From assembly GCA_030840805.1 (NCBI GenBank), contig JAVEDU010000074.1, positions 1-64,000 on the forward strand: a stretch of 64,000 nucleotides of DNA, written 5' to 3'. Shown here piece after piece: positions 1 to 64,000 of the stretch (positions are counted from its first letter, which is position 1; each line of letters begins with the position of its first letter). Below the pieces are notes generated by a model that worked only from the letters and a program-made list of their open reading frames with translations, did not search any database and had not been told where the DNA came from. The stretch is from Actinomycetota bacterium. GTDB lineage: Bacteria > Actinomycetota > Actinomycetes > Mycobacteriales > HKI-0501. The position numbers and the translations under genes were made by a program.

Positions 1-445
1 GCGCCGGCGGCACCGTCGCGCTGCCCCGGCTCACCGGGGGGCGGGTCCGCGAACCGGCCGGGCCCGAGCCCACCGGGCCGGAACCCGCCGAGGTACCGGG
101 CGCGGTGTTGCCGGTGGCGGAACCCGCGGCCGGTCGACGACCCGTCCCCGCCACCGAGGCCGCGACGGAACCCGACGACCGGGGGCCGGACGCCGGCGGA
201 GCGGTTGCCGGAGTGGCGGCGGACCGTGCGGTCGGCGTGCCCGCTCCGGACGCCGGCGGAGCGGTTGCCGGAGTGGCGGCGGACCGTGCGGTCGGCGTGC
301 CCGCGGGGGCGCCGTCCCTGGGACGCGCCGGGCCCTTCGGGCCCGACCCGTCCACCGGCGCGGTCGTGTCGGACTTGTCCGGCTCGACCGGCGGGACGAC
401 CGCGCGGCCGACCGCATTACCTGGCGTGGAACTGCCGTCGCTCAT
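1..445 (-). CDS. DUF3566-type membrane protein, N-terminal part (cut by window edge)
   Basis: An open frame begins with ATG at 445, two bases after the gyrA stop codon, and runs without a stop off the left edge (at least 148 residues). The visible part is a disordered Ala/Pro/Ser/Thr/Gly-rich leader with no recognisable domain. The call rests on position: in actinomycetes the gene directly after gyrA is a DUF3566 protein (Rv0007 in M. tuberculosis) with just such a long low-complexity N-terminus before a C-terminal membrane domain. That conserved domain lies outside the window, so the family is inferred from synteny. The tight spacing suggests co-transcription with gyrB-gyrA. A 20-residue tandem duplication lies inside the leader. 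Confidence 0.6.
   Translation of the reverse strand, partial: MSDGSSTPGNAVGRAVVPPVEPDKSDTTAPVDGSGPKGPARPRDGAPAGTPTARSAATPATAPPASGAGTPTARSAATPATAPPASGPRSSGSVAASVAGTGRRPAAGSATGNTAPGTSAGSGPVGSGPAGSRTRPPVSRGSATVPPA
186..304. repeat. Tandem duplication, 60-bp period
   Basis: Positions 186-244 and 246-304 are identical over 59 bases, giving a direct repeat with a 60-bp period. The period is a multiple of three, so it duplicates 20 codons in frame within the low-complexity leader of the DUF3566-type protein. The absence of any substitution suggests a recent slippage or recombination event. Confidence 0.95.
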
Positions 446-447
446 GT

Positions 448-2925
448 CTACTCGTCCTGTCCGTCCGGCTCGTCGGCGTTACGAGCCACCGCCAGCAGGG
501 TCACTCCGTCCGGCAGGTCCATGAGCTTGACGCCCTTGGTCTGCCGCTTGGTCGACCGTACAGGCTTGACAGGCGTCCTGATCACTCCACCGGACGACGT
601 GATCGCGAAGAGTTCGTCGTCGCGGTGGACGGCGAGCGCCGCCACCAGCGGGCCACGCCGCGCGTCGTACTCGAACGTCCGGACACCCTTGCCGCCGCGG
701 TTGTGCGTCGGGTACTCGTCCACCGAGGTGCGCTTGGCGTAGCCGTACGCGGTGGCGATCAGCAGCTCGAGCCCGTCGCGAACGACCTCCATGGACAGCA
801 GCTCGTCGTCCATGCCGTACCGCATCCCGATCACACCGGACGTCGCGCGGCCCATCGGCCGGAGCGAGTCGTCCGAGGCACGGAACCGGTTGGACTGGCC
901 CTGCCGGCTCGTCATCAGCAGGTCGTCCTCGGCACTGATCAGGGCCGCGGAGACGAGTTCGTCGTCGTCCTTCAGGTTGATCGCGATGACGCCACCCTGC
1001 CGCGCCGAGTCGAACAGCGTCAGCTCGCTCTTCTTGACCAGGCCCCGCTTGGTGGCGAGCACCAGGTACGGCGCGACCTGGTAGTCGGCGATCTGGATGA
1101 CCTGGGCGATCTTCTCGTCCGGCTGGAACGCCAGCATGTTGGCGACGTGCTGGCCGCGGGCGTTGCGGTTCGCCTCCGGCAGCTCGTACGCCTTGGCGCG
1201 GTACACCCTGCCCTTGTTCGTGAAGAACAGGATCCAGTGGTGCGTCGAGCCGACGAAGAAGTGGCTGACGATGTCGTCCTGCTTGAGCTGCGCGCCCTGG
1301 ACACCCTTGCCGCCGCGGCGCTGCGACCGGTACAGGTCGACCTTGGTCCGCTTGGCGTAGCCGGTGCGCGTGATCGTGACGACGACGTCCTCTTCGGGGA
1401 TCAGGTCCTCGACCGACACGTCGCCGTCGAACGGGATGATCCGCGTGCGGCGGTCGTCGCCGTACTTCTCGACCACCTCGGCGAGCTCCTCGCTGACGAT
1501 CTGCCGCTGCCGGTCCTCGCTCGCGAGGATGGCCTCCAGCTCGGCGATGTCGGCCATCAGCTGCGCGTACTCGTCGGTGAGCCGCTGGCGCTCCAGGGCG
1601 GCCAGCCGGCGCAGCTGCATGTCGAGGATGGCGGTCGCCTGGAGCTCGTCGATCTCCAGCAGCCCCATCAGGCCGGTGCGTGCAGCGTCCACAGTGGCCG
1701 ATGCACGGATCAGTGCGATGACCTCGTCCAGTGCGTCGAGCGCCTTGAGCAGCGCACGCACGATGTGGGCGCGCTCCTCCTTCTTCCGCAGGCGGAACCG
1801 CGTACGCCGGACGATGACCTCGATCTGGTGCGCGATCCAGTACTGCACCAGCTGGTCGAGCCGCAGCGTCCGCGGCACACCGTCCACAATGGCCAGCGCG
1901 TTGACGCCGAACGTCGTCTGCAGCTGGGTGTGCTTGTAGAGGTTGTTCAGCACGACCTTGGCGATCGCGTCCCGCCGGAGCGTGATGACGATCCGCATGC
2001 CGATGCGGTCACTCGACTCGTTCTGGATGTCGGTGATGCCGGTGAGCTTGCCGTCCTTGACACCCGCGGCGATGTTCTCGATCAGGTTGTCGATGTTGAC
2101 CTGGTACGGCAGCTCGGTGATGACGAGGATGGTGCGCCCCTTGGCGTCCTCCTCGATCTCCACGACCGACCGCATCCGGATCGAGCCGCGGCCGGTCCGG
2201 TACGCGTCGGCGAACCCCTCGGTACCGACCACCAGCGCACCGGTCGGGAAGTCGGGGCCCTTGATCCGCAGCATCAGCGCCGCAAGCCGCTCCTCGTCGG
2301 AGACGGTCGGGTTCTCCAGGCACCACTGCACGCCGGCCGCGACCTCGCGGAGGTTGTGCGGCGCCATGTTCGTCGCCATGCCGACGGCGATGCCGCCGCT
2401 GCCGTTGACGATGAGGTTCGGGATACGCGACGGCAGGATCGTCGGTTCCTGGGTACGGCCGTCGTAGTTGTCGACGAAGTCGACGGTCTCCTCGTCGATG
2501 TCACGCAGCATCTCCATCGCCAGCGGGTGGAGACGGGCCTCCGTGTACCGCATGGCGGCGGCCGGGTCGTTGCCCGGCGAGCCGAAGTTGCCCTGGCCGT
2601 CGACCAGGGGGTACCGCAGCGACCAGGGCTGGGCCAGCCGGACCAGGGTGTCGTAGATCGACGTGTCACCGTGCGGGTGGTAGTTACCCATCACGTCACC
2701 GACGACGCGGGAGCACTTCACGTAGCCGCGGTCCGGGCGGTAGCCCGAGTCGTACATCGCGTACAGGACCCGGCGGTGGACCGGCTTGAGTCCGTCGCGG
2801 ACCTCGGGCAGGGCGCGGCCGACGATGACCGACATCGCGTAGTCGATGTAGCTGCGCTGCATCTCCTGCTGGATGTCGACCGGCTCGATGCGGTCGTGAG
2901 GCGGCGGGACCAGAGTGTCGGTCAC
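448..2925 (-). CDS. gyrA: DNA gyrase subunit A
   Basis: Breakage-reunion subunit of DNA gyrase, the ATP-dependent enzyme that introduces negative supercoils. At 825 residues it has the normal family length. The catalytic tyrosine is Tyr127 in the motif AMRYTEARL. The quinolone-resistance region reads [10 protein letters not shown] around residues 83-92, with Thr88 where mycobacteria have Ala90 and E. coli has Ser83. The GyrA box QRRGGKG sits near residues 535-541 at the start of the C-terminal beta-pinwheel that wraps DNA. The ATG start fits the homologues. It follows gyrB by 82 bases in the same direction, so the two subunits are probably made from one transcript, with the DUF3566 gene downstream. 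Confidence 0.98.
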
Positions 2926-2939
2926 GAACTACCTTCCGG

Positions 2940-2980
2940 TGTGGATGGATCTGTGGAGACTGTGGATGAATGTCTGTGGA
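2940..2980. promoter_or_regulatory. Cluster of TGTGGA motifs between gyrB and gyrA
   Basis: The 82-bp gap between gyrB and gyrA holds four copies of TGTGGA, starting at 2940, 2952, 2961 and 2975. TGTGGA is the core of a DnaA box read on the opposite strand (full box TGTGGAYAA). None is a perfect nine-base box; the best are TGTGGATGA and TGTGGATTG. The repetition is visible. A role in DnaA binding or gyrase regulation is inference. Confidence 0.3.
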
Positions 2981-3007
2981 TTGTGACGACCGGTACCAGC
3001 GCCGTCA

Positions 3008-5307
<2,300 letters not shown>

Positions 5308-5844
5308 TCAGCCGTAGGTGTCCCGGGGACCCCGGCCTGGAACCGAGCGGAGGCCCTTTTTCCAGTTCGGCGCGACCGGTCCGTGGATGCGCAGCTTCTT
5401 CACGACGCCCGCCCCGAGCTGGTCGGCGATCTTGCGGAGGATCGCCGTGGACATCAACGTGAGCTGGGTGGCCCAGGCCGTCGACTCGGCCTGGAGCGTC
5501 AGCTCGCCCTCGCGGAGCCCGACCGGCCGGCAGTGGGCGGCGATGTCCGGCCCGACCACCGTCTCCCAGGCGCCGAGCACGGTCGCCTCCGCCGCCGGGC
5601 GCTCCCAGCCCCGGTCGCGGACCATCCGCCGGATGAGGCCGCCGAACGGCTGGGGATCCCGCGGGTCCGGCCCGGAACCGGTGTACCCGCGGCGGCGGCG
5701 CGGCTCCTCGCCGTCCTTCGCCGGGGCGCGACGGCGCGTGGACGGCGTCCGGCCCGCGGCCCGGGCGGCATCGAGCGCGGCGCGGGCGAGGTCGGGACCC
5801 CGCAGGGCGCGGTCCGGCTTCTCGGCCGGGACCTCACCGGACAC
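5308..5844 (-). CDS. dciA: DciA-type DUF721 protein (replicative helicase partner)
   Basis: A 178-residue DUF721 protein, equivalent by position and motif to Rv0004 between recF and gyrB. DUF721 proteins (DciA) act as ancestral partners or loaders of DnaB in bacteria that lack DnaC/DnaI. The N-terminal 65 residues are basic and disordered, rich in Arg/Pro. The DUF721 fold follows, with the typical [23 protein letters not shown] stretch and the segment [20 protein letters not shown]. The GTG start at 5844 overlaps the recF stop by 11 bases, so translation is probably coupled. No DnaC-like loader is visible in the window, and dnaB lies at 52420. Confidence 0.88.
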
Positions 5845-6973
5845 GGCGCACCTCCCCGGCCATCACGTCGTACCGGGCACCCTGCAACGCCTCGGGCACA
5901 TCTCCGGCCACCGCCGCGGTGACCAGCACCTGCTCCGCGCGGCTCACCAGCTCGGCGAGCCGCTCCCGACGCTGGGTGTCCAGCTCCGCGAACACGTCGT
6001 CGAGGATCAGCACCGGCTCGCCGCCGTCCGCGGTGAGCAGGTCGTACGACGCGAGCCGCAGCGCGAGCGCGTACGACCACGACTCGCCGTGGCTGGCGTA
6101 GCCCTTCGCCGGCAGGTCCCCGAGCGTGAGCACCAGGTCGTCGCGGTGCGGCCCGACCAGCGTCGTGCCGCGGTCGACCTCCTGCTGACGGGCCCGCGCG
6201 AGCGCCGCGAGCAGCCGGGCGTTCAGCACCTCCCGATCGGCGGCGGGCACCTCGTCGTCCTCGGCCTCGACCCAGGACGGCTTGTACGAGATCGTCGCCG
6301 GCCCCTTGCCGCGGCTGATCGCGTCGTACGCCTTCGTGACGTACGGGGTGAGCGCGGCGACGAGGTCCAGCCGCCCGGCGAGCAGCGCGGAGCCGTGCTC
6401 GGCGAGGTGGTTGTCCCACACGTCGAGGGTGCGCAGATCACCCGACGAGCCGGCGCGGCGCGCGGAACCCGCGGTCTTCAGCAGGGCGTTGCGCTGCTTG
6501 AGCACCCGGTCGTAGTCGGCGCGCACCCCGGCGTACCGCGGGTGGCGCGAGACCAGCAGGTCGTCGAGGAACTTGCGCCGCTCGGACGGGTCGCCCCGGA
6601 TCAGCGCCAGGTCCTCCGGCGCGAACAGCACGGTCCGCAGCGCGCCGAGCACCTCACGAGCCCGCGCGACGGGAGCCCGGTTGAGGCGGGCCCGGTTCGC
6701 CCGGCCGGGCACGATCTCCAGCTCGACGACGAGCTCGCGGCCGGCCTGGACGACCGCGGTCCGCACGATCGCGCGCTCGGCCCCGGCCCGGACGAGCGGC
6801 GCGTCCTGCGCGACCCGGTGGCTCCCGAGGGTCGCGACGTAGCCGATCGCCTCGACCAGATTGGTCTTCCCCTGGCCGTTCGGGCCGACGAAGACGCTCG
6901 CGCCGGGGTCGAGGGCCAGCTCCGCGGTGGAGTAGCTCCGGAAGTCGACCAGGGACAGATGCCGGACGTGCAT
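5834..6973 (-). CDS. recF: DNA replication and repair protein RecF
   Basis: SMC-like ATPase that helps RecO and RecR load RecA at gaps and stalled forks. The Walker A motif GPNGQGKT is at residues 30-37. The ABC-type signature region and the Walker B motif ([14 protein letters not shown]) lie near the C-terminus, and the 379-residue length is normal. It begins with ATG at 6973, 30 bases after the gnd stop, and overlaps dciA by 11 bases, so gnd-recF-dciA looks like one transcription unit. The order dnaN-gnd-recF-dciA is a hallmark of many actinomycete origins. Confidence 0.97.
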
Positions 6974-7003
6974 CAGCGGCGCCGTGTCATGGGTGCGGCC
7001 CTG

Positions 7004-8002
7004 TCACCGGGTGTCGCCGGTGCCCGAGGTCGGGCCGGCCACGGCCGCGCCGTCCTCGGCCGGCGGCTCACCGGTCCGCGTGTCGCCGGTACCGGAGGAG
7101 GGACCGGCCACGGGGGACGCCCCGACCGCCTCGACGGCATGGCCGCCGAACTGGTTCCGCAGCGACGCGACCGCCTTCATCGCCGGGGAGTCCTCCTGCC
7201 GGGACGCGAACCGGGCGAACAGCGCGGCGCTGATCACCGGCAGCGGCACCGCGCGCTCGATCGCCTCGTGCACGGTCCACCGGCCCTCGCCGGAGTCCTC
7301 GGCGTACCCGCGGACCTTGTCCAGGTCGGCGTCGCCCTCCAGGGCCCGGACCATGAGGTCGAGGAGCCAGGACCGGACGACCGTCCCCCGCGACCAGGCC
7401 TTGAAGACCGCGGGCACGTTCGTGACGAGATCCGTGGCGTTCAACAGCTCGTAGCCCTCGGCGTACGCCTGCATCAGCCCGTACTCGATGCCGTTGTGGA
7501 CCATCTTCGAGTAGTGCCCGGCGCCCACGCCGCCGGCGTGGACGAAGCTCTCGTCGCGCGGGCCCTCCGGCCGCAGCGCCTCGAAGATCGGCATCACGCG
7601 CTCGATGTCGGCCTCGTCGCCGCCGGCCATCAGGCCGTAGCCGTTCTCCCGGCCCCACACCCCGCCGGACACCCCGCAGTCGACGTAGTGGACGCCGTTC
7701 ACCGCCAGCAGTGCCGCGTGCACCTGGTCGTCGGTGTACCGGGAGTTGCCGCCTTCGACGACCAGGTCCTCCGGGGCGAGCAGCTCGGCGAGATCCTCGA
7801 TCGCGCTGTGGGTGACCGGGCCGGACGGCAGCATCAGCCAGATGACCCGGGGCGTCGCGAGCTTGCCGACCAGGTCCTCCAGGCTCGCCGCGTCGCTGAC
7901 CTCGGCGTTGCGGTCGTACCCGATGACGGTGTGCCCGGCTGCGCGGAGGCGGTCACGCATGTTGCCGCCCATCCGGCCCAGTCCGACGAGGCCGAGTTCC
8001 AT
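7004..8002 (-). CDS. gnd: 6-phosphogluconate dehydrogenase-like (short NAD-type)
   Basis: A 332-residue member of the 6PGDH family, of the short type found between dnaN and recF in actinomycetes. It is expected to decarboxylate 6-phosphogluconate to ribulose 5-phosphate in the pentose phosphate pathway. The N-terminal Rossmann motif is GLVGLGRMGGNM, followed by the substrate-binding segment VDCGVSGGVWGRENGYGLMAGG and the catalytic-lysine motif HYSKMVHNGIEYG. I chose ATG at 8002 because GGGAGAG precedes it. The last 35 residues are outside the family fold: a low-complexity tail in which VAGP(S/T)SGTGDTR occurs twice. A hairpin upstream may separate it from dnaN. Confidence 0.93.
   Translation of the reverse strand: MELGLVGLGRMGGNMRDRLRAAGHTVIGYDRNAEVSDAASLEDLVGKLATPRVIWLMLPSGPVTHSAIEDLAELLAPEDLVVEGGNSRYTDDQVHAALLAVNGVHYVDCGVSGGVWGRENGYGLMAGGDEADIERVMPIFEALRPEGPRDESFVHAGGVGAGHYSKMVHNGIEYGLMQAYAEGYELLNATDLVTNVPAVFKAWSRGTVVRSWLLDLMVRALEGDADLDKVRGYAEDSGEGRWTVHEAIERAVPLPVISAALFARFASRQEDSPAMKAVASLRNQFGGHAVEAVGASPVAGPSSGTGDTRTGEPPAEDGAAVAGPTSGTGDTR
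7011..7113. repeat. Imperfect direct repeat encoding the Gnd C-terminal tail
   Basis: Two 34-base units, 7011-7044 and 7080-7113, differ at five positions and are 69 bases (23 codons) apart. They encode the duplicated VAGP(S/T)SGTGDTR motif at the end of the gnd protein. The second copy ends the protein just before the stop codon, so the tail seems to have grown by internal duplication. Confidence 0.85.
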
Positions 8003-8041
8003 GGTGCTCTCCCTGGTCGGTGATGCTCGGGGGTCACGGTC

Positions 8042-8074
8042 CCGGGGTGCCGCGCCCGCCGCGCGGCGCCCCGG
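8042..8074 (-). terminator. Hairpin between dnaN and gnd
   Basis: A 14-bp stem (8042-8055 pairing with 8061-8074, with one wobble pair) encloses a five-base loop. It lies 57 bases beyond the dnaN stop and about 40 bases before the gnd start. No U-tract follows, which is usual in high-GC actinomycetes. It could end or attenuate dnaN transcription. Confidence 0.55.
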
Positions 8075-8130
8075 AGGCTTGCGATCGACGGTAGCCCCGC
8101 GTTCGGGGGGCCGCCGGTCCGTCGCCCGGG

Positions 8131-9267
8131 TCAGCCCGAGAGCCGGACCGGCATCAGCAGGTACCGGTAGTCCGACACCTTGTCGGTGGCCTCGTCGCCG
8201 CTGTAGCCGGTGAGCACGGCAGGCTTCTGCGGCGAGGTGAACGACAGGACGGCGGTGTCTGCATCGATCGCGCCGAGCCCGTCGAGCAGGAACTGCGGGT
8301 TGAACGCGATCGTCATGTCCTCGCCGGTGTACTTCGCCTCCATCGACTCGGAGGCCCGGGCGTCGTCGGAGCCGCCGGCCTCGAGGGTCAGCTCCCCGTC
8401 GGCGAAGCGGAGCCGGACCGGGGTGTTGCGCTCGGCGACCAGCGACACGCGCTTGACCACCTCGACGAGCGCGCCGGTCGTCACCTCGGCCTGGGCGGCG
8501 TGGCTGTCCGGGAGCAGCGAGCGGTACTTCGGGAACTCGCCGTCGAGCAGCCGGGTCGTGGTTCGGCGGCCGGAGCCGGAGAACCCGATGATCCCCTCGC
8601 CCGCGCCGGGCTGGCTGAGCGCCAGGACGACCTCGTCCCCGGACGCCATCGCCTTCGCGGTGTCGGACAGGGTCCGGGCCGGGACCAGCGCCTGGATCGT
8701 GGCGTCGGCGGTGCCCGGCCGCCAGGTCACCTCGCGGACCGCGAGCCGGTACCGGTCGGTCGCAGCGAGGGTCAGCCGCTCGCCGTCCATCTCCAGCCGG
8801 ACCCCGGTGAGCACCGGCAGCGTGTCGTCCCGGCCGGCCGCGACGGCGACCTGGGCGACCGCGGCCGCGAAGACGTCGGCGGAGATGGTCCCCGCGACGG
8901 TCGGCATCGCCGGCAGCGTGGGGTAGTCCTCGACCGGCATGGTCGGCAGCGTGAACCGGGCCGTGCCGCAGGTGATCTCGGCCCGTGCGCCCTCGACGGA
9001 GACCTGCACCGGCTTCTGCGCCGGGAGGGACCGGGTGATCTCGGCGAGCAACCGTCCCGAGACGAGCACCCGGCCGGCGGTCTCCGCGTCCACATCGATG
9101 CCGACCTGGCCGGACACCTCGTAGTCGAAACCGGACACCGTCAGCCGGTGGTTGTCGACCTCCAGCAGGACACCCGCCAGCACGGGGACCGGCGGACGGG
9201 CGGGGAGGCTCTTCGCCGTCCACGCCACGGCATCGGCGAGCGCCTCGCGCTCGACCCGGAACTTCAT
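8131..9267 (-). CDS. dnaN: DNA polymerase III sliding clamp (beta)
   Basis: Ring-shaped processivity clamp that tethers DNA polymerase III and other factors to DNA. At 378 residues it has the normal length and covers all three clamp domains, ending in the conserved YLLMPVRL before the C-terminal SG. Typical segments include LPVLTGVRLEMDGERLTLAATDRYRLAVRE in the centre and FNPQFLLDGL in domain III. The ATG start at 9267 is preceded by AGGAGG-like sequence (CCTCCT on the plus strand). The gene follows dnaA across the candidate origin and is transcribed in the same direction. Confidence 0.98.
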   Translation of the reverse strand: MKFRVEREALADAVAWTAKSLPARPPVPVLAGVLLEVDNHRLTVSGFDYEVSGQVGIDVDAETAGRVLVSGRLLAEITRSLPAQKPVQVSVEGARAEITCGTARFTLPTMPVEDYPTLPAMPTVAGTISADVFAAAVAQVAVAAGRDDTLPVLTGVRLEMDGERLTLAATDRYRLAVREVTWRPGTADATIQALVPARTLSDTAKAMASGDEVVLALSQPGAGEGIIGFSGSGRRTTTRLLDGEFPKYRSLLPDSHAAQAEVTTGALVEVVKRVSLVAERNTPVRLRFADGELTLEAGGSDDARASESMEAKYTGEDMTIAFNPQFLLDGLGAIDADTAVLSFTSPQKPAVLTGYSGDEATDKVSDYRYLLMPVRLSG

Positions 9268-9661
9268 GCGGACCCTCCTGGGGCTGACGGTGCAGCGGTG
9301 GTGCTCGGTACAGAGCGGGCCATCTGCGATGTGGTGCCTAGGGTGCCATCCCGCTCTTGTCCCCAGGTCGGCCCGGGGTGACTGTCGTTCTTGTCATTCT
9401 CTGAAGAGGACATCATCGTCTTCTTCGCTTCTGTGAACTCTGTGGACAACCGGCATCGTCGCAGGTCAGCGGCGGGAAGAGCATGTGGACGCCGTGTGGG
9501 TTGTGCCGGGCCGGCGACGGACAACCTGGTGACGGCCGCCGGGTCGTCGCCGAGTTTCCCCCGTCGTCCACCGTCGTCCACAGCACTTTCCCCAGGCTGT
9601 GCACCGAGGCTGTGAACTGTGACGGCCGCCACAGTAGACCCGGCGTGCGACAGCGTTGCGG
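9268..9661. other. oriC: Candidate replication origin (oriC) between dnaA and dnaN
   Basis: This 394-bp gap holds no gene and lies between dnaA and dnaN, the usual actinomycete oriC position. It contains one perfect actinobacterial DnaA box on the minus strand (TGTGGACAA, 9441-9449). Near-matches are TCGTCCACA (9574-9582), TCGTCCACC (9564-9572) and TGTGGACGC (9484-9492). The stretch 9380-9445, next to the perfect box, is visibly richer in A and T (CTT/TTC-rich) than its surroundings and could be the unwinding element. Box density is lower than in Streptomyces origins. Assignment rests on position plus these motifs; strand-skew analysis was not possible here. Confidence 0.7.
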
Positions 9662-11203
9662 TCACTGGTGGGCCCGCTGCTTGATGCGGTTGGTCAGCTC
9701 GGCGATCTGGTTGTAGAGGCTGCGACGCTCGGCCATCTGCTGCCGGATCTTGCGGTCGGCGTGCATGACGGTGGTGTGGTCGCGGCCGCCGAACTCCTGG
9801 CCGATCTTCGGCAGGGACAGGTCCGTGAGCTCCCGGCAGAGATACATCGCGACCTGGCGGGCGTTCACGAGCACGCGGCTGCGGGACTGGCTGCGGAGGT
9901 CGTCGAGCGACAGTCCGAAGTAGTCGGCGGTCGCGCCCATGATCTGGGCGGCCGTGATCTCCGGCCCGCCGCCGGCCGGGATGAGGTCCTTGAGGACGAT
10001 CTCGGCGAGTCCCATGTCGACCGGCTGCCGGTTGAGGCTCGCGAACGCGGTCACCCGGATCAGGGCGCCCTCCAGCTCGCGGATGTTGCTCTGGATCTTG
10101 CTGGCGATGAACTCCAGCACGTCCGGCGGCGCGTTCAGCTTCTCCTGGGCGGCCTTCTTCCGGAGGATCGCGATCCGCGTCTCCAGGTCGGGCGGCTGGA
10201 TGTCGGTCAGCAGGCCCCACTCGAACCGGGTCCGCAGCCGGTCCTCCAATGTCGACAGCTGCTTCGGCGAGCGGTCGGAGGAGATCACGATCTGCTTGTT
10301 CGCGTTGTGGAGCGTGTTGAAGGTGTGGAAGAACTCCTCCTGCGTCCGCTCGCGGTTCTCCAAGAACTGGATGTCGTCGACGAGCAGGATGTCGACATCG
10401 CGGTACCGGCGCTGGAACGCCTGGGTCTTGTCGTCCCGGAGCGAGTTGATGAAGTCGTTCGTGAACTCCTCCGTGGACACGTACCGCACGGTGCGGGCGG
10501 TCCCGATGCTCTGCGCGTAGTGACCGATCGCGTGGAGGAGGTGCGTCTTGCCGAGTCCGGAGCCGCCGTAGACGAACAGCGGGTTGTAGGCCTTCGCCGG
10601 CGCCTCGGCCACCGCGACCGCGGCGGCGTGCGCGAACCGGTTGCTGGACCCGATGACGAACGTCTCGAAGACGTACTTCGGGTTGAGCCGGGCCGGCTCT
10701 GCCTGACCCTGGTTCCGGCGGTCGTCCCGCCCGGTGCCGCGACCCGACAGGTCGAAGACCCGGGTCGCCTCACCCATGGCCGGGGTCCCGAAGCCGGTGG
10801 TGCCGTCCGCGCCGTACCGGCGGGCCGGGTCGATGCCGTACGAGCCGGACGCGGTCCCGCTGTGATCCGGGGGCGCCGGTGGCTCCTCGTCCCGGGGGCG
10901 CGGCACGCCGTCGGTCGGCTGCTGCAGCTCGTCGTCCGCGGGCCGGACGGTGACGGCCACCGTGATCGGCCGGCCGATCCGCTCGGACAGCGCCTGGGTG
11001 ATGACCGGTCGGAGGCGCGAGTCGAACGCTTCCTTGGCGAACTGGTTCGGCGCGGCCAGCACGGCGGTGTCCTCGACGATGGCGAGGGGACGGGTCAGGC
11101 GCATCCAGGCTCGCTGCTGGGGACTGAGGGCATCTTCGCCCAGCCCCTCCGTGGTCGCCGCCCAGATCATCTCGAGATCAGGCGTGTCGTCGGGCACCCG
11201 CAT
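9662..11203 (-). CDS. dnaA: Chromosomal replication initiator DnaA
   Basis: AAA+ ATPase that binds DnaA boxes, melts oriC and starts replication. The 513-residue protein has an N-terminal domain I (residues 1-90), a long disordered acidic/Pro-rich linker (about 90-180) typical of actinomycetes, and then the AAA+ core with Walker A GGSGLGKT and Walker [10 protein letters not shown]. The C-terminal domain IV carries the DnaA-box recognition motif [15 protein letters not shown]. The ATG at 11203 has AGGAGG-type sequence just upstream (CCTCCTC on the plus strand). DnaA boxes on both sides suggest autoregulation as well as origin function. Confidence 0.98.
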
Positions 11204-11787
11204 CCTCCTCGTTCATTGTGTAATGCCCCGGCTACGACGCTGTCCGCGCACATTGAGTCACGTTCAGTCACCAATATCCCGGTCAATCGACGTGCAGACG
11301 CTGTTGTCCACACTGATGTCCACAACCTGTGTACGCGCAGCGTCACGAGTAGTGGGCGGCCTGAGACGACTCCGCCATACCCGGACCTCGGCGTACCACC
11401 GGGGCGCGCGACAGCGCCCGAAAGTAGCCGCGCGTGGGCGCGGTTCCGCTTTGGGGCACGTCGGTGGGGAAAGACCGGCACCCTGAAGTTAACAGCGCGC
11501 CGAGCGGCGGGACAAGGCGTTGTCCACAGGCCGTGGGCGTTGCTCGGCGTGTCCCGCCGGGTGTGTTTGACCGGGGTCGGGTGCGGACGTACCCTGAGGC
11601 GGTCTATGGCCGTAGGCGGGTCTCCCGCCGTACGGCCGTCCCGGATGTGAGGGCCGAGGGGCGGCATCGGCAGACCCCCGGGTCTGTGCGGACGCCGGTC
11701 CTGCCGGGATCCAAAATCCTGGGGGACACTCGTCCCTGGGGGACCCGATCTCTCGGGGCCCACCATAGTCGTTACGGAGAACTCGAC
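11204..11787. promoter_or_regulatory. dnaA-rpmH divergent region with DnaA boxes
   Basis: This 584-bp gap separates the divergent dnaA and rpmH genes and carries their promoters. It contains two perfect DnaA boxes TTGTCCACA (11304-11312 and 11520-11528) and a near-match ATGTCCACA (11316-11324), four bases from the first. The second perfect box is half of an inverted repeat GGACAA-GGCG-TTGTCC (11510-11525). The area from 11210 to 11300 is AT-richer than average. Autoregulation of dnaA by DnaA is established in other bacteria. Here it is inferred from the boxes. It could also contribute to a bipartite origin. Confidence 0.6.
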
Positions 11788-11925
11788 GTGAGCAAGCGCA
11801 CCTTCCAGCCGAACAACCGCCGTCGCGCGAAGACCCACGGTTTCCGGCTGCGTATGCGCACCCGTGCGGGCCGCGCGATCCTCGCTGCCCGCCGTCTCAA
11901 GGGCCGCGCGCGCCTCTCCGCCTGA
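11788..11925 (+). CDS. rpmH: 50S ribosomal protein L34
   Basis: A 45-residue, strongly basic ribosomal protein of the large subunit. It begins [19 protein letters not shown] and ends in the Arg-rich helix typical of L34, at normal length. The start is GTG at 11788, preceded by CGGAGA at a suitable distance. An in-frame open region runs upstream but does not look coding. It is the first gene of the divergent rpmH-rnpA-yidD-yidC-jag-rsmG-parA-parB block. Confidence 0.96.
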
Positions 11926-11937
11926 GGCGGGTCACAC

Positions 11938-12366
11938 GTGCTGCCGGCGAGCGCTCGCCTGCGGCGGCGCGAGGACTTCTCCAGGGTGGTGCGGTCCGGC
12001 CGTCGGGTCGGTCGCGGCGCCCTGGTGGTCCACGTCGCCGGTGCGGGGTTCGGGCGTGTGCCGGCCGGCACACGGTCCGGTGAGGATTCGCCGGGCGGCA
12101 GCTCCCCCGCCTCGGGCCACCCGGCCCGGGCGGGCTTTGTCGTATCCAAGGCTGTCGGTCCCGCCGTCACGCGGAACCTGGTGACGCGGCGGCTGCGGCA
12201 CCTGCTGCGCGACCGGCTCGACCTCCTTCCGGCCGGCGCCGACCTGGTGGTCCGGGCGCTGCCCGCCGCGGCCACCCGGCCGTACGACGAGCTGGCCGCG
12301 GATCTCGACGCGGCGCTCGCCAAGGCGGTGCGCCGTCCGGAGAGGGCGGCGGCTCCCGCGCCATGA
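11938..12366 (+). CDS. rnpA: Ribonuclease P protein component
   Basis: Protein subunit that assists the RNase P RNA in maturing tRNA 5' ends. The RNR signature region reads [21 protein letters not shown], and the N-terminal [19 protein letters not shown] is the substrate-binding segment. At 142 residues it is slightly long because of a Gly/Ser-rich insertion around residues 40-60. The start is GTG at 11938, twelve bases after rpmH, and the stop overlaps the yidD ATG. Confidence 0.95.
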
Positions 12367-12686
12367 CCGGCACCCGTCCCGACGGTCGGCCGGTCGAGGG
12401 GCAGCGCGGCCCGGGCAGGACGGCCCGGCTCCTGATCGTGGTCGTCGGCGCGTACCGTCGGTGGGTGAGTCCCGCCCTGCCCCCGCGGTGCCGCTTCCAT
12501 CCGTCGTGTAGCGCGTACGCCGCGGAGGCTCTCCGGGAGCACGGCGCCGCGCGCGGCAGCGCGCTCACGCTCCGGCGTCTGTTGCGCTGCCAACCGTTCC
12601 ACCCCGGTGGGTACGATCCCGTGCCCCCGGCCCGTTCGACTCGGACCCGCCCGCGCCCGACCACCGCCCCAGGAGCCAGCCGGTGA
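12363..12686 (+). CDS. yidD: Membrane protein insertion efficiency factor YidD
   Basis: A 107-residue member of the YidD family, which assists YidC-dependent membrane insertion. The diagnostic motif [23 protein letters not shown] contains the conserved cysteines, followed by [19 protein letters not shown]. The protein is probably attached to the inner membrane face by its N-terminal amphipathic or hydrophobic segment. It overlaps rnpA by four bases (ATGA) and yidC by four bases, so expression is tightly coupled. Confidence 0.95.
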
Positions 12687-13774
12687 GTGACCTGAACCTG
12701 AACTGGATCTACATCGCGATCTCGTGGATCCTGCTGCGCTGGCACGACCTCTGGTCGGTGGTCCTCGGCGGGAACTCCGGGCTCGGGTGGGTGCTCTCGA
12801 TCGTGTTCCTGGTGATCACGGTGCGGATCATCCTGTTCCCGGTCTTCGTGAAGCAGATCAAGTCGCAGCGGGCGATGCAGACCCTGCAGCCTCAGGTGAA
12901 GGCGCTCCAGGAGAAGTACAAGGGCGACCGCGAGTCCCTGCAGCGCGAGATGATGGAGCTGTACCGGCGGGAGAAGGCCAACCCGCTGATGGGATGCCTG
13001 CCGATCTTCCTGCAGATCCCGGTCTTCATCGGCCTGTTCCACGTGCTCCGGATCATCGACCCCACGAAGCCGAAGTACTTCAAGGCGATGACCGAGGAGT
13101 ACTTCTGGAAGCCGGTCGAGTACACGGGTGCCGCGGCGGCGAAGATCTTCGGTGCTCCGATCACGGCCCAGTTCGGTGACACCGCGAGTCGACTCAAGGA
13201 TCTCGGCGCCTCCTCCCCCGGTGCCGTCAAGACGGTTGCCGCGGTGCTGATCGCGACGATGGTCATCACGACCTACGTGACGCAGCGTCAGATGATCTCC
13301 CGGACCGGCCCCGCCGCGGACCCGCAGCAGGCGATGATCCAGAAGCTCATGCTGTACGGCGTTCCCGCCTCCCTGCTTGTCTCCGGTGCGCTGTTCCCGA
13401 TCGGTGTCGTCATCTACTGGGTCACCACCAACCTCTTCTCGATGGGGCAGCAGTTCTACGTCCTGAAGAAGATGCCGCCGCCCGGTGGCGTGCAGGCGGA
13501 CAAGGACAAGGTGCCGGCCGATGCGAAGGCGCTCGCGCCCAAGCCCGGCGTGAAGCCCCAGAACCCGAAGAAGGGTGCTCGCCCGGCCGCGTCGGCGGCA
13601 CCCGCCGCGGCCACGACGACGGCGACCGCGACCGACGACTCCGCGCCGGCCACCGAGGGGGAGGCCGCCGTCCCCGCCCGCCGGGCCACCGGCGGTGCCG
13701 CGTCTGGCGGGACGGCCGCCACGCGGCGGCCCGCGAAGGCCGGCGCCAAGAAGCGCAAGGGTGGCCGGCGTTGA
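12683..13774 (+). CDS. yidC: Membrane protein insertase YidC
   Basis: Oxa1-family insertase that inserts and folds inner-membrane proteins alone or with SecYEG. The 363-residue actinobacterial form has no large periplasmic domain. It has a hydrophobic N-terminus, the conserved segment SIVFLVITVRIILFPVF with the groove arginine, a cytoplasmic coiled-coil hairpin (about residues 65-95), LMGCLPIFLQIPVFIGLF, and further membrane helices to about residue 260. The last 100 residues are an Ala/Pro/Lys-rich tail ending KKRKGGRR, which probably contacts ribosomes. The start is GTG at 12683, overlapping yidD. Confidence 0.96.
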   Translation: MSDLNLNWIYIAISWILLRWHDLWSVVLGGNSGLGWVLSIVFLVITVRIILFPVFVKQIKSQRAMQTLQPQVKALQEKYKGDRESLQREMMELYRREKANPLMGCLPIFLQIPVFIGLFHVLRIIDPTKPKYFKAMTEEYFWKPVEYTGAAAAKIFGAPITAQFGDTASRLKDLGASSPGAVKTVAAVLIATMVITTYVTQRQMISRTGPAADPQQAMIQKLMLYGVPASLLVSGALFPIGVVIYWVTTNLFSMGQQFYVLKKMPPPGGVQADKDKVPADAKALAPKPGVKPQNPKKGARPAASAAPAAATTTATATDDSAPATEGEAAVPARRATGGAASGGTAATRRPAKAGAKKRKGGRR

Positions 13775-13838
13775 CCGTCACCACTCCCCCCACCGCCAGC
13801 GCCCGCAGTTGGGCGCGCCCGACCACGGAGACGATCGC

Positions 13839-14381
13839 GTGACCGAGACGCCCACCGCCACTGATTCCCCGTCCGGCCCGGACGAGGTCACCACTCCCGA
13901 GGTCGAGGACGGCTCTGGCGACGACCTGCTCGTGCGCGAGGGGGACGTCGCGGGTGACTACCTCGAGCGACTGCTCGACATCATCGACTACGACGGCGAC
14001 ATCGACATGGACGTCGAGGGCGACCGGGCCGTCGTGGCCGTCGTGGGTGACCGGCTCCAGGCGCTCGTCGGGACCCGTGGGGTGACCCTCGACGCGCTGC
14101 AGGAGCTGACCCGGCTCGCGGTCGTGCAGCAGACCGGAGTGCGCAGCCGCCTGATGCTGGACATCGGCGGGTACCGGGAGAATCGCCGTACCGAGCTGAT
14201 CGGTGTCGCCGAGGACGCGGCGCAGCGCGCGAAGGACTCCGACGGTCCCATTCGGCTCGACCCCATGAACCCGTTCGAGCGCAAGGTTGTCCACGACGCG
14301 ATCGCCGGTGTGGACGGGGTGCGGAGCGACTCGGAGGGCGAGGAGCCCGAGCGGTTCGTCGTCGTTCACCCCGAGGTCTGA
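13839..14381 (+). CDS. jag: Jag/KhpB RNA-binding protein
   Basis: A 180-residue Jag (SpoIIIJ-associated/KhpB) RNA-binding protein. It has an acidic disordered N-terminus (1-35), a KH-like domain (about 40-110, including [24 protein letters not shown]) and an R3H-type C-terminal region ending [26 protein letters not shown]. No Jag_N domain is present, as is usual in actinomycetes. The start is GTG at 13839 with GGAG nine bases upstream. It shares one base with rsmG (TGATG). KhpB homologues act in post-transcriptional regulation and cell elongation. That role is inferred from the family. Confidence 0.93.
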
Positions 14382-15085
14382 TGCTCGATCCCAGGCCCGG
14401 TGACGGGCTGCTGTCGAGCCCCGTCGAACTTCCGGCGGGGCTCGCTGCTGTGGCGAGCCAGGTGTTCGGTCAGCGTCTCGGCCTCGCGGAGCGGTACGCG
14501 GCAATTCTCGCGGGCGCCGGGGTCCAGCGCGGCCTGATCGGTCCGCGGGAGGCTCCCCGCCTCTGGGAGCGCCACCTGCTGAACTGTGCGGTGGTCGGGG
14601 AACTGCTCGAACCGGCGACGCGAGTGCTCGACGTGGGCAGCGGGGCCGGACTTCCCGGTATCGTTCTAGCGGTGGCGAGACCGGACCTGGAGATCACCCT
14701 CCTGGAGCCGCTCGCCCGGCGCGCGACCTTCCTCGACGAGGTGGTCGGCGAGCTCGGACTCTCCACGGTGACCGTGGTGCGGGGGCGCGCGGAAGAGCAG
14801 GCATCCCGGCTGCGGTTCCCGGTCGTCACGGCGCGGGCCGTGGCACCACTCGATCGACTCGCGCGCTGGTGCCTCCCGCTGGTGGAGACCGGCGGACGGC
14901 TGCTGGCCCTGAAGGGTGCCTCCGCGGCAGACGAACTCGTCGAGCACGCCGTGGAGGTGACCCGGCTCGGTGGACGGGATACCTCGGTTGTGCTGTGCGG
15001 TTCGGGAATCGTGGAGCGACCGACCACGGTGGTGAGTGTCGTGCGCGGCAGGACCGGCAAGTCCGGTGGACGGAGGCCTCGATGA
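14381..15085 (+). CDS. rsmG: 16S rRNA (guanine-527-N7)-methyltransferase RsmG
   Basis: SAM-dependent methyltransferase (GidB) that modifies G527 of 16S rRNA, a position whose loss gives low-level streptomycin resistance. The SAM motif is [17 protein letters not shown] (from about residue 85), and [12 protein letters not shown] is the family motif further on. The 234-residue length is normal. The ATG at 14381 overlaps the jag stop, and its own stop overlaps the parA ATG by four bases, fitting the conserved actinomycete order jag-rsmG-parA-parB. Confidence 0.96.
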
Positions 15086-16314
15086 GTGACGCCGCGGTGG
15101 GTCGGATGGCGAGCCCGCTGGGCTGGCCCGGTGATCCGACGGCGCACCGTCCCGGCTCCGCCGGCCGGCCGTCTCCGCTGGGGTGGCCCTGGAGCAGGAC
15201 CACCCCGATCCCCGACACGATCGACCCCACGGTGAGCGAGCCCGAGCAATCGGCCGGTGCCGAGCCCGGCGCGCAATCCGAATCAGGATCCGAGACAGAG
15301 GAAGCTCTCATGGTGGACGCGGGACCCCAGGGCGGGTCACCGGACGGCGCGGCGACGGATGCGAGCCACCGGCGGATCCGTGAGGTCCTGGATGCGGCCA
15401 CCGTTTCACGTGAAACCGCGCCCGATCCTGTTTCACGTGAAACGGATGACGACCTCCCCATCGCCATCGAGGCCCGGCGGGCCGTGGCGGTGCTGAACCC
15501 GTCCGGGGAGGCGATGCCCCGCCCCCCGGCGACCCGGATCATGTGCGTCGCCAATCAGAAGGGTGGCGTCGGCAAGACGACCTCGACGGTGAACCTGGCG
15601 GTCGCACTGGCCCTTCACGGCAGCCGCGTGCTGGTGGTGGACCTGGACCCGCAGGGCAACGCCTCGACCGGACTCGGGGTGGACCACCATGCCGGCATTC
15701 CCAGCATCTACGACGTACTCATCGAGGGTGTGCCCCTCGCCGACGTCGCGGCGCCGGTCGAGGGAGTACCCGGGCTGCTGTGCGTCCCCGCGACGATCGA
15801 CCTCGCCGGTGCGGAGATCGAGTTGGTCTCCGTGGTTGCCCGTGAAACGCGCCTCCGTCGCGCGATCGAGGCCTACGACGGAGACCTCGACTACGTGCTC
15901 ATCGACTGCCCGCCGTCACTCGGCCTGCTGACCGTGAATGCCCTCGTGGCCGCCCGCGAGGTGCTGATCCCGATCCAGTGCGAGTACTACGCGCTGGAGG
16001 GTCTGGGTCAGCTGCTCCGCAACGTGGATCTCGTGAAGGCGCACCTCAACAACGACGTCGAGGTCACCACGATCCTTCTGACGATGTACGACGGGCGGAC
16101 CAAGCTGGCGGACCAGGTCGCGGCGGAGGTGCGAGAGCACTTCAAGGACATCGTGTTGTCCACAGTCATCCCCCGCAGCGTCCGGGTGTCCGAGGCGCCC
16201 GGCTATGGTCAGTCGGTCATGACGTACGACCCGGGCTCCCGGGGTGCGACGAGCTATCTGTCGGCGGCTCGCGAGATCGCGGTACGCGGTGCAAAGGAGG
16301 CGGCGGCAACATGA
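15082..16314 (+). CDS. parA: Chromosome partitioning ATPase ParA
   Basis: Deviant-Walker ATPase (ParA/Soj) that moves ParB-parS complexes to segregate origins. The Walker A motif [14 protein letters not shown] begins near residue 160; [17 protein letters not shown] and [19 protein letters not shown] follow. I place the start at ATG 15082, overlapping rsmG, giving 410 residues with a long disordered acidic leader. An alternative ATG at 15310, preceded by AGAGGAAGC, would give 334 residues, closer to the usual length. Two perfect parS cores lie inside the leader region and are read as the peptide VSRET twice. parB follows with a four-base overlap. Confidence 0.96.
15403..15416. promoter_or_regulatory. 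parS: parS centromere site 1
   Basis: Perfect 14-base palindrome GTTTCACGTGAAAC, the core of the bacterial parS consensus bound by ParB. It lies inside the parA coding sequence, about 4 kb from dnaA, where parS sites of actinomycetes cluster. The in-frame translation is VSRET. Confidence 0.95.
15430..15443. promoter_or_regulatory. parS: parS centromere site 2
   Basis: Second perfect GTTTCACGTGAAAC palindrome, 27 bases after the first and also inside parA. The preceding base is T, so 15 of the 16 bases of the extended consensus match. The 27-base offset keeps the same reading frame and again encodes VSRET. Confidence 0.95.
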
Positions 16315-17312
16315 AGAACCGACGAGGTGGTCTGGGGCGCGGACTTGGCGCCCTGATCCCGAGCGCGCCGGTGTCGCCGGTTCCGCCGAGCTCCTCACCG
16401 ACCGATGTGACGGTGGTGGTGCCCGGTCAGGGAGGTCCCACCGGGGGCGGCGCCTCGCCCATCACCGACGAGGTCGTGCTGGAGCCGACGCCGGGTGCGC
16501 GGTACCGCGAGATCCCGCTGGCGTCCATCTCACCGAATCCGAAGCAGCCCCGCACCGTCTTCGACGAGGACGCGCTGGAGGAGCTGAAGGCGTCGATCCG
16601 TGAGGTCGGTGTCCTCCAGCCGGTCGTCGTCCGGGAGACGATGCCCGGCCGGTACGAGCTCATCATGGGCGAGCGCCGGTGGCGGGCGTGCCAGGCGATC
16701 GAGCGCGAGACGATTCCGGCGATCATCCGTGAGACGGCCGACGACCAGCTGCTCCGAGACGCGTTGCTGGAGAACATCCACCGCAGCGACCTGAACCCAC
16801 TCGAAGAGGCCGCGGCGTACCAGCAGCTGCTGGCGGAGTTCGGTGTCACCCACGAGGAGCTCGCCCAGCGGATCGGCCGGAGCCGTCCGCAGATCTCCAA
16901 CACGATCCGCCTGCTGAACCTCCCCGCCGCCGTGCAGCGCCGGGTTGCGGCCGGCGTCCTCTCGGCCGGTCACGCCCGCGCGCTCCTCGCGTTGGAGGAC
17001 ACCGCGCGGCAGGACGCGTTGGCCACCCGGATCGTCGCGGAGGGGTTGTCGGTCCGCGCGACCGAGGAGCTCGTGACGCTCGCCCTCTCCGAGGGACCGG
17101 TGTCGACGAAGCAGACCGTTCGCCGCAACAAGCCGCACGCCCCCGCGCTGGAGGAGCTGGCGGGCCAGCTCTCCGACCGATTCGACACCCGGGTCAAGGT
17201 CGACCTCGGCCGGCGCAAGGGCAAGATCACGATCGAGTTCGCCTCGGTGGACGACCTGGAGCGCATCGCCTCGGCGATGGGTGTCCGTGGGCGGTCCGAC
17301 GGCGCGCAGTGA
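16311..17312 (+). CDS. parB: Chromosome partitioning protein ParB
   Basis: CTP-dependent DNA clamp that loads at parS and spreads to form the partition complex. The N-terminus ([17 protein letters not shown]) is the conserved ParA-interacting segment. A linker follows, then the ParB/Srx domain with PNPKQPR and the CTP-binding motif GERRWRA. The HTH region [22 protein letters not shown] recognises parS, and a dimerisation domain ends the protein. It is 333 residues long. The ATG start is preceded by AAAGGAGG inside the end of parA and overlaps its stop by four bases. Confidence 0.97.
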
Positions 17313-17872
17313 CGACGACCGCGCCTCGGTTGCGCGACGGCGTGACCCTCGTGGTCGATCCCCCGGTCACCGCCCCGTTCCTCGGCGAGATCGTGGATCT
17401 GTGGGTACGGGTCACCAATGCCGGTGGAGCCGTCGGCTTCCTCCCGCCGATCGACGCGGCGATGGTCCACCCGGTGGCCGAGGCGACGCTCCGCCGGGTC
17501 GCCGCCGGGGTGGACACGTTCGTCGGGCTTGTCGACGGCGGCGGTCACCTCCTCGCCTGGTGCGTCCTGGAGGACGGCGGCGGTGGGCTCCGGCGGCACT
17601 GGCGCACGGTGGTTCGGGTGATGGTGGACCCCGACCGACAGGCCGCCGGGTACGGCCGGATGCTCCTCGACGCCGTCCATGATGTCGCGCGCGACCGGCT
17701 CGGGCTCGACGCCCTGATGCTCCAGGTCCGCGGCGGAACCGGGACCGAGGAGTTCTACCGCCGGTCCGGGTACGAGCTCGTGGGCCGGCTGCCCGGAGCA
17801 ATCCGGCTCGCCCCCGGCGACGACCGCGACGAGCTCGTCATGTGGCGTCGGCTCGGGGACCTCGCTCCCTAA
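17309..17872 (+). CDS. GNAT-family N-acetyltransferase
   Basis: A 187-residue protein with a GNAT fold. The acetyl-CoA binding region is [31 protein letters not shown] (about residues 108-140), followed by the C-terminal motif [20 protein letters not shown]. The acceptor substrate cannot be predicted. It starts with GTG overlapping the parB stop by four bases, so it is probably the last gene of the rpmH-to-parB transcription block. Confidence 0.85.
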
Positions 17873-18838
17873 CGGGGGTCGGTGGGGCCGCTCGGCGTCT
17901 CGGTGCGAAAGCGGCTTCGTGATCCGGGGTTCGACCACGGGTACCGGGGACGGGACGCCGATCGCGGACAACGGCGCACAGGAGCGCCGCTGCGGGCACG
18001 TCGTGGCTCCGCACAGACCCTCGCCCCAGACCGCAAGCCCGTGACCGTGCCGTCGCTCTCCGCGGCCTTACGGCGACGACACGACGTCGAGCATCGGCCA
18101 GAGACGACAGCCGGGGAACGCCCCGCCGCCCCGGCTCCCGCGGATCGAACGGCGCGCGGCGCCGCGGACGCGGCCGCCGAACGCCTCGTGAGGCCCGCTC
18201 GGCACGCCGACCCGGCGCGGGCCGGACGGGGTGATCGCTCCACCCGGTGACGGCAGCGGTCTCGTCCGTCGCGCGTGGACGGCCGGGCGGATTTCGAGGG
18301 GAAGTGGACGAACCGCGCCTCCGCGGCGCGGACGGGCTCCCTGATGGTGGAATCGGGTACCGGTCGGTGTTCGGCTCCTCGGCCGACGGCACCGCGGCCT
18401 GCCGCCTCGGCCCTCCACACGGTGACCGCTGGTCGGTCGCGCACCCGTCGACTTCCCCCAGGTCACGACAGCTTCCGACCCGCGCGCCCGTCTCGGGTAG
18501 CCCGGGCCGAGGCGGCCGGACGGGTTCCCGGTGCACGTCGTCCGGCACGGCGTGTGGTCGACCCGCGCGCGCGCCGTAGTTCTGGCGCGGGTAGGGGCCG
18601 GAGAGATCGGCGCGGTGCCGGAGGCCGGCTGGGGCGCGGCGCCCGCCGCAGGCGTTGCCGGTGCGGATCCGTGCGACCGGGGTGGGCCAGAGCTGGGGGC
18701 CGGGCGGAGGGGCGGCGCGGGAGCCCTCCGCAGGTGGCACCGGCCTCGCCGCCGGGGTTCCCGGCGTAAGGGCATCCGGGGCGTGGTCGGCGATCCCGCA
18801 GTGTGCGCAGGCATGGCCGCCCCGGCGTCCACGGTCGG
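17873..18838. other. Gene-poor stretch, no confident gene
   Basis: Nearly 1 kb of very GC-rich sequence follows the GNAT gene. Long open frames exist on both strands, but stops are rare at this base composition. Their translations are dominated by Arg, Pro, Ala and Gly, with second codon positions as GC-rich as the rest, unlike genes in this window. A minus-strand frame starting TTG at 18842 begins with a CAHCG motif and overlaps the stop of the small candidate upstream, but its composition does not support coding. I see no RNA gene, repeat or mobile-element end here. Confidence 0.5.
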
Positions 18839-19054
18839 TCAACCGCCTGACGCGGTGGTGCCGTCAGGATCGCGACCGGCCACCCGCCAGCCGTCGGGCG
18901 CCTTCTCGTCGATGTGCACCAGCTCGTCGGGTGGCACGCCGGGCCGGGCCGGGCAGTTCAGTGAGAGCAGCCGGAACAGGCCATGGCGGCCCAGCGCGGT
19001 GGACCGGCGCCGCCGAGCGCCGCGGCGGCCCGGACCGGCCCCGTCGCGCCGCAT
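18839..19054 (-). CDS. Small hypothetical protein (candidate)
   Basis: A 71-residue minus-strand frame from ATG at 19054, with GGAGG eleven bases upstream. The last 50 codons look clearly coding: third positions are mostly G or C, about 40% of second positions are A or T, and the peptide (with stretches LFRLLSLNCPARPGV and DELVHIDEKAPDGWRV) is mixed in composition. The first 20 residues are Arg/Gly-rich and could be linker or non-coding. I recognise no family. It sits alone in a gene-poor region between the GNAT gene and ddl. Moderate to low confidence. Confidence 0.4.
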   Translation of the reverse strand: MRRDGAGPGRRGARRRRSTALGRHGLFRLLSLNCPARPGVPPDELVHIDEKAPDGWRVAGRDPDGTTASGG

Positions 19055-19697
19055 CCGCCGGTCGACCTCCGCGGACAGCGGTGCGGCCGGGGCCGGTCGC
19101 CCGGCCGTCTCGTGGCCCTCGGCCCGTCGCCTGTCGCCCGTTGTCGGCCTGATCCCCCGCACTGCGGCGACGGGAGCGACCGACCGGGCGGGCGGATCGG
19201 GCTGCGAGGAGATCGGTCGCACGGTTCCGTGTGGGGCGCGGCAGGATCGGCAGGCGCCGGGCCTCGGACGCGGTGACCGTGGGACCCGTCCGGCCGACTC
19301 GTCCGCCGGCGCGCGGATCGCACGTGAGGGGGTGGCGCGGGCGGCGGCACGGAGATCGATCGCGGCTGCGGCCACCCGATGAGGCCGGGATGCGCGAGTC
19401 GGCCGCTCGGCGCCCTGTCGGGCCCGGCGCGACACGATGGGCCGGGCCGAGCGGGCGTGGCGGCGCGGCGGACCGCCACGGCTCACGGCGTGCGGCGAAC
19501 GGAACGGGCGGGCCGGTCGTTCGGCGAACCTCGGGCCGCCCGGGACGGATCGCGCTGCGACTCGGGGCGGGGTACCGGACGTCACGCAGCAGACCGATCG
19601 GGGTGCCGCCCCGGCAGGCGTGTCCGGTCGGGGAGGAGTGGAGCGGCGGGACGCGCCGGCGGGCGCCGGAGTCCGGCACCGGTCCCGCCGCGGAGGG
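19055..19697. other. Non-coding or unassigned stretch upstream of small candidate gene
   Basis: About 640 bases between the small candidate and the 3' end of ddl. All six frames are largely open, but the peptides are Arg/Pro/Ala-rich and show no domain. I found no tRNA, clear hairpin terminator, insertion sequence or direct repeat. It may be decayed coding sequence or an unstructured spacer. Confidence 0.45.
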
Positions 19698-20642
19698 TCA
19701 GCCCCGCGCCGCGGCCCGTTCCACCAGTGCCCGGCAGACGACGCCCAGGTCGAGCTCGGCCGCCGACACCGCGAGCGGCACGAGCGACGTCTCGGTCATG
19801 CCCGGCGAGACGTTGACCTCCAGCACGTGGACCGCCCCGGTCGCGGACACGATGGTGTCCACCCGGGACAGGTCCCGAAGACCCAGCGCCGCATGGGCCC
19901 GCAGCGCGGTCTCGGTCACCTGGTCCCGCACCGCGTCGGTGAGCCGGGCGGGGGCGTGCCAGCGGGTGGTGCCCGCGGTGTACCGCGCGGTGTAGTCGTA
20001 CACCCCGTCGATGGGCTCGATCTCGACCGGCGGCAGCGCGCGCAGCCCGTCACCGGTGTCCAGCACCGTGACGGCGACGTCCACACCGGCGACGAAACGC
20101 TCGACCAGTGCGGTGCCGCCGTACGCGAAGCAGCTCATCATCGCGGCCGGGAGATCCGCGGCGTCGAACACCGGGGTCGCACCGAGACCGGAGCCGCCGT
20201 TCGCCGGCTTCACCATCAGCGGCAATCCGAGGTGCTTCACCACGCGTTCGAGCACCGCCCCGGCGCCGAGCTCCCGGAACGTGTCGTGCGGCAGGGTCAG
20301 CCAGTCCGGGGTGTCCACCCCGACGCTGCGGAGGACGGTCTTCGCGACGGGCTTGTCCCACGCGAGACGCGAGGCGGCGGCGGACGGGCCGACGTACGGC
20401 ACCCGTGCCGCGTCGAGGACGCCGCGAAGGGCGCCGTCCTCTCCCACCGCACCGTGGAGCGCGATGTAGACGGCGTCCGGGGTGGTCTCCGCGAGGGCCG
20501 CCAGCAGACCGGCGTCGGCGTCCCGCAGCGTCGCGTCGATCCCCGCGCGGTGCAGGGCGTCGGCGACCCGGCGTCCCGAGCGCAGCGACACATCGCGCTC
20601 GTACGACAGTCCGCCGGCGAGAACCGTGACCTGAAGCGTCAT
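19698..20642 (-). CDS. D-alanine-D-alanine ligase-like ATP-grasp protein
   Basis: A 314-residue ATP-grasp protein resembling D-Ala-D-Ala ligase, which makes the dipeptide for peptidoglycan precursors. The N-terminal domain starts LQVTVLAGGLSYERDVSLRSG, with the serine loop typical of Ddl. The motif DAVYIALHGAVGEDGALRGVL follows, then the ATP-grasp segment LPLMVKPANGGSGLGATPVF and the metal-binding VHVLEVNVSPGMTETSLVPLA. Canonical Ddl has NTxPG(M/L)T(x)xS at the end; here it is NVSPGMTETS. I therefore call it Ddl-like; a second Ddl may exist elsewhere. It begins one base after the aminotransferase stop, so the two genes form an operon. Confidence 0.8.
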   Translation of the reverse strand: MTLQVTVLAGGLSYERDVSLRSGRRVADALHRAGIDATLRDADAGLLAALAETTPDAVYIALHGAVGEDGALRGVLDAARVPYVGPSAAASRLAWDKPVAKTVLRSVGVDTPDWLTLPHDTFRELGAGAVLERVVKHLGLPLMVKPANGGSGLGATPVFDAADLPAAMMSCFAYGGTALVERFVAGVDVAVTVLDTGDGLRALPPVEIEPIDGVYDYTARYTAGTTRWHAPARLTDAVRDQVTETALRAHAALGLRDLSRVDTIVSATGAVHVLEVNVSPGMTETSLVPLAVSAAELDLGVVCRALVERAAARG

Positions 20643-20643
20643 C

Positions 20644-22095
20644 TCACACCGTTCCGGGGTCGGGTGCCTCGCTGCCGCGGGACGCGGTACGTCCGCCGGC
20701 AGGGTGGGGACGGACCTCGAGTGCACCGAACGTGTCGCGGAGCTCCGCCTCCTCCTCGAGGACGCCGGCGAGGCGCCGGACACCCTCGCGGATCCGCTCC
20801 GGCGGGGGGTAGCAGTAGGACAGTCGCAGATGCCGTGCGCCGTCGCCGTCGGCGTAGAAGCCGACGCCCGGCACGTACGCCACCTTGTGCGCGAGCGCGC
20901 GCGGGACCATCGCCTTCGCGTCCCAGCCCGGCGGAAGGGTCAGCCAGACGTAGAACCCGCCCTTCGGGTGGGTCCAGGTGACGCCCTCGGGCATGTGCGA
21001 GGTGAGCGCCTCGAGCATCGCGTCGCGGCGCTCCTGGTACACCTGCTGGAAGACCTTGATCTGCTCGCGCCACGGGTACTTGGAGAGGTACTCGGCGACG
21101 ACCTTCTGGGTGAGGTTCGACGGACAGAGCACCTGCGCCTCGCTCACCATCACGAGCTTGTCGCGGACGGCGTGCGGCGCGAGGACCCAGCCGACCCGGA
21201 GCCCGGCGGCGAACGTCTTGGAGAACGAGCCGAGGTAGATCACCCGGGACTCCGACCGGGAGCGCAGCGCACGCCCCGGGTCCTCCTCGAACCCGAGCAG
21301 CCCGTACGGGTTGTCCTCGACCACGAGCAGGTCGTACTGCTCGGCGAGGGCCATCACCTCGTCGCGGCGCTCCTCGGAGAGCGTCACGCCGGCGGGGTTG
21401 TGGAAGTTCGGCACCGTGTAGAGGAACTTGGCGCGGCGGCCCTCGGCCTGGAGGCGCTCCAGGGTGCTGCGCAGCTCGGCCGGGATCAGCCCGTCGGCGT
21501 CCATCGGGACGTGGACCACCTCGGCCCGCGCGGCCTGGAACGTGCCGAGCGCGCCCACGTACGACGGACCCTCCGCGAGCACGACATCGCCCGGGTCGAG
21601 GAACACCCGGGACACCATGTCGAGCGCCTGCTGCGACCCGGTGGTGACCACGACGTCGTCCGGCGAGGCGGTGATGTCCTCGAGGTCCATCACCTCACAG
21701 ATCAGCTCGCGCAGCTCGGGCAGGCCCTGCCCCGACCCGTACTGGAGGGCAACGGCGCCTTGCGCGGCCACCACCTCCGCCATCAGCCCGGCGATCGACT
21801 GCAGCGGCAGCGCCTCGACGAACGGCATTCCGCCGGCGAGCGAGACGACCTCGGGCCGGGAGGCGACGGAGAACAGTGCCCGGATCTCCGACGGCGTCAT
21901 CCCCCGCATCGCCTCGGAGTAGCGATCGGTGTAGTCGTCCAGGGTCGTGCTGTGCGCGCGAGGCGCGACCGGGTCCGGAACCGGCGCGGTGGGTGCGTCC
22001 GCCCCCGGTACGAACGGCGGCACCACGGCGGGCCCGGCGTCTGCCGGGCCGGGTCGTGACGGATCGAGCTTCTCCGGCGGTGTGCTGCCGCTCAC
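20644..22095 (-). CDS. PLP-dependent aminotransferase (class I/II, MocR/2-aminoadipate type)
   Basis: A fold-type I aminotransferase of about 480 residues without a GntR DNA-binding domain. The N-terminal 70 residues are disordered and Pro-rich. The cofactor lysine lies in YLGSFSKTFAAGLRVGW; the other motifs are VSLAGGMPF, VVTTGSQQALDMVSRVFLDPGD, PNFHNPAGVTLSEERR and VVEDNPYG. Such proteins typically act on branched-chain, aromatic or 2-aminoadipate substrates, and the exact one is unknown. GTG at 22095 was chosen for its GGGAGG site six bases upstream. It is followed one base later by the Ddl-like gene and is divergent from a GNAT gene. Confidence 0.88.
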   Translation of the reverse strand: MSGSTPPEKLDPSRPGPADAGPAVVPPFVPGADAPTAPVPDPVAPRAHSTTLDDYTDRYSEAMRGMTPSEIRALFSVASRPEVVSLAGGMPFVEALPLQSIAGLMAEVVAAQGAVALQYGSGQGLPELRELICEVMDLEDITASPDDVVVTTGSQQALDMVSRVFLDPGDVVLAEGPSYVGALGTFQAARAEVVHVPMDADGLIPAELRSTLERLQAEGRRAKFLYTVPNFHNPAGVTLSEERRDEVMALAEQYDLLVVEDNPYGLLGFEEDPGRALRSRSESRVIYLGSFSKTFAAGLRVGWVLAPHAVRDKLVMVSEAQVLCPSNLTQKVVAEYLSKYPWREQIKVFQQVYQERRDAMLEALTSHMPEGVTWTHPKGGFYVWLTLPPGWDAKAMVPRALAHKVAYVPGVGFYADGDGARHLRLSYCYPPPERIREGVRRLAGVLEEEAELRDTFGALEVRPHPAGGRTASRGSEAPDPGTV

Positions 22096-22262
22096 GCGAA
22101 ACCTCCCGCGGCCAGGTGGAAACCGCAGTCTACGCGGCGCCCGGCCCGACCCTTTCCCGATCTGCGCCCACGTCCGTACCATCGGAGGGCCGGGCCGCCC
22201 ATGGGGCATCGTGGGCCCGCGTCGCTGTGTCGACAAATCCCCACCCAGGACGGCGGGCATCG

Positions 22263-22892
22263 ATGTCACGACGGATCGTCAGCCTCACGCTGGACACCCT
22301 CGAGGACCTCCCCAAGCGTTGCCGGCACTGCGTGTTCTGGGAGCTCGACCCGGTCAGCCGCAATCGCGCGATCAAGTGCGGCGACCCCGGGTTGGAGAAG
22401 GAGGCCTGGGTGTCCTCGACGTTGCTGGAGTGGGGGTCCTGCGGCAAGCTCGCGTACGTCGACGGCGCTCCCGCGGGGTACGTGCTGTACTCGCCGCCGG
22501 CCTACGTGCCGCGGAGCATCGCGTTCCCGACCAGCCCGGTGAGCTCCGATGCGGCACTGCTGATGACCGCCCACGTCGTCGAGCCGTTCGCCGGCCAGGG
22601 GCTCGGCCGGATGCTCGTCCAGAGTCTGGCGAAGGACCTGGTGAAGCGGGGCCTCAAGGCGGTGGAGGCGTTCGCCGACCTGGAGCATTCGGAGCCGGAC
22701 TGTGTGGTGCCCGCCGACTACCTCCTCGCGGTGGGCTTCAAGACCGTGCGCCCGCACCCCCGGTGGCCGCGGATGCGGCTGGAGCTGCGTACCGCGGTCT
22801 CCTGGAAGTCCGATGTGGAGTACGCGCTGGAGAAGCTGCTCGGGTCGATGACCCCGCAGGTCGCCCTCCGCCGCGCGGAGCCGCGCACGTGA
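22263..22892 (+). CDS. GNAT-family acetyltransferase with N-terminal CxxC motif
   Basis: A 209-residue protein, syntenic with the acetyltransferase next to cwlM in other actinomycetes (Rv3916c position). It begins with LEDLPKRCRHCVFWELD, a CxxC motif that may bind metal. The GNAT core includes ALLMTAHVVEPFAGQGLGRMLVQSLAKDLVKRGLKAVEAFA and ends with CVVPADYLLAVGFKTVRPHPRWPRMRLEL. The substrate is unknown. The ATG at 22263 gives the CxxC at residues 20-23. It converges with the amidase gene with only three bases between stops. Confidence 0.82.
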   Translation: MSRRIVSLTLDTLEDLPKRCRHCVFWELDPVSRNRAIKCGDPGLEKEAWVSSTLLEWGSCGKLAYVDGAPAGYVLYSPPAYVPRSIAFPTSPVSSDAALLMTAHVVEPFAGQGLGRMLVQSLAKDLVKRGLKAVEAFADLEHSEPDCVVPADYLLAVGFKTVRPHPRWPRMRLELRTAVSWKSDVEYALEKLLGSMTPQVALRRAEPRT

Positions 22893-22895
22893 GGG

Positions 22896-24071
22896 TCAGG
22901 CCCCGCGGGCGAGCCCCTCGCGCAGCGCCGACACGTTCAGCGACCCGGTCGTGACGTCGGCGTCCGCGGGCAGGAACACCCGCTGCACGGCGACCAGGAT
23001 CGCGTCCGCCACCGCGTCGCGGAACGACGGGTCGACGAGCCGCGCGCGGTCGGCCGGCGAGGTCAGGTAACCGGCCTCGACCCGCACGGCGGGCATCCGC
23101 GTGAGCCGGAGCAGCGCCCACGTCTTGCGGTGTGTGCGGGCGTCGGGCATCCCGGTCCGCACCACGATCTCCCGCTGCACGAGCCCGGCCAGCCGCTCCC
23201 CGACCGTCGACGCCTGGCCGGAGCCGAGCCCGTAGTAGTAGGTCGCCACGCCGGACGCGGCCGGGTTGTGGTGCCGGTCGAGGTGCAGGGACACCAACAG
23301 GTCGGCGCCGCTGGTGTTGGCGAACTCGGCGCGGTCCCGGTCGTCGAAGCCGGTGTGGCGGCCGCGGGTGAGGTCGGCGCGTACGCCGAGTGCGGACAGC
23401 CGGCCCTCCAGCCGCGCCGCGAGGTCGTACACGAGATCGGCCTCGGACCAGCGCAGCAGCCCGTCCTCGACCACGGCCCCGCGGTCCGCGCCACCGTGGC
23501 CGGGGTCGATCACGATCCGCTTGCCGACGAGGGCCGGGCCGGCGTGGTGCAGCAGCAGCGTCTCGCGGAGCAGCTGGGGGCTGCCGCCGACGACCCGCCG
23601 GCCGAGCTGCCGCAGGGCGCGCATCGTGGTCGGCCCGAACGTGCCGTCCGCCGGTACGCCGACCTCCCGCTGGAACGCCCGCAGTGCCTGGGTGGTCTTG
23701 GGACCGAGGACACCGTCGGCCCGGCCCGCGTCGTACCCGATCTCCAGGAGCCGCTCCTGCAGGGTGTGGACGTCGTCGCCGACCATCGGCTCGGTGACCG
23801 ACCAGGTGAGGACGCGGTCGCCGAGCCGCCAGCGCGCGGCCACCAGTGCGTGCCAGGTCTCCGGGCCGACCGCGCCGTCGACGGTCAGCCCGCGCGCCTG
23901 CTGGAACTCCCGCAGGGCCAGCTCGCACGCCGCGTCGAACAGCGCGTCCGCGCCGGTCGGGTCCGGAGTGCGGTGGTCGCCCGCCGTCCCGGTGAGCAGG
24001 CCGAGCGCGACGAGGGTGGACCGTACCTCGAACGCGGCGGGACCGCGGTCCCCGCGCCGGATCACCTGCAT
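22896..24071 (-). CDS. cwlM: CwlM-like N-acetylmuramoyl-L-alanine amidase with two peptidoglycan-binding domains
   Basis: A 391-residue protein in the synteny position of mycobacterial CwlM (next to trx and sigM). It has two PG_binding_1 domains (about residues 8-78 and 98-158) and an Amidase_3 domain (185-365). Predicted zinc ligands and catalytic acid are present: His192 in DPGHGG, Glu210, His263 in SLHLDRH and Glu332 in RVEAGYLTS. There is no signal peptide, so it is probably cytoplasmic, as CwlM is. In mycobacteria, a C-terminal threonine phosphorylated by PknB switches CwlM to activate MurA. The tail here carries Thr374-Thr375 just before GSLNVSALREG, a similar setting. Regulatory function is inferred from synteny and this tail. 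Confidence 0.85.
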   Translation of the reverse strand: MQVIRRGDRGPAAFEVRSTLVALGLLTGTAGDHRTPDPTGADALFDAACELALREFQQARGLTVDGAVGPETWHALVAARWRLGDRVLTWSVTEPMVGDDVHTLQERLLEIGYDAGRADGVLGPKTTQALRAFQREVGVPADGTFGPTTMRALRQLGRRVVGGSPQLLRETLLLHHAGPALVGKRIVIDPGHGGADRGAVVEDGLLRWSEADLVYDLAARLEGRLSALGVRADLTRGRHTGFDDRDRAEFANTSGADLLVSLHLDRHHNPAASGVATYYYGLGSGQASTVGERLAGLVQREIVVRTGMPDARTHRKTWALLRLTRMPAVRVEAGYLTSPADRARLVDPSFRDAVADAILVAVQRVFLPADADVTTGSLNVSALREGLARGA

Positions 24072-24184
24072 TCGGGACGGACTCCTCTGCGTGGACGGGA
24101 CGGACGACGGTCGCCGGGCGACTGCTCACCGTAGGCGACCGGGAACCCGGCGGCGACCCGACGGCCGCGGGCGCCCATGATGCC

Positions 24185-24219
24185 GCGAGGGCCGGGTCCC
24201 GTGTGGACCCGGCCCTCGC
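24185..24219 (-). terminator. Strong hairpin after trxA
   Basis: A perfect 15-bp stem (24185-24199 with 24205-24219) and a five-base loop lie 15 bases beyond the trxA stop. It should end the trxB-trxA transcript before the cwlM gene. There is no marked U-tract, as usual in this GC range. Confidence 0.85.
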
Positions 24220-24234
24220 GCGTGCAGGTACGGA

Positions 24235-24564
24235 CTAGAGCGCGGACTCGATCATCTTGATGATCGTGCCCTTCGGCTGCACGCCGAGCACGGACTGCAC
24301 GGCCTGACCGTCCTTGAAGACGGTCAGCGTCGGGATCGACATGATCCCGTAGTCGCGCGCGGTGTTGGGGTTCTCGTCGATGTTCAGCTTGACGATCTGG
24401 ACCTTCTCACCGAGCTCGGACGCCGCGATCTCGTCGAGTACGGGGGCCACCTTGCGGCACGGGCCGCACCACTCCGCCCAGAAGTCGACCAGCACCGGCT
24501 TGTCGCTCTGCAGGACGTCGGTGGTCCAGGACTGATCGGTGACGGGCTTTGCGTTCGATGCCAC
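24235..24564 (-). CDS. trxA: Thioredoxin
   Basis: A 109-residue cytoplasmic thioredoxin with the active site WCGPC (residues 32-36), the conserved cis-proline in MSIPTLTVFKDG, and normal length. It reduces protein disulfides using electrons from the thioredoxin reductase encoded just upstream. The start is GTG at 24564, preceded by GAGGAG. The trxB stop is 37 bases upstream, so both are probably transcribed together. Confidence 0.97.
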   Translation of the reverse strand: MASNAKPVTDQSWTTDVLQSDKPVLVDFWAEWCGPCRKVAPVLDEIAASELGEKVQIVKLNIDENPNTARDYGIMSIPTLTVFKDGQAVQSVLGVQPKGTIIKMIESAL

Positions 24565-24601
24565 GGTGCGTTCTCCTCGCTGTACGAATGGGTGTGGTGG
24601 G

Positions 24602-25612
24602 TCAGCCGACGAACTTGGCGCTGGCCTCGAGGGCGGCGTCGCTGGTCGGGCCCCAGACCGCGCCGAGGGGCTCCTCGTCGTCCGAGAGGCCCTCCAGGAA
24701 GCGCTCGGCGTCGAGCGCCGCGACACACCCGGTGCCGGCCGCGGTGATCGCCTGCTGGTAGGTGTGGTCGACGACGTCGCCGGCCGCGAACACCCCGGCC
24801 ACGTTGGTGCGGCTGGACGGGTGCTGGACCAGGACGTAGCCGTTCTCGTCCAGCTCCACCTGGCCGCGGAACAGCTCGCTGCGCGGGTGGTGGCCGATCG
24901 CGACGAACACGCCGGTCACGTCCAGCGTCGCCTCCTCGCCGGACTCCGTGTCGGCGACCCGGATGCCGTTGACCTTGCCGCCGTCACCGAGGATCTCCTT
25001 GACCGCGGTGTTCCAGCGGACCTTGATCTTCGGGTTGGCGAGCGCCCGGTCGGCCATGATCTTGCTGGCCCGGAACGAGTCGCGCCGGTGGAGGATCGTC
25101 ACCTCGTCGGCGAAGCGCGTGAGGAAATTCGCCTCCTCCATCGCGGAGTCCCCGCCGCCGACGACCACGATCTTCTGGCCGCGGAAGAAGAACCCGTCGC
25201 AGGTGGCGCAGGACGAGACGCCGTGGCCGAGCAGCTCCTGCTCCCCGACGACCCCGAGCGGCTTCCAGGCCGATCCGGTCGAGATGACGACGGCGCGGGC
25301 CGAGTAGGTCTTGTCGCCCACCGTGACGGTCTTCACGTCGCCGGTGAGATCCACGGCGGTGGCGTCGTCGGTGATGAACTCGGCACCGAAGCGCTCCGCC
25401 TGCTTGCGCAGGTTGTCCATCAGGTCCGGACCCATCACGCCCTCGGGGAAGCCCGGGAAGTTCTCCACCTCGGTGGTCGTCATGAGGGCGCCACCGGACT
25501 GCGCGCCCTCGATCACCAGGGGGTTCAGGTTCGCTCGGGCAGCGTAGACGGCTGCGGTGTACCCAGACGGGCCCGAGCCGATCACGATGACGTTGCGGAT
25601 GTCGCCGCTCAC
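24602..25612 (-). CDS. trxB: Thioredoxin reductase
   Basis: A 336-residue low-molecular-weight thioredoxin reductase that passes electrons from NADPH through FAD to thioredoxin. FAD motifs are [20 protein letters not shown] and [23 protein letters not shown]; the NADPH site is [15 protein letters not shown]. The redox-active pair is in [11 protein letters not shown]. The start is GTG at 25612 with GAGGGAG upstream. It lies beside the sigM/anti-sigma pair as in mycobacteria (trxB2-trxC next to sigM), where this sigma factor responds to oxidative stress. Confidence 0.97.
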
Positions 25613-25688
25613 TTGGATTCTCCCTCGCACGATCACTGCCCGGGCAAACGTCATCGTAGGGCGAACGATTCCCGGTGACTCGGGTGCG

Positions 25689-26510
25689 TCAGGGCGTACC
25701 GCCCGTCCGGGAGATCAGGTCCACTCCCCCGGCACCGCAGTCCGGGCCCACGGCGAGAACCTGGGGACGCCCGGCGGGTTCCGCGGTGAGCACGATCACG
25801 AGCGCCGGTACGCCGCCGAAGCGGGCGAAGTCCGCCGACCGCGGCGCCGGTGACGTGGCGCCGACGAGGGCCCGCACCGCCTCCAGGCAGGCCTCCAACG
25901 CGGCCGGCGAGGTGAGCCGTGCCAGCGCGAGCGGCACGGGCGAGGCGGGCGGGGGTGCGGGTGGCGGCGAGGAGTCGGTCCCCGCGGCGGAGAGCCCGAC
26001 GGGGGGCGCCGGAGACCGGAGCGCGTCCTGGGCGGCCACGGTGCCGTAGTCGAGGCCGGTGCTGGTGATCAGGGTCTCGCCGAGGTGGTCCGGCAGGACC
26101 GTCCCCGGGACGGAGGCGACCGTGGGCGCCGACGGGTCGGTGCGCAGGGCCGCCACCACGGAGAACCCGAGGAGGACGGCGACGGAGGCGGCGGCGGCCG
26201 CGAGCACCGGCGCGACCACTCGACGGCGGCCCCGGCGCGGCCGGACGGCGAACTTCCCCGGGCCCCCCGCGGTGGCCAGCGCCGCATCGAGTCGGTCCGC
26301 CACCTCGGCCGGCACGGGACCTACCGGACCCAGCGCCGCCAGGCCCGCCCGGACGGCCGCCAGCGCGCCGGTCAGCTCGGCGTACGCCGCGGACCACGCC
26401 GGGTCGGCGGCCAGCCGCGCGGCCACCTCGTCGCCCTCGGGGGTCCCGGCGAGCAGGCCCTCGGCGTACTCGGCGAGGAGGGCGGGGTCGGGCCGGTGGT
26501 CGGCGCTCAC
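25689..26510 (-). CDS. Probable membrane anti-sigma factor of SigM
   Basis: A 273-residue protein whose GTG start overlaps the sigM stop by four bases. Residues 1-90 form a cytoplasmic, helix-rich zinc-less anti-sigma-like domain ([30 protein letters not shown]). A single membrane helix follows at about 98-118 ([23 protein letters not shown]), then an extracytoplasmic Pro/Ser-rich linker and a domain with two cysteines (ALEACLEAV and GPDCGAGG) that may form a disulfide. Gene order matches Rv3911-Rv3912. Anti-sigma function is inferred from topology, coupling and synteny. Confidence 0.78.
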
Positions 26511-27133
26511 GTCCCCCCCTCCGCTCGCCGTGACGCGGGTGGGACGCGGGAGGCGTCCGGGCGGTTCCCGTCGTCGTCCCGGAGGTGGCCGAGCAGGACC
26601 GCGAGCCGGGCGCGGCCCCGGGCGCACCGGCTCTTCACGGTGCCCTCGGCGACGCCGAGGATCGCCGCGACCTCGGCCACCGGCAGACCCTCCAGGTCCA
26701 CCAGGACGAGCGCCGCCCGCTGGTCGGCGGGGAGCCGGGTGAGGGCGTCGCGGATCACCAGCCGGGTCGTCAGCGTGTCGGCCGACTCGGTGGCCGCGAC
26801 GGGCTCCCGCTGCGCGGTCTCCAGCGGCACGGCAGGCCGGACCTGCCGGCGGCGGGCCCGGTCGAGACAGGCATTCACCACGATCCGGTGGAGCCAGGTC
26901 GTCACGGCCGAGTCGCCCCGGAAGCCACCCGCCGCCCGGTACGCGGAGAGGCACGCGTCCTGCAGTGCGTCCGCGGCGTCTTCGCGGTCGCCGAGGGTGC
27001 GCAGCGCCACCGCCCACAGCCGGTCCCGGTGCCGCCGGACGAGCTCGCCGAACGCGTCGGGGTCCCCGTCGACGTGGGCAGCCAGCAGCGCCCGATCGTC
27101 CCGGGGGTCGTCGCCGAGCGGGCCGCTGCGCAC
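26507..27133 (-). CDS. sigM: ECF RNA polymerase sigma factor SigM-like
   Basis: A 208-residue extracytoplasmic-function sigma factor. Region 2 contains GELVRRHRDRLWAVALRTLGDREDAADALQDACLSAYRA, and FRGDSAVTTWLHRIVVNACLDRARRR covers the -10 recognition helices. Region 4 is LPADQRAALVLVDLEGLPVAEVAAILGVAEGTVKSRCARGRARL, which binds the -35 element. The start is GTG at 27133. It is 21 bases from the pseudokinase stop and overlaps its anti-sigma gene, and trxB-trxA follow. This matches the mycobacterial sigM locus. Confidence 0.94.
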   Translation of the reverse strand: MRSGPLGDDPRDDRALLAAHVDGDPDAFGELVRRHRDRLWAVALRTLGDREDAADALQDACLSAYRAAGGFRGDSAVTTWLHRIVVNACLDRARRRQVRPAVPLETAQREPVAATESADTLTTRLVIRDALTRLPADQRAALVLVDLEGLPVAEVAAILGVAEGTVKSRCARGRARLAVLLGHLRDDDGNRPDASRVPPASRRAEGGT

Positions 27134-27154
27134 GCCCGCGACAGTAACGCGCCC

Positions 27155-28552
27155 TCAGCGGTTGAAGACGATCTCCCGCACCGCGATACCGAACCCGCTG
27201 TCCTTCGGCGGGAGCGAGGTGATCCAGAGCAGCCAGTACCGGCCGGTGACGTTCGCCGGCACGTCGAACGTGACCGAGTCCGCGGCGTCCTGCCGGCCGG
27301 CGACCGTCCGGTACGCCGTCGGGTCGTCGCTGTCCGGGCCGGTCCGGAGCTCGAACGAGGAGCCGGGGGCACTGAGCCGCACGGTGATCTCGCGGACGTG
27401 CTCGGCGCGCCCCAGGTCCACGCGGACGCCCATCCCGGTCTTGCCGGGGATGCCGCCGAAGTTGGGCCGGGTGTACTCCTGCGTCTCCCAGCCGGTGTCG
27501 TCCTTGCCGTCGACGGCAAGCTCGGCACCGCCGAGCTCGGTGCCGTCACCCCCGGGGTCGAGGATCCGGGCGCCCGCGACGGGCACCGGCTGCAGCGAAC
27601 CCACGGCGGCGCCGCCGCGCGGCTCGGTCGGGTCCTTCGTGCTCGGGTACCGGCCGGTGACCGAGGACAGCGGGCTGATCGCGACGAGCCAGGCGAGGAG
27701 CACGAACACCAGGATGCCGACGCCGGGCAGGGCGAACTTGGCCCATCGCGTACCGCGGGGGGTGTCGTCGAGCGGGATCGCGTCGAGCACTCCGGCGTCC
27801 GGCGCCTCGACGTCGTACCGGCGCAGCTCCGTCACCAGGTCCGCGGCCGACGGGGCCGGGAGCGCCGGGTCGAGCAGGTCCATCGCGAGGGCGTCGAGGT
27901 ACGCGGGGATGCCGGCCCGGACCTGACGGGGACTGCACGGCCGGCCGTAGGACCGCACCGCGTCGGGGAGGCCGGGCTGCGGCGCCGGCACCTCGGCCGG
28001 CCACCGTCCGGTCAGGGCGGCGTACAGCAGCGCGCCGATCGACCGGACGTCCGCCGCCGGGGACGCCTCGTCGCCGGGCCGGAGGTCGGTGAGGGTGACC
28101 TTGTCGTCGGCGTCGACGATCACCGAGGCGGGGTTCAGGTTGCCGTGGGCGACACCCGCGGCGTGGAGGGCGGCGACGCCCTCGGCCGCCGAGCGGACCA
28201 CGGCGGCGGCGCGTTCGGGCGCCATCGGAGTCTCGCGGACGCTGGTACCGAACGAGGTGCCCTGCACCCACTCCCGGACGATGTACGCCCGGCCGCCCTC
28301 GTCCACGGCGTCGTACACGCCGATCACGGCGGGGTGGACGATCCGGGAGACGGTCATCGCGGCGGTGAGGAAGTCCTCGGCCTCGCCGCCGCCGGGGACC
28401 CGGAGCTCGACGGCGACCCGGCGGGCGAGGATCTGGTCGGTGCCCCGCCACAGCGTGCGCTGGGTCCGCGGGTACTCGGCGAGGCACTCGTCCAGCCGGT
28501 ATCGGCCGGCGAGCAGCTCGCCCTGTACGGGCGTACCCACCCGCGTGCTCAA
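27155..28552 (-). CDS. Membrane pseudokinase with extracytoplasmic discoidin-like domain
   Basis: A 465-residue protein equal to the C-terminal half of mycobacterial MviN/MurJ, but here encoded alone. Residues 15-245 form a Ser/Thr kinase-like fold with dead catalytic motifs: VAVEL in place of VAxK, HGN (136-138) in place of HRD, and DLR (156-158) in place of DFG. A membrane helix spans about 274-293. The C-terminal 150 residues resemble a galactose-binding/F5-8-type-C domain. The homologous pseudokinase in mycobacteria binds FhaA when phosphorylated by PknB and restrains lipid II export. I chose TTG at 28552 because AGGAGG lies five to six bases upstream; a GTG 26 codons earlier lacks such support. 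Confidence 0.85.
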   Translation of the reverse strand: MSTRVGTPVQGELLAGRYRLDECLAEYPRTQRTLWRGTDQILARRVAVELRVPGGGEAEDFLTAAMTVSRIVHPAVIGVYDAVDEGGRAYIVREWVQGTSFGTSVRETPMAPERAAAVVRSAAEGVAALHAAGVAHGNLNPASVIVDADDKVTLTDLRPGDEASPAADVRSIGALLYAALTGRWPAEVPAPQPGLPDAVRSYGRPCSPRQVRAGIPAYLDALAMDLLDPALPAPSAADLVTELRRYDVEAPDAGVLDAIPLDDTPRGTRWAKFALPGVGILVFVLLAWLVAISPLSSVTGRYPSTKDPTEPRGGAAVGSLQPVPVAGARILDPGGDGTELGGAELAVDGKDDTGWETQEYTRPNFGGIPGKTGMGVRVDLGRAEHVREITVRLSAPGSSFELRTGPDSDDPTAYRTVAGRQDAADSVTFDVPANVTGRYWLLWITSLPPKDSGFGIAVREIVFNR

Positions 28553-28790
28553 CGTGCCTCCTCGACGTGCCTGGCTCACGGTCGCAGACGTCGCCCAAGG
28601 GTAGGCCCTGAGACGCGGGCGCCCGGCCACGACATACCGCCGCGGCCGTCACCCGGGTGTCTCATCGTCATCCGCAGGGACGATGTTTGCAGATCCGGTC
28701 CGTCACCCGTGGCCGGTTCGGGCCCGGGATACGCCAAGGGGACGCACACCCCATGGTGCGCGCCCCCCTGGGCGTTCTGCGATCCGCCGA

Positions 28791-29555
28791 TCAGACCAGG
28801 CGGCGCACGGTGTACGTGTTGCTCCAGATCTTCTTCTTCGCGACCGGCTTACCGCTGGTGGAGGCGTCCCACATCTGGCCGCCCCCCGCGTAGATGGCCA
28901 CGTGGCTGTACCGGCCACCGCCGCCGAAGAACAGCAGGTCACCCGGCTTGATCGAGCCCCTGCCGACGGACTTGCCGTACCGCGCCTGGGCGGTCGCGCT
29001 GTGCGGCAGGGTCTTGCCGTGCTTCTTCAGCACGTACTGCGTGTAGCCCGAGCAGTCGAACGCCGACGGTCCGGCGGCGCCGTAGCGGTACGGGCGACCG
29101 GCGAGCGAGGCGGCCGTCTTGACGACCTCCCTGCCCTTGTCGGTGATCACGCGGACGATCACGCGGCCGGACGCGCTGGCCGACTTGATGCCCTGACCCG
29201 GGAAGACGAGTCGGTAGTAGGTCGACCGCGTCGGGTGGATCGAGAAGTGGACCTTCCCGTTGCTGAAGGTCCGGCCGCTGCTCGCCTTGGCCCACCCGTT
29301 GCCGGTGGAGGCCTGGAGCTGGACGTTGGCGTAGCGGACCGGAGCGCTGCCCGAGGTGACCGAGCCGGTGACCGTGGTGGACTGGCCGGACGAGATCGTC
29401 CGGGCCGGACCGAGGGTCGACTGCGTGCTGGACGCTGCGAACGCCGCAGGGGCGACGACAGCGCCCGCGCCCACGACACCGATGAGGGTGCCGAGAGCCC
29501 AGCCGATCCTGGTCTTCTTCTGGGTGGGTCGACGATGCGATCTCACCGCATGCAC
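28791..29555 (-). CDS. Secreted NlpC/P60 peptidoglycan endopeptidase
   Basis: A 254-residue exported protein. A basic N-terminus and hydrophobic helix (17-40, ending AAFAAS) form a signal peptide. A beta-rich domain follows (45-140), like immunoglobulin-type or cell-surface linker domains, and then an NlpC/P60 domain (143-254). The catalytic Cys168 is in FDCSGYTQYV and His218 in RYSHVAIYAGGG. It should cut peptide stems of peptidoglycan. The start is GTG at 29555, with AGGAAGG seven bases upstream. A c-di-AMP riboswitch precedes the gene, a common arrangement for actinobacterial wall hydrolases. Confidence 0.93.
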   Translation of the reverse strand: MHAVRSHRRPTQKKTRIGWALGTLIGVVGAGAVVAPAAFAASSTQSTLGPARTISSGQSTTVTGSVTSGSAPVRYANVQLQASTGNGWAKASSGRTFSNGKVHFSIHPTRSTYYRLVFPGQGIKSASASGRVIVRVITDKGREVVKTAASLAGRPYRYGAAGPSAFDCSGYTQYVLKKHGKTLPHSATAQARYGKSVGRGSIKPGDLLFFGGGGRYSHVAIYAGGGQMWDASTSGKPVAKKKIWSNTYTVRRLV

Positions 29556-29569
29556 AGGCAATCCTTCCT

Positions 29570-29760
29570 GCACGCCTGCGAGGTGAGCTGTCGGGTTCGG
29601 GCGGGAAGGTGCCCGGCCACCGGTAGGCGGCTTCACCCCGAGGAGGGTGTTCCGGGCCGCGTGATGCGGTCCGGCCTCCGAGGAACCTGGGTCCCCCGCT
29701 CCTGCCCGTCGGTTCGATTTCTCGAAAGTCATCCAGGGTCCGTCGGGCAGGACTCGGCGT
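29570..29760 (-). promoter_or_regulatory. c-di-AMP (ydaO/yuaA-type) riboswitch
   Basis: The leader of the NlpC/P60 gene shows the conserved blocks of the actinobacterial ydaO motif when read on the minus strand. In order these are AGCGGGGGACCCAGG, CGGGGTGAAGCC, ACCTTCCCGCCCGAACCCGA and CAGCTCACCTCGCAGGCG. A 5' hairpin (CTGCCCG...CGGGCAG) precedes them. This aptamer binds c-di-AMP and usually turns off genes for wall hydrolases or potassium transport. Right after it, CAGGC (29574-29578) can pair with GCCTG (29555-29559), enclosing the ribosome-binding site, a possible expression platform. Boundaries are approximate; the aptamer call is from motif recognition. Confidence 0.82.
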
Positions 29761-29926
29761 GTCCGGACCCAGGATGGGCGCGCTAGGTGCGCGCACAATT
29801 ACTTATGGTGCATCGGCCTGGGCGCGGAAGTCGTTACCCGCATGTGGTGTCGGTCACCTGAACGCGAGGCGTATGACGGGTAATGCCCGCATTACGGACC
29901 GTCCGGGGGATCCGCGCCTCGGCCGA

Positions 29927-30373
29927 TCAGCCGAGGCGCTGCGAGCTCTGCACCGACGCGTCGGCGGTGATCTCGGTCCAGGAGCGGAGGGACCCGATCC
30001 GGCCGAGCACCAGCGTGTGGGCGGTGCCGTGGACGCGGAGTGCGATCGTGCCGTCGGTCGTGATCGAGAAGTGGTCGGGTGAGATGCCCAGACCGTGGTC
30101 GCCGACCCGCTCCAGCGTGGCCCGGTACGCGGTGTCGACGTTCCCGGCGAGCTTCCAGGAGTCCGCGGCCGCGATCGCGGACCCGTCGGCGGCCTCCTGG
30201 GCGCGAAAGGAGATCAGGGCCACCGAACAGACGTCGTAGCCGAGCGTCCCGAGCACGGTGAGAAGGACAGCGGCCCGGACGAGTCCCCACGGCAGGGCGG
30301 CGCCGAGGTCTCCGCCGGCGCGGCACGGCCGGCGGGGGCGGACCCGGGGTGCCGGGTCGGACACGGTGGTCAC
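29927..30373 (-). CDS. Single-pass membrane protein with TadE/TadG-like N-terminus
   Basis: A 148-residue protein with a basic N-terminus, one membrane helix (about residues 28-50) and then the motif FRAQEAADGSAIAAADSW. That motif resembles the QxAADAAALAAA segment of TadG/Flp pilus-assembly proteins. The remaining 90 residues are extracytoplasmic and unlike known domains. No other tad gene is visible, so a pilus role is doubtful. The start is GTG at 30373; a GTG three codons later is possible. It follows murJ by 53 bases in the same direction and could be in its operon. Confidence 0.65.
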   Translation of the reverse strand: MTTVSDPAPRVRPRRPCRAGGDLGAALPWGLVRAAVLLTVLGTLGYDVCSVALISFRAQEAADGSAIAAADSWKLAGNVDTAYRATLERVGDHGLGISPDHFSITTDGTIALRVHGTAHTLVLGRIGSLRSWTEITADASVQSSQRLG

Positions 30374-30426
30374 CCGGGAAGCGTCGACACACTCGGGCGG
30401 CCGCTTGAGTGGCGGGAGCCGCGGGG

Positions 30427-32280
30427 TCAGGCGCGCCCGAGCCGCCGCTGCACCATCCCGAGGACGTGGTGTACCTCCCGCACCCGCAGCAGCAGCGCCG
30501 CGCAGACGTACGCCACCCCGCCGGCCAGCAGCCCGGCCAGCAGCGCCAGGATGCCGCCGACGTGCCCGGTGCCCGCCACGGCGCGGATGCCGGCGTCCGC
30601 CGCCCAGGTCACCAGCAGGGCGGGCACGCTCGCTGCCGCGATCCGGGCGATCGTGCTCGCGGTGTTCCGTCCGCGGACCGTGCCGAGGCGCCGGCGCAGC
30701 AGCATCCCACCGACGACCATCGCGACGAGGTACGACAGCGAGTTCACCGCCATCAGCCAGTGCAGGACGTGGTCGACCGGCGCGAGGGCCGCGACCGCAC
30801 CGGCACCGGCCACCCGCACGGCGACCGCGGCCGCGTTGACGAGCGTCGGCGTCTTCGCGTCCCGCATCGCGTAGAACGCGAACGTCTGCATCTGGCTCAC
30901 CGCGAACGGCAGCAGCCCCAGGCAGGCGACCGCGAACACCGCACCGGTGGTCTTCGCCTGCGCGGCGCTCGTGTTGCCGTACCCGAACAGCACCAGCCCG
31001 GCCGAGCTGCCGAGGAACACCATGATCGCCGCGGCCGGCAGCAGCACGGTCGCGGACAGCCGGGTGCCGAGCGCCAGGTCGTCGGCAAGCGCCCGGAACC
31101 GTCCGTCGACGGCGGCGCGGCTCATCCGTGGCAGCAGCGCGGTGATCACGCTGACCGCGACGATGCCGTGCGGCAGCATGAACAGCAGGTACGCGTTGTT
31201 GTAGATCGCCACCGAGGGGCCGCCCGCCTCGCCGGCCGCCTTGGCGACGCGCATGATCGCGACCACGCCGAGCTGGCTGAGCAGGACGTACAGCAGGAGC
31301 CACCCGGCGAGCCCGCGCGCCTCGGCGAGCCCGGTGCCGCGCCAGTCGAACCGCCACTTCCAGCGGAACCCGAGGCGGCGCAGCGGGATCCACAGCGACA
31401 CCGCCTGGGCGGCGATGCCCAGCGTCGTCCCGAGCCCGAGCACGATGATCTGCGGCAGCGTGACGCTGTCCGCGGTCGGCGTGCCGAACCCGTGCATCGC
31501 GAGGAACACCCCGCCCGTCGCGATGACGACCGCGTTGTTCAGGACGGGCGCCCACATCGGCGCGGCGAACCTGCCGCGGCTGTTCAGGACCGCGCCGAAC
31601 ACGGCCGCGAGCGCGTAGAACACGATTTCCAGCAGCAGTAGGTACGCGAACGCGGTGGTGAGGGGCCGCTCACCGGGATCGCCCACGAACAGGAGCGTGA
31701 TCAGCGGTGCGGCGACGACGGCCACGGCGGTGATCACGGTGAACACCGCGAGCGTCATCGTCAGCAGGCGCTGGATGAACGCGATGCCCCCGTCGGGCTC
31801 CTGTTTCTCCGCCTTGACGAGCAGCGGGACGATGACGCTGGTCAGCACGCCGCCGAGCAGCAGTTCGTAGACCATGTTCGGGAACGTGTTGGCGAGCGTG
31901 TACGCGTCGGCGAAGAGCGTCGAACCGATCACCACCGTGAGGATGATCTGCCGCAACAGGCCGCTCGCGCGGGATGCGATCGTGCCGATCGCCATGACCG
32001 CGGAGTTCCGGGCGACACCGGCGGTGTCCTCGTCGTCGCGCCGGAGCTCGACCGGGACCACGCCACCGAGGTCCAGCAGACCGGTGTGGTCCATGCCCGG
32101 CATGAGCTGGGCGACCTCGACGATCTCCACGACCGGCACGGCGCGGATGTCCGCGGCGCTCGCCCACTCCCCCGCCTCGGCGAATCCGGAGCGGTACACC
32201 GTCCCGACGGCACGGCCGACCCGGGCGGTACCGACCGCACGACGACGCCGGCCCGGGCCCGGAAGGCTCGGTGGTGTCAC
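30427..32280 (-). CDS. murJ: Lipid II flippase MurJ
   Basis: A 617-residue MurJ/MviN-family transporter that flips lipid II across the membrane for peptidoglycan synthesis. After an 88-residue cytoplasmic leader come about 14 membrane helices, starting [21 protein letters not shown]. Typical segments include [24 protein letters not shown] and [28 protein letters not shown]. Unlike the mycobacterial protein, it ends shortly after the last helix ([17 protein letters not shown]), with no pseudokinase attached. The start is GTG at 32280, overlapping the Nudix gene stop (GTGA). Confidence 0.95.
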
Positions 32281-32774
32281 GCGGACCGGGCCAGGAGCTC
32301 GGGTACGGCGGTCACCAGGCGTCGCTCGTCCGGGTACACGAGCCGGTCACCCAGCTCGGTCAGGGGCACCCACGCCACCTCGGTCACCTCCACGTCCGCG
32401 TCCGACAGCTCACCGCCGACAGCGCGGAGGAGGTAATGGTGCACGGTCTTGTGGATGCGGCGCCCCTCGGCGACGAACCAGTAGTCGACGACCCCCAGGG
32501 GGGCGAGGACCCGGCCCGAGATGCCGGTCTCCTCGGCCACCTCGCGGGCCGCGGTCTGCTCCAGCGTCTCGCCGTCCTCGACGTGCCCCTTCGGCAGCGA
32601 CCAGACGAGCCGGCCGCGCCGGTCGAGCTTGCCGATCAGGGCCGCGGACGCCGTCGGCCCTTCACCGCTCACGACGAGTCCCCCCGCCGAGACCTCCTCG
32701 ACGCGGGTCAGTCGATGCCCCCGGCGCGATCCGGAGCGTTCTCCGGACCGCCGCGGAGCAGGGCGTCGGGCCAT
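32277..32774 (-). CDS. Nudix hydrolase (MutT4-position)
   Basis: A 165-residue Nudix hydrolase with the complete box [23 protein letters not shown]. The basic first 25 residues resemble those of other actinobacterial MutT4-like proteins. The gene lies next to murJ just as Rv3908 lies near Rv3910. The substrate, probably a nucleoside diphosphate derivative, is not predictable. The ATG at 32774 is in frame and gives the usual length. It is divergent from the CCA-adding enzyme gene, and its stop overlaps the murJ start. Confidence 0.9.
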
Positions 32775-32889
32775 GGAGCGACCATAGCGCGCCGTCACCG
32801 GGCGACCACGCCGTCCACAGGCGTGGCGCCGGCGGGTCGGATCGCACCGGCGCGGTCGTCGGGGCGGAGCACCGTTAGGCTCGACTCCC

Positions 32890-34380
32890 GTGCCCGCCGA
32901 ACCCACCGCCGACCGTCCCGCCGAGACCTCTGTCTCCGCGGCCGATCCTCTCTCTGCGGCACAGCGCGTCGCCGTCGCCGAGCTGATGCGGGTCTCCCCG
33001 GTGACGGACGAGCTGGGGCGGATCTTCGCCGCGGCGGGCCACGAGCTGTACCTGGTCGGCGGGTCCGTCCGGGACGTGCTGCTCGGCCGCGCCGGAACAG
33101 ACCTCGACTTCTGCACCGACGCCCGCCCGGAACGGGTCCTGGAGCTCGTCCGCCCGTGGGCCGACGGCGTGTGGGACCTCGGCATCGAGTTCGGCACGGT
33201 CGGCGCCGCCAAGGGCGGGCTCCGGCTGGAGATCACCACGTACCGCGCGGAGGCGTACGACCGGGTGACCCGGAACCCTGTCGTCCGGTACGGGGAGTCG
33301 CTCGCCGACGACCTGGTCCGCCGGGACTTCACCGTGAACGCGATGGCGGTGAGCCTGCCCGAGCACCGGTTCGCCGACCCGTACGGCGGCCTGGCGGACC
33401 TCACCGCCCGCGTGCTGCGGACGCCCGGCACCCCGGAGGAGTCGTTCGGGGACGACCCGCTGCGGATGCTGCGGGCGGCCCGGTTCGTGGCCCAGCTCCG
33501 GTTCACCCCGGCGCCCGAGGTGGTCGCGGCGATGCGCGACATGGCCGGGGAGATCGAGCGGATCACCGCCGAGCGGGTCCGGGACGAGCTGACGAAGCTG
33601 ATCTGCGGGGCCGACCCGGTGGCCGGGTTGCGGCTGCTGGTCGAGACCGGCCTCGCCGACCACGTCCTCCCGGAGCTGCCCGGGATGCGGATGGAGATCG
33701 ACGAGCACGCCCAGCACAAGGACGTCTACGAGCACACGCTCACCGTGCTGGAGCAGGCCGTCGCGCTGGAGGAGGACGGCCCCGACCCGGTGCTGCGCTG
33801 GGCGGCCCTGCTGCACGACATCGGCAAGCCGGCGACCCGGCGGGCCGAGCCGGGCGAGAAGGTGAGCTTCCACCATCACGAGGTCGTCGGCGCCAAGCTG
33901 GCGCGCAAGCGGCTGAAGGCGCTCCGCTTCCCGAAGGACACCACCGAGCAGATCGCCGACCTGGTGTTCCTGCACCTGCGGTTCCACGGGTTCGGCCGGG
34001 GCGAGTGGACGGACTCCGCGGTGCGCCGGTACGTCACGGACGCCGGCGACCTGCTGCCGCGGCTGCACAAGCTGGTGCGTTCGGACTCCACCACCCGCAA
34101 CAGGCGCAAGGCCGCCCGGCTGTCCGAGGACTACGACGCACTGGAACAGCGGATCGCGGCCCTCCGCGCCCAGGAGGACCTGAACCGGGTGCGCCCGGAC
34201 CTCGACGGAAACGCGATCATGACGCTGCTGGGCGTGCCGCCCGGCCCGATCGTCGGCCGGGCGTGGAAGCACCTGAAGGAGCTGCGCCTGGACCGCGGCC
34301 CGCTGTCCCGGGACGAGGCGGAGGCGGAGCTGCAGCGCTGGGCGGTCGCCGAGGGCATCGCGCGACCGGACCGGGAGTGA
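32890..34380 (+). CDS. cca: CCA tRNA nucleotidyltransferase
   Basis: A 496-residue class II tRNA nucleotidyltransferase (often annotated PcnA) that adds or repairs the 3' CCA of tRNA. The active-site motifs are [16 protein letters not shown] and [24 protein letters not shown] and [11 protein letters not shown] follow. A C-terminal HD domain ([16 protein letters not shown] and [15 protein letters not shown]) suggests an added phosphohydrolase activity. The start is GTG at 32890. The gene ends ten or so bases before a strong hairpin shared with the convergent protease gene. It occupies the same place as in mycobacteria (Rv3907c). Confidence 0.94.
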
Positions 34381-34381
34381 C

Positions 34382-34418
34382 CGCGGGGGTCCCGGCCGAT
34401 CGGGCCGCGACCCCCGCG
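34382..34418. terminator. Bidirectional hairpin between cca and protease genes
   Basis: A perfect 10-bp stem CGCGGGGGTC / GACCCCCGCG (34382-34391 with 34409-34418), with a further inner GGCC/GGCC pairing, lies between two convergent stop codons. It can act on both transcripts. Confidence 0.85.
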
Positions 34419-34425
34419 ACACCGA

Positions 34426-35631
<1,206 letters not shown>

Positions 35632-35729
35632 CGCTGTTCCTCCAACGTGGGGGGCGGCGGGTAGCCGCACCGTGGAACCGCCCGCGGGTCTCGCCGGCGG
35701 TGGGAGGGCCGTGTGGCTCACGGCAGCGA

Positions 35730-35750
35730 CTCCACACGGTTTGTGTGGAG
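35730..35750. promoter_or_regulatory. Inverted repeat upstream of protease gene
   Basis: Perfect 8-bp inverted repeat CTCCACAC-GGTTT-GTGTGGAG, 99 bases before the protease start and 55 bases from the end of the MFS gene. A second, weaker repeat GACTC-N9-GAGTC lies at 35776-35794. Either could be an operator for the protease promoter or a hairpin ending the MFS transcript. The sequence alone does not decide. Confidence 0.4.
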
Positions 35751-35804
35751 ATGGTGACAAAGGGTGGTTAGTCGGGACTCAATAGTCAAGAGTCATTCAA
35801 GTTC

Positions 35805-37145
35805 TCACTCCGGTACGGTGCGTGATCCACTTCCGGCCGGCTGGGGACGGTCGACCGACGGCAGATCCCGGTTCCGGTACCAGCGCGCGGCCGCCCAGCC
35901 GTAGCCGGCACCGATCAGCGCGTACCCCGCGGCGATCGCCGCGAGTACCGCATCGGACCTGCCGTCGGGCGGCAGCGTCAGCGCGCCGGCGAACAGTCCC
36001 GCCACCAGCGCCACGTTGAACAGCGTGTCGTACAGGCTGAAGACCCGGCCCCGGTAGTCGTCGTCGCACTCGACCTGGACGGCCGTGTCGGTGACGATCT
36101 TCACGCCCTGGGCGGTGATCCCGATCGCGAACGAGGCGGCCACCACGGCCGCCGGGACGTACGGCAGGCCCAGCGCCGGCTCGACGACGGCGGCGCCGAG
36201 GAGCAGGCACGTCACCCAGGTGCGTGCCGAGAGGTGCCGGGTGACCCACGGCGTCACCGCGGCGGCGACCAGCGCGCCGAGCGCGCCGGCCGCCACGACC
36301 TGTCCGAGCCCGGCGAGCCCGGCCTTGAAGACCGGTCCGTCGGTGAAGTGGTTCCGGTACAGCAGGAGCGTCGCGATCAGCGCGACGCCGAACAGCACAC
36401 GGTGGGCGGTCAGGGCCAGCAGCGCGTAGCCCGCCCCCCGGCGCGCGGCCACGTGCCGGGCACCCGCGACGAGCCCCCGCAGCACCGCGGTGACGGTGGT
36501 GCGGGCGGCCCGCTCGGCGGCGCCGGGCCCGAGGTACGCGGCGGGGAAGCCGCGCGCCGCGGCGGCCGATGCCAGGTACCCGAGGGCGCTCGCCCCCGCG
36601 ACCAGCGCGTACCCGTGGTCGTCGGTGCCCACGATCCCCAGCAGCCCGAGCGCGAGGAGGCCGCCGGTCGTGAACGCGACGGTCCCCGCGGTGGTGGACA
36701 GGGCGTTCGCGGTGACCAGCCGGTCCGGGTCCACGACCCGGGGCAGCGACGCCGACAGCCCGGCCAGGAAGAACCGGTTGACGCCCACGACCGCCAGTAC
36801 CAGCAGGAAGAACGTCCCGGTCCGCCCGCCCGACCAGACGTACGCGGCGGCCGCCGGGACCGCCAGGGCGCGGACCAGGTTCGCGACGACGAGGACGTTC
36901 CGCCGGGAGATCCGGTCGAGCAGGACGCCCGCGAACGGTCCCAGCAGCGAGTACGGCCCGACCAGCACCGCGAACCCGATCGCCACCGCCATCGGGTCGG
37001 CCCGGTTGGCCGGGTTGAAGAACACCGAGCCAGCGAGGCTCGCCTGGAACACCCCGTCGGCGAGCTGACCGGCCAACCGGGTGCCGAGCAGCCGGCGGAA
37101 GTCACCCCGCCGGAGGACGGCGCGCAGGGTCCCGGCGGTGTGCAC
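35805..37145 (-). CDS. Major facilitator superfamily transporter
   Basis: A 446-residue membrane protein with about 12 hydrophobic helices. It has an MFS-type loop LDRISRRNVLVVANLVRAL between helices 2 and 3, and an equivalent region YRGRVFSLYDTLFNVALVAG in the second half, as in MFS_3/EntS-like exporters. The substrate is unknown; drugs or siderophores are typical for the group. The start GTG at 37145 is favoured by the family N-terminus (AVLRRGDFRRLLGTRLAGQLADG). It is divergent from a Nudix gene 79 bases away. Confidence 0.85.
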   Translation of the reverse strand: MHTAGTLRAVLRRGDFRRLLGTRLAGQLADGVFQASLAGSVFFNPANRADPMAVAIGFAVLVGPYSLLGPFAGVLLDRISRRNVLVVANLVRALAVPAAAAYVWSGGRTGTFFLLVLAVVGVNRFFLAGLSASLPRVVDPDRLVTANALSTTAGTVAFTTGGLLALGLLGIVGTDDHGYALVAGASALGYLASAAAARGFPAAYLGPGAAERAARTTVTAVLRGLVAGARHVAARRGAGYALLALTAHRVLFGVALIATLLLYRNHFTDGPVFKAGLAGLGQVVAAGALGALVAAAVTPWVTRHLSARTWVTCLLLGAAVVEPALGLPYVPAAVVAASFAIGITAQGVKIVTDTAVQVECDDDYRGRVFSLYDTLFNVALVAGLFAGALTLPPDGRSDAVLAAIAAGYALIGAGYGWAAARWYRNRDLPSVDRPQPAGSGSRTVPE

Positions 37146-37224
37146 ACCGTCAGGGTAGGCCGCCCCGGTCCGTCCATTACGGACAGTGGCGATGGGCCAG
37201 CCGATCGGTCCCCGCTCTGGCAGC

Positions 37225-37737
37225 ATGGCGCCCGTGGACCTCCCCTGGCGCACCTTCCCCGCGGCGGGCGCCCTGGTGGTGCGCCTCGGTGCGGACCCCG
37301 CCGCCGACCGGCTGCTCATGGTCCGCCAGGCCCGTGCCGGGGGGATCCGGTGGGAGGTGCCGGGCGGCAACCAGGAGTCCGCCGAGTCGTTCGAGGAGGT
37401 GGCGGCCCGTGAGGTCGCCGAGGAATGCGGCCTCGCCGTGACGATCGGGGATCTCGTCGCCACGTACCTGCTGGTACGGCCGTCGGTGCGACGGAGCGGA
37501 CTCGGGGCGTTCTTCCTCGCTACGGCGGACGACCCGGCCGCCGAGCCGCGGACGCGGGTGCCGGAGGAGATCCTGGAGGCGGCGTACCTCGACCCGCGCA
37601 CCGTCCCGCCCGACGAGCTGGGGCCGGTCACCGGGATCATCGTGGCGCGGTGGTGGCCCCGGCGGCGCGAGCCGGTCCGGTCGCCGTTCCACGTCGCGAT
37701 GCGGCGGGCCGCCGGCGGGTACGTCGAGACCCCTTAA
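37225..37737 (+). CDS. Nudix hydrolase
   Basis: A 170-residue Nudix protein with the complete box [24 protein letters not shown]. The following ATYLLVRPSVRRSGLGAFFLA and the C-terminal region are unremarkable for the superfamily. The substrate is unknown. I chose ATG at 37225. An upstream GTG at 37186 would add 13 residues, and neither has a strong ribosome-binding site. A very strong terminator follows 11 bases after the stop. Confidence 0.85.
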   Translation: MAPVDLPWRTFPAAGALVVRLGADPAADRLLMVRQARAGGIRWEVPGGNQESAESFEEVAAREVAEECGLAVTIGDLVATYLLVRPSVRRSGLGAFFLATADDPAAEPRTRVPEEILEAAYLDPRTVPPDELGPVTGIIVARWWPRRREPVRSPFHVAMRRAAGGYVETP

Positions 37738-37748
37738 CTGTCTACAAA

Positions 37749-37793
37749 GGACGACAGGGCCGTACCCCGTCGCCGGGGTCGGCCCTGTCGTCC
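37749..37793. terminator. Long bidirectional terminator between nudix gene and ino1
   Basis: A perfect 14-bp stem (37749-37762 with 37780-37793) with an inner ACCCC/GGGGT pairing. It sits between the convergent Nudix and ino1 stop codons and can serve both. Confidence 0.92.
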
Positions 37794-37813
37794 GGCGCGA
37801 AAGCGTCAGCGCG

Positions 37814-38893
37814 TCAGCGCTCGACCTCGCCGCGGATGAACTGCTCGACCTTCGTCTGCGCGATGTCGTCCGCGTACTGCTCCGGCGGGGACTTCATGAA
37901 GTAGCTGGCGGCCGACAGGATCGGGCCACCGATGCCACGGTCCAGCGCGATCTTCGCCGCCCGGACGGCGTCGATGATGATGCCGGCCGAGTTCGGGGAG
38001 TCCCAGACCTCGAGCTTGTACTCCAGGTTCAGCGGGACGTCACCGAAGGCGCGGCCCTCGAGGCGGACGTAGGCCCACTTGCGGTCGTCGAGCCACTGCA
38101 CGTAGTCCGACGGCCCGATGTGGACGTTGCGGGCGCCGAGGTCGTGCTCGATGTTGCTGGTGACGGCCTGCGTCTTCGAGATCTTCTTCGACTCGAGCCG
38201 GTCGCGCTCCAGCATGTTCTTGAAGTCCATGTTGCCGCCGACGTTCAGCTGGTACGTGCGGTCGAGGACGACACCACGGTCCTCGAACAGCTTCGCCATC
38301 ACGCGGTGCGTGATCGTGGCGCCGACCTGGCTCTTGATGTCGTCACCGATGATCGGGACACCGGCGTCGACGAACTTCTGCGCCCACACCGGGTCGGAGG
38401 CGATGAACACCGGCAGCGCGTTGACGAACGCGACCTTCGCGTCGAGGGCGCACTGCGCGTAGTACTTGTCCGCCGCCTCGGAGCCGACCGGCAGGTAGGC
38501 CACGAGCACGTCGGCCTTGGTGTCCTTGAGGACCTGGACGATGTCGACGGGCGCCTCGTCCGACTCCGTGATCGTCTCGCGGTAGTACTTGCCGAGGCCG
38601 TCGAGGGTGTGTCCGCGCTGGACGGTCACCCCGGTCGCCGGGACGTCGGCGATCTTGATCGTGTTGTTCTCGCTGGAGCCGATCGCGTCGGCGAGGTCGA
38701 GCCCGACCTTCTTCGCGTCCACGTCGAACGCGGCGACGAACTCGACGTCGCTGACGTGGTACTCGCCGAACTGCACGTGCATGAGGCCCGGCACCCGGCC
38801 GGACGGGTCCGCATCCTTGTAGTACTCCACGCCCTGGACGAGCGAGGCGGCGCAGTTGCCAACGCCGATGATGGCGACGCGTACGGATCCCAT
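37814..38893 (-). CDS. ino1: Inositol-3-phosphate synthase
   Basis: A 359-residue myo-inositol-phosphate synthase of the compact actinobacterial type. It converts glucose 6-phosphate to inositol 3-phosphate for phosphatidylinositol and mycothiol. The NAD-binding motif is [16 protein letters not shown] at the N-terminus. The catalytic region includes [27 protein letters not shown] and the lysines in [16 protein letters not shown]. The ATG at 38893 has AAGGAGG upstream. The PadR gene lies 112 bases upstream in the same direction, as in mycobacteria (Rv0046c-Rv0047c). Mycothiol use fits the mscR gene at 54.6 kb. Confidence 0.97.
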
Positions 38894-39005
38894 GGTGGGG
38901 TCCTCCTTCTGTCAATGGCCCGGTCGTGCCGGGAGGGTCGGGCAGCTGTCTTTTCAGGTTGTGCAACAGGTGGGCGGTTGTCGGTCCACCGGGGAACGGG
39001 GGCTG

Positions 39006-39605
39006 CTACTCGGGCAGGTCCCGCTCCTCGGCGCCGCCCTTCTTGGGGGTCGTGACGGTCGGCGGCCGGCCGGCCTTCTCGTGGGCGATGAGCTCCTCGA
39101 GCCAGCGGACCTCACGGTCCACGGATTCGAGCCCGTGCCGCTGCAGCTCGAGGGTGTACGCGTCGAATCGTTCGGCGGTGCGGGCCAACGTCTCGCGCAG
39201 GCCCTCACGTCGCTCCTCGACCCGGCGGCGGCGCCCTTCGAGGATCCGCAGCCGCGTCGCGGCATCGGTACGGCCGAAGAACGCGAAGTGCACGCCGAAG
39301 CCCTCGTCGTCGTACGTCTCCGGCCGCACGTCCGCGAGCAGCTCCGCGAACCGTTCCTTGCCGTCCGCGGTCAGCTCGTAGACGACCTTGCCGCGACGGC
39401 CGGTGAGCCGTGGGGCCTCGTCCGTCGCGCAGGGCCCGTGCTCGGTGATCCACCCGCCGTCTTCGAGCCGGCGCAGCGTCGGGTACAACGACCCGTAGGA
39501 GATCGCCGCTCGGAAGGGACCGAGCAGCATCGTGAGCTTCTTGCGGAGCTCGTAGCCGTGCATCGGTGACTCGTGCAGCAGGCCCAGGACGGCGAATTCG
39601 AGCAA
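39006..39605 (-). CDS. PadR-family transcriptional regulator
   Basis: A 199-residue PadR regulator. The winged helix occupies residues 1-90 (LEFAVLGLLHESPMHGYELRKKL and SYGSLYPTLRRLEDGGWITEH), followed by a Vir-type C-terminal coiled-coil domain (about 105-180) for dimerisation. The start is TTG at 39605, strongly supported by GGGAGG seven bases upstream. It precedes ino1 and probably regulates itself and perhaps inositol synthesis. A repeated CGATA array lies 58 bases upstream of its start. Confidence 0.92.
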   Translation of the reverse strand: MLEFAVLGLLHESPMHGYELRKKLTMLLGPFRAAISYGSLYPTLRRLEDGGWITEHGPCATDEAPRLTGRRGKVVYELTADGKERFAELLADVRPETYDDEGFGVHFAFFGRTDAATRLRILEGRRRRVEERREGLRETLARTAERFDAYTLELQRHGLESVDREVRWLEELIAHEKAGRPPTVTTPKKGGAEERDLPE

Positions 39606-39662
39606 TCCGGACCTCCCCTCCCGCACGTGCACCGCCCCCGCCGCGATCGGCGGGGAGGCCAA

Positions 39663-39693
39663 CGATATATCGGCCCGATACATCGGACGATAT
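39663..39693. promoter_or_regulatory. Putative PadR operator array
   Basis: Three related units stand out as AT-rich islands in GC-rich DNA: CGATATATCG (39663-39672, perfect palindrome), CGATACATCG (39676-39685, near-palindrome) and CGATAT (39688-39693). Their starts are 13 and 12 bases apart. They lie just upstream of padR and before the divergent DUF5318 gene. PadR proteins usually bind short AT-rich palindromes in their own promoter, which makes this the best operator candidate. Binding itself is inference. Confidence 0.6.
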
Positions 39694-39870
39694 GCCCCCC
39701 GACGGGAGGCGTAAACCCCGCCGCGGCGTTGCGGGCGTCGAGACGGCGCGGGTCGGCTTCGACGGCGGGCCACGCCGGCGTTCATGGCCCCGTGCCGGGC
39801 GATCGTGAGGCTCCCCACGAGCGGCCGGAGCGACCCGCCCACCGGGCGCGTCCGGCGTACCCTCGTCCGG

Positions 39871-40263
39871 GTGAGAACGCAGCGACAGATGGTCGACTAC
39901 GCGTTGCAGCGGCGTGCGTTGCTCCGCCAGGTCTACTCCGGCCGCGTCGGCACGATGGAGGTCTGTGACGCGTCGCCCTACCTTGTGCGGGCGGCGAAGT
40001 TCCACGGCGATCTCACCGAGAAGCCGTGTCCGGTGTGCCGCCGGGAGCACCTCTGGCACGTGAACTACATCTACGGCGAGCAGCTGAAGACGTCGGCGGG
40101 CCAGGCGCGGCCGGCCGTGGAGCTGCCGGTGCTGGCGATGAGCTACCGCGAGTTCGACGTGTACGTCGTCGAGGTGTGCCGCGGGTGCGCGTGGAACCAC
40201 CTCGTCGAGAAGTACACCCTGGGCCGCGACGGCCTGCCCGCGGACGAGTCCGCCAGCGGTTGA
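39871..40263 (+). CDS. DUF5318 protein with two zinc-ribbon-like CxxC motifs
   Basis: A 130-residue protein equivalent to Rv0049. It contains CPVCRREHLWHVNYIYGEQL (about residue 53) and VCRGCAWNHLVEKYTL (near 103), two CxxC pairs that could bind one zinc ion. The N-terminus MRTQRQMVDYALQRRALLRQVYSGR is characteristic. Its function is unknown, but the position next to ponA and padR is conserved in actinomycetes. The start is GTG at 39871. Confidence 0.88.
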   Translation: MRTQRQMVDYALQRRALLRQVYSGRVGTMEVCDASPYLVRAAKFHGDLTEKPCPVCRREHLWHVNYIYGEQLKTSAGQARPAVELPVLAMSYREFDVYVVEVCRGCAWNHLVEKYTLGRDGLPADESASG

Positions 40264-40289
40264 ACCTCGTCGCGATGCGGCCCCGGTAT

Positions 40290-40308
40290 CTCCGTCCGGG
40301 GGACGGAG
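40290..40308. terminator. Hairpin after DUF5318 gene
   Basis: Perfect 8-bp stem CTCCGTCC-GGG-GGACGGAG, 27 bases after the DUF5318 stop and about 130 bases before the PBP gene. It could terminate the short DUF5318 transcript. There is no U-tract, so confidence is modest. Confidence 0.45.
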
Positions 40309-40441
40309 CCCCCCGACTGTTGCGCTGCGAAGTACCCTCTGCCGTGGCGGAACACGCCCGGGTTCCGGCCACCGGGCGACGTAACGGACGTACGGAGGAC
40401 CCGGTTTGGCTCCCGATCGCGGCTTCGGCCACAGTGGTGGG

Positions 40442-42685
40442 ATGGATCCCCGTACGCCCCCTGCCCGGGGTGTTGCCCGTGTGACCCCCTCCTCCGGCGC
40501 CTCCTCGGGCGCCGGTTCCCGTGCCAGGGGCAGTGCCTCGGTGGGCGGCGCGCCCGGCGGAGCCGGGCGGTCCGGGCCGACGCGGAACGTCGCCCCGAAG
40601 GCGAAGAAGGGCCGTCGCCGGCTGCGCAGGATCTCGGCGATCGCCGGTGTCACCGCGCTGCTGCTGATGCTCGGCGGGATGAGCTTCGCGTACGTCGCAC
40701 TCCAGGTGCCACTGCCCAGCGACAACAACGTCAAGCAGCTGTCCCGGATCTACTACTCCGACGGCAAGACGCTGATGGCGGCCCTCGGCTCGGAGAACCG
40801 CACCTACGTCACCCTCGACAAGGTGCCGGTCGAGATGCAGCGCGCGATCATCGCGGCCGAGGACCGGACGTTCTACCAGAACAACGGCATCTCCATGGGC
40901 GGCATCGCCCGCGCGGCGTGGGCGAACGTCCGCGGCCAGGAGGTGCAGGGCGGGTCGACGATCACCCAGCAGTACGTCAAGAACGCGCACCTCACCGACG
41001 AGCGGACGCTGAGCCGCAAGTTCCGGGAGATCGGGTGGGCGATCAAGGCCAATCAGAAGTACAGCAAGGCCGAGATCCTCGAGTTCTACCTGAACACCAT
41101 CTACTTCGGCCGGGGCGCGCACGGCATCCAGGCCGCGGCGGAGGCGTACTTCGGGGTCGGGGCGTCGAAGCTCACGGTGGCCCAGAGCGCGGTGCTCGCC
41201 GGGATCATCAAGGCGCCGAGCGTCTACGACCCGGCCGTCGACCCCAGCCGGGCGAAGGACCGCTGGGACTACGTCCTCGAGAGCATGGTGGGGATGAAGT
41301 GGCTCACCCCCGATGAGCGGGCCGCACAGAAGTTCCCGAAGACCCGGAAGGTCAAGCCCAACAGCAGCGGCTCCCGGAACCTCGACGGCTGGAGCGGACT
41401 GATCGTCCAGCAGGTCGAGAAGGAGCTGAAGAACCACGGGATCGACGAGCAGACCATCCGCACCGGCGGCCTGAAGATCGTCACCACGATCGACAAGACG
41501 GCCCAGGACGCGGCGGTCCAGGCCGCCGCGGACGTCTTCGAGGGCCAGCCCAAGGAGATGGAGAAGGCGCTCGCCGCGGTCGAGCCCGGCACCGGCCGGG
41601 TCAAGGCCTACTACGGCGGTGAACGGGGGTACGGCAACCTCGACCTCGCCAGCAGCCGCTTCCGGCCGGGCTCGTCGTTCAAGGCGTACACGCTCGCGGC
41701 GGCGATCGCCGACGGCGTCAGCATCAAGTCGTACTGGAACGGCTCGGACAACCAGGCCTTCCCGGGCGAGACGATCAGGGTGCAGAACTCCGACGGCGAG
41801 TCCTGTGCCCGGTGCAACCTCATCGACGCGACGGTGAAGTCGCTGAACACCACCTACTACGCGCTCACCCAGAAGGTCGGCGCGCAGAAGGTGCTCGACC
41901 TCGCCACCGCCTCCGGCGTCGTCGACCCGAAGGTGGAGGAGCGACTGAGCCTCACCCGCCAGGTGGCGCTCGGTGACCTCCGGGTCTCGCCGCTGTCCCA
42001 CGCCGACGGGTTCGCGACGTTCGCCGCCGGCGGCGTGCACGCCCCGACGTACTTCGTCGAGCGGGTCGACCAGGCCGGCAAGCGGATGTACACGCACCCG
42101 AAGGCGCAGACGGAGCGCGCGTTCAGCGCGGACGTCGCCGCCGACGCGACCTACGCGATGCAGCAGGTGTACCGGCAGAGCACCCGGGCCAAGATCGGCG
42201 ACGGCCGCCCGGCGGCCGGCAAGACCGGCACCGCGCAGCTGGGCAAGACCGACTTCAACTCCGATGCGTGGATGTGCGGGTTCACCCCGCAACTCGCCGC
42301 CGCGGTCTGGGTCGGCCACTCCGCCGCGGACGCGAAGCTGGTCAACGCCCAGAGCGGGGCCAGCATGTACGGCGCCGGGCTCCCCCGGTCGTTCTGGGCG
42401 CAGTTCATGAGCGGCGCGCTCCAGGGCAAGGAGAAGCTCGACTTCCCTCCCCCGAAGTACATCGGCATCGCGGACAGCGGGAACGTGGCGTCTCCGGAGC
42501 CCGTGCCCACCCCGACGGCGACGCAGCCCACCCAGGATCCGATCCCGACGGCCGGACCCACCGCGTGGCCGATCCCGACCAGCGAGCCGCAGCCCTCGCC
42601 GGAGCCGTCCCAGTCCTCGCCGCCACTGTTCCCGGATCCGTCCACATCGCCGACTGGCGGTGCGGGCCGGAGTCCGGGTCGATAA
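40442..42685 (+). CDS. ponA: Class A penicillin-binding protein (PonA1-like)
   Basis: A 747-residue bifunctional peptidoglycan synthase in the Rv0050/ponA1 position. A basic cytoplasmic segment precedes one membrane helix (ISAIAGVTALLLMLGGMSFAYVAL). The GT51 glycosyltransferase motifs are AAEDRTFYQNNG, GGSTITQQYVKN and KAEILEFYLNTIYFGRGAHGI. The transpeptidase motifs are SSFK (PGSSFKAYTLAAA), SLN and KTG (AGKTGTAQLG). The C-terminus is a Pro/Ser/Thr-rich tail. I chose ATG at 40442; an upstream TTG at 40406 is also open. A GT87-like gene follows in 15 bases. Confidence 0.95.
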   Translation: MDPRTPPARGVARVTPSSGASSGAGSRARGSASVGGAPGGAGRSGPTRNVAPKAKKGRRRLRRISAIAGVTALLLMLGGMSFAYVALQVPLPSDNNVKQLSRIYYSDGKTLMAALGSENRTYVTLDKVPVEMQRAIIAAEDRTFYQNNGISMGGIARAAWANVRGQEVQGGSTITQQYVKNAHLTDERTLSRKFREIGWAIKANQKYSKAEILEFYLNTIYFGRGAHGIQAAAEAYFGVGASKLTVAQSAVLAGIIKAPSVYDPAVDPSRAKDRWDYVLESMVGMKWLTPDERAAQKFPKTRKVKPNSSGSRNLDGWSGLIVQQVEKELKNHGIDEQTIRTGGLKIVTTIDKTAQDAAVQAAADVFEGQPKEMEKALAAVEPGTGRVKAYYGGERGYGNLDLASSRFRPGSSFKAYTLAAAIADGVSIKSYWNGSDNQAFPGETIRVQNSDGESCARCNLIDATVKSLNTTYYALTQKVGAQKVLDLATASGVVDPKVEERLSLTRQVALGDLRVSPLSHADGFATFAAGGVHAPTYFVERVDQAGKRMYTHPKAQTERAFSADVAADATYAMQQVYRQSTRAKIGDGRPAAGKTGTAQLGKTDFNSDAWMCGFTPQLAAAVWVGHSAADAKLVNAQSGASMYGAGLPRSFWAQFMSGALQGKEKLDFPPPKYIGIADSGNVASPEPVPTPTATQPTQDPIPTAGPTAWPIPTSEPQPSPEPSQSSPPLFPDPSTSPTGGAGRSPGR

Positions 42686-42700
42686 GGCAGGATCGGCGGC

Positions 42701-44149
42701 GTGCAGGTCGACCAGCCCTCCCGCTCCGACCCCGTCGTCGGGGGCCTCTCCCAGGTCCTCGGCGGCCCGCCGGGCCGGTACGCGGATGAGCCCCGGCGGT
42801 CCTTCTGGACGCCGCTGCGAGTCGTGCTCGCGATCGCCTGCGTCGTGCTCGGGCTCGCCTGGGCGCAGAAGTCACCGTGCCAGGACGGGCAGTGGGCGAA
42901 CGGCAGCCAGTACCACGCCTACTGCTACACCGATGTCCTCGCGCTGTACTACGCCGAGGGGCTGAACGAGGGCAAGGTGCCGTACCTCGGGCACCCGGTC
43001 GAGTACCCGGTGCTGACCGGCGCGCTGATGGGCGTCGTCGGCCTGCCGGTGCACTGGCTCGCCCAGCACGGGGTGGTGCACAACGAGCCGCGGGTGTTCT
43101 ACCTCGGCACGGCGGCGGTCCTGGCCGGCTTCGTGCTGCTCACCGTGTGGGCCATCGCCCGGATGCGGCCGCGACGGCCGTTCGACGCGGCGATGGTCGC
43201 CGCCGCGCCCGCGATGGCCTTCACGGCGTACGTGAACTGGGACTTCCTCGCGATCGGCCTCGCCACGCTGGGCGTCTACGCGTGGTCCCGGCGTCGCCCC
43301 GGGTGGGCCGGGGTGCTGCTCGGCCTGGCCGCCGCGGCCAAGCTGTACCCGGTGTTCCTGTTCGGCGCCCTGCTCGTGCTGTGCCTGCGGGCCCGGCGCA
43401 TGACCGAGTTCCGGATGGCGCTGGGGTCGGCGCTGCTCGCGTGGTGCGCCGTCAACCTGCCCGTCCTGCTGCTGGCCCCGGCGGCATGGCAGCGGTTCTA
43501 CGTGTTCTCCGGCTCGCGAGGCGTCGACTGGGGCACGTTCTGGTACGTCGGGTCGAACCTCCAGATCGGTCGGGACCCCGGCTCGGCCGCGCCGGCCCGG
43601 TGGGTGCACGACTTCTTCGCGGGCCTCGCTGCGGACATCCCGACGCTCAACGTGCTGAGCGGGCTGCTGTTCGCGGCGGCGTGTGCGGCCGTCGCGGTCC
43701 TCGCGTTCCGGGCCCGGCGGCGGCCCCGGCTGGGGCAGCTGGCGTTCCTGATCGTGGCGGCGTTCCTGCTGACCAACAAGGTGTGGTCGCAGCAGTTCGT
43801 GCTGTGGCTCGTCCCGCTCGCCGTGCTCGCGCGGCCCCGCTGGGGCGCATTCCTGGTGTGGCAGGCATGCGAGCTGGGGTACTTCCTGGCGTTCTACCAG
43901 ACGCTGATCCGGGCGACGCCCGGCCTGAAGTCGGGGATGCCCGACTGGGTGTTCCTGCTCGCGTCGGTGGCGCGGGCCACGAGCCTGCTGGTCCTCTGCG
44001 GACTGGTGGTGTACGAGATCCTCCGGCCGGAGACGGACGCGGTCCGCGCGGACGGCACCGACGACCCCGAGGGCGGGGTGCTGGACGGTGCGCCCGATGA
44101 CCCTCCGTCACTGCTGGCGCGGTGGATGCCGCCCAAACAACTCGCCTGA
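42701..44149 (+). CDS. GT87/DUF2029-type membrane glycosyltransferase
   Basis: A 482-residue polytopic protein matching the Rv0051-type proteins beside ponA1. It has about ten membrane helices, with an extracytoplasmic loop after the first helix (ALYYAEGLNEGKVPYLGHPVEYPVLTG) carrying acidic residues as in GT-C enzymes. Such enzymes use polyprenyl-phosphate mannose to add mannose to lipoglycans or proteins. The exact acceptor is unknown. The start is GTG at 42701, closely coupled to the PBP gene. Confidence 0.85.
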   Translation: MQVDQPSRSDPVVGGLSQVLGGPPGRYADEPRRSFWTPLRVVLAIACVVLGLAWAQKSPCQDGQWANGSQYHAYCYTDVLALYYAEGLNEGKVPYLGHPVEYPVLTGALMGVVGLPVHWLAQHGVVHNEPRVFYLGTAAVLAGFVLLTVWAIARMRPRRPFDAAMVAAAPAMAFTAYVNWDFLAIGLATLGVYAWSRRRPGWAGVLLGLAAAAKLYPVFLFGALLVLCLRARRMTEFRMALGSALLAWCAVNLPVLLLAPAAWQRFYVFSGSRGVDWGTFWYVGSNLQIGRDPGSAAPARWVHDFFAGLAADIPTLNVLSGLLFAAACAAVAVLAFRARRRPRLGQLAFLIVAAFLLTNKVWSQQFVLWLVPLAVLARPRWGAFLVWQACELGYFLAFYQTLIRATPGLKSGMPDWVFLLASVARATSLLVLCGLVVYEILRPETDAVRADGTDDPEGGVLDGAPDDPPSLLARWMPPKQLA

Positions 44150-44276
44150 CCTGCGGTCACTCCGCTGCGTCATGCCCGAGCGACGCTGCGTCAACCACCG
44201 GTTGGCGCATGGCCCGGACCGTCTTCCCGTGCGACCGTGGTGGTTCCGACAACCCCATGAACTGCCGGGAGGCATC

Positions 44277-45224
44277 GTGTACTCGCTGGTCAGCCCGGCA
44301 GAGCTGGCCACGGCACTGGTGCGCCACGGCACCGCCCTCGAGGTCACGGACGTCCTCGACCGGGCCCTGCGGATCGATCGCACCGACCTCGGCCGGCTCT
44401 CCCTGGCCTACCGCGACGAGCTCCGCCGGCACGCCGCCTGGGGCCGGGTCGGCGAGCTCGCCGGGCTGACCGCGCCGGCCGACGAGGCCCGGGTCGGGAC
44501 CGGACCGCCGGCCGGTGGTCCGTCGCCGGGTGCCCCGGCCGTCGATGCCGCGGCCGGCCGGGCCGCGGACCCCGCGGCCGCCCGCGCGTCGGCCGAGCTG
44601 CACCTCGGTCACCTCCTGGACCTCGTCCGCGAGGAGGTCCTCGGCTGGAGCCGGGAGCAGGTGGGCGACCTGGTGATCCAGACCGACCCCGGCGGCGCCA
44701 CCGCCGTCGCGGACGCGCTCGGCGGCGCCTGGGCCGGGGCGGACCTCACCCCCGACGACCGGGACCCTCTCGATCGGCCGTGGCGGACCGTGTTCGGCGA
44801 ACTGCCGGTCGTCGCGGGACCCGAGGACCTCGGTGCCAACTCCGGACAGGTCCGGCAGCTCCTGGACAACCTCGTCACCACCTCCGCCACGACGCTCGCC
44901 CAGCTCGGCGAGGCGTACCGGCTGCAGGCGCCACCCCGGCCGTCCGGGGTCCGGCCGTGGGACGTGGCGATGCGGCGGGCCTGCCAGGCCTCGTTCGTGA
45001 CCGGGAACGTCCGGCAGGTGGCGATGGCCCAGTTCGCGGCCGTGCGCGCCCAGTTGCTGCCCGGCGGGGCGGCCGGCCTGCCCGGCACGCCGGCCGGCGA
45101 CGCGGTGGCGCAGGCCGTCGCGGGCACTGTGCAGGCGGTGGCGATGCGGGAGACGCTGGACCCGGTCGTCTACCGGTTCCTGGTCTTCGCCTGGGAGGCG
45201 ACGCTCGGCCCGATACCGGGCTGA
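44277..45224 (+). CDS. Hypothetical protein
   Basis: A 315-residue soluble protein that I do not recognise. The N-terminal 60 residues (SLVSPAELATALVRHGTALEVTDVLDRALRI...) look helical, followed by an Ala/Gly/Pro linker (70-110). The remainder is an acidic, helix-rich domain with the stretch REEVLGWSREQVGDLVIQTDPGGATAVADAL. No signal peptide or membrane helix is evident. The GTG at 44277 is supported by GGGAGG six bases upstream. It lies between the GT87 gene and a convergent membrane-protein gene whose stop is only a few bases away. Confidence 0.7.
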   Translation: MYSLVSPAELATALVRHGTALEVTDVLDRALRIDRTDLGRLSLAYRDELRRHAAWGRVGELAGLTAPADEARVGTGPPAGGPSPGAPAVDAAAGRAADPAAARASAELHLGHLLDLVREEVLGWSREQVGDLVIQTDPGGATAVADALGGAWAGADLTPDDRDPLDRPWRTVFGELPVVAGPEDLGANSGQVRQLLDNLVTTSATTLAQLGEAYRLQAPPRPSGVRPWDVAMRRACQASFVTGNVRQVAMAQFAAVRAQLLPGGAAGLPGTPAGDAVAQAVAGTVQAVAMRETLDPVVYRFLVFAWEATLGPIPG

Positions 45225-45228
45225 CCCG

Positions 45229-46977
45229 TCAGCGCGGCGCGCGCACCGTGAACACCACCGCGTCGCCGACCCGCTCCCGGCGTACCGGCAGGGCCCCGAT
45301 CGGCCGGCTGAGGACACCCTGCCAGGGCGTGCCGTTGAGCCGAGCCGGGAAGACCACCACGGTCCGGATTCCCTCGTGCCGCAGCCGGGCGACGCTGGCC
45401 CGGTCCGGGAAGGTCCGCAGTGCCGCCCGGGTGTCGTACTGGGACAGCGGGGCCACCCCGCTGCCGCCGTTCACCATCGGCACGTACCGGTCGGTGTTCC
45501 ACACCATCGTGAGGACGTCCGGGCCGTAGTCGCTCGGCAGCACGATCATCGGCCCGCGTACCTCGTCGAACACGGCGGGCTGCGGCGGGACCGGGACCTG
45601 CGGGACGGTGTTCACCCCCTCGCCGAGCACGAGGGCCGCGGGCAGCAGCAGGGCCAGGCCGACGACCCGGGTCGGGCGCCGCTCCAGCAGCGCCGTCACC
45701 GCCCCGGCGGCGAGCAGGCACAGCACCAGGGTCAGCCAGAGGACGAGCCGGCCCGGTGTGCGGATCCCGTCCCATCCGGGCAGGTGGTCGAGCAGCGGAA
45801 GGTACGTGTACCGGCCGTGCCACGGTCCCGCCGTGCCCATCGCCAGCGCCAGCGCCAGCAACCCTCCGGCGGCCAGCAGGAGCCGGTGCCGTCCCCGCCA
45901 CACGCTGACCAGGAGGCCCGTCGACCCGAGCACGAGCAGCACGAGCCCGGGGAACAGCGCCATCTCGGGCGCCCACACGAGGGTCTCCCGGCCCGCCGCA
46001 TGCGCCGGGCCCCACACCAGCGAGTCCGCCGGTGCGAGGAAGAAGCCGCGGAACGGTGGCGAGAACAACTGCACGTCGAGCAGCCCCCGTCGCGCGTACG
46101 GGTGGTCCTCGACGACCCGGAGGTACGGCTGCGCCATCAGCGCGCCCACCGCGGCGAACGCAAGGCCGCCGAGGCCGTCGGCCAGCAGCAGGCGCCGGGG
46201 GAGGCGCGGCCGGCCCGTCAGCAACCAGCCGGCCGCGGCCGCCGCGCACAGCAGCAGCAGCACGTAGACGAACGGCAGGCCGACACCGAACCCGATGAGC
46301 AGCTGCCAGCACGCCACCGCCCAGCCCGCGGCCGCCCAGCCGGGCCGGGCCCGGCTGGGCGAGTAGCCGGTGCGGAGGGAGAAGCCGTGGCCCCGGGCCA
46401 GCATCGCGAGCGCGAGGGCGATCCCGCCCGTCGACAGCACGTGCAGGTGGCCGGCCTGGGAGATCCGCCACGGCGCGTACGCGAACGCGGCACCGGCGAG
46501 CGCCGCGCCCTGCCACCGTGCGCCCAGCTGCCGCGCGAGCGCGTACGCCCCGACGAACGCCAGCGCCGCGACCAGCACGAACAGGACGTTGTACCGCACC
46601 AGTGCGGCGGTGGGCCCGGTTCCGATCAGCCCGAAGGGCAGGTAGCCGAGCAGCGAGTCGCTGAACGCGAGGGTGTCGTGCTCCGGGTAGAAGGCGTTCG
46701 TGTCCCACAGGTGCGCGGGGTCGGTCCGCATCGCGTGTCCGCCCCAGCCGAGCAGGTACGTCACCAGCGCCGGGTCACCGAGGTCTCCGGGCAGCGTGCC
46801 GGCCGGCCGGCGCAGCGCCGGCCAGGTCATCGCCACGGCGATCGCGACCGCCGCGACCGGCATCGCCACGAACTCGCTGCGCAGCAGCCGTCGCCACGGC
46901 GGCGTGCCGCGCGACCCCGGCCGGGCCGGGACGAGACCCGGCGCCGCCTCGGTCGTGGTGCCGCGCGTCAGGGTCAT
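45229..46977 (-). CDS. Large polytopic membrane protein, probable GT-C-like
   Basis: A 582-residue protein with at least ten hydrophobic helices. A first extracytoplasmic loop [45 protein letters not shown] has the acidic and His/Trp pattern of GT-C glycosyltransferases. The C-terminal 130 residues form a soluble extracytoplasmic domain ([29 protein letters not shown]). No specific family can be named; a role in sugar transfer from lipid carriers is inference. The ATG start overlaps the stop of the endonuclease IV-like gene (ATGA), so the pair is co-translated. Confidence 0.75.
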
Positions 46978-47825
46978 GCCGGCAGGTGGTCACGGAGGTA
47001 CGCGATGTCTGCCGCCTGCCCGTCGGCGCCCCCGGGGGTCTCGCACACCACGGGCGCCCCGGCGGCGGCGATCACGGCGACGATCAGCTCCGGGTCGATC
47101 TGGCCGCTGCCGAAGTTCGCGTGTCGGTCGGCGCCGGAGCCGAACCCGTCCCGGGAGTCGTTCGCGTGGATCAGGTCGATCCGGCCGGTGATGGCCTTCA
47201 CCCGGTCCACGATGCCGAGCAGGTCCTCCCCACCGGCGTGCGCATGACAGGTGTCCAGGCAGAACCCCGGGTCGTACTCGCCGATCGCGTCCCACAGCCG
47301 GGCCAGCCGGTCGAAGCGCCGCGCGATGGCGTGGTCGCCGCCCGCGGTGTTCTCGATCAGGATCCGGACCGGGAACCCGCCGCTGTCCGCCGCCTGCGCG
47401 AACACCTTCCGCCAGTTGTCGAACCCGATGTCCGGGTCGTCCGACTTCGTGACGTGGCCACCGTGCACGATCAGGCCCCGGGCCCCGATCTCCGCGGCGG
47501 CCTGGGCGTGCGCCGTCAGCAGGCTCCGGGACGGGATCCGGATGCGGTTGTTCGTGCTCGCCACGTTCAGCACGTACGGCGCGTGGACGAACAGGTCGAC
47601 CGCCCCGCTGTCGGCCGCCGCCCGCAGGCCCGCGGCCTCCGGGTGCGGCTTCGGCTTCTTCCACCCCTGTGGGTCGGCGAGGAAGAACTGCAGGACCTCC
47701 GCGGAGCGCGCGGCGGCCTCGGCCAGCGGGTCCGTCGAGTCGACGTGGGCTCCGATCCGGAGCGGCGCCGGACCGGCCGTACCGGCGCCTCCGGACGCGG
47801 CGACGGGAGACTGTTCAGTGGGCAT
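46974..47825 (-). CDS. Endonuclease IV-like TIM-barrel protein
   Basis: A 283-residue protein of the AP endonuclease 2/xylose isomerase-like TIM-barrel superfamily, closest to deoxyribonuclease IV (Nfo). Metal-binding motifs are [38 protein letters not shown] and [24 protein letters not shown], matching the Nfo zinc-ligand pattern. Nfo cleaves abasic sites in DNA repair. The N-terminal 20 residues are disordered. The start is ATG at 47825. It is coupled to the membrane protein gene downstream, an unusual partner for a repair enzyme. Confidence 0.88.
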
Positions 47826-48015
47826 AGGGCGAGCGTACGACCGAGGGCGAGGGCGCTCGGTATCTCGGCTCGCCGAGCGCCGACCTGACCCGCCGTACGG
47901 GTGAATCCTGAGTTCACGGGGTGGCGCCCGTCACCGCGGCGGGGGATCCTCGTTGAGCTATGCGTAGCGAACGCACAGCTGTGTTGTGTGTGTGGTGACC
48001 TGGGGAGGTCTTTCA

Positions 48016-48966
48016 GTGGAGACGACAAGGCGTATCGGCGGCCATCGGCGAGTCGGACCGCGGCGTCGCGGCCGCGTGGCCGTGATCGCGGGCGGGCTGC
48101 TGGCGGCGGTGGCGCTGTCCTCCGGCTCGGGCGCGCAGGCGGCCACGCCGACGGTCTCGTTCAGCGGGCTCTGCGTGCTCGGGCTGGCGAACGTGATCAC
48201 CCCATCCCCCTCGGGGGTCTCGGTGGGTCCCGCGGGTGCGGTCCAGGTGACCAACAAGGCCTCCGGGAGCCTCAAGGTCAGCTCGAACGGCAAGTCGGTG
48301 ACCCTCGGAAAGGGCGACAGCACCGTGTTCAGCTACCCCGGTAGCGACGCGGTCCGCAGCTATCCGGTCAAGGCCTCCTGCGCGGCGGTCGACCTCAGCA
48401 GCGCGGCGACGGTCACCGTCGCGGCGAACCCCGCTCCGGCCAAGCCGGACCCGAAGCCGGCCGACGACACCCCGGCCCCCGGCGCGGGTAGCGGCAGCGG
48501 TACCGGTACCGGTTCGGGTTCGGGTTCGGGTTCCGGTTCCGGCAGCGGTACCGGCGCGGGTTCCGGCACCGGAACGGGTTCCGGCACGGGCGGCACGACC
48601 GGCGGCACCAGCCCGGTCGCGGGAGTCCCGGTGACCGGCGCACTTCCGCCCGGGTTCGGGAACGTGCCGGTCGCCCTCAGCGCTCCCGGGGCCGGCAACC
48701 TGCCGATCCCGGACGTCCAGGCCGCGGTCCCCGGCTCGCCCGGCGAGGCCGCGCCCCCGGCCGTCGACCTGCTGACCTCGGGTGACGACGCGCAGGCCGC
48801 GGCTCAGCCGGCCACCCGCCAGGTGGCGCAGAGCCGCACCAGCTCGCCGAGCATCCACATGCTCCTGATCTTGGTCGCCACCGTCTTGTTCCTCGGGGTC
48901 GGTGCCGCGGCGGTGCGAGCGGTGCGGGCGACCCGTCCCGGCGGCGCGGCCCTGGCGCGCGCCTGA
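48016..48966 (+). CDS. Secreted Gly/Ser-repeat surface protein with C-terminal membrane anchor
   Basis: A 316-residue exported protein. The signal region (basic residues then [23 protein letters not shown]) is followed by a 100-residue beta-rich domain with two cysteines. A Gly-Ser/Gly-Thr repeat linker spans about residues 157-195, then comes a Pro/Ala-rich segment and one C-terminal membrane helix ([22 protein letters not shown]) with a short basic tail. There is no LPxTG motif. The function is unknown; it looks like a surface-displayed domain on a flexible stalk. GTG at 48016 was chosen for GGGGAGG seven bases upstream. Confidence 0.75.
48485..48600. repeat. GGTTCG/GGTACC hexamer repeat tract
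   Basis: About 116 bases of imperfect hexamer repeats (GGTTCG, GGTTCC, GGTACC, GGCAGC and variants) encode alternating Gly-Ser and Gly-Thr. The purest part is three GGTTCG copies in a row near 48511-48528. The tract forms the stalk of the surface protein and may vary in length by slippage in steps of two residues. Confidence 0.85.
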
Positions 48967-48984
48967 CCTGCCCTCTCCCGAGCC

Positions 48985-49065
48985 CCACGGGGCGCCGGAA
49001 TCCCCGTCTGGTGTGGTCGTTCCTCCCCAGGTCCCACCCACGGATTCGGAACCGGCGCCCCGTGG
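48985..49065. promoter_or_regulatory. Long inverted repeat in rpsF leader
   Basis: Positions 48985-48998 and 49052-49065 are perfect 14-bp inverted repeats around a 53-base loop. They lie after the surface-protein stop (48966) and 114 bases before rpsF. The structure may terminate the upstream gene or form part of the rpsF leader, where other bacteria carry an S6:S18-binding autoregulatory element. I could not see a convincing match to that motif. Confidence 0.45.
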
Positions 49066-49178
49066 CTGCTAATGTTCTCCTTCGTGTGCTGCCTCCAGTG
49101 CAGACCACGAAAGACGCTTCAAGCCCTCCTGCCGCGGATGGACCGCGGCCGTGTAGACCACAGGAGGTGGGTGCTCTC

Positions 49179-49469
49179 TTGCGTCACTACGAAGTTATGG
49201 TCATCCTCGATGCCGATCTCGAGGAGCGCACCGTCGCCCCGTCCCTCGACACCTTCCTCAACGTCATCCGCACCGCGGGTGGAACCGTGGAGAAGGTCGA
49301 CGTGTGGGGCCGGCGTCGGCTTGCCTATGAGATCGACAAGAAGGTCGAGGGCATCTACGCCGTCATCGACCTGCACTCGGAGCCCGACGCCGTCGTGGAG
49401 CTCGACCGTCAGTTGAACCTCAACGAGTCGGTCCTGCGCACGAAGGTCATCCGGCCCGACCAGCGCTGA
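49179..49469 (+). CDS. rpsF: 30S ribosomal protein S6
   Basis: A 96-residue S6 protein ([16 protein letters not shown] at the N-terminus, [17 protein letters not shown] in the middle, [15 protein letters not shown] at the end). It binds S18 on the small subunit platform. The start is TTG at 49179, which matches the family N-terminus, with AGGAGG eleven bases upstream. It begins the conserved rpsF-ssb-rpsR-rplI run. Confidence 0.97.
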
Positions 49470-49493
49470 CGCGGCCCCGGAGGAGTTTCCACA

Positions 49494-50018
49494 ATGGCAG
49501 GCGACACCGTCATCACCGTCATCGGCAACCTGACCGATGACCCCGAGCTGCGCTTCACCCCGTCGGGTGCGGCCGTCGCGAACTTCACGATCGCGTCGAC
49601 GCCCCGCATCATGGACAAGCAGACGAACGAGTGGAAGGACGGCGACGCGCTGTTCCTCCGCTGCTCGATCTGGCGGCAGGCCGCGGAGAACGTCGCCGAG
49701 ACGCTCACCCGCGGCGCTCGCGTGATCGCTCAGGGGCGGCTTGTCCAGCGCTCCTACGAGACGCGCGAGGGTGAGAAGCGCACCGTCGTGGAGCTGCAGG
49801 TCGACGAGATCGGCCCGTCGCTCCGGTACGCCACCGCGAAGGTCAGCAAGACCTCCCGCGGCGGTGGCAGCGGCGGCGGCTTCGGTGGCTCGGGCTCGGG
49901 CTCCGGTTCGAGCCCGGGTGGCGGACGCTCCTCCGGTGGCGCCGGTGCCGACGACCCCTGGGCGTCGGCGGCCCCGGCCGGTGGCGGCTCGTCGTTCAGC
50001 GACGAGCCCCCGTTCTAG
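49494..50018 (+). CDS. ssb: Single-stranded DNA-binding protein
   Basis: A 174-residue SSB. The OB-fold domain (residues 1-110) starts [31 protein letters not shown] Gly/Ser-rich flexible linker follows, and the acidic C-terminal tip ends DEPPF, the docking peptide for replication and repair proteins. The ATG at 49494 follows GGAGGAG. Its place between rpsF and rpsR is conserved. Confidence 0.97.
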
Positions 50019-50057
50019 ATCCCTCAGACCTCACGAGCGAGAACACGGAGCACCAAC

Positions 50058-50294
50058 ATGGCGAAGCCGCCGGTGCGGAAGCCTAAGAAGAAGGTCAATC
50101 CGCTCTTCAAGGACAAGATCGACTACATCGACTACAAGGACACCGCGCTGCTGCGGAAGTTCATCTCCGACCGGGGCAAGATCCGTGCCCGCCGGGTCAC
50201 CGGGGTGACCAGCCAGCAGCAGCGGCAGGTCGCCCGCGCGATCAAGAACGCGCGCGAGATGGCCCTCCTGCCCTACTCCAGCACGGCCCGCTGA
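50058..50294 (+). CDS. rpsR: 30S ribosomal protein S18, cysteine-free form
   Basis: A 78-residue S18 ([52 protein letters not shown]). The zinc-ligand positions of the usual actinobacterial protein are all replaced: NPLF at residues 14-17 instead of CxxC, and Thr51 and Gln54 instead of Cys and His. It is therefore the zinc-independent (C-minus) form, yet it occupies the main operon. Elsewhere such forms are often Zur-controlled paralogues. The start is ATG at 50058. Confidence 0.96.
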
Positions 50295-50306
50295 GGAGGC
50301 TGACCT

Positions 50307-50753
50307 ATGAAGCTCATCCTCACGCAGGACGTGACCGGGCTCGGTGCGCCGGGCGACGTCGTCGAGGTCAAGGACGGCTACGGCCGTAACTACCTCGTGC
50401 CGCGCGGCTATGCCATCGCCTGGACCAAGGGCGGCGAGAAGCAGGTCGTCACGATCAAGCGCGCGCGCAACGTGCGCGAGGTCCGCGACCTCGGCCACGC
50501 CAAGGAGATCCAGCAGCAGCTCTCCGGTCTGAGCGTGCGCCTCGGCGCCCGCTCGGGCGAGGGTGGCCGTCTGTTCGGCTCGGTCACCGCGGCCGATGTC
50601 GTGGACGCCGTCAAGGCCGCCGGTGGTCCGCAGCTGGACCGTCGCCGCGTCGAGCTGCCCGGCCACATCAAGGTCGCCGGCAAGCACGACATCACGGTGA
50701 AGATCCACCCCGAGGTCACCGCGACCGTCACGGTGGACGTCGTCGGCGAGTAG
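50307..50753 (+). CDS. rplI: 50S ribosomal protein L9
   Basis: A 148-residue L9 with the N-terminal rRNA-binding domain ([34 protein letters not shown]), a long central helix and a C-terminal domain ([21 protein letters not shown]...). Length is normal. It begins 12 bases after rpsR and ends 15 bases before a strong terminator, closing the rpsF operon. Confidence 0.97.
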
Positions 50754-50767
50754 TCCGCACGTCAGTT

Positions 50768-50802
50768 CGAGGGCCCGGCTTACCTGGTGAGCCGGGCCCT
50801 CG
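50768..50802 (+). terminator. Terminator after rplI
   Basis: Perfect 13-bp stem (50768-50780 with 50790-50802) and nine-base loop, located 15 bases after the rplI stop. It ends the rpsF-ssb-rpsR-rplI transcript. Confidence 0.92.
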
Positions 50803-50866
50803 TCCGTTCGGGCGACGGTTCCACGGGAAACATCGGAGCGCCGCCGTGGTCACCCACCGTGACGCC

Positions 50867-51683
50867 ATGCAGCCGCGTACCGTCGAGCCGATCGACGTCC
50901 GGCGTGCCCTGCCGGCACGAGCGGGACGCTGGTGCGGCAGAGGGCGTGGTTGCCGGTCCACGGGAGCCTGATGGACGCCATGGGGCTGGCACTCGCTGGC
51001 CATCGTGGGCCGGCAGTCGTGGGGTCCCGGCTACGCCGTTGTTCGCGATCGTCATCCTGGCACGATTCGTGGTGGACATGCGGACCGGCATCACGCTCCC
51101 CCGGCTGTCGACGGGCCGGCCGACCGCGACGGGCACCGGTCTACCGGGCGATCGGGCCTCGGCTGTTCGGGATGTTCCTCGTGAGACGCCGGAGCGCCCG
51201 TGTCGTTCCTCCTCATGCGCGACACCCCGGACACCGTGCGGATCCGCCGCACCTCCGCCCGAGCGCGTCTGGCTCGTGGGCGCGATCGGCTTTGCCGGCC
51301 TCGGCGGGCCACCCGCGCGGACCCGCAGTGGCACGACTTCAACCTTGCGTACATCTGGGCGATCAACTTCTTCGTGATCGACCGCCAGGGCATCACGCTC
51401 ACGCCGGAGGTGGCAGCCCGGCGGGTGCCGTGGGCCGAGGTCCAGGCCGTGACCCAGGGAGCCGACCGGCTGGGGAGCCACCGCCGTCACGCTGTGGCCA
51501 GCGGACCGGAAGCGGCTCCGACTTCACGCGCCCACGCGCGCGTTCACCTGGGAGAACCCGAGGTTGGAGGAGGAGTGGCGCACGCTCGGCGACTGGTGGG
51601 TCGCCCACCGGGGGACGGACTGGCAGCCGGGATACCGCGGGTCCGCGCCTGCTCAGGTGGCGGGCGGCGCGGCCGGGGCCTGA
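50867..51683 (+). pseudogene. Frameshifted remnant of a PH-domain-like membrane protein gene
   Basis: Pieces of one protein can be read in order but in changing frames. They run MQPRTVEPIDVRRALPARAG (frame of 50867), RAWLPVHGSLMDAMGLAL, VGRQSWGPGYAV, FAIVILARFVVDMRTGITL, RLFGMFLVRRR, ERVWLVGAIGFAGLGG, then DFNLAYIWAINFFVIDRQGITL. The last piece runs from WGATAVTLWPADRKRLRLHA to the TGA at 51681. At least five frame changes occur. The pattern of two membrane helices followed by a ligand-like WAEVQAVTQ domain resembles bacterial PH-domain membrane proteins. That family call is tentative, but decay of a real gene is clear. Its end overlaps the convergent ybjQ-like gene by 31 bases. Confidence 0.8.
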
Positions 51684-52105
51684 CCGGCAGGGGGGCCGAA
51701 CTCTCCGATCCGGACCGCGTACTGCTGCTGATGCGGCATCTGCCCCGCCGAGACCATCGCGTGGTACTGCCGCTTCGCGTCGTCGGTGACCGGGTCGACC
51801 CAGACGGCGGTGCCGTAGGCGCAGATCTCGTTCCACTGTCCGGCGATCTCACCGGTGTCGTACCGCATGGCGAGGATCGCGTTGGCACCACGCTGGCGGG
51901 CCTCGTAGATCATCCGCGCCATCGCCTCGTTGCGGCTCTGCACGAGCAGCTTGGTCATCTCGGGCAGCTCACCCCCGCCGAGGGAACGGAACCCGGCCAG
52001 GAAGTTGGCCCCGATGTTGCGGGACCGGACGGTGATTCCGAAGACCTCGCCCATGACGGCGCGGACGGCATACCCGGGGACGTCGTTCGACGTGACGATC
52101 AGCAC
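51653..52105 (-). CDS. YbjQ/UPF0145 (DUF74) family protein
   Basis: A 150-residue YbjQ-family protein. The conserved core is VTSNDVPGYAVRAVMGEVFGITVRSRNIG, followed by LVQSRNEAMARMIYEARQRGANAILAMRYDTG and ICAYGTAVWV. The last 40 residues are a Pro/Gln/Ala tail. Family members form homopentamers of unclear function, sometimes called heavy-metal-binding. The start is GTG at 52105, divergent from dnaB. Confidence 0.9.
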   Translation of the reverse strand: MLIVTSNDVPGYAVRAVMGEVFGITVRSRNIGANFLAGFRSLGGGELPEMTKLLVQSRNEAMARMIYEARQRGANAILAMRYDTGEIAGQWNEICAYGTAVWVDPVTDDAKRQYHAMVSAGQMPHQQQYAVRIGEFGPPAGQAPAAPPAT

Positions 52106-52419
52106 CGAGAGAACCTACCCCGAGATCTATTTGCAGGAAACTTTCCGTCCACCCCTGTGGACACTGTTTCCGCAGGTCAGAGGCAAGATTCTTCGCACTC
52201 TGCACAGCTTGTCCACAGCACCCGGGACGCTTCACACAGGCTGCGCACAGCCCACCGCGGCTCATCCACACCCTTGTCCCCCGGTGGCCTCACAGGCTGG
52301 TTTGTGTGCGCCCCCGCGCGCTCCTAGTGTCGGCCCGACGCCCGGCCAGGCAGGGGTGAAGATGTCGTACAGGCGTTCGATACTCTCGACGCTGTACGAG
52401 CACAGGGGAGGCAACAGCC
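52106..52419. promoter_or_regulatory. dnaB upstream region with three evenly spaced DnaA boxes
   Basis: The 314-bp gap between ybjQ and dnaB contains TGTGGACAC (52156-52164), TTGTCCACA (52209-52217, perfect) and TCATCCACA (52262-52270). Their starts are exactly 53 bases apart, about five helical turns. The first is inverted relative to the others. Further TGCACAG/CACACAG motifs lie between them. DnaA control of dnaB, or a DnaA reservoir, is a reasonable inference. The rest of the gap shows no gene. Confidence 0.55.
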
Positions 52420-53796
52420 GTGGCGGTGTCCGACGAGGTGCGACCGTCCCTGACGGTCGCACCCGAATTCGAACGCACGCCACCGCAGGACCTGGCCGCG
52501 GAGCAGAGCGTGCTCGGCGGGATGCTGCTGTCCAAGGACGCGATCGCCGACGTCGTCGAGATCCTCCGGTCGAACGACTTCTACAAGCCGGCGCACAGCA
52601 CGGTGTTCGACAAGATCCTCGACCTGTACGGCTCGGGCGAGCCGGCCGACCCGGTCACGGTGTCCGCGGCCCTGTCGGACTCCGGTGACCTCGCCCGGAT
52701 CGGTGGCGCGGCGTACCTCCACACGCTGATCTCCAGCGTGCCGACCGCGGCGAACGCCGGGTACTACGCCCGGATCGTCAGCGAGCGCGCGGTGCTGCGC
52801 CGGCTGGTCGAGGCCGGCACCCGGATCGTCCAGCTCGGGTACGGCGCGGCGGCGGGCGGCGGCCGTGACGTCACCGACGTGGTCGACATGGCGCAGCAGG
52901 CCGTGTACGAGGTCACCGAGAAGCGGTCCAGCGAGGACTACACGATCCTGGAGGAACTGCTCCAGCCGACGATGGACGAGATCGAGGCGAGCTCCTCCCG
53001 CGGCGGGATGATGACCGGCGTCCCGACCGGCTTCGCCGACCTCGACCGGCTCACCAACGGCCTGCACCCCGGCCAGCTCATCATCGTGGCCGGCCGCCCG
53101 GGTCTCGGTAAGTCGACCGCCAGCCTCGACATCATGCGGTCCTGCTCGATCCGCCACGGGCTCTCGTCCTGCATCTTCAGCCTGGAGATGAGCAAGACCG
53201 AGATCGTCATGCGTCTCCTGTCCGCGGAGGCCCGGGTGCCGCTGCACAACCTGCGCACCGGGCAGATGAGCGACGACGACTGGACGAAGCTCGCCCGCTC
53301 GGTGGGTGAGGTGAGCGAGGCGCCGCTGTTCATCGATGACTCGCCGAACATGACGATGATGGAGATCCGGGCCAAGGCGCGGCGGCTCAAGCAGCGGCAC
53401 GACCTGAAGCTCATCATGGTCGACTACATGCAGCTGATGAGCTCGCCGAAGAAGACCGAGAGCCGGCAGCAGGAGGTCTCGGAGCTCTCCCGTGGCCTCA
53501 AGCTGATGGCCAAGGAGCTCGAGGTCCCGGTCATCGCGGTGAGCCAGCTGAACCGTGGCCCCGAGCAGCGCACCGACAAGCGGCCGCAGCTGAGCGACCT
53601 GCGCGAGTCCGGGTCGATCGAGCAGGACGCCGACATGGTGATCCTGCTGCACCGCGACGACTACTACGAGAAGGAGTCCCCCCGCGCCGGCGAGGCGGAC
53701 TTCATCGTGGCGAAGCACCGTAACGGCCCGACCGACACGATCACCGTGGCGTTCCAGGGGCACTTCAGTCGCTTTGTCGACATGAGCGCGGGCTGA
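52420..53796 (+). CDS. dnaB: Replicative DNA helicase DnaB
   Basis: A 458-residue hexameric helicase that unwinds DNA at the fork. The N-terminal domain begins PPQDLAAEQSVLGGMLLSKDAI. The RecA-like domain has Walker A GRPGLGKST (residues 225-233), Walker B KLIMVDYMQLM, and the conserved VIAVSQLNRGPEQR and DLRESGSIEQDADMV. Unlike M. tuberculosis DnaB it carries no intein. The start is GTG at 52420 with GGGGAGG upstream. The upstream DnaA boxes and the presence of dciA near oriC suggest coordinated helicase loading. Confidence 0.98.
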   Translation: MAVSDEVRPSLTVAPEFERTPPQDLAAEQSVLGGMLLSKDAIADVVEILRSNDFYKPAHSTVFDKILDLYGSGEPADPVTVSAALSDSGDLARIGGAAYLHTLISSVPTAANAGYYARIVSERAVLRRLVEAGTRIVQLGYGAAAGGGRDVTDVVDMAQQAVYEVTEKRSSEDYTILEELLQPTMDEIEASSSRGGMMTGVPTGFADLDRLTNGLHPGQLIIVAGRPGLGKSTASLDIMRSCSIRHGLSSCIFSLEMSKTEIVMRLLSAEARVPLHNLRTGQMSDDDWTKLARSVGEVSEAPLFIDDSPNMTMMEIRAKARRLKQRHDLKLIMVDYMQLMSSPKKTESRQQEVSELSRGLKLMAKELEVPVIAVSQLNRGPEQRTDKRPQLSDLRESGSIEQDADMVILLHRDDYYEKESPRAGEADFIVAKHRNGPTDTITVAFQGHFSRFVDMSAG

Positions 53797-53900
53797 GACC
53801 GCCGGGGTCTATCGCAACCCGGCGCCCGGCGCGCGGTTCTTCCGGCGGCGACGGGTCCGGGGGCCGTGCGTCTCACCGCCACCCAGTCGGGGACGACGAC

Positions 53901-53928
53901 GGGGCGCGGCGATCGCTCGCCGCACCCC
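53901..53928. terminator. Hairpin between convergent dnaB and MBL genes
   Basis: A 12-bp stem with one mismatch (53901-53912 with 53917-53928) and a TCGC loop lies between the dnaB stop (53796) and the convergent hydrolase stop (53945). It probably serves both. Confidence 0.65.
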
Positions 53929-53944
53929 GTCCGTACGTCGGGGC

Positions 53945-54574
53945 TCAGTGCCCCCGGGCGATCCACTCGTCCAGGTGCGGGGCTTCCTCGCCGATCGTCG
54001 TGTCGTCGCCGTGGCCGGGGTGGACCACGGTCGCGGGCGGCAGCGTCAGCAGGCGCTCGCGGATCGACTTGATGATCGTCGGGAAATCGGAGTACGACCG
54101 GCCGGTCGCGCCCGGGCCGCCCTTGAACAGCGTGTCGCCGCTGAACAGGAGGCCCTCGTCGGCCCAGTGGACGCAGCACGCCCCCGGCGCGTGGCCCGGG
54201 GTGTGCAGCACCTCCAGCGTGGTCCCGGCGACGGTGATCTCGAGGCCGTCCTCCAGTTCGCCGTCCGGGCTCAGCTCCGGGTACACCTGGTCCCAGAGGT
54301 CCCCGTCGTCCGGGTGCAGCAGGATCGGCGCGCCGGTGGCGTCCGCGAGCGCCTCCGCCACGTTGATGTGGTCGTTGTGCGCGTGGGTGCAGACGATCCC
54401 GGTCAGCCGGCGGTCGCCGACCGCCGCAAGGATGGCCTCGGCGTCGTGCGCGGCGTCGATCACCACGCACTCGGAGTCGTCGCCGACGATCCACACGTTG
54501 TTGTCGACATCCCAGGTGCCGCCGTCGAGCGAGAACGTTCCCGACGTGACGAGGTGATCCACCCGTGCGCTCAC
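53945..54574 (-). CDS. Metallo-beta-lactamase-fold hydrolase
   Basis: A 209-residue MBL-fold protein with the metal motif THAHNDH, followed by the metal histidine in [14 protein letters not shown], the bridging aspartate in [12 protein letters not shown] and [13 protein letters not shown]. It resembles glyoxalase II-type thioester hydrolases. Its GTG start overlaps the stop of the mycothiol-dependent dehydrogenase gene. In mycobacteria the same pair (Rv2259-Rv2260) occurs, so it may hydrolyse S-formylmycothiol. That substrate is inferred from context. Confidence 0.88.
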
Positions 54575-55659
54575 TTGAAGACCACCACGGAACGCAGGAC
54601 CTCGCCGCGGTGCATCTTGTCGAATGCCTCCTCGACCTGGTCGATCGTGATCGTCTCCGAGACGAACCGGTCGAGGTCGAGGCGGTTCTGCAGGTACAGC
54701 TCGACCAGCGCCGGGAAGTCGCGGGACGGCAGGCAGTCGCCGTACCAGGAGGACTTCAGCGCACCGCCGCGGCTGAACAGGTCGATCAGCGGCAGCTCGA
54801 GCGTCATGTCCGGGGTCGGGACGCCGACGAGGACGACCTGGCCGGCGAGATCACGGGCGTAGAACGCCTGCTTGTACGTCTCCGGGCGGCCGACCGCCTC
54901 GATGACGACATCCGCGCCGTGGCCCTCGGTGTAGCCGCGGATGGCCTCGACCGGGTCGGACTGGCGGGAGTTCACGGTGTGGGTGGCGCCGAAGCCCTTC
55001 GCCCACTCGAGCTTCTTGTCGTCCACGTCCACGGCGATGATCGTGCGCGCACCGGCGAGGTACGCACCGGCGATCGCCGCGTTCCCGACGCCGCCGCAGC
55101 CGATGACCGCGACCGTGTCGCCGCGGGACACGCCGCCGGTGTTGATCGCCGAACCGATGCCCGCCATGACGCCGCAGCCCAGCAGGCCGACGGCCTCGGG
55201 TCGGGCCTCGGGGTTGACCTTGGTGCACTGTCCGGCGTGGACGAGCGTCTTCTCGGCGAACGCGCCGATGCCCAGCGCCGGGGTCAGCGGGGTCCCGTCG
55301 GCGAGCGTCATCTTCTGCGTGGCGTTGTGCGTGTCGAAGCAGTGCCAGGGGCGTCCGCGGCGGCAGGAGCGGCACGTGCCGCAGACCGCGCGCCAGTTCA
55401 GGACGACGAAGTCGCCGGGCGCGACGTCGTCGACACCCTCACCGACGGCCTCGACGATCCCGGCCGCCTCGTGACCGAGCAGGAACGGGAACTCGTCGTT
55501 GATCCCTCCCTCGCGGTAGTGCAGATCGGTGTGGCAGACCCCGCAGGCCTGCACCTTGACCAGCGCCTCACCAGGACCCGGGTCGGGGACGAGGATCGTC
55601 TCCACGGACACCGGCTGGCCCTTCGCGCGGGCAACCACACCGCGCACCTCGTGCACCAT
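54571..55659 (-). CDS. mscR: S-(hydroxymethyl)mycothiol dehydrogenase / S-nitrosomycothiol reductase
   Basis: A 362-residue zinc alcohol dehydrogenase of the mycothiol-dependent formaldehyde dehydrogenase type. The catalytic zinc ligands are in [12 protein letters not shown] and [13 protein letters not shown], and the structural zinc cysteines in [19 protein letters not shown]. The NAD site is [22 protein letters not shown]. It oxidises the formaldehyde-mycothiol adduct and can reduce S-nitrosomycothiol. The ATG at 55659 gives the usual N-terminus. The MBL hydrolase gene overlaps its end. Its presence implies a mycothiol-using organism. Confidence 0.94.
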
Positions 55660-55803
55660 CGTGTCTCGAACTCCTCGTACTGGGGGCGTCGCGCAGCGCC
55701 GCGGGAAGAAAGGGGATCGCGAGTATCGAAACATCACGATGGACGGATCCGCCACTGCGGGTCCCGAGCAGCGGAGCGGTATGCCGACGCGAGGTGAGCG
55801 CGG

Positions 55804-55968
55804 TCACCGCTCGGTCGTGGTCACCGTCGCCACCGGGTCGCCGGACCCGGGGCCGACCGAGATCGGCAGCACTCCGCCGGGCAGCGTCACCGGGAGCCGC
55901 CCGAGCCGGTAGGAGCGCCGCGCCGCGCCCGGCCGCCCCCACGGGGCCGCCCACCACGGGGCCGCCAC
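55804..55968 (-). CDS. Small candidate protein in the mscR upstream region
   Basis: The 438-bp gap between mscR (start 55659) and the zinc-motif gene (stop 56098) has no clear gene except this 54-codon minus-strand frame from GTG at 55968. Its last 34 codons (RLGRLPVTLPGGVLPISVGPG...) have coding-like composition, with about 38% A or T at second positions and nearly all G/C at third positions. No ribosome-binding site is visible, and the first residues are Trp/Ala/Pro-rich. I recognise no family. The remaining parts of the gap show nothing definite. Confidence 0.3.
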   Translation of the reverse strand: MAAPWWAAPWGRPGAARRSYRLGRLPVTLPGGVLPISVGPGSGDPVATVTTTER

Positions 55969-56097
55969 GCGAGGCGGTCGACCCAGGCCACACCGTTCCG
56001 CCCGGGACGCGCCGCCGGCGCTCGGCCGCCAGCGGGATGGCGACCGAGCGCCGGTGTGCGCCTCCGGGTTGGGTGGATGGGTGGGTGGCGGAACTGG

Positions 56098-56382
56098 TCA
56101 GACTGCCGAGCGGACCTGCTCCTGTTCGGCGCGGAGGCGGCGAGGGCGCTGGGCCGGTACGGCGACCGACCCGGCCACCAGCCGCGCGCACGCCCGGCAG
56201 GTGCCGGCCGGCGCGGAGGCCGCCTCGAACCCGAGGCTCCGGACCCGCACCCGGGCGCCACAGAGGGCGCTGTTGGTGCGATCGCGCAGCGGGACGGCGT
56301 GGCTGAATACCCGCCCGTCCGCCATCCGCTCCTGACCGAGCAGGAACAACGGGGCCGGGTCTGGGACGAGGTGCAGCGTCAT
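56098..56382 (-). CDS. Small protein with CxxC-type zinc motif
   Basis: A 94-residue protein starting MTLHLVPDPAPLFLLGQERM. It contains NSALCGARVRV and, 18 residues later, GTCRACARLVAG, a C-x(n)-CxxC pattern that could bind zinc. The composition is coding-like up to an Arg/Gln-rich end. The ATG at 56382 lacks a strong ribosome-binding site, but the peptide beginning there is well formed. It is divergent from the 46-residue gene 111 bases away. Function is unknown. Confidence 0.6.
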   Translation of the reverse strand: MTLHLVPDPAPLFLLGQERMADGRVFSHAVPLRDRTNSALCGARVRVRSLGFEAASAPAGTCRACARLVAGSVAVPAQRPRRLRAEQEQVRSAV

Positions 56383-56493
56383 GTGCTCAATGCTGGGCGC
56401 CGCGTGTGACGAGCGGGTTTCTCCGACGTCAAGGATGCGCGACAGCCTCAGGTCCGTCCGCGATCCGCCGAACAGGAGAGTGGGGAGGCAACC

Positions 56494-56634
56494 ATGACCA
56501 CGGATGACCGCACTGCGCCCGACTGCAGCGACTACATCGGGGTCGACTGCACGGACGGAACGGCGGTGAGCGTCACGCCGTATCGGCCGCCGGTCCCGCG
56601 TACGCCCACGGACGACGCCGACCGCACGTCCTGA
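56494..56634 (+). CDS. Very small acidic protein (46 residues)
   Basis: A 46-residue frame from ATG at 56494, preceded by a near-ideal GGGGAGG five bases upstream. The peptide is acidic (TTDDRTAPDCSDYIG...), with cysteines at positions 11 and 19 and a Pro-rich second half ending in an Asp-rich tail. There is no signal peptide or membrane helix. I know no family for it. It lies between the divergent zinc-motif gene and the molybdenum block. The strong ribosome-binding site is the main support. Confidence 0.6.
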   Translation: MTTDDRTAPDCSDYIGVDCTDGTAVSVTPYRPPVPRTPTDDADRTS

Positions 56635-56745
56635 TCCCGCCGGGCCGCGTCGCGGTTCCTTCGGCGGGAAGGCCCGGCCACGCCGGTGTCGCACCGCCCC
56701 GCCGACCGGGCAGACATCCGCATCCGCGGCGGGTACGTTCTCGTC

Positions 56746-57141
56746 GTGCCGCATTATCGGATCTCTGAGGCCGCCGCCCTCCTCGGCGTCAGTGACGACA
56801 CCGTGCGCCGGTGGGCCGACGGCGGCCGCCTGCCCGTCGACCGCGACGGGGTGCGGATCACCGTCGAGGGCAGCGTCCTGGCGTCCTTCGCCCAGGAGCT
56901 CGCCACCGTCCCCGAGCTGGGCAGCCGTGCGGTCGAGAGTGCACGGAACCGGTTCACCGGCCTCGTCACCCGCGTCCTCGTCGACGGGGTGATGGCGCAG
57001 GTGGACCTCCAGTGCGGTCCGTTCCGCGTCGTGTCCCTTATGTCGCGCGAGGCGGCGGAGGAGCTCGGCCTCGCCCCCGGGGTCCTCGCGGTCGCGTCGG
57101 TGAAGTCCACGCAGGTGATCGTGGAGGTGCCGCAACCGTGA
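56746..57141 (+). CDS. HTH-TOBE (molbindin-type) molybdate-responsive regulator
   Basis: A 131-residue protein with an N-terminal MerR/excisionase-type helix-turn-helix (HYRISEAAALLGVSDDTVRRWADGGRLP, residues 2-30). A C-terminal TOBE/Mop domain (about 64-130, RNRFTGLVTRVLVDGVMAQVDLQCGPFRVVSLMSREAAEELGL) binds molybdate or a related oxyanion. The fold pairing is like ModE with a different DNA-binding domain. It starts with GTG at 56746 and overlaps modA by four bases, so it probably regulates the molybdate transporter it is co-expressed with. Confidence 0.88.
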   Translation: MPHYRISEAAALLGVSDDTVRRWADGGRLPVDRDGVRITVEGSVLASFAQELATVPELGSRAVESARNRFTGLVTRVLVDGVMAQVDLQCGPFRVVSLMSREAAEELGLAPGVLAVASVKSTQVIVEVPQP

Positions 57142-57926
57142 CGACGCGCAGACCCCTGGCCACCGTTCTGCTCGCCGGAGTGCTGCTGTCGGCCGCCGCC
57201 TGCGGCAGCGGCAGTTCCGCGACGAAGTCCGGCGGCGACACGGAGAAGGTCGCCGGATCGATCACGGTCTTCGCGGCGGCGTCGCTGACCGGGACGTTCA
57301 CGGCGCTCGGCACGGCGTTCGAGAAGGCGCACCCCGGCACCGAGGTGGGGTTCAACTTCGGCGCGAGCTCGACCCTCGCGCGGCAGCTCACCGAGGGCGC
57401 GCCCGGTGACGTGTTCGCCGCGGCGAGCGGTACCACGATGGCCACCGTGACGAAGGCGGGCGCCGCCGCCGGTACCCCGGCCGTCTTCGCCCGCAACCGG
57501 CTGGAGATCGCCGTCCCGGCCGCGAACCCCGGTCACGTCCGGGGGCCGGCCGACTTCGCCCGGCCGGCGCTCCGGATCGCGATGTGCGCACCCCAGGTGC
57601 CCTGCGGGGCCGCCGCGACCAAGGCGTTCGCCGCGGCGGGGATCACCCCGAGGCCCGACACGCTCGAACAGGACGTCAAGGCCACCCTCGCCAAGGTGGT
57701 CAGCGGCGAGGCCGACGCCGCGCTGGTGTACCGCACCGACGTGCGGGCCGCCGGTACCGCGGTGCGCGGGCTGGACTTCCCCGAGGCCGCGAAGGCCGTG
57801 AACGACTACCCGATCGTCGCGCTCCGGAGCTCCGGGAACGCGGCGACCGCGGCGGCGTTCCGCGACTTCGTGCTCTCCCCGGCCGGCCGGTCGGCGCTGG
57901 TCGCGGCCGGTTTCGACGCTCCGTGA
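57138..57926 (+). CDS. modA: Molybdate ABC transporter substrate-binding lipoprotein
   Basis: A 262-residue periplasm-side lipoprotein. The lipobox LSAAAC gives lipidation at Cys22. The ModA fold begins ITVFAAASLTGTFTALGTAFEKAHPGTEV and includes NFGASSTLARQLTEGAPGDVFAAAS, whose serines bind the oxyanion, and ALVYRTDVRAA. It captures molybdate (perhaps tungstate) for ModBC. The start GTG overlaps the regulator stop, and its stop overlaps modB (GTGA). Confidence 0.95.
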   Translation: MTTRRPLATVLLAGVLLSAAACGSGSSATKSGGDTEKVAGSITVFAAASLTGTFTALGTAFEKAHPGTEVGFNFGASSTLARQLTEGAPGDVFAAASGTTMATVTKAGAAAGTPAVFARNRLEIAVPAANPGHVRGPADFARPALRIAMCAPQVPCGAAATKAFAAAGITPRPDTLEQDVKATLAKVVSGEADAALVYRTDVRAAGTAVRGLDFPEAAKAVNDYPIVALRSSGNAATAAAFRDFVLSPAGRSALVAAGFDAP

Positions 57927-58744
57927 GACCGCTTCTCCGGGCCCGCCCCACGGGGGGCGGGCCCGGTCGCGCACCCGCGTTCCTCGCGGTGCCCGCGGTG
58001 CTCGCGCTCGCGTTCCTCGTGCTGCCGCTGGCCGGCCTGGTGCTCCGCGCGCCGTGGCGGGAGGCACCGGAACTGCTCGCCGGCGCGGGGGTGGGGCAGG
58101 CGCTGCGGCTCTCCCTGCTGACCGCGTCGGCCGCCACGGTGGTCTGTCTGCTTCTCGGCATCCCGCTGGCGTGGTTGCTCGCCCGGCCCGACCTGCCGGG
58201 CCGCTCCGCGCTCCGGGCGCTCGTCACCGTGCCGCTGGTCCTGCCGCCGGTCGTCGGCGGTGTCGCGCTGTTCACCGTGCTCGGGCGCACCGGCCTGATC
58301 GGGAGGCCGCTGTACGAGCTGACCGGGTTCGCGTTCCCGTTCACCACGGCGGGGGTGGTGCTGGCGGAGGCGTTCGTCGCGCTGCCGTTCCTCGTCCTCG
58401 CCGTCGAGGGAGCCCTGCGCGCGGCCGACCGCCGGTACGAGGAGGCCGCCGCGACGCTCGGCGCGTCACAGTGGACGGTGTTCCGCCGGGTCACGCTGCC
58501 GCTGGTGGCGCCCGGCGTGGCCGCCGGGGCGGTGCTCTGCTGGGCCCGGGCGCTCGGTGAGTTCGGCGCGACGATCACGTTCGCCGGAAACTTCCCCGGC
58601 AGCACCCAGACGATGCCGCTCGCGGTCTACCAGGCGCTGGAGGGCGCCGACCCCCGCGCCGCCGTGCTCCTGTCGGTCCTCCTGCTCGGGGTGTCGGTCG
58701 CGGTGCTCGGCCTCCTCCGGGACCAGTGGGTGAACCGGCTGTGA
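57923..58744 (+). CDS. modB: Molybdate ABC transporter permease
   Basis: A 273-residue permease with about six membrane helices and the EAA-type cytoplasmic loop EEAAATLGASQWTVFRRVTLPL that docks on ModC. The stretch RALGEFGATITFAGNFPGSTQTMPLAVY is characteristic of ModB/CysT-family permeases. The start is GTG at 57923, overlapping modA. The stop overlaps the modC start. Confidence 0.95.
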   Translation: MRPLLRARPTGGGPGRAPAFLAVPAVLALAFLVLPLAGLVLRAPWREAPELLAGAGVGQALRLSLLTASAATVVCLLLGIPLAWLLARPDLPGRSALRALVTVPLVLPPVVGGVALFTVLGRTGLIGRPLYELTGFAFPFTTAGVVLAEAFVALPFLVLAVEGALRAADRRYEEAAATLGASQWTVFRRVTLPLVAPGVAAGAVLCWARALGEFGATITFAGNFPGSTQTMPLAVYQALEGADPRAAVLLSVLLLGVSVAVLGLLRDQWVNRL

Positions 58745-59778
58745 CCGTCGACGCCCGCATCGTCGTCCACCGTTCCGGGTGGTCGCTCGACCTCGAGCTG
58801 GCGGTGGGCGCCGGCGAGGTCGTCGCGCTCCTCGGGCCCAACGGCGCCGGGAAGACGACTGCCCTCCGGGTGCTCGCCGGGCTCCAGCCGCTCGACGCCG
58901 GGCATGTCGTCATCGCCGGGGAGACGGTGACTGATCTCCCCTCGGCCCGGCGGAGCGTCGGGGTGGTGTTCCAGGACCACCTGCTGTTCCCGCACCTGTC
59001 CGCGCTGGAGAACGTCGCGTTCGGGCCGCGGGCGCGGGGCGTCCCGGCCGCCGTGGCCCGGCGGACGGCGCGGGAGTGGCTCGATCGGGTCGGCGTCGGT
59101 GAGCACGCCGCCGCCCGGCCCCGCACGCTCTCCGGCGGACAGGCGCAGCGGGTGGCCCTCGCCCGCGCGCTCGCCGCCGAGCCGCGCCTGCTGCTGCTGG
59201 ACGAACCGCTCGCGGCCCTGGACGCGCGCACCCGGCTCACCGTGCGCAGCGACCTGCGGCGGCACCTGGCGTCCTTCGGTGGCGCGGCGGTGCTCGTCAC
59301 CCACGACCCGTTCGACGCGATGGTGCTCGCCGACCGGATCGTCGTCGTCGAGGACGGCGCCGAGGTGCAGACCGGGACCCCCGCCGAGGTGTCCCGGCGG
59401 CCCCGCACCGAGTACGTCGCCCGCCTGGTGGGGCTGAACCTGCTCCGGGGCGTCGCCACCGGGCACCACGTCGACGTGGACGGCGGCGGCGAGCTGGTGA
59501 CCGCGGACAGTGCGTTCGGGCCGGTGTACGCCGCGTTCCGGCCGGCCGCCGTGTCCGTGTACCCGGAACGACCCGCCGGCAGCCCGCGCAACGTGTGGCC
59601 GGGCCGGGTCACGACCGCGGAGCCGCACGGGGACGCGGTCCGGATACAGGTGGACGCCGCCGGCCTGCCCGTGCTGGTGGACTGCACGACGGCCGCGGTG
59701 GCCGAGCTCGGGCTGGGGCCCGGCTCACCCGTGTGGCTGTCGGTGAAGGCGTCCGAGATCGAGGTGTACCCGTCCTGA
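58741..59778 (+). CDS. modC: Molybdate ABC transporter ATP-binding protein
   Basis: A 345-residue ABC ATPase with Walker A GPNGAGKTT, Q-loop VFQDHLLFPHLS, signature LSGGQAQRVALARALA, Walker B LLLLDEPLAALDA and the H-loop VLVTHDP. A C-terminal TOBE-type domain (about 270-345) probably senses molybdate and inhibits transport. I chose GTG at 58741, overlapping the modB stop, over a GTG five codons earlier. Confidence 0.95.
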   Translation: MTVDARIVVHRSGWSLDLELAVGAGEVVALLGPNGAGKTTALRVLAGLQPLDAGHVVIAGETVTDLPSARRSVGVVFQDHLLFPHLSALENVAFGPRARGVPAAVARRTAREWLDRVGVGEHAAARPRTLSGGQAQRVALARALAAEPRLLLLDEPLAALDARTRLTVRSDLRRHLASFGGAAVLVTHDPFDAMVLADRIVVVEDGAEVQTGTPAEVSRRPRTEYVARLVGLNLLRGVATGHHVDVDGGGELVTADSAFGPVYAAFRPAAVSVYPERPAGSPRNVWPGRVTTAEPHGDAVRIQVDAAGLPVLVDCTTAAVAELGLGPGSPVWLSVKASEIEVYPS

Positions 59779-59826
59779 GCGGCGAGGGGTGTGAACCGGG
59801 GCGTCCGGGCGATCTAGGCTCACGGC

Positions 59827-60309
59827 ATGGCTGACGAGCAACGGCTGACCCACGTGGACGAACGCGGTGCCGCCCGCATGGTGGATGTCTCCGCGAAGGA
59901 CGTGACGGTCCGGGTCGCGGTCGCCACCGGTGTGCTGCGGACCACGGCCGAGGTGGTGGACCTGCTCCGGCGCGACGGCCTGCCGAAGGGCGACGCGCTC
60001 GCGACCGCCCGGATCGCGGGGATCATGGGCGCCAAGCGCACCCCGGATCTCGTCCCGCTGTGCCACCCGATCGCGCTCAGCGGGGTGAAGGTCGACCTCG
60101 TGCCGGGTACCGACAGCATCGCGATCACCGCGACCGTGAAGACGGCCGACCGGACCGGCGTGGAGATGGAGGCCCTCACGGCCGTCGCCGTCGCCGGGCT
60201 CACGCTGGTCGACATGGTGAAGGCCGTCGACCCGGCCGCGACGATCGACGCCGTGCGGTGCGAGTCCAAGTCCGGCGGGAAGTCCGGCGAATGGCGGCGA
60301 CCCGCATGA
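59827..60309 (+). CDS. moaC: Cyclic pyranopterin monophosphate synthase MoaC
   Basis: A 160-residue MoaC, which with MoaA turns GTP into cyclic pyranopterin monophosphate, the first step of molybdopterin synthesis. Conserved motifs are GAARMVDVSAKDVT, KGDALATARIAGIMGAKRTPDLVPLCHP and TGVEMEALTAVAVAGLTLVDMVKAVD. The ATG at 59827 lies 48 bases after modC. No moaA is visible in this window. The stop overlaps the mog start. Confidence 0.96.
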   Translation: MADEQRLTHVDERGAARMVDVSAKDVTVRVAVATGVLRTTAEVVDLLRRDGLPKGDALATARIAGIMGAKRTPDLVPLCHPIALSGVKVDLVPGTDSIAITATVKTADRTGVEMEALTAVAVAGLTLVDMVKAVDPAATIDAVRCESKSGGKSGEWRRPA

Positions 60310-60791
60310 GCGACGAGACCCCGCTGAGCGCCCGTGTCGTCGTGGCCTCGAACCGCGCGAGCGCGGGCGTGTACAGCGACACGTCCGGGCCGCTGCTGGT
60401 CGAGGGGCTCCGCGCGCTCGGCTGCGTGGTGGAGGAGCCGATCGTGGTCCCGGACGGCGACCCGGTCGAGGTGGTCCTGCGGGCCGCCGTGGACGAAGGC
60501 GTCGATGTCATCCTCACCTCGGGCGGCACGGGGTGCTCCCCCACCGACGCGACCCCCGAGGTGACCCGGCGGGTGCTGGACTTCGAGATCCCCGGCATCG
60601 CGGAGGCCGTCCGCGCGTACAGCCGCGAACGGGTGCCCACGGCCGTGCTGTCCCGCGGGCTCGCCGGGGTCGCCGGGGCCACCCTGATCGTGAACCTGCC
60701 CGGCTCGACCGGCGGTGCCCGCGACGGCCTTGCCGTGCTCGCGCCCATCCTCGCCCACACCGTGGACCAGATCCGGGGCGGCGACCACTGA
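60306..60791 (+). CDS. mog: Molybdopterin adenylyltransferase (MogA/MoaB family)
   Basis: A 161-residue MogA/MoaB-fold protein that adenylylates molybdopterin before molybdenum insertion. The motif DVILTSGGTGCSPTDATPEVTRRVLDFEIPGIAEAVRAYS is the family signature, followed by LSRGLAGVAGATLIVNLPGSTGGARDGL. Gene neighbours support a role in cofactor synthesis. The ATG overlaps moaC by four bases, and the stop shares one base with moeA. Confidence 0.94.
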   Translation: MSDETPLSARVVVASNRASAGVYSDTSGPLLVEGLRALGCVVEEPIVVPDGDPVEVVLRAAVDEGVDVILTSGGTGCSPTDATPEVTRRVLDFEIPGIAEAVRAYSRERVPTAVLSRGLAGVAGATLIVNLPGSTGGARDGLAVLAPILAHTVDQIRGGDH

Positions 60792-61990
60792 TGGACGCCA
60801 AGACCTGGGACGACGCGCGGGCCACCGTCCACGGCTCGGCGCCGCCGCTGCCCACTGTGGACACTCCGCTGGCCGAGGCGGACGGGACCGTGCTCGCCGC
60901 GCCGCTCACCACGCTCACCGACATCCCGGCGTTCGACACGTCCAGTGTGGACGGGTACGCGGTACGGGGTGACGGGCCGTGGCGCCTCGCCGGGCAGGTG
61001 CTCGCCGGGAACGTGCCCGAGGCCGTCGGGGACGGCACCGCGGTCGTCCTCGCCACCGGCGCGATGGTCCCGCCCGGCACCGACCACGTCCTGCGGGTCG
61101 AGAACACCTCGGAGTCCGCCGTGAACGGCACCACGCTGGTGCACGGCGAGGTCCCGGCGCGGCGCGACTGGCGCGACGCGGGTGAGGAGGCGACGAAGGG
61201 CGAGGAGCTGTTCGGCGCCCACACCGTCGTCACGCCGGCGGTGATCGGCCTCGCCGCGTCCTGCGGGTACGACACGCTGACCGTCCACCGCCGGCCCCGC
61301 GCGCAAGTGCTGGTGTTCGGCGACGAGCTGCTGACCGCGGGGCCGCCGCACGGCGGGCGCATCCGCGACTCGCTCGGCCCGGCGCTCCCGGCCTGGCTCC
61401 GCCGCCTCGGCGCGGAGGTGGTCGGGCCCGACGCGATCGAGCCGGTCGAGGACACCCTGCCCGCCCACATCGCCGCGATCCGCGGGGCCGCCGACCGGGC
61501 GGACGTCGTGGTGACGACCGGCGGGACGATGCACGGCCCGGTCGACCACCTGCACCCCGCGCTCGCCGCCCTGGGCGCCGAGTACGTCGTCGACACCGTC
61601 GAGGTGCGCCCCGGCTTCCCGATGCTGACGGCCCGGCTGCCGGACGGCACCTGGGTCGCGGGGTTGCCCGGGAATCCGCAGTCGGCCACCGTGGCGCTCG
61701 TGACCCTGGTGATGCCCCTGCTGGCGGGACTGCGAGGACTGCCCGTGCCCCGCACGACGCGGGTCCGGCTGGGTGCCGACGTGCCGGGCCGCGGCGACTT
61801 CACCCACCTGGCGATCGTCCGGCTCGGCGAGGACGGCTTCGCGTACCCGCTGTCGCATGTCGGCTCGGCGATGCTGCGCGGCGTCGCGGCGGCCGACGGG
61901 TTCGCCGTCGTACGGCCGGGCCAGGACGCCCGCGCCGGGTCCGAGGTCGACCTGGCGCCACTGCCGCTGCTGATCGGGGAGAGGTCATGA
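60791..61990 (+). CDS. moeA: Molybdopterin molybdenumtransferase MoeA
   Basis: A 399-residue MoeA, which inserts molybdate into adenylylated molybdopterin. Motifs are PAFDTSSVDGYAVRG at the N-terminus, VLATGAMVPPGTDHVLRVEN, the MoaB-like segment VVVTTGGTMHGPVDHL and VEVRPGFPMLTARL...VAGLPGNPQSATVAL. Domain IV closes the C-terminus. The ATG at 60791 overlaps the mog stop by one base, and the stop overlaps moaE by four bases. Confidence 0.94.
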   Translation: MDAKTWDDARATVHGSAPPLPTVDTPLAEADGTVLAAPLTTLTDIPAFDTSSVDGYAVRGDGPWRLAGQVLAGNVPEAVGDGTAVVLATGAMVPPGTDHVLRVENTSESAVNGTTLVHGEVPARRDWRDAGEEATKGEELFGAHTVVTPAVIGLAASCGYDTLTVHRRPRAQVLVFGDELLTAGPPHGGRIRDSLGPALPAWLRRLGAEVVGPDAIEPVEDTLPAHIAAIRGAADRADVVVTTGGTMHGPVDHLHPALAALGAEYVVDTVEVRPGFPMLTARLPDGTWVAGLPGNPQSATVALVTLVMPLLAGLRGLPVPRTTRVRLGADVPGRGDFTHLAIVRLGEDGFAYPLSHVGSAMLRGVAAADGFAVVRPGQDARAGSEVDLAPLPLLIGERS

Positions 61991-62415
61991 GCGAGCACAA
62001 GGTCGTCCTGGCGGAGCTGTCGGAGGCGACGCTGGACGCGGCGGCCCACCTGGCGGCGGTGTCCCACCCGGCGGCCGGCGCGACTGTGGGCTTCTCCGGC
62101 GTCGTCCGGGACCACGACCACGGCCGCACGGTGCTCGAACTGGAGTACGTCGCCCACCCCTCCGCCGCGGAGATCATCGCGGAGATCGCCGCGGAGATCG
62201 CCGCCCTGGAACACGTCGAGGCCGTGGCGGTCAGCCACCGCGTCGGCCTGCTCGGGGTCGGGGACATCGCCCTCGCGGCGGCGGTCAGCACCGCACACCG
62301 CGCCGAGGCGTACGAGGCCTGCTCGCAGCTGGTCGAGGAGGTCAAGGCGCGCGTGCCGATCTGGAAGCGACAGCGGTTCGCCGAGGGCGACGAGGAGTGG
62401 GTGGCCTGCCCGTAG
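61987..62415 (+). CDS. moaE: Molybdopterin synthase large subunit MoaE
   Basis: A 142-residue MoaE, the large subunit that transfers sulfur from MoaD to make molybdopterin. Motifs are AGATVGFSGVVRDHDHGRTVLELEYVAH, VEAVAVSHRVGLLGVGDIALAAAVSTAHR and the C-terminal VPIWKRQRFAEGDEEWV with the catalytic lysine. The small subunit MoaD is not seen here. It is the last gene of the modABC-moaC-mog-moeA-moaE run. Confidence 0.95.
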   Translation: MSEHKVVLAELSEATLDAAAHLAAVSHPAAGATVGFSGVVRDHDHGRTVLELEYVAHPSAAEIIAEIAAEIAALEHVEAVAVSHRVGLLGVGDIALAAAVSTAHRAEAYEACSQLVEEVKARVPIWKRQRFAEGDEEWVACP

Positions 62416-62487
62416 GGGCTCCGTTGCCGCCCCGGCCGGAAAGTCCGTCCGGCCCGGAGTGAACCGCTCGGCCGCCGGGGCCGAACG

Positions 62488-64000
62488 GTGGATGTGATCA
62501 TCGACCGGACAACCGATACCGGCCCCACCAGGGCGCAGCGTCTCGCGCGCACTCTCCTGGCGGGTGTCTCCGGGATCCTGGCCGCGGGGGTCGCCCTCGG
62601 GGTTGCCGAGCTGGTGGCCGTGGCGATCGGCCCGACGAGCTCCCCCGTCGTCGCGGTCGGCCAGGGCGTCATCCGTCTCACGCCCGAGTGGGCCAAGGAG
62701 TTCGCGATCCGGACGTTCGGCGAGCAGGACAAGGTCGCGCTCGTCTCCGGCACGTTCATCCTGCTGGCGGTCGCCGCCTTCGTACTCGGCCTCGTCGCGG
62801 TGCGGTGGCGCCGGGCCGGCCTGGTCGGCGTCGCGCTGTTCGGCGCGGTCGGCGCCGTCGCCGCCCTCGCCCAGCCGGGCGCCGGTCCCGCGACCGTCAT
62901 CCCCTCCCTCGTCGGCGCCGTGGCCGGGATCGTCGCGCTGGCGGCCCTTGCGCGGCAGTTCGGCGGCGTGGCGCCGACAGGGCCGGCCGGGGAAGGGCCC
63001 GTGGAGGACGCCGCGACGGCCGCCCCGGCCGGCTCGCTCCTCTCGCGGTACATGCAGGACCGCAAGGGGCCCGGGTTCAACCGGCGCGGCTTCCTGATCT
63101 CCTCGGGTGCGGCCCTCGCGGTCGCGGTGGCCGCGGGTGGCGCCGGTCGCAGGCTGCTCCAGCAGCGGTTCGATGTCGCCGGCGCCCGGGCCGCGCTCCG
63201 CCTGCCGGCCCCGAAGAGCGCCGCCCCCGCGCTGCCCGCCGGGGTCGATCTCGAGCTTGCGCAGCTCACCCCGTTCGTGACGCCGAACAGGGACTTCTAC
63301 CGGGTCGACACCGCAATCGTGCTCCCGCAGGTCGACCCCGACACCTGGCAGCTGCGCATCCACGGCCGGGTCCGCAGGGAACTGACCCTGACCTTCGACG
63401 AGCTGAAGTCCCGCGACCTGATCGAGCGCGACATCACGCTCACCTGCGTCTCCAACGAGGTCGGCGGAAATCTCGCCGGCCAGGCCCGGTGGCTCGGGGT
63501 GCCGCTCAAGGACCTGCTCGCGGAGGCGGGGGTGGATCCGGGGGCCGACCAGGTCGCCACCACCTCGGCCGACGGCTGGACCTGCGGTACGCCGACCAAG
63601 TCCTGTCTGACCACCCCGGACGCGATGCTCGCGATCGCCATGAACGGCGAACCGCTGCCGATCGCACACGGGTTCCCGGTCCGGATGCTCGTGCCGGGCC
63701 TGTACGGCTACGTGTCCGGTACAAAGTGGATCGTCGACATGGAGCTCACCACCTTCGACGCCTTCGACCCGTACTGGGTGAAGCGCGGCTGGAAGGCCGA
63801 CGGGCCGATCAAGGTCGCCTCCCGGATCGACACCCCCCGCGGGCTGTCGGAGACGAGGGCGGGCCGGACCGTGAAGGTGGCCGGTGTCGCCTGGGCCCAG
63901 ACCCGGGGCATCGACGAGGTCGAGGTCCGCGTCGACCGTGGCCCGTGGCAGCGGGCGACGCTCGCGGCACAGGCCAATGTGGACACCTGGCGGCAGTGGG
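62488..64000 (+). CDS. Membrane-anchored sulfite-oxidase-fold molybdoenzyme (cut by window edge)
   Basis: An open frame from GTG at 62488 runs off the right edge (at least 504 residues). Residues about 15-160 contain several membrane helices. A twin-arginine-like motif FNRRGFLISSGAALAVAVAAGG follows (Arg199-Arg200). After it comes an oxidoreductase molybdopterin-binding domain of the sulfite oxidase family, whose Cys320 in TLTCVSNEVGGNLAG is the expected molybdenum ligand. LYGYVSGTKWIVDMEL is also typical, and a dimerisation domain begins near the edge. It is the probable client of the adjacent cofactor genes. The start is uncertain: no strong ribosome-binding site, and a GTG two codons on is possible. 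Confidence 0.88.
   Translation, partial: MDVIIDRTTDTGPTRAQRLARTLLAGVSGILAAGVALGVAELVAVAIGPTSSPVVAVGQGVIRLTPEWAKEFAIRTFGEQDKVALVSGTFILLAVAAFVLGLVAVRWRRAGLVGVALFGAVGAVAALAQPGAGPATVIPSLVGAVAGIVALAALARQFGGVAPTGPAGEGPVEDAATAAPAGSLLSRYMQDRKGPGFNRRGFLISSGAALAVAVAAGGAGRRLLQQRFDVAGARAALRLPAPKSAAPALPAGVDLELAQLTPFVTPNRDFYRVDTAIVLPQVDPDTWQLRIHGRVRRELTLTFDELKSRDLIERDITLTCVSNEVGGNLAGQARWLGVPLKDLLAEAGVDPGADQVATTSADGWTCGTPTKSCLTTPDAMLAIAMNGEPLPIAHGFPVRMLVPGLYGYVSGTKWIVDMELTTFDAFDPYWVKRGWKADGPIKVASRIDTPRGLSETRAGRTVKVAGVAWAQTRGIDEVEVRVDRGPWQRATLAAQANVDTWRQW

Follow-up and report, generated by a model that had tools for sequence, protein, structure and literature searches.

A c-di-AMP riboswitch before an actinobacterial NlpC/P60 gene: redrawn aptamer boundaries and a pseudoknot that may cover the Shine-Dalgarno sequence

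INTRODUCTION

The leader of an NlpC/P60 wall hydrolase gene in an Actinomycetota genome raises the question of how a c-di-AMP riboswitch acts on the gene that it precedes. This leader lies on the minus strand of a stretch of 64,000 nucleotides (contig JAVEDU010000074.1, positions 1 to 64,000), which is called the window throughout. A first-pass annotation, made from the letters alone, had placed a c-di-AMP riboswitch at 29555-29760 and had proposed that a short hairpin, formed by CAGGC and GCCTG, hides the ribosome-binding site and puts the wall hydrolase under translational control.

Reports on actinobacterial c-di-AMP riboswitches differ in the step that is controlled. For rpfA of Streptomyces coelicolor, which carries the same class of RNA, transcription termination was reported (PMC10117811), whereas the nlpC switch of Corynebacterium glutamicum was described as an OFF switch that lowered the reporter protein, left the RNA unchanged and affected the first gene only (PMC9960051). 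The authors of the latter study suspected a pseudoknot with the ribosome-binding site (PMC9960051). In a review, ydaO is placed in a group of riboswitches in which expression platform and bound aptamer dock, and the translational members of this group occlude the ribosome-binding site (PMC10907184, section 5). The construct used for the ydaO crystal structure is 108 nt long, and a pseudoknot is mentioned in that paper (PMC5393176); by our own reading of the sequence printed there, this construct appears to have complementarity between loop and tail. None of the titles and abstract openings listed in the literature survey announced a comparison across leaders in which the ydaO pseudoknot is set against the Shine-Dalgarno sequence. 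The switch type itself is already known, and what is added here are corrected aptamer boundaries and comparative support for a merged pseudoknot and Shine-Dalgarno element.

MATERIALS AND METHODS

Of 162 loci, 141 passed a motif filter. Among the 21 that were lost, L044, L087, L088, L091, L096, L100 and L102 had no RF00379 match at the cut-off; L050 and L089 were restored for the re-pairing test; L093 and L098 were restored for the analyses of the NlpC leaders, the Shine-Dalgarno overlap, P1/P2 and the thinned sets; and L014, L016, L048, L049, L125, L126, L142, L145, L150 and L157 stayed outside the statistics. The duplicates L073, L078 and L081 were removed. The locus L004 also holds the site of L010, and the same site was taken for both. 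The re-pairing test started from 140 members, reduced to 132 non-redundant ones, and the Shine-Dalgarno overlap was counted in 142 members that were not thinned. An alignment of 23 leaders was used for the column analyses; it omits L082, whose 5′ end was cut off, and L099, for which the P1/P2 anchor failed and which was kept in a 24-leader comparison of P1 and P2. We used 500 column shuffles, 10,000 re-pairing permutations and 300 dinucleotide shuffles.

RESULTS

A c-di-AMP riboswitch precedes the wall hydrolase gene

The Rfam scan of the window returned a single match above the gathering score, to the c-di-AMP riboswitch (ydaO/yuaA, RF00379), at 29729-29559 on the minus strand (59.7 bits against a gathering cut-off of 38, E = 2.5e-11, model positions 1-134). 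The covariance-model search for which the first-pass annotation had called therefore bore out its claim of a c-di-AMP riboswitch, and the riboswitch before the wall hydrolase gene is real. As a member of this family, the RNA would be expected to bind c-di-AMP in two pockets. The genome, 4.46 Mb in 111 contigs, also carries two further and stronger RF00379 copies (86 and 80.4 bits) and a single diadenylate cyclase (DAC) domain. The features of the locus are collected in Table 1.

Table 1. Features of the riboswitch locus and its neighbourhood, in window coordinates
Feature	Position	Strand	Basis or remark
c-di-AMP aptamer, P1 to P1, redrawn	29571..29761	minus	Rfam match 29729-29559 extended 5′ by leader comparison
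P1 5′ strand CACGCC	29756..29761	minus	23-leader alignment; partner of 29571-29576
P1 3′ strand GGCGTG	29571..29576	minus	leader comparison; partner of 29756-29761
P2 5′ strand TCCTGCCCG	29744..29752	minus	9/9 pairs in window; partner of 29700-29708, 35-nt apical part between
P2 3′ strand CGGGCAGGA	29700..29708	minus	partner of 29744-29752
Conserved aptamer hairpin GGGC-ACCUUCCC-GCCC, loop carrying the anti-Shine-Dalgarno	29599..29614	minus	stem covariation, letters checked
Anti-Shine-Dalgarno loop CCUUCC, putative pseudoknot 5′ strand	29604..29609	minus	perfect complement of 29563-29568
Shine-Dalgarno GGAAGG, putative pseudoknot 3′ strand	29563..29568	minus	7 nt from GTG
Hairpin first proposed, CAGGC (29578-29574) with GCCTG (29559-29555)	29555..29578	minus	present, not conserved
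NlpC/P60 wall hydrolase gene, GTG start at 29555	28791..29555	minus	Pfam NLPC_P60, E = 2.8e-24
MurJ	30427-32280		upstream of NlpC gene
Kinase-like-domain protein	27155-28630		downstream of NlpC gene; F5/8-type-C match below its cut-off
ECF sigma factor	26507-27133		after kinase-like gene
Pyridine-nucleotide-disulphide oxidoreductase	24602-25654		after ECF sigma factor gene

In the window, the riboswitch-led NlpC gene lies between murJ and the kinase-like gene (27155-32280). In L074-L077 and L101, homologues of both neighbours lie on either side of the NlpC gene, and the kinase-like homologue alone was found in L011/L081, L078, L095 and L098; with flanks of no more than about 1.5 kb in most of these loci, a missing match there says little. 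In Mycobacterium tuberculosis, the MurJ and kinase-like parts are fused in one protein (MviN). A search for related loci with the NlpC protein gave only two loci. Elsewhere, c-di-AMP riboswitches occur in pairs, with both members on one strand and about 1.3-3.1 kb between them (G002:C18:19196-20679, G156:C1:1827138-1829100, G093:C1:1383085-1386101 and G134:C74:14847-18113), as though consecutive genes were each under a switch of their own. Among the rows listed of the order-level search, 13 genomes of family f14 had no RF00379 match and one (G110) had one, with 16 further unmatched genomes outside this listing, and the switch may have been lost in f14.

Leader comparison corrects the 5′ end of the aptamer

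In the Rfam alignment of the window, AAUC stands as the 5′ strand of the outer helix, some of whose pairs are non-standard. Comparison of the leaders showed that this 5′ end is misplaced. The match starts 27 nt 3′ of the P1 5′ strand and misses the 5′ strands of both P1 and P2, and once the 5′ end was corrected, the P1 closing helix was present with six pairs (CACGCC:GGCGTG). The P1 5′ strand falls outside the match because P2 is enlarged. The same displacement recurs in the other leaders: 21 of the 23 aligned leaders were detected by Rfam at the cut-off, and in all 21 the P1 5′ strand ends 16-32 nt upstream of the first base of the match. Two leaders without a match at the cut-off, L086 and L043, have the same P1/P2 anatomy. 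The interval first given for the riboswitch, 29555-29760, holds nearly the whole redrawn aptamer and is one base short of it. For leaders with an enlarged P2, constructs trimmed to the Rfam match would lose P1.

The redrawn helices were then assessed by columns in the 23 leaders. For P1, 88.5% of the cells were paired; its three innermost pairs are invariant and the fourth is standard in 23/23, while the outer two are missing from 8 and 7 rows. P2 was paired in 98.9% of the cells, with two-sided changes at four of eight counted pairs, one of them being U-A in 14 leaders and C-G in 9, and another C-G in 16 and U-A in 7. The stem of the conserved aptamer hairpin (GGGC/GCCC) was paired throughout (100%), with two-sided changes at three of its four pairs. 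When P1, P2, the hairpin and the pseudoknot described below were combined, 91.3% of the cells were paired, compared with 37-56% when the strands were slid, and 11 pairs showed two-sided changes against 6.4 in shuffled columns (0/500 shuffles as high). The number of pair types in the same combined set was at the shuffled level (241/500). P2 and the hairpin stem contribute most to these totals, because the pseudoknot alone does not rise above shuffles in this analysis.

An upstream "anti-aptamer" decoy, seen in the first fold as 29752-29744 pairing with the 5′ half of the aptamer, was rejected: it is P2 itself, with P1 lying just 5′ of it, as shown by L011, L012 and 20 more leaders. Separately, an imperfect inverted repeat on the minus strand, CATCCTGGGTCC (29776-29765) and GGACCCTGGATG (29741-29730), spans the 5′ strands of P1 and P2 and could compete with the 5′ side of the aptamer.

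The hairpin first proposed over the Shine-Dalgarno is not conserved

The arms of the hairpin in the first-pass annotation occur where they were placed, around AGGAAGG at 29569-29563 on the minus strand, and would form five pairs, the last base of the GCCTG arm being the G of the GTG start. As a cover for the Shine-Dalgarno, this hairpin did not hold up: covariation is lacking and there is no clear excess over shuffles. Exact GCCTG was found in one of 25 leaders, the window itself, and all five pairs, with G-U allowed, could form in 4 of 23 (the window, L095, L098 and L101). Paired cells amounted to 63.3% in both the real and the shuffled columns (379/500 shuffles at least as high), and no measure, covariation included, exceeded the shuffles in the 23 leaders. 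The conservation of CAGGC is uninformative on the hairpin, because CAGGC belongs to the invariant 3′ core of the aptamer and includes part of the P1 strand. We also searched for the best local helix over the Shine-Dalgarno of the window, which scored 6.3 and was equalled by 5% of 300 dinucleotide shuffles; the fold-energy z was -1.83 (300 dinucleotide shuffles). In the other 24 leaders, 9% to 99% of the shuffles were equal or better.

These results bear on a reading in which CAGGC:GCCTG, or a larger CUCACC..GGUGAG hairpin, hides the Shine-Dalgarno or the start codon in the absence of ligand, and binding forms P1 and frees the site. Unconstrained folding of 29541-29800 includes the larger hairpin in its optimum; this hairpin reaches -19.8 kcal/mol alone and excludes P1, and the smaller one has both its arms in place. 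Taken literally, the small hairpin, which would likewise break P1, makes the RNA an ON switch, opposite to the OFF behaviour in published reports on this class. With its covariation at the shuffled level and its 3′ arm restricted to the window, we consider this reading quite improbable. The longer CUCACC:GGUGAG fold was also rejected as a conserved element; in L074 the aptamer side reads CTAACTCC in place of CTCACCTC, while the coding-side GGTG is unchanged.

Aptamer loops match their own tails better than re-paired ones

We then examined the pseudoknot of the class, in which the apical loop pairs with the 3′ tail. In the window it would comprise six pairs (CCTTCC:GGAAGG), and judged from the letters it is the more likely candidate for covering the Shine-Dalgarno than the CAGGC:GCCTG hairpin. 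In the re-pairing test with 132 non-redundant members, loops scored a mean of 6.26 with their own tails, compared with 5.38 when loops and tails were re-paired among members (sd 0.08, maximum 5.69; 0/10,000 as high) and with 4.90 for shuffled tails. The excess persisted when the set was thinned to 98 and 73 members (6.22 and 6.24 against 5.31 and 5.27; 0/10,000 each) and to 40 members whose likeness in the stretches compared is below 55% (6.19 against 5.16, sd 0.16; 0/10,000). For the 25 NlpC leaders alone, the narrowest window size gave 5.76 against 4.73 (sd 0.20; 0/10,000), and three window sizes gave 5.76 to 5.95 against 4.73 to 5.05 (0/10,000 each); scored by duplex energy on stretches that took in part of the stem, 8 of 10,000 re-pairings were as good. 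Differing tails are often met by correspondingly different loops, for example CTCCT:AGGAG in L006, CCTTCAA:TTGAAGG in L046, CCTTTCT:AGAAAGG in L089, GAACCTC:GAGGTTC in L082 and CTTCCCA:TGGGAAG in L095. L097 has only four pairs. The own tail is not a unique partner: at the median, a loop is served equally well by 30% of all tails, and a score of 5 is reached by 69% of the cross pairs.

By columns in the 23 leaders, the pseudoknot alone stayed near the shuffled level, with 77.1% of the cells paired against 75.0% (54/500), four pairs with two-sided changes against 2.4 (53/500) and a covariation score reached by 84/500. Sliding it by -1 raised the paired cells to 82.9%, above the 77.1% of the true register, which is a sign of register slips. 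The case for the pseudoknot is therefore carried by the re-pairing tests, since the column count fails against shuffles and suffers from these slips.

The predicted pseudoknot strand overlaps the Shine-Dalgarno in most NlpC leaders

In 22 of the 25 NlpC leaders, L097 included, the pseudoknot overlaps the Shine-Dalgarno by at least 3 nt; the exceptions, by automatic call, are L080, L094 and L095. Across the class, a start codon was called in 128 of 142 members, 121 of which had a pseudoknot score of at least 5. Among these 121, a Shine-Dalgarno match of at least 4 nt was found in 113 and an overlap of at least 3 nt with the pseudoknot in 72. Direct masking is not universal, because in L001 and L002, from the same genome, the pseudoknot strand GGAAG(A) and the Shine-Dalgarno AAGGAG are two elements, the second following directly on the first, where the window has a merged one. 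Nine leaders of genus g62 in family f18 have two such purine blocks, with the pseudoknot strand first and the Shine-Dalgarno directly after.

Such separate blocks could mean that the pseudoknot serves the folding of the aptamer only, and that its overlap with the Shine-Dalgarno is a non-regulatory by-product of a purine-rich tail. The leader L045 (G467:C15) points in the same direction: its loop and tail are also complementary, and after the tail a hairpin resembling a terminator, with a U run, was recognised by eye in place of a close start codon, so that the helix can be retained for folding, and the pseudoknot may there serve another expression platform. However, a helix of six pairs on the Shine-Dalgarno should hinder initiation whatever its origin, and in 25/25 NlpC leaders the GGC of the P1 3′ strand is followed by the start codon at a distance of 15-24 nt. 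A pure folding role thus appears highly improbable.

The main rival to translational control is control of transcription, in which binding would terminate or attenuate transcription within the leader or beyond it; for S. coelicolor rpfA, a member of the same RNA class in actinobacteria, termination on binding has been reported (PMC10117811). A canonical terminator is, however, said to be absent at rpfA itself (PMC9960051). In the window, a simple scan of 28700-30000 found no terminator-like site, a weak result as shuffles average only 0.4, and the 15 nt that separate the end of P1 (29571) from the start codon (29555) are too short for a separate terminator before the gene. We therefore regard transcription control as unlikely here. 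Translational control of the wall hydrolase, as the first-pass annotation had suggested, remains plausible given the NlpC/P60 gene, the absence of terminator-like sites in this weak scan, the Shine-Dalgarno 7 nt before the start and the published nlpC switch of C. glutamicum; what fell away is the proposed hairpin as its means.

In folding calculations, which cannot hold pseudoknots, forcing P1 and P2 cost about 8 kcal/mol relative to the unconstrained fold. In this unconstrained fold, four of the six GGAAGG bases are mostly open and the start codon is paired.

DISCUSSION

We propose that the bound c-di-AMP riboswitch probably turns off translation of the NlpC/P60 gene through a pseudoknot over its Shine-Dalgarno. 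Bound c-di-AMP would hold P1 closed. Two nucleotides downstream of P1, the loop CCUUCC would then pair with GGAAGG, which is the Shine-Dalgarno itself, and the 30S subunit could not bind. In the absence of ligand, the pseudoknot would be less stable and the Shine-Dalgarno accessible. Ligand binding by this RNA, the ligand dependence of the pseudoknot, the OFF polarity and translation as the controlled step are what we infer beyond the computed results, which cover the identity of the aptamer, the corrected P1 and P2, the matching of loops to tails, the overlap with the Shine-Dalgarno and the lack of terminator-like sites.

A broader proposal concerns a lineage of actinobacterial NlpC/P60 genes, of which at least six lie between murJ and a kinase-like gene. 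The pseudoknot strand of ydaO and the Shine-Dalgarno may have merged in this lineage, so that the bound aptamer is itself the translational block and neither an alternative helix nor a terminator is needed; to our judgement, this is evenly balanced between right and wrong. If it is right, the paralogues with side-by-side blocks would represent an evolutionary intermediate. The match between a loop of 6 nt and a Shine-Dalgarno of 6 nt also offers a concrete mutable target that is able to decide between the termination and translation modes reported for actinobacteria.

Compared with the RF00379 class, the window is alike in its Rfam score, P1, apical hairpin and loop/tail complementarity, and in the wall-related gene that is usual in actinobacteria (PMC9960051). 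It differs in its enlarged P2 (9 pairs, 35-nt apical part), which puts the P1 5′ strand outside the Rfam match, and in that the tail of its putative pseudoknot is the Shine-Dalgarno. The nlpC switch of C. glutamicum is likewise a c-di-AMP riboswitch on an NlpC-type hydrolase gene without a canonical terminator (PMC9960051); compared with the window by description only, it most likely acts on translation as an OFF switch, with a suggested pseudoknot at the ribosome-binding site (PMC9960051). In six leaders of genus g256, which is probably Corynebacterium-like, the best helix scored 4.0 to 8.6, and in L165 and L167 a separate Shine-Dalgarno follows it closely on the 3′ side. S. coelicolor rpfA shares the riboswitch class and a wall-lytic enzyme with the window, and differs in the reported transcription termination (PMC10117811). 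The g62 leaders of family f18, probably Streptomyces-like (L053, L055-L057, L061, L064, L069, L072 and L162), carry the pseudoknot strand and the Shine-Dalgarno as adjacent blocks. The preQ1-III and cobalamin riboswitches of the docking group have aptamers and ligands unrelated to those of the window, but in them a loop of the bound aptamer pairs with the region of the ribosome-binding site and blocks translation (PMC10907184), as is proposed here for the NlpC/P60 leader.
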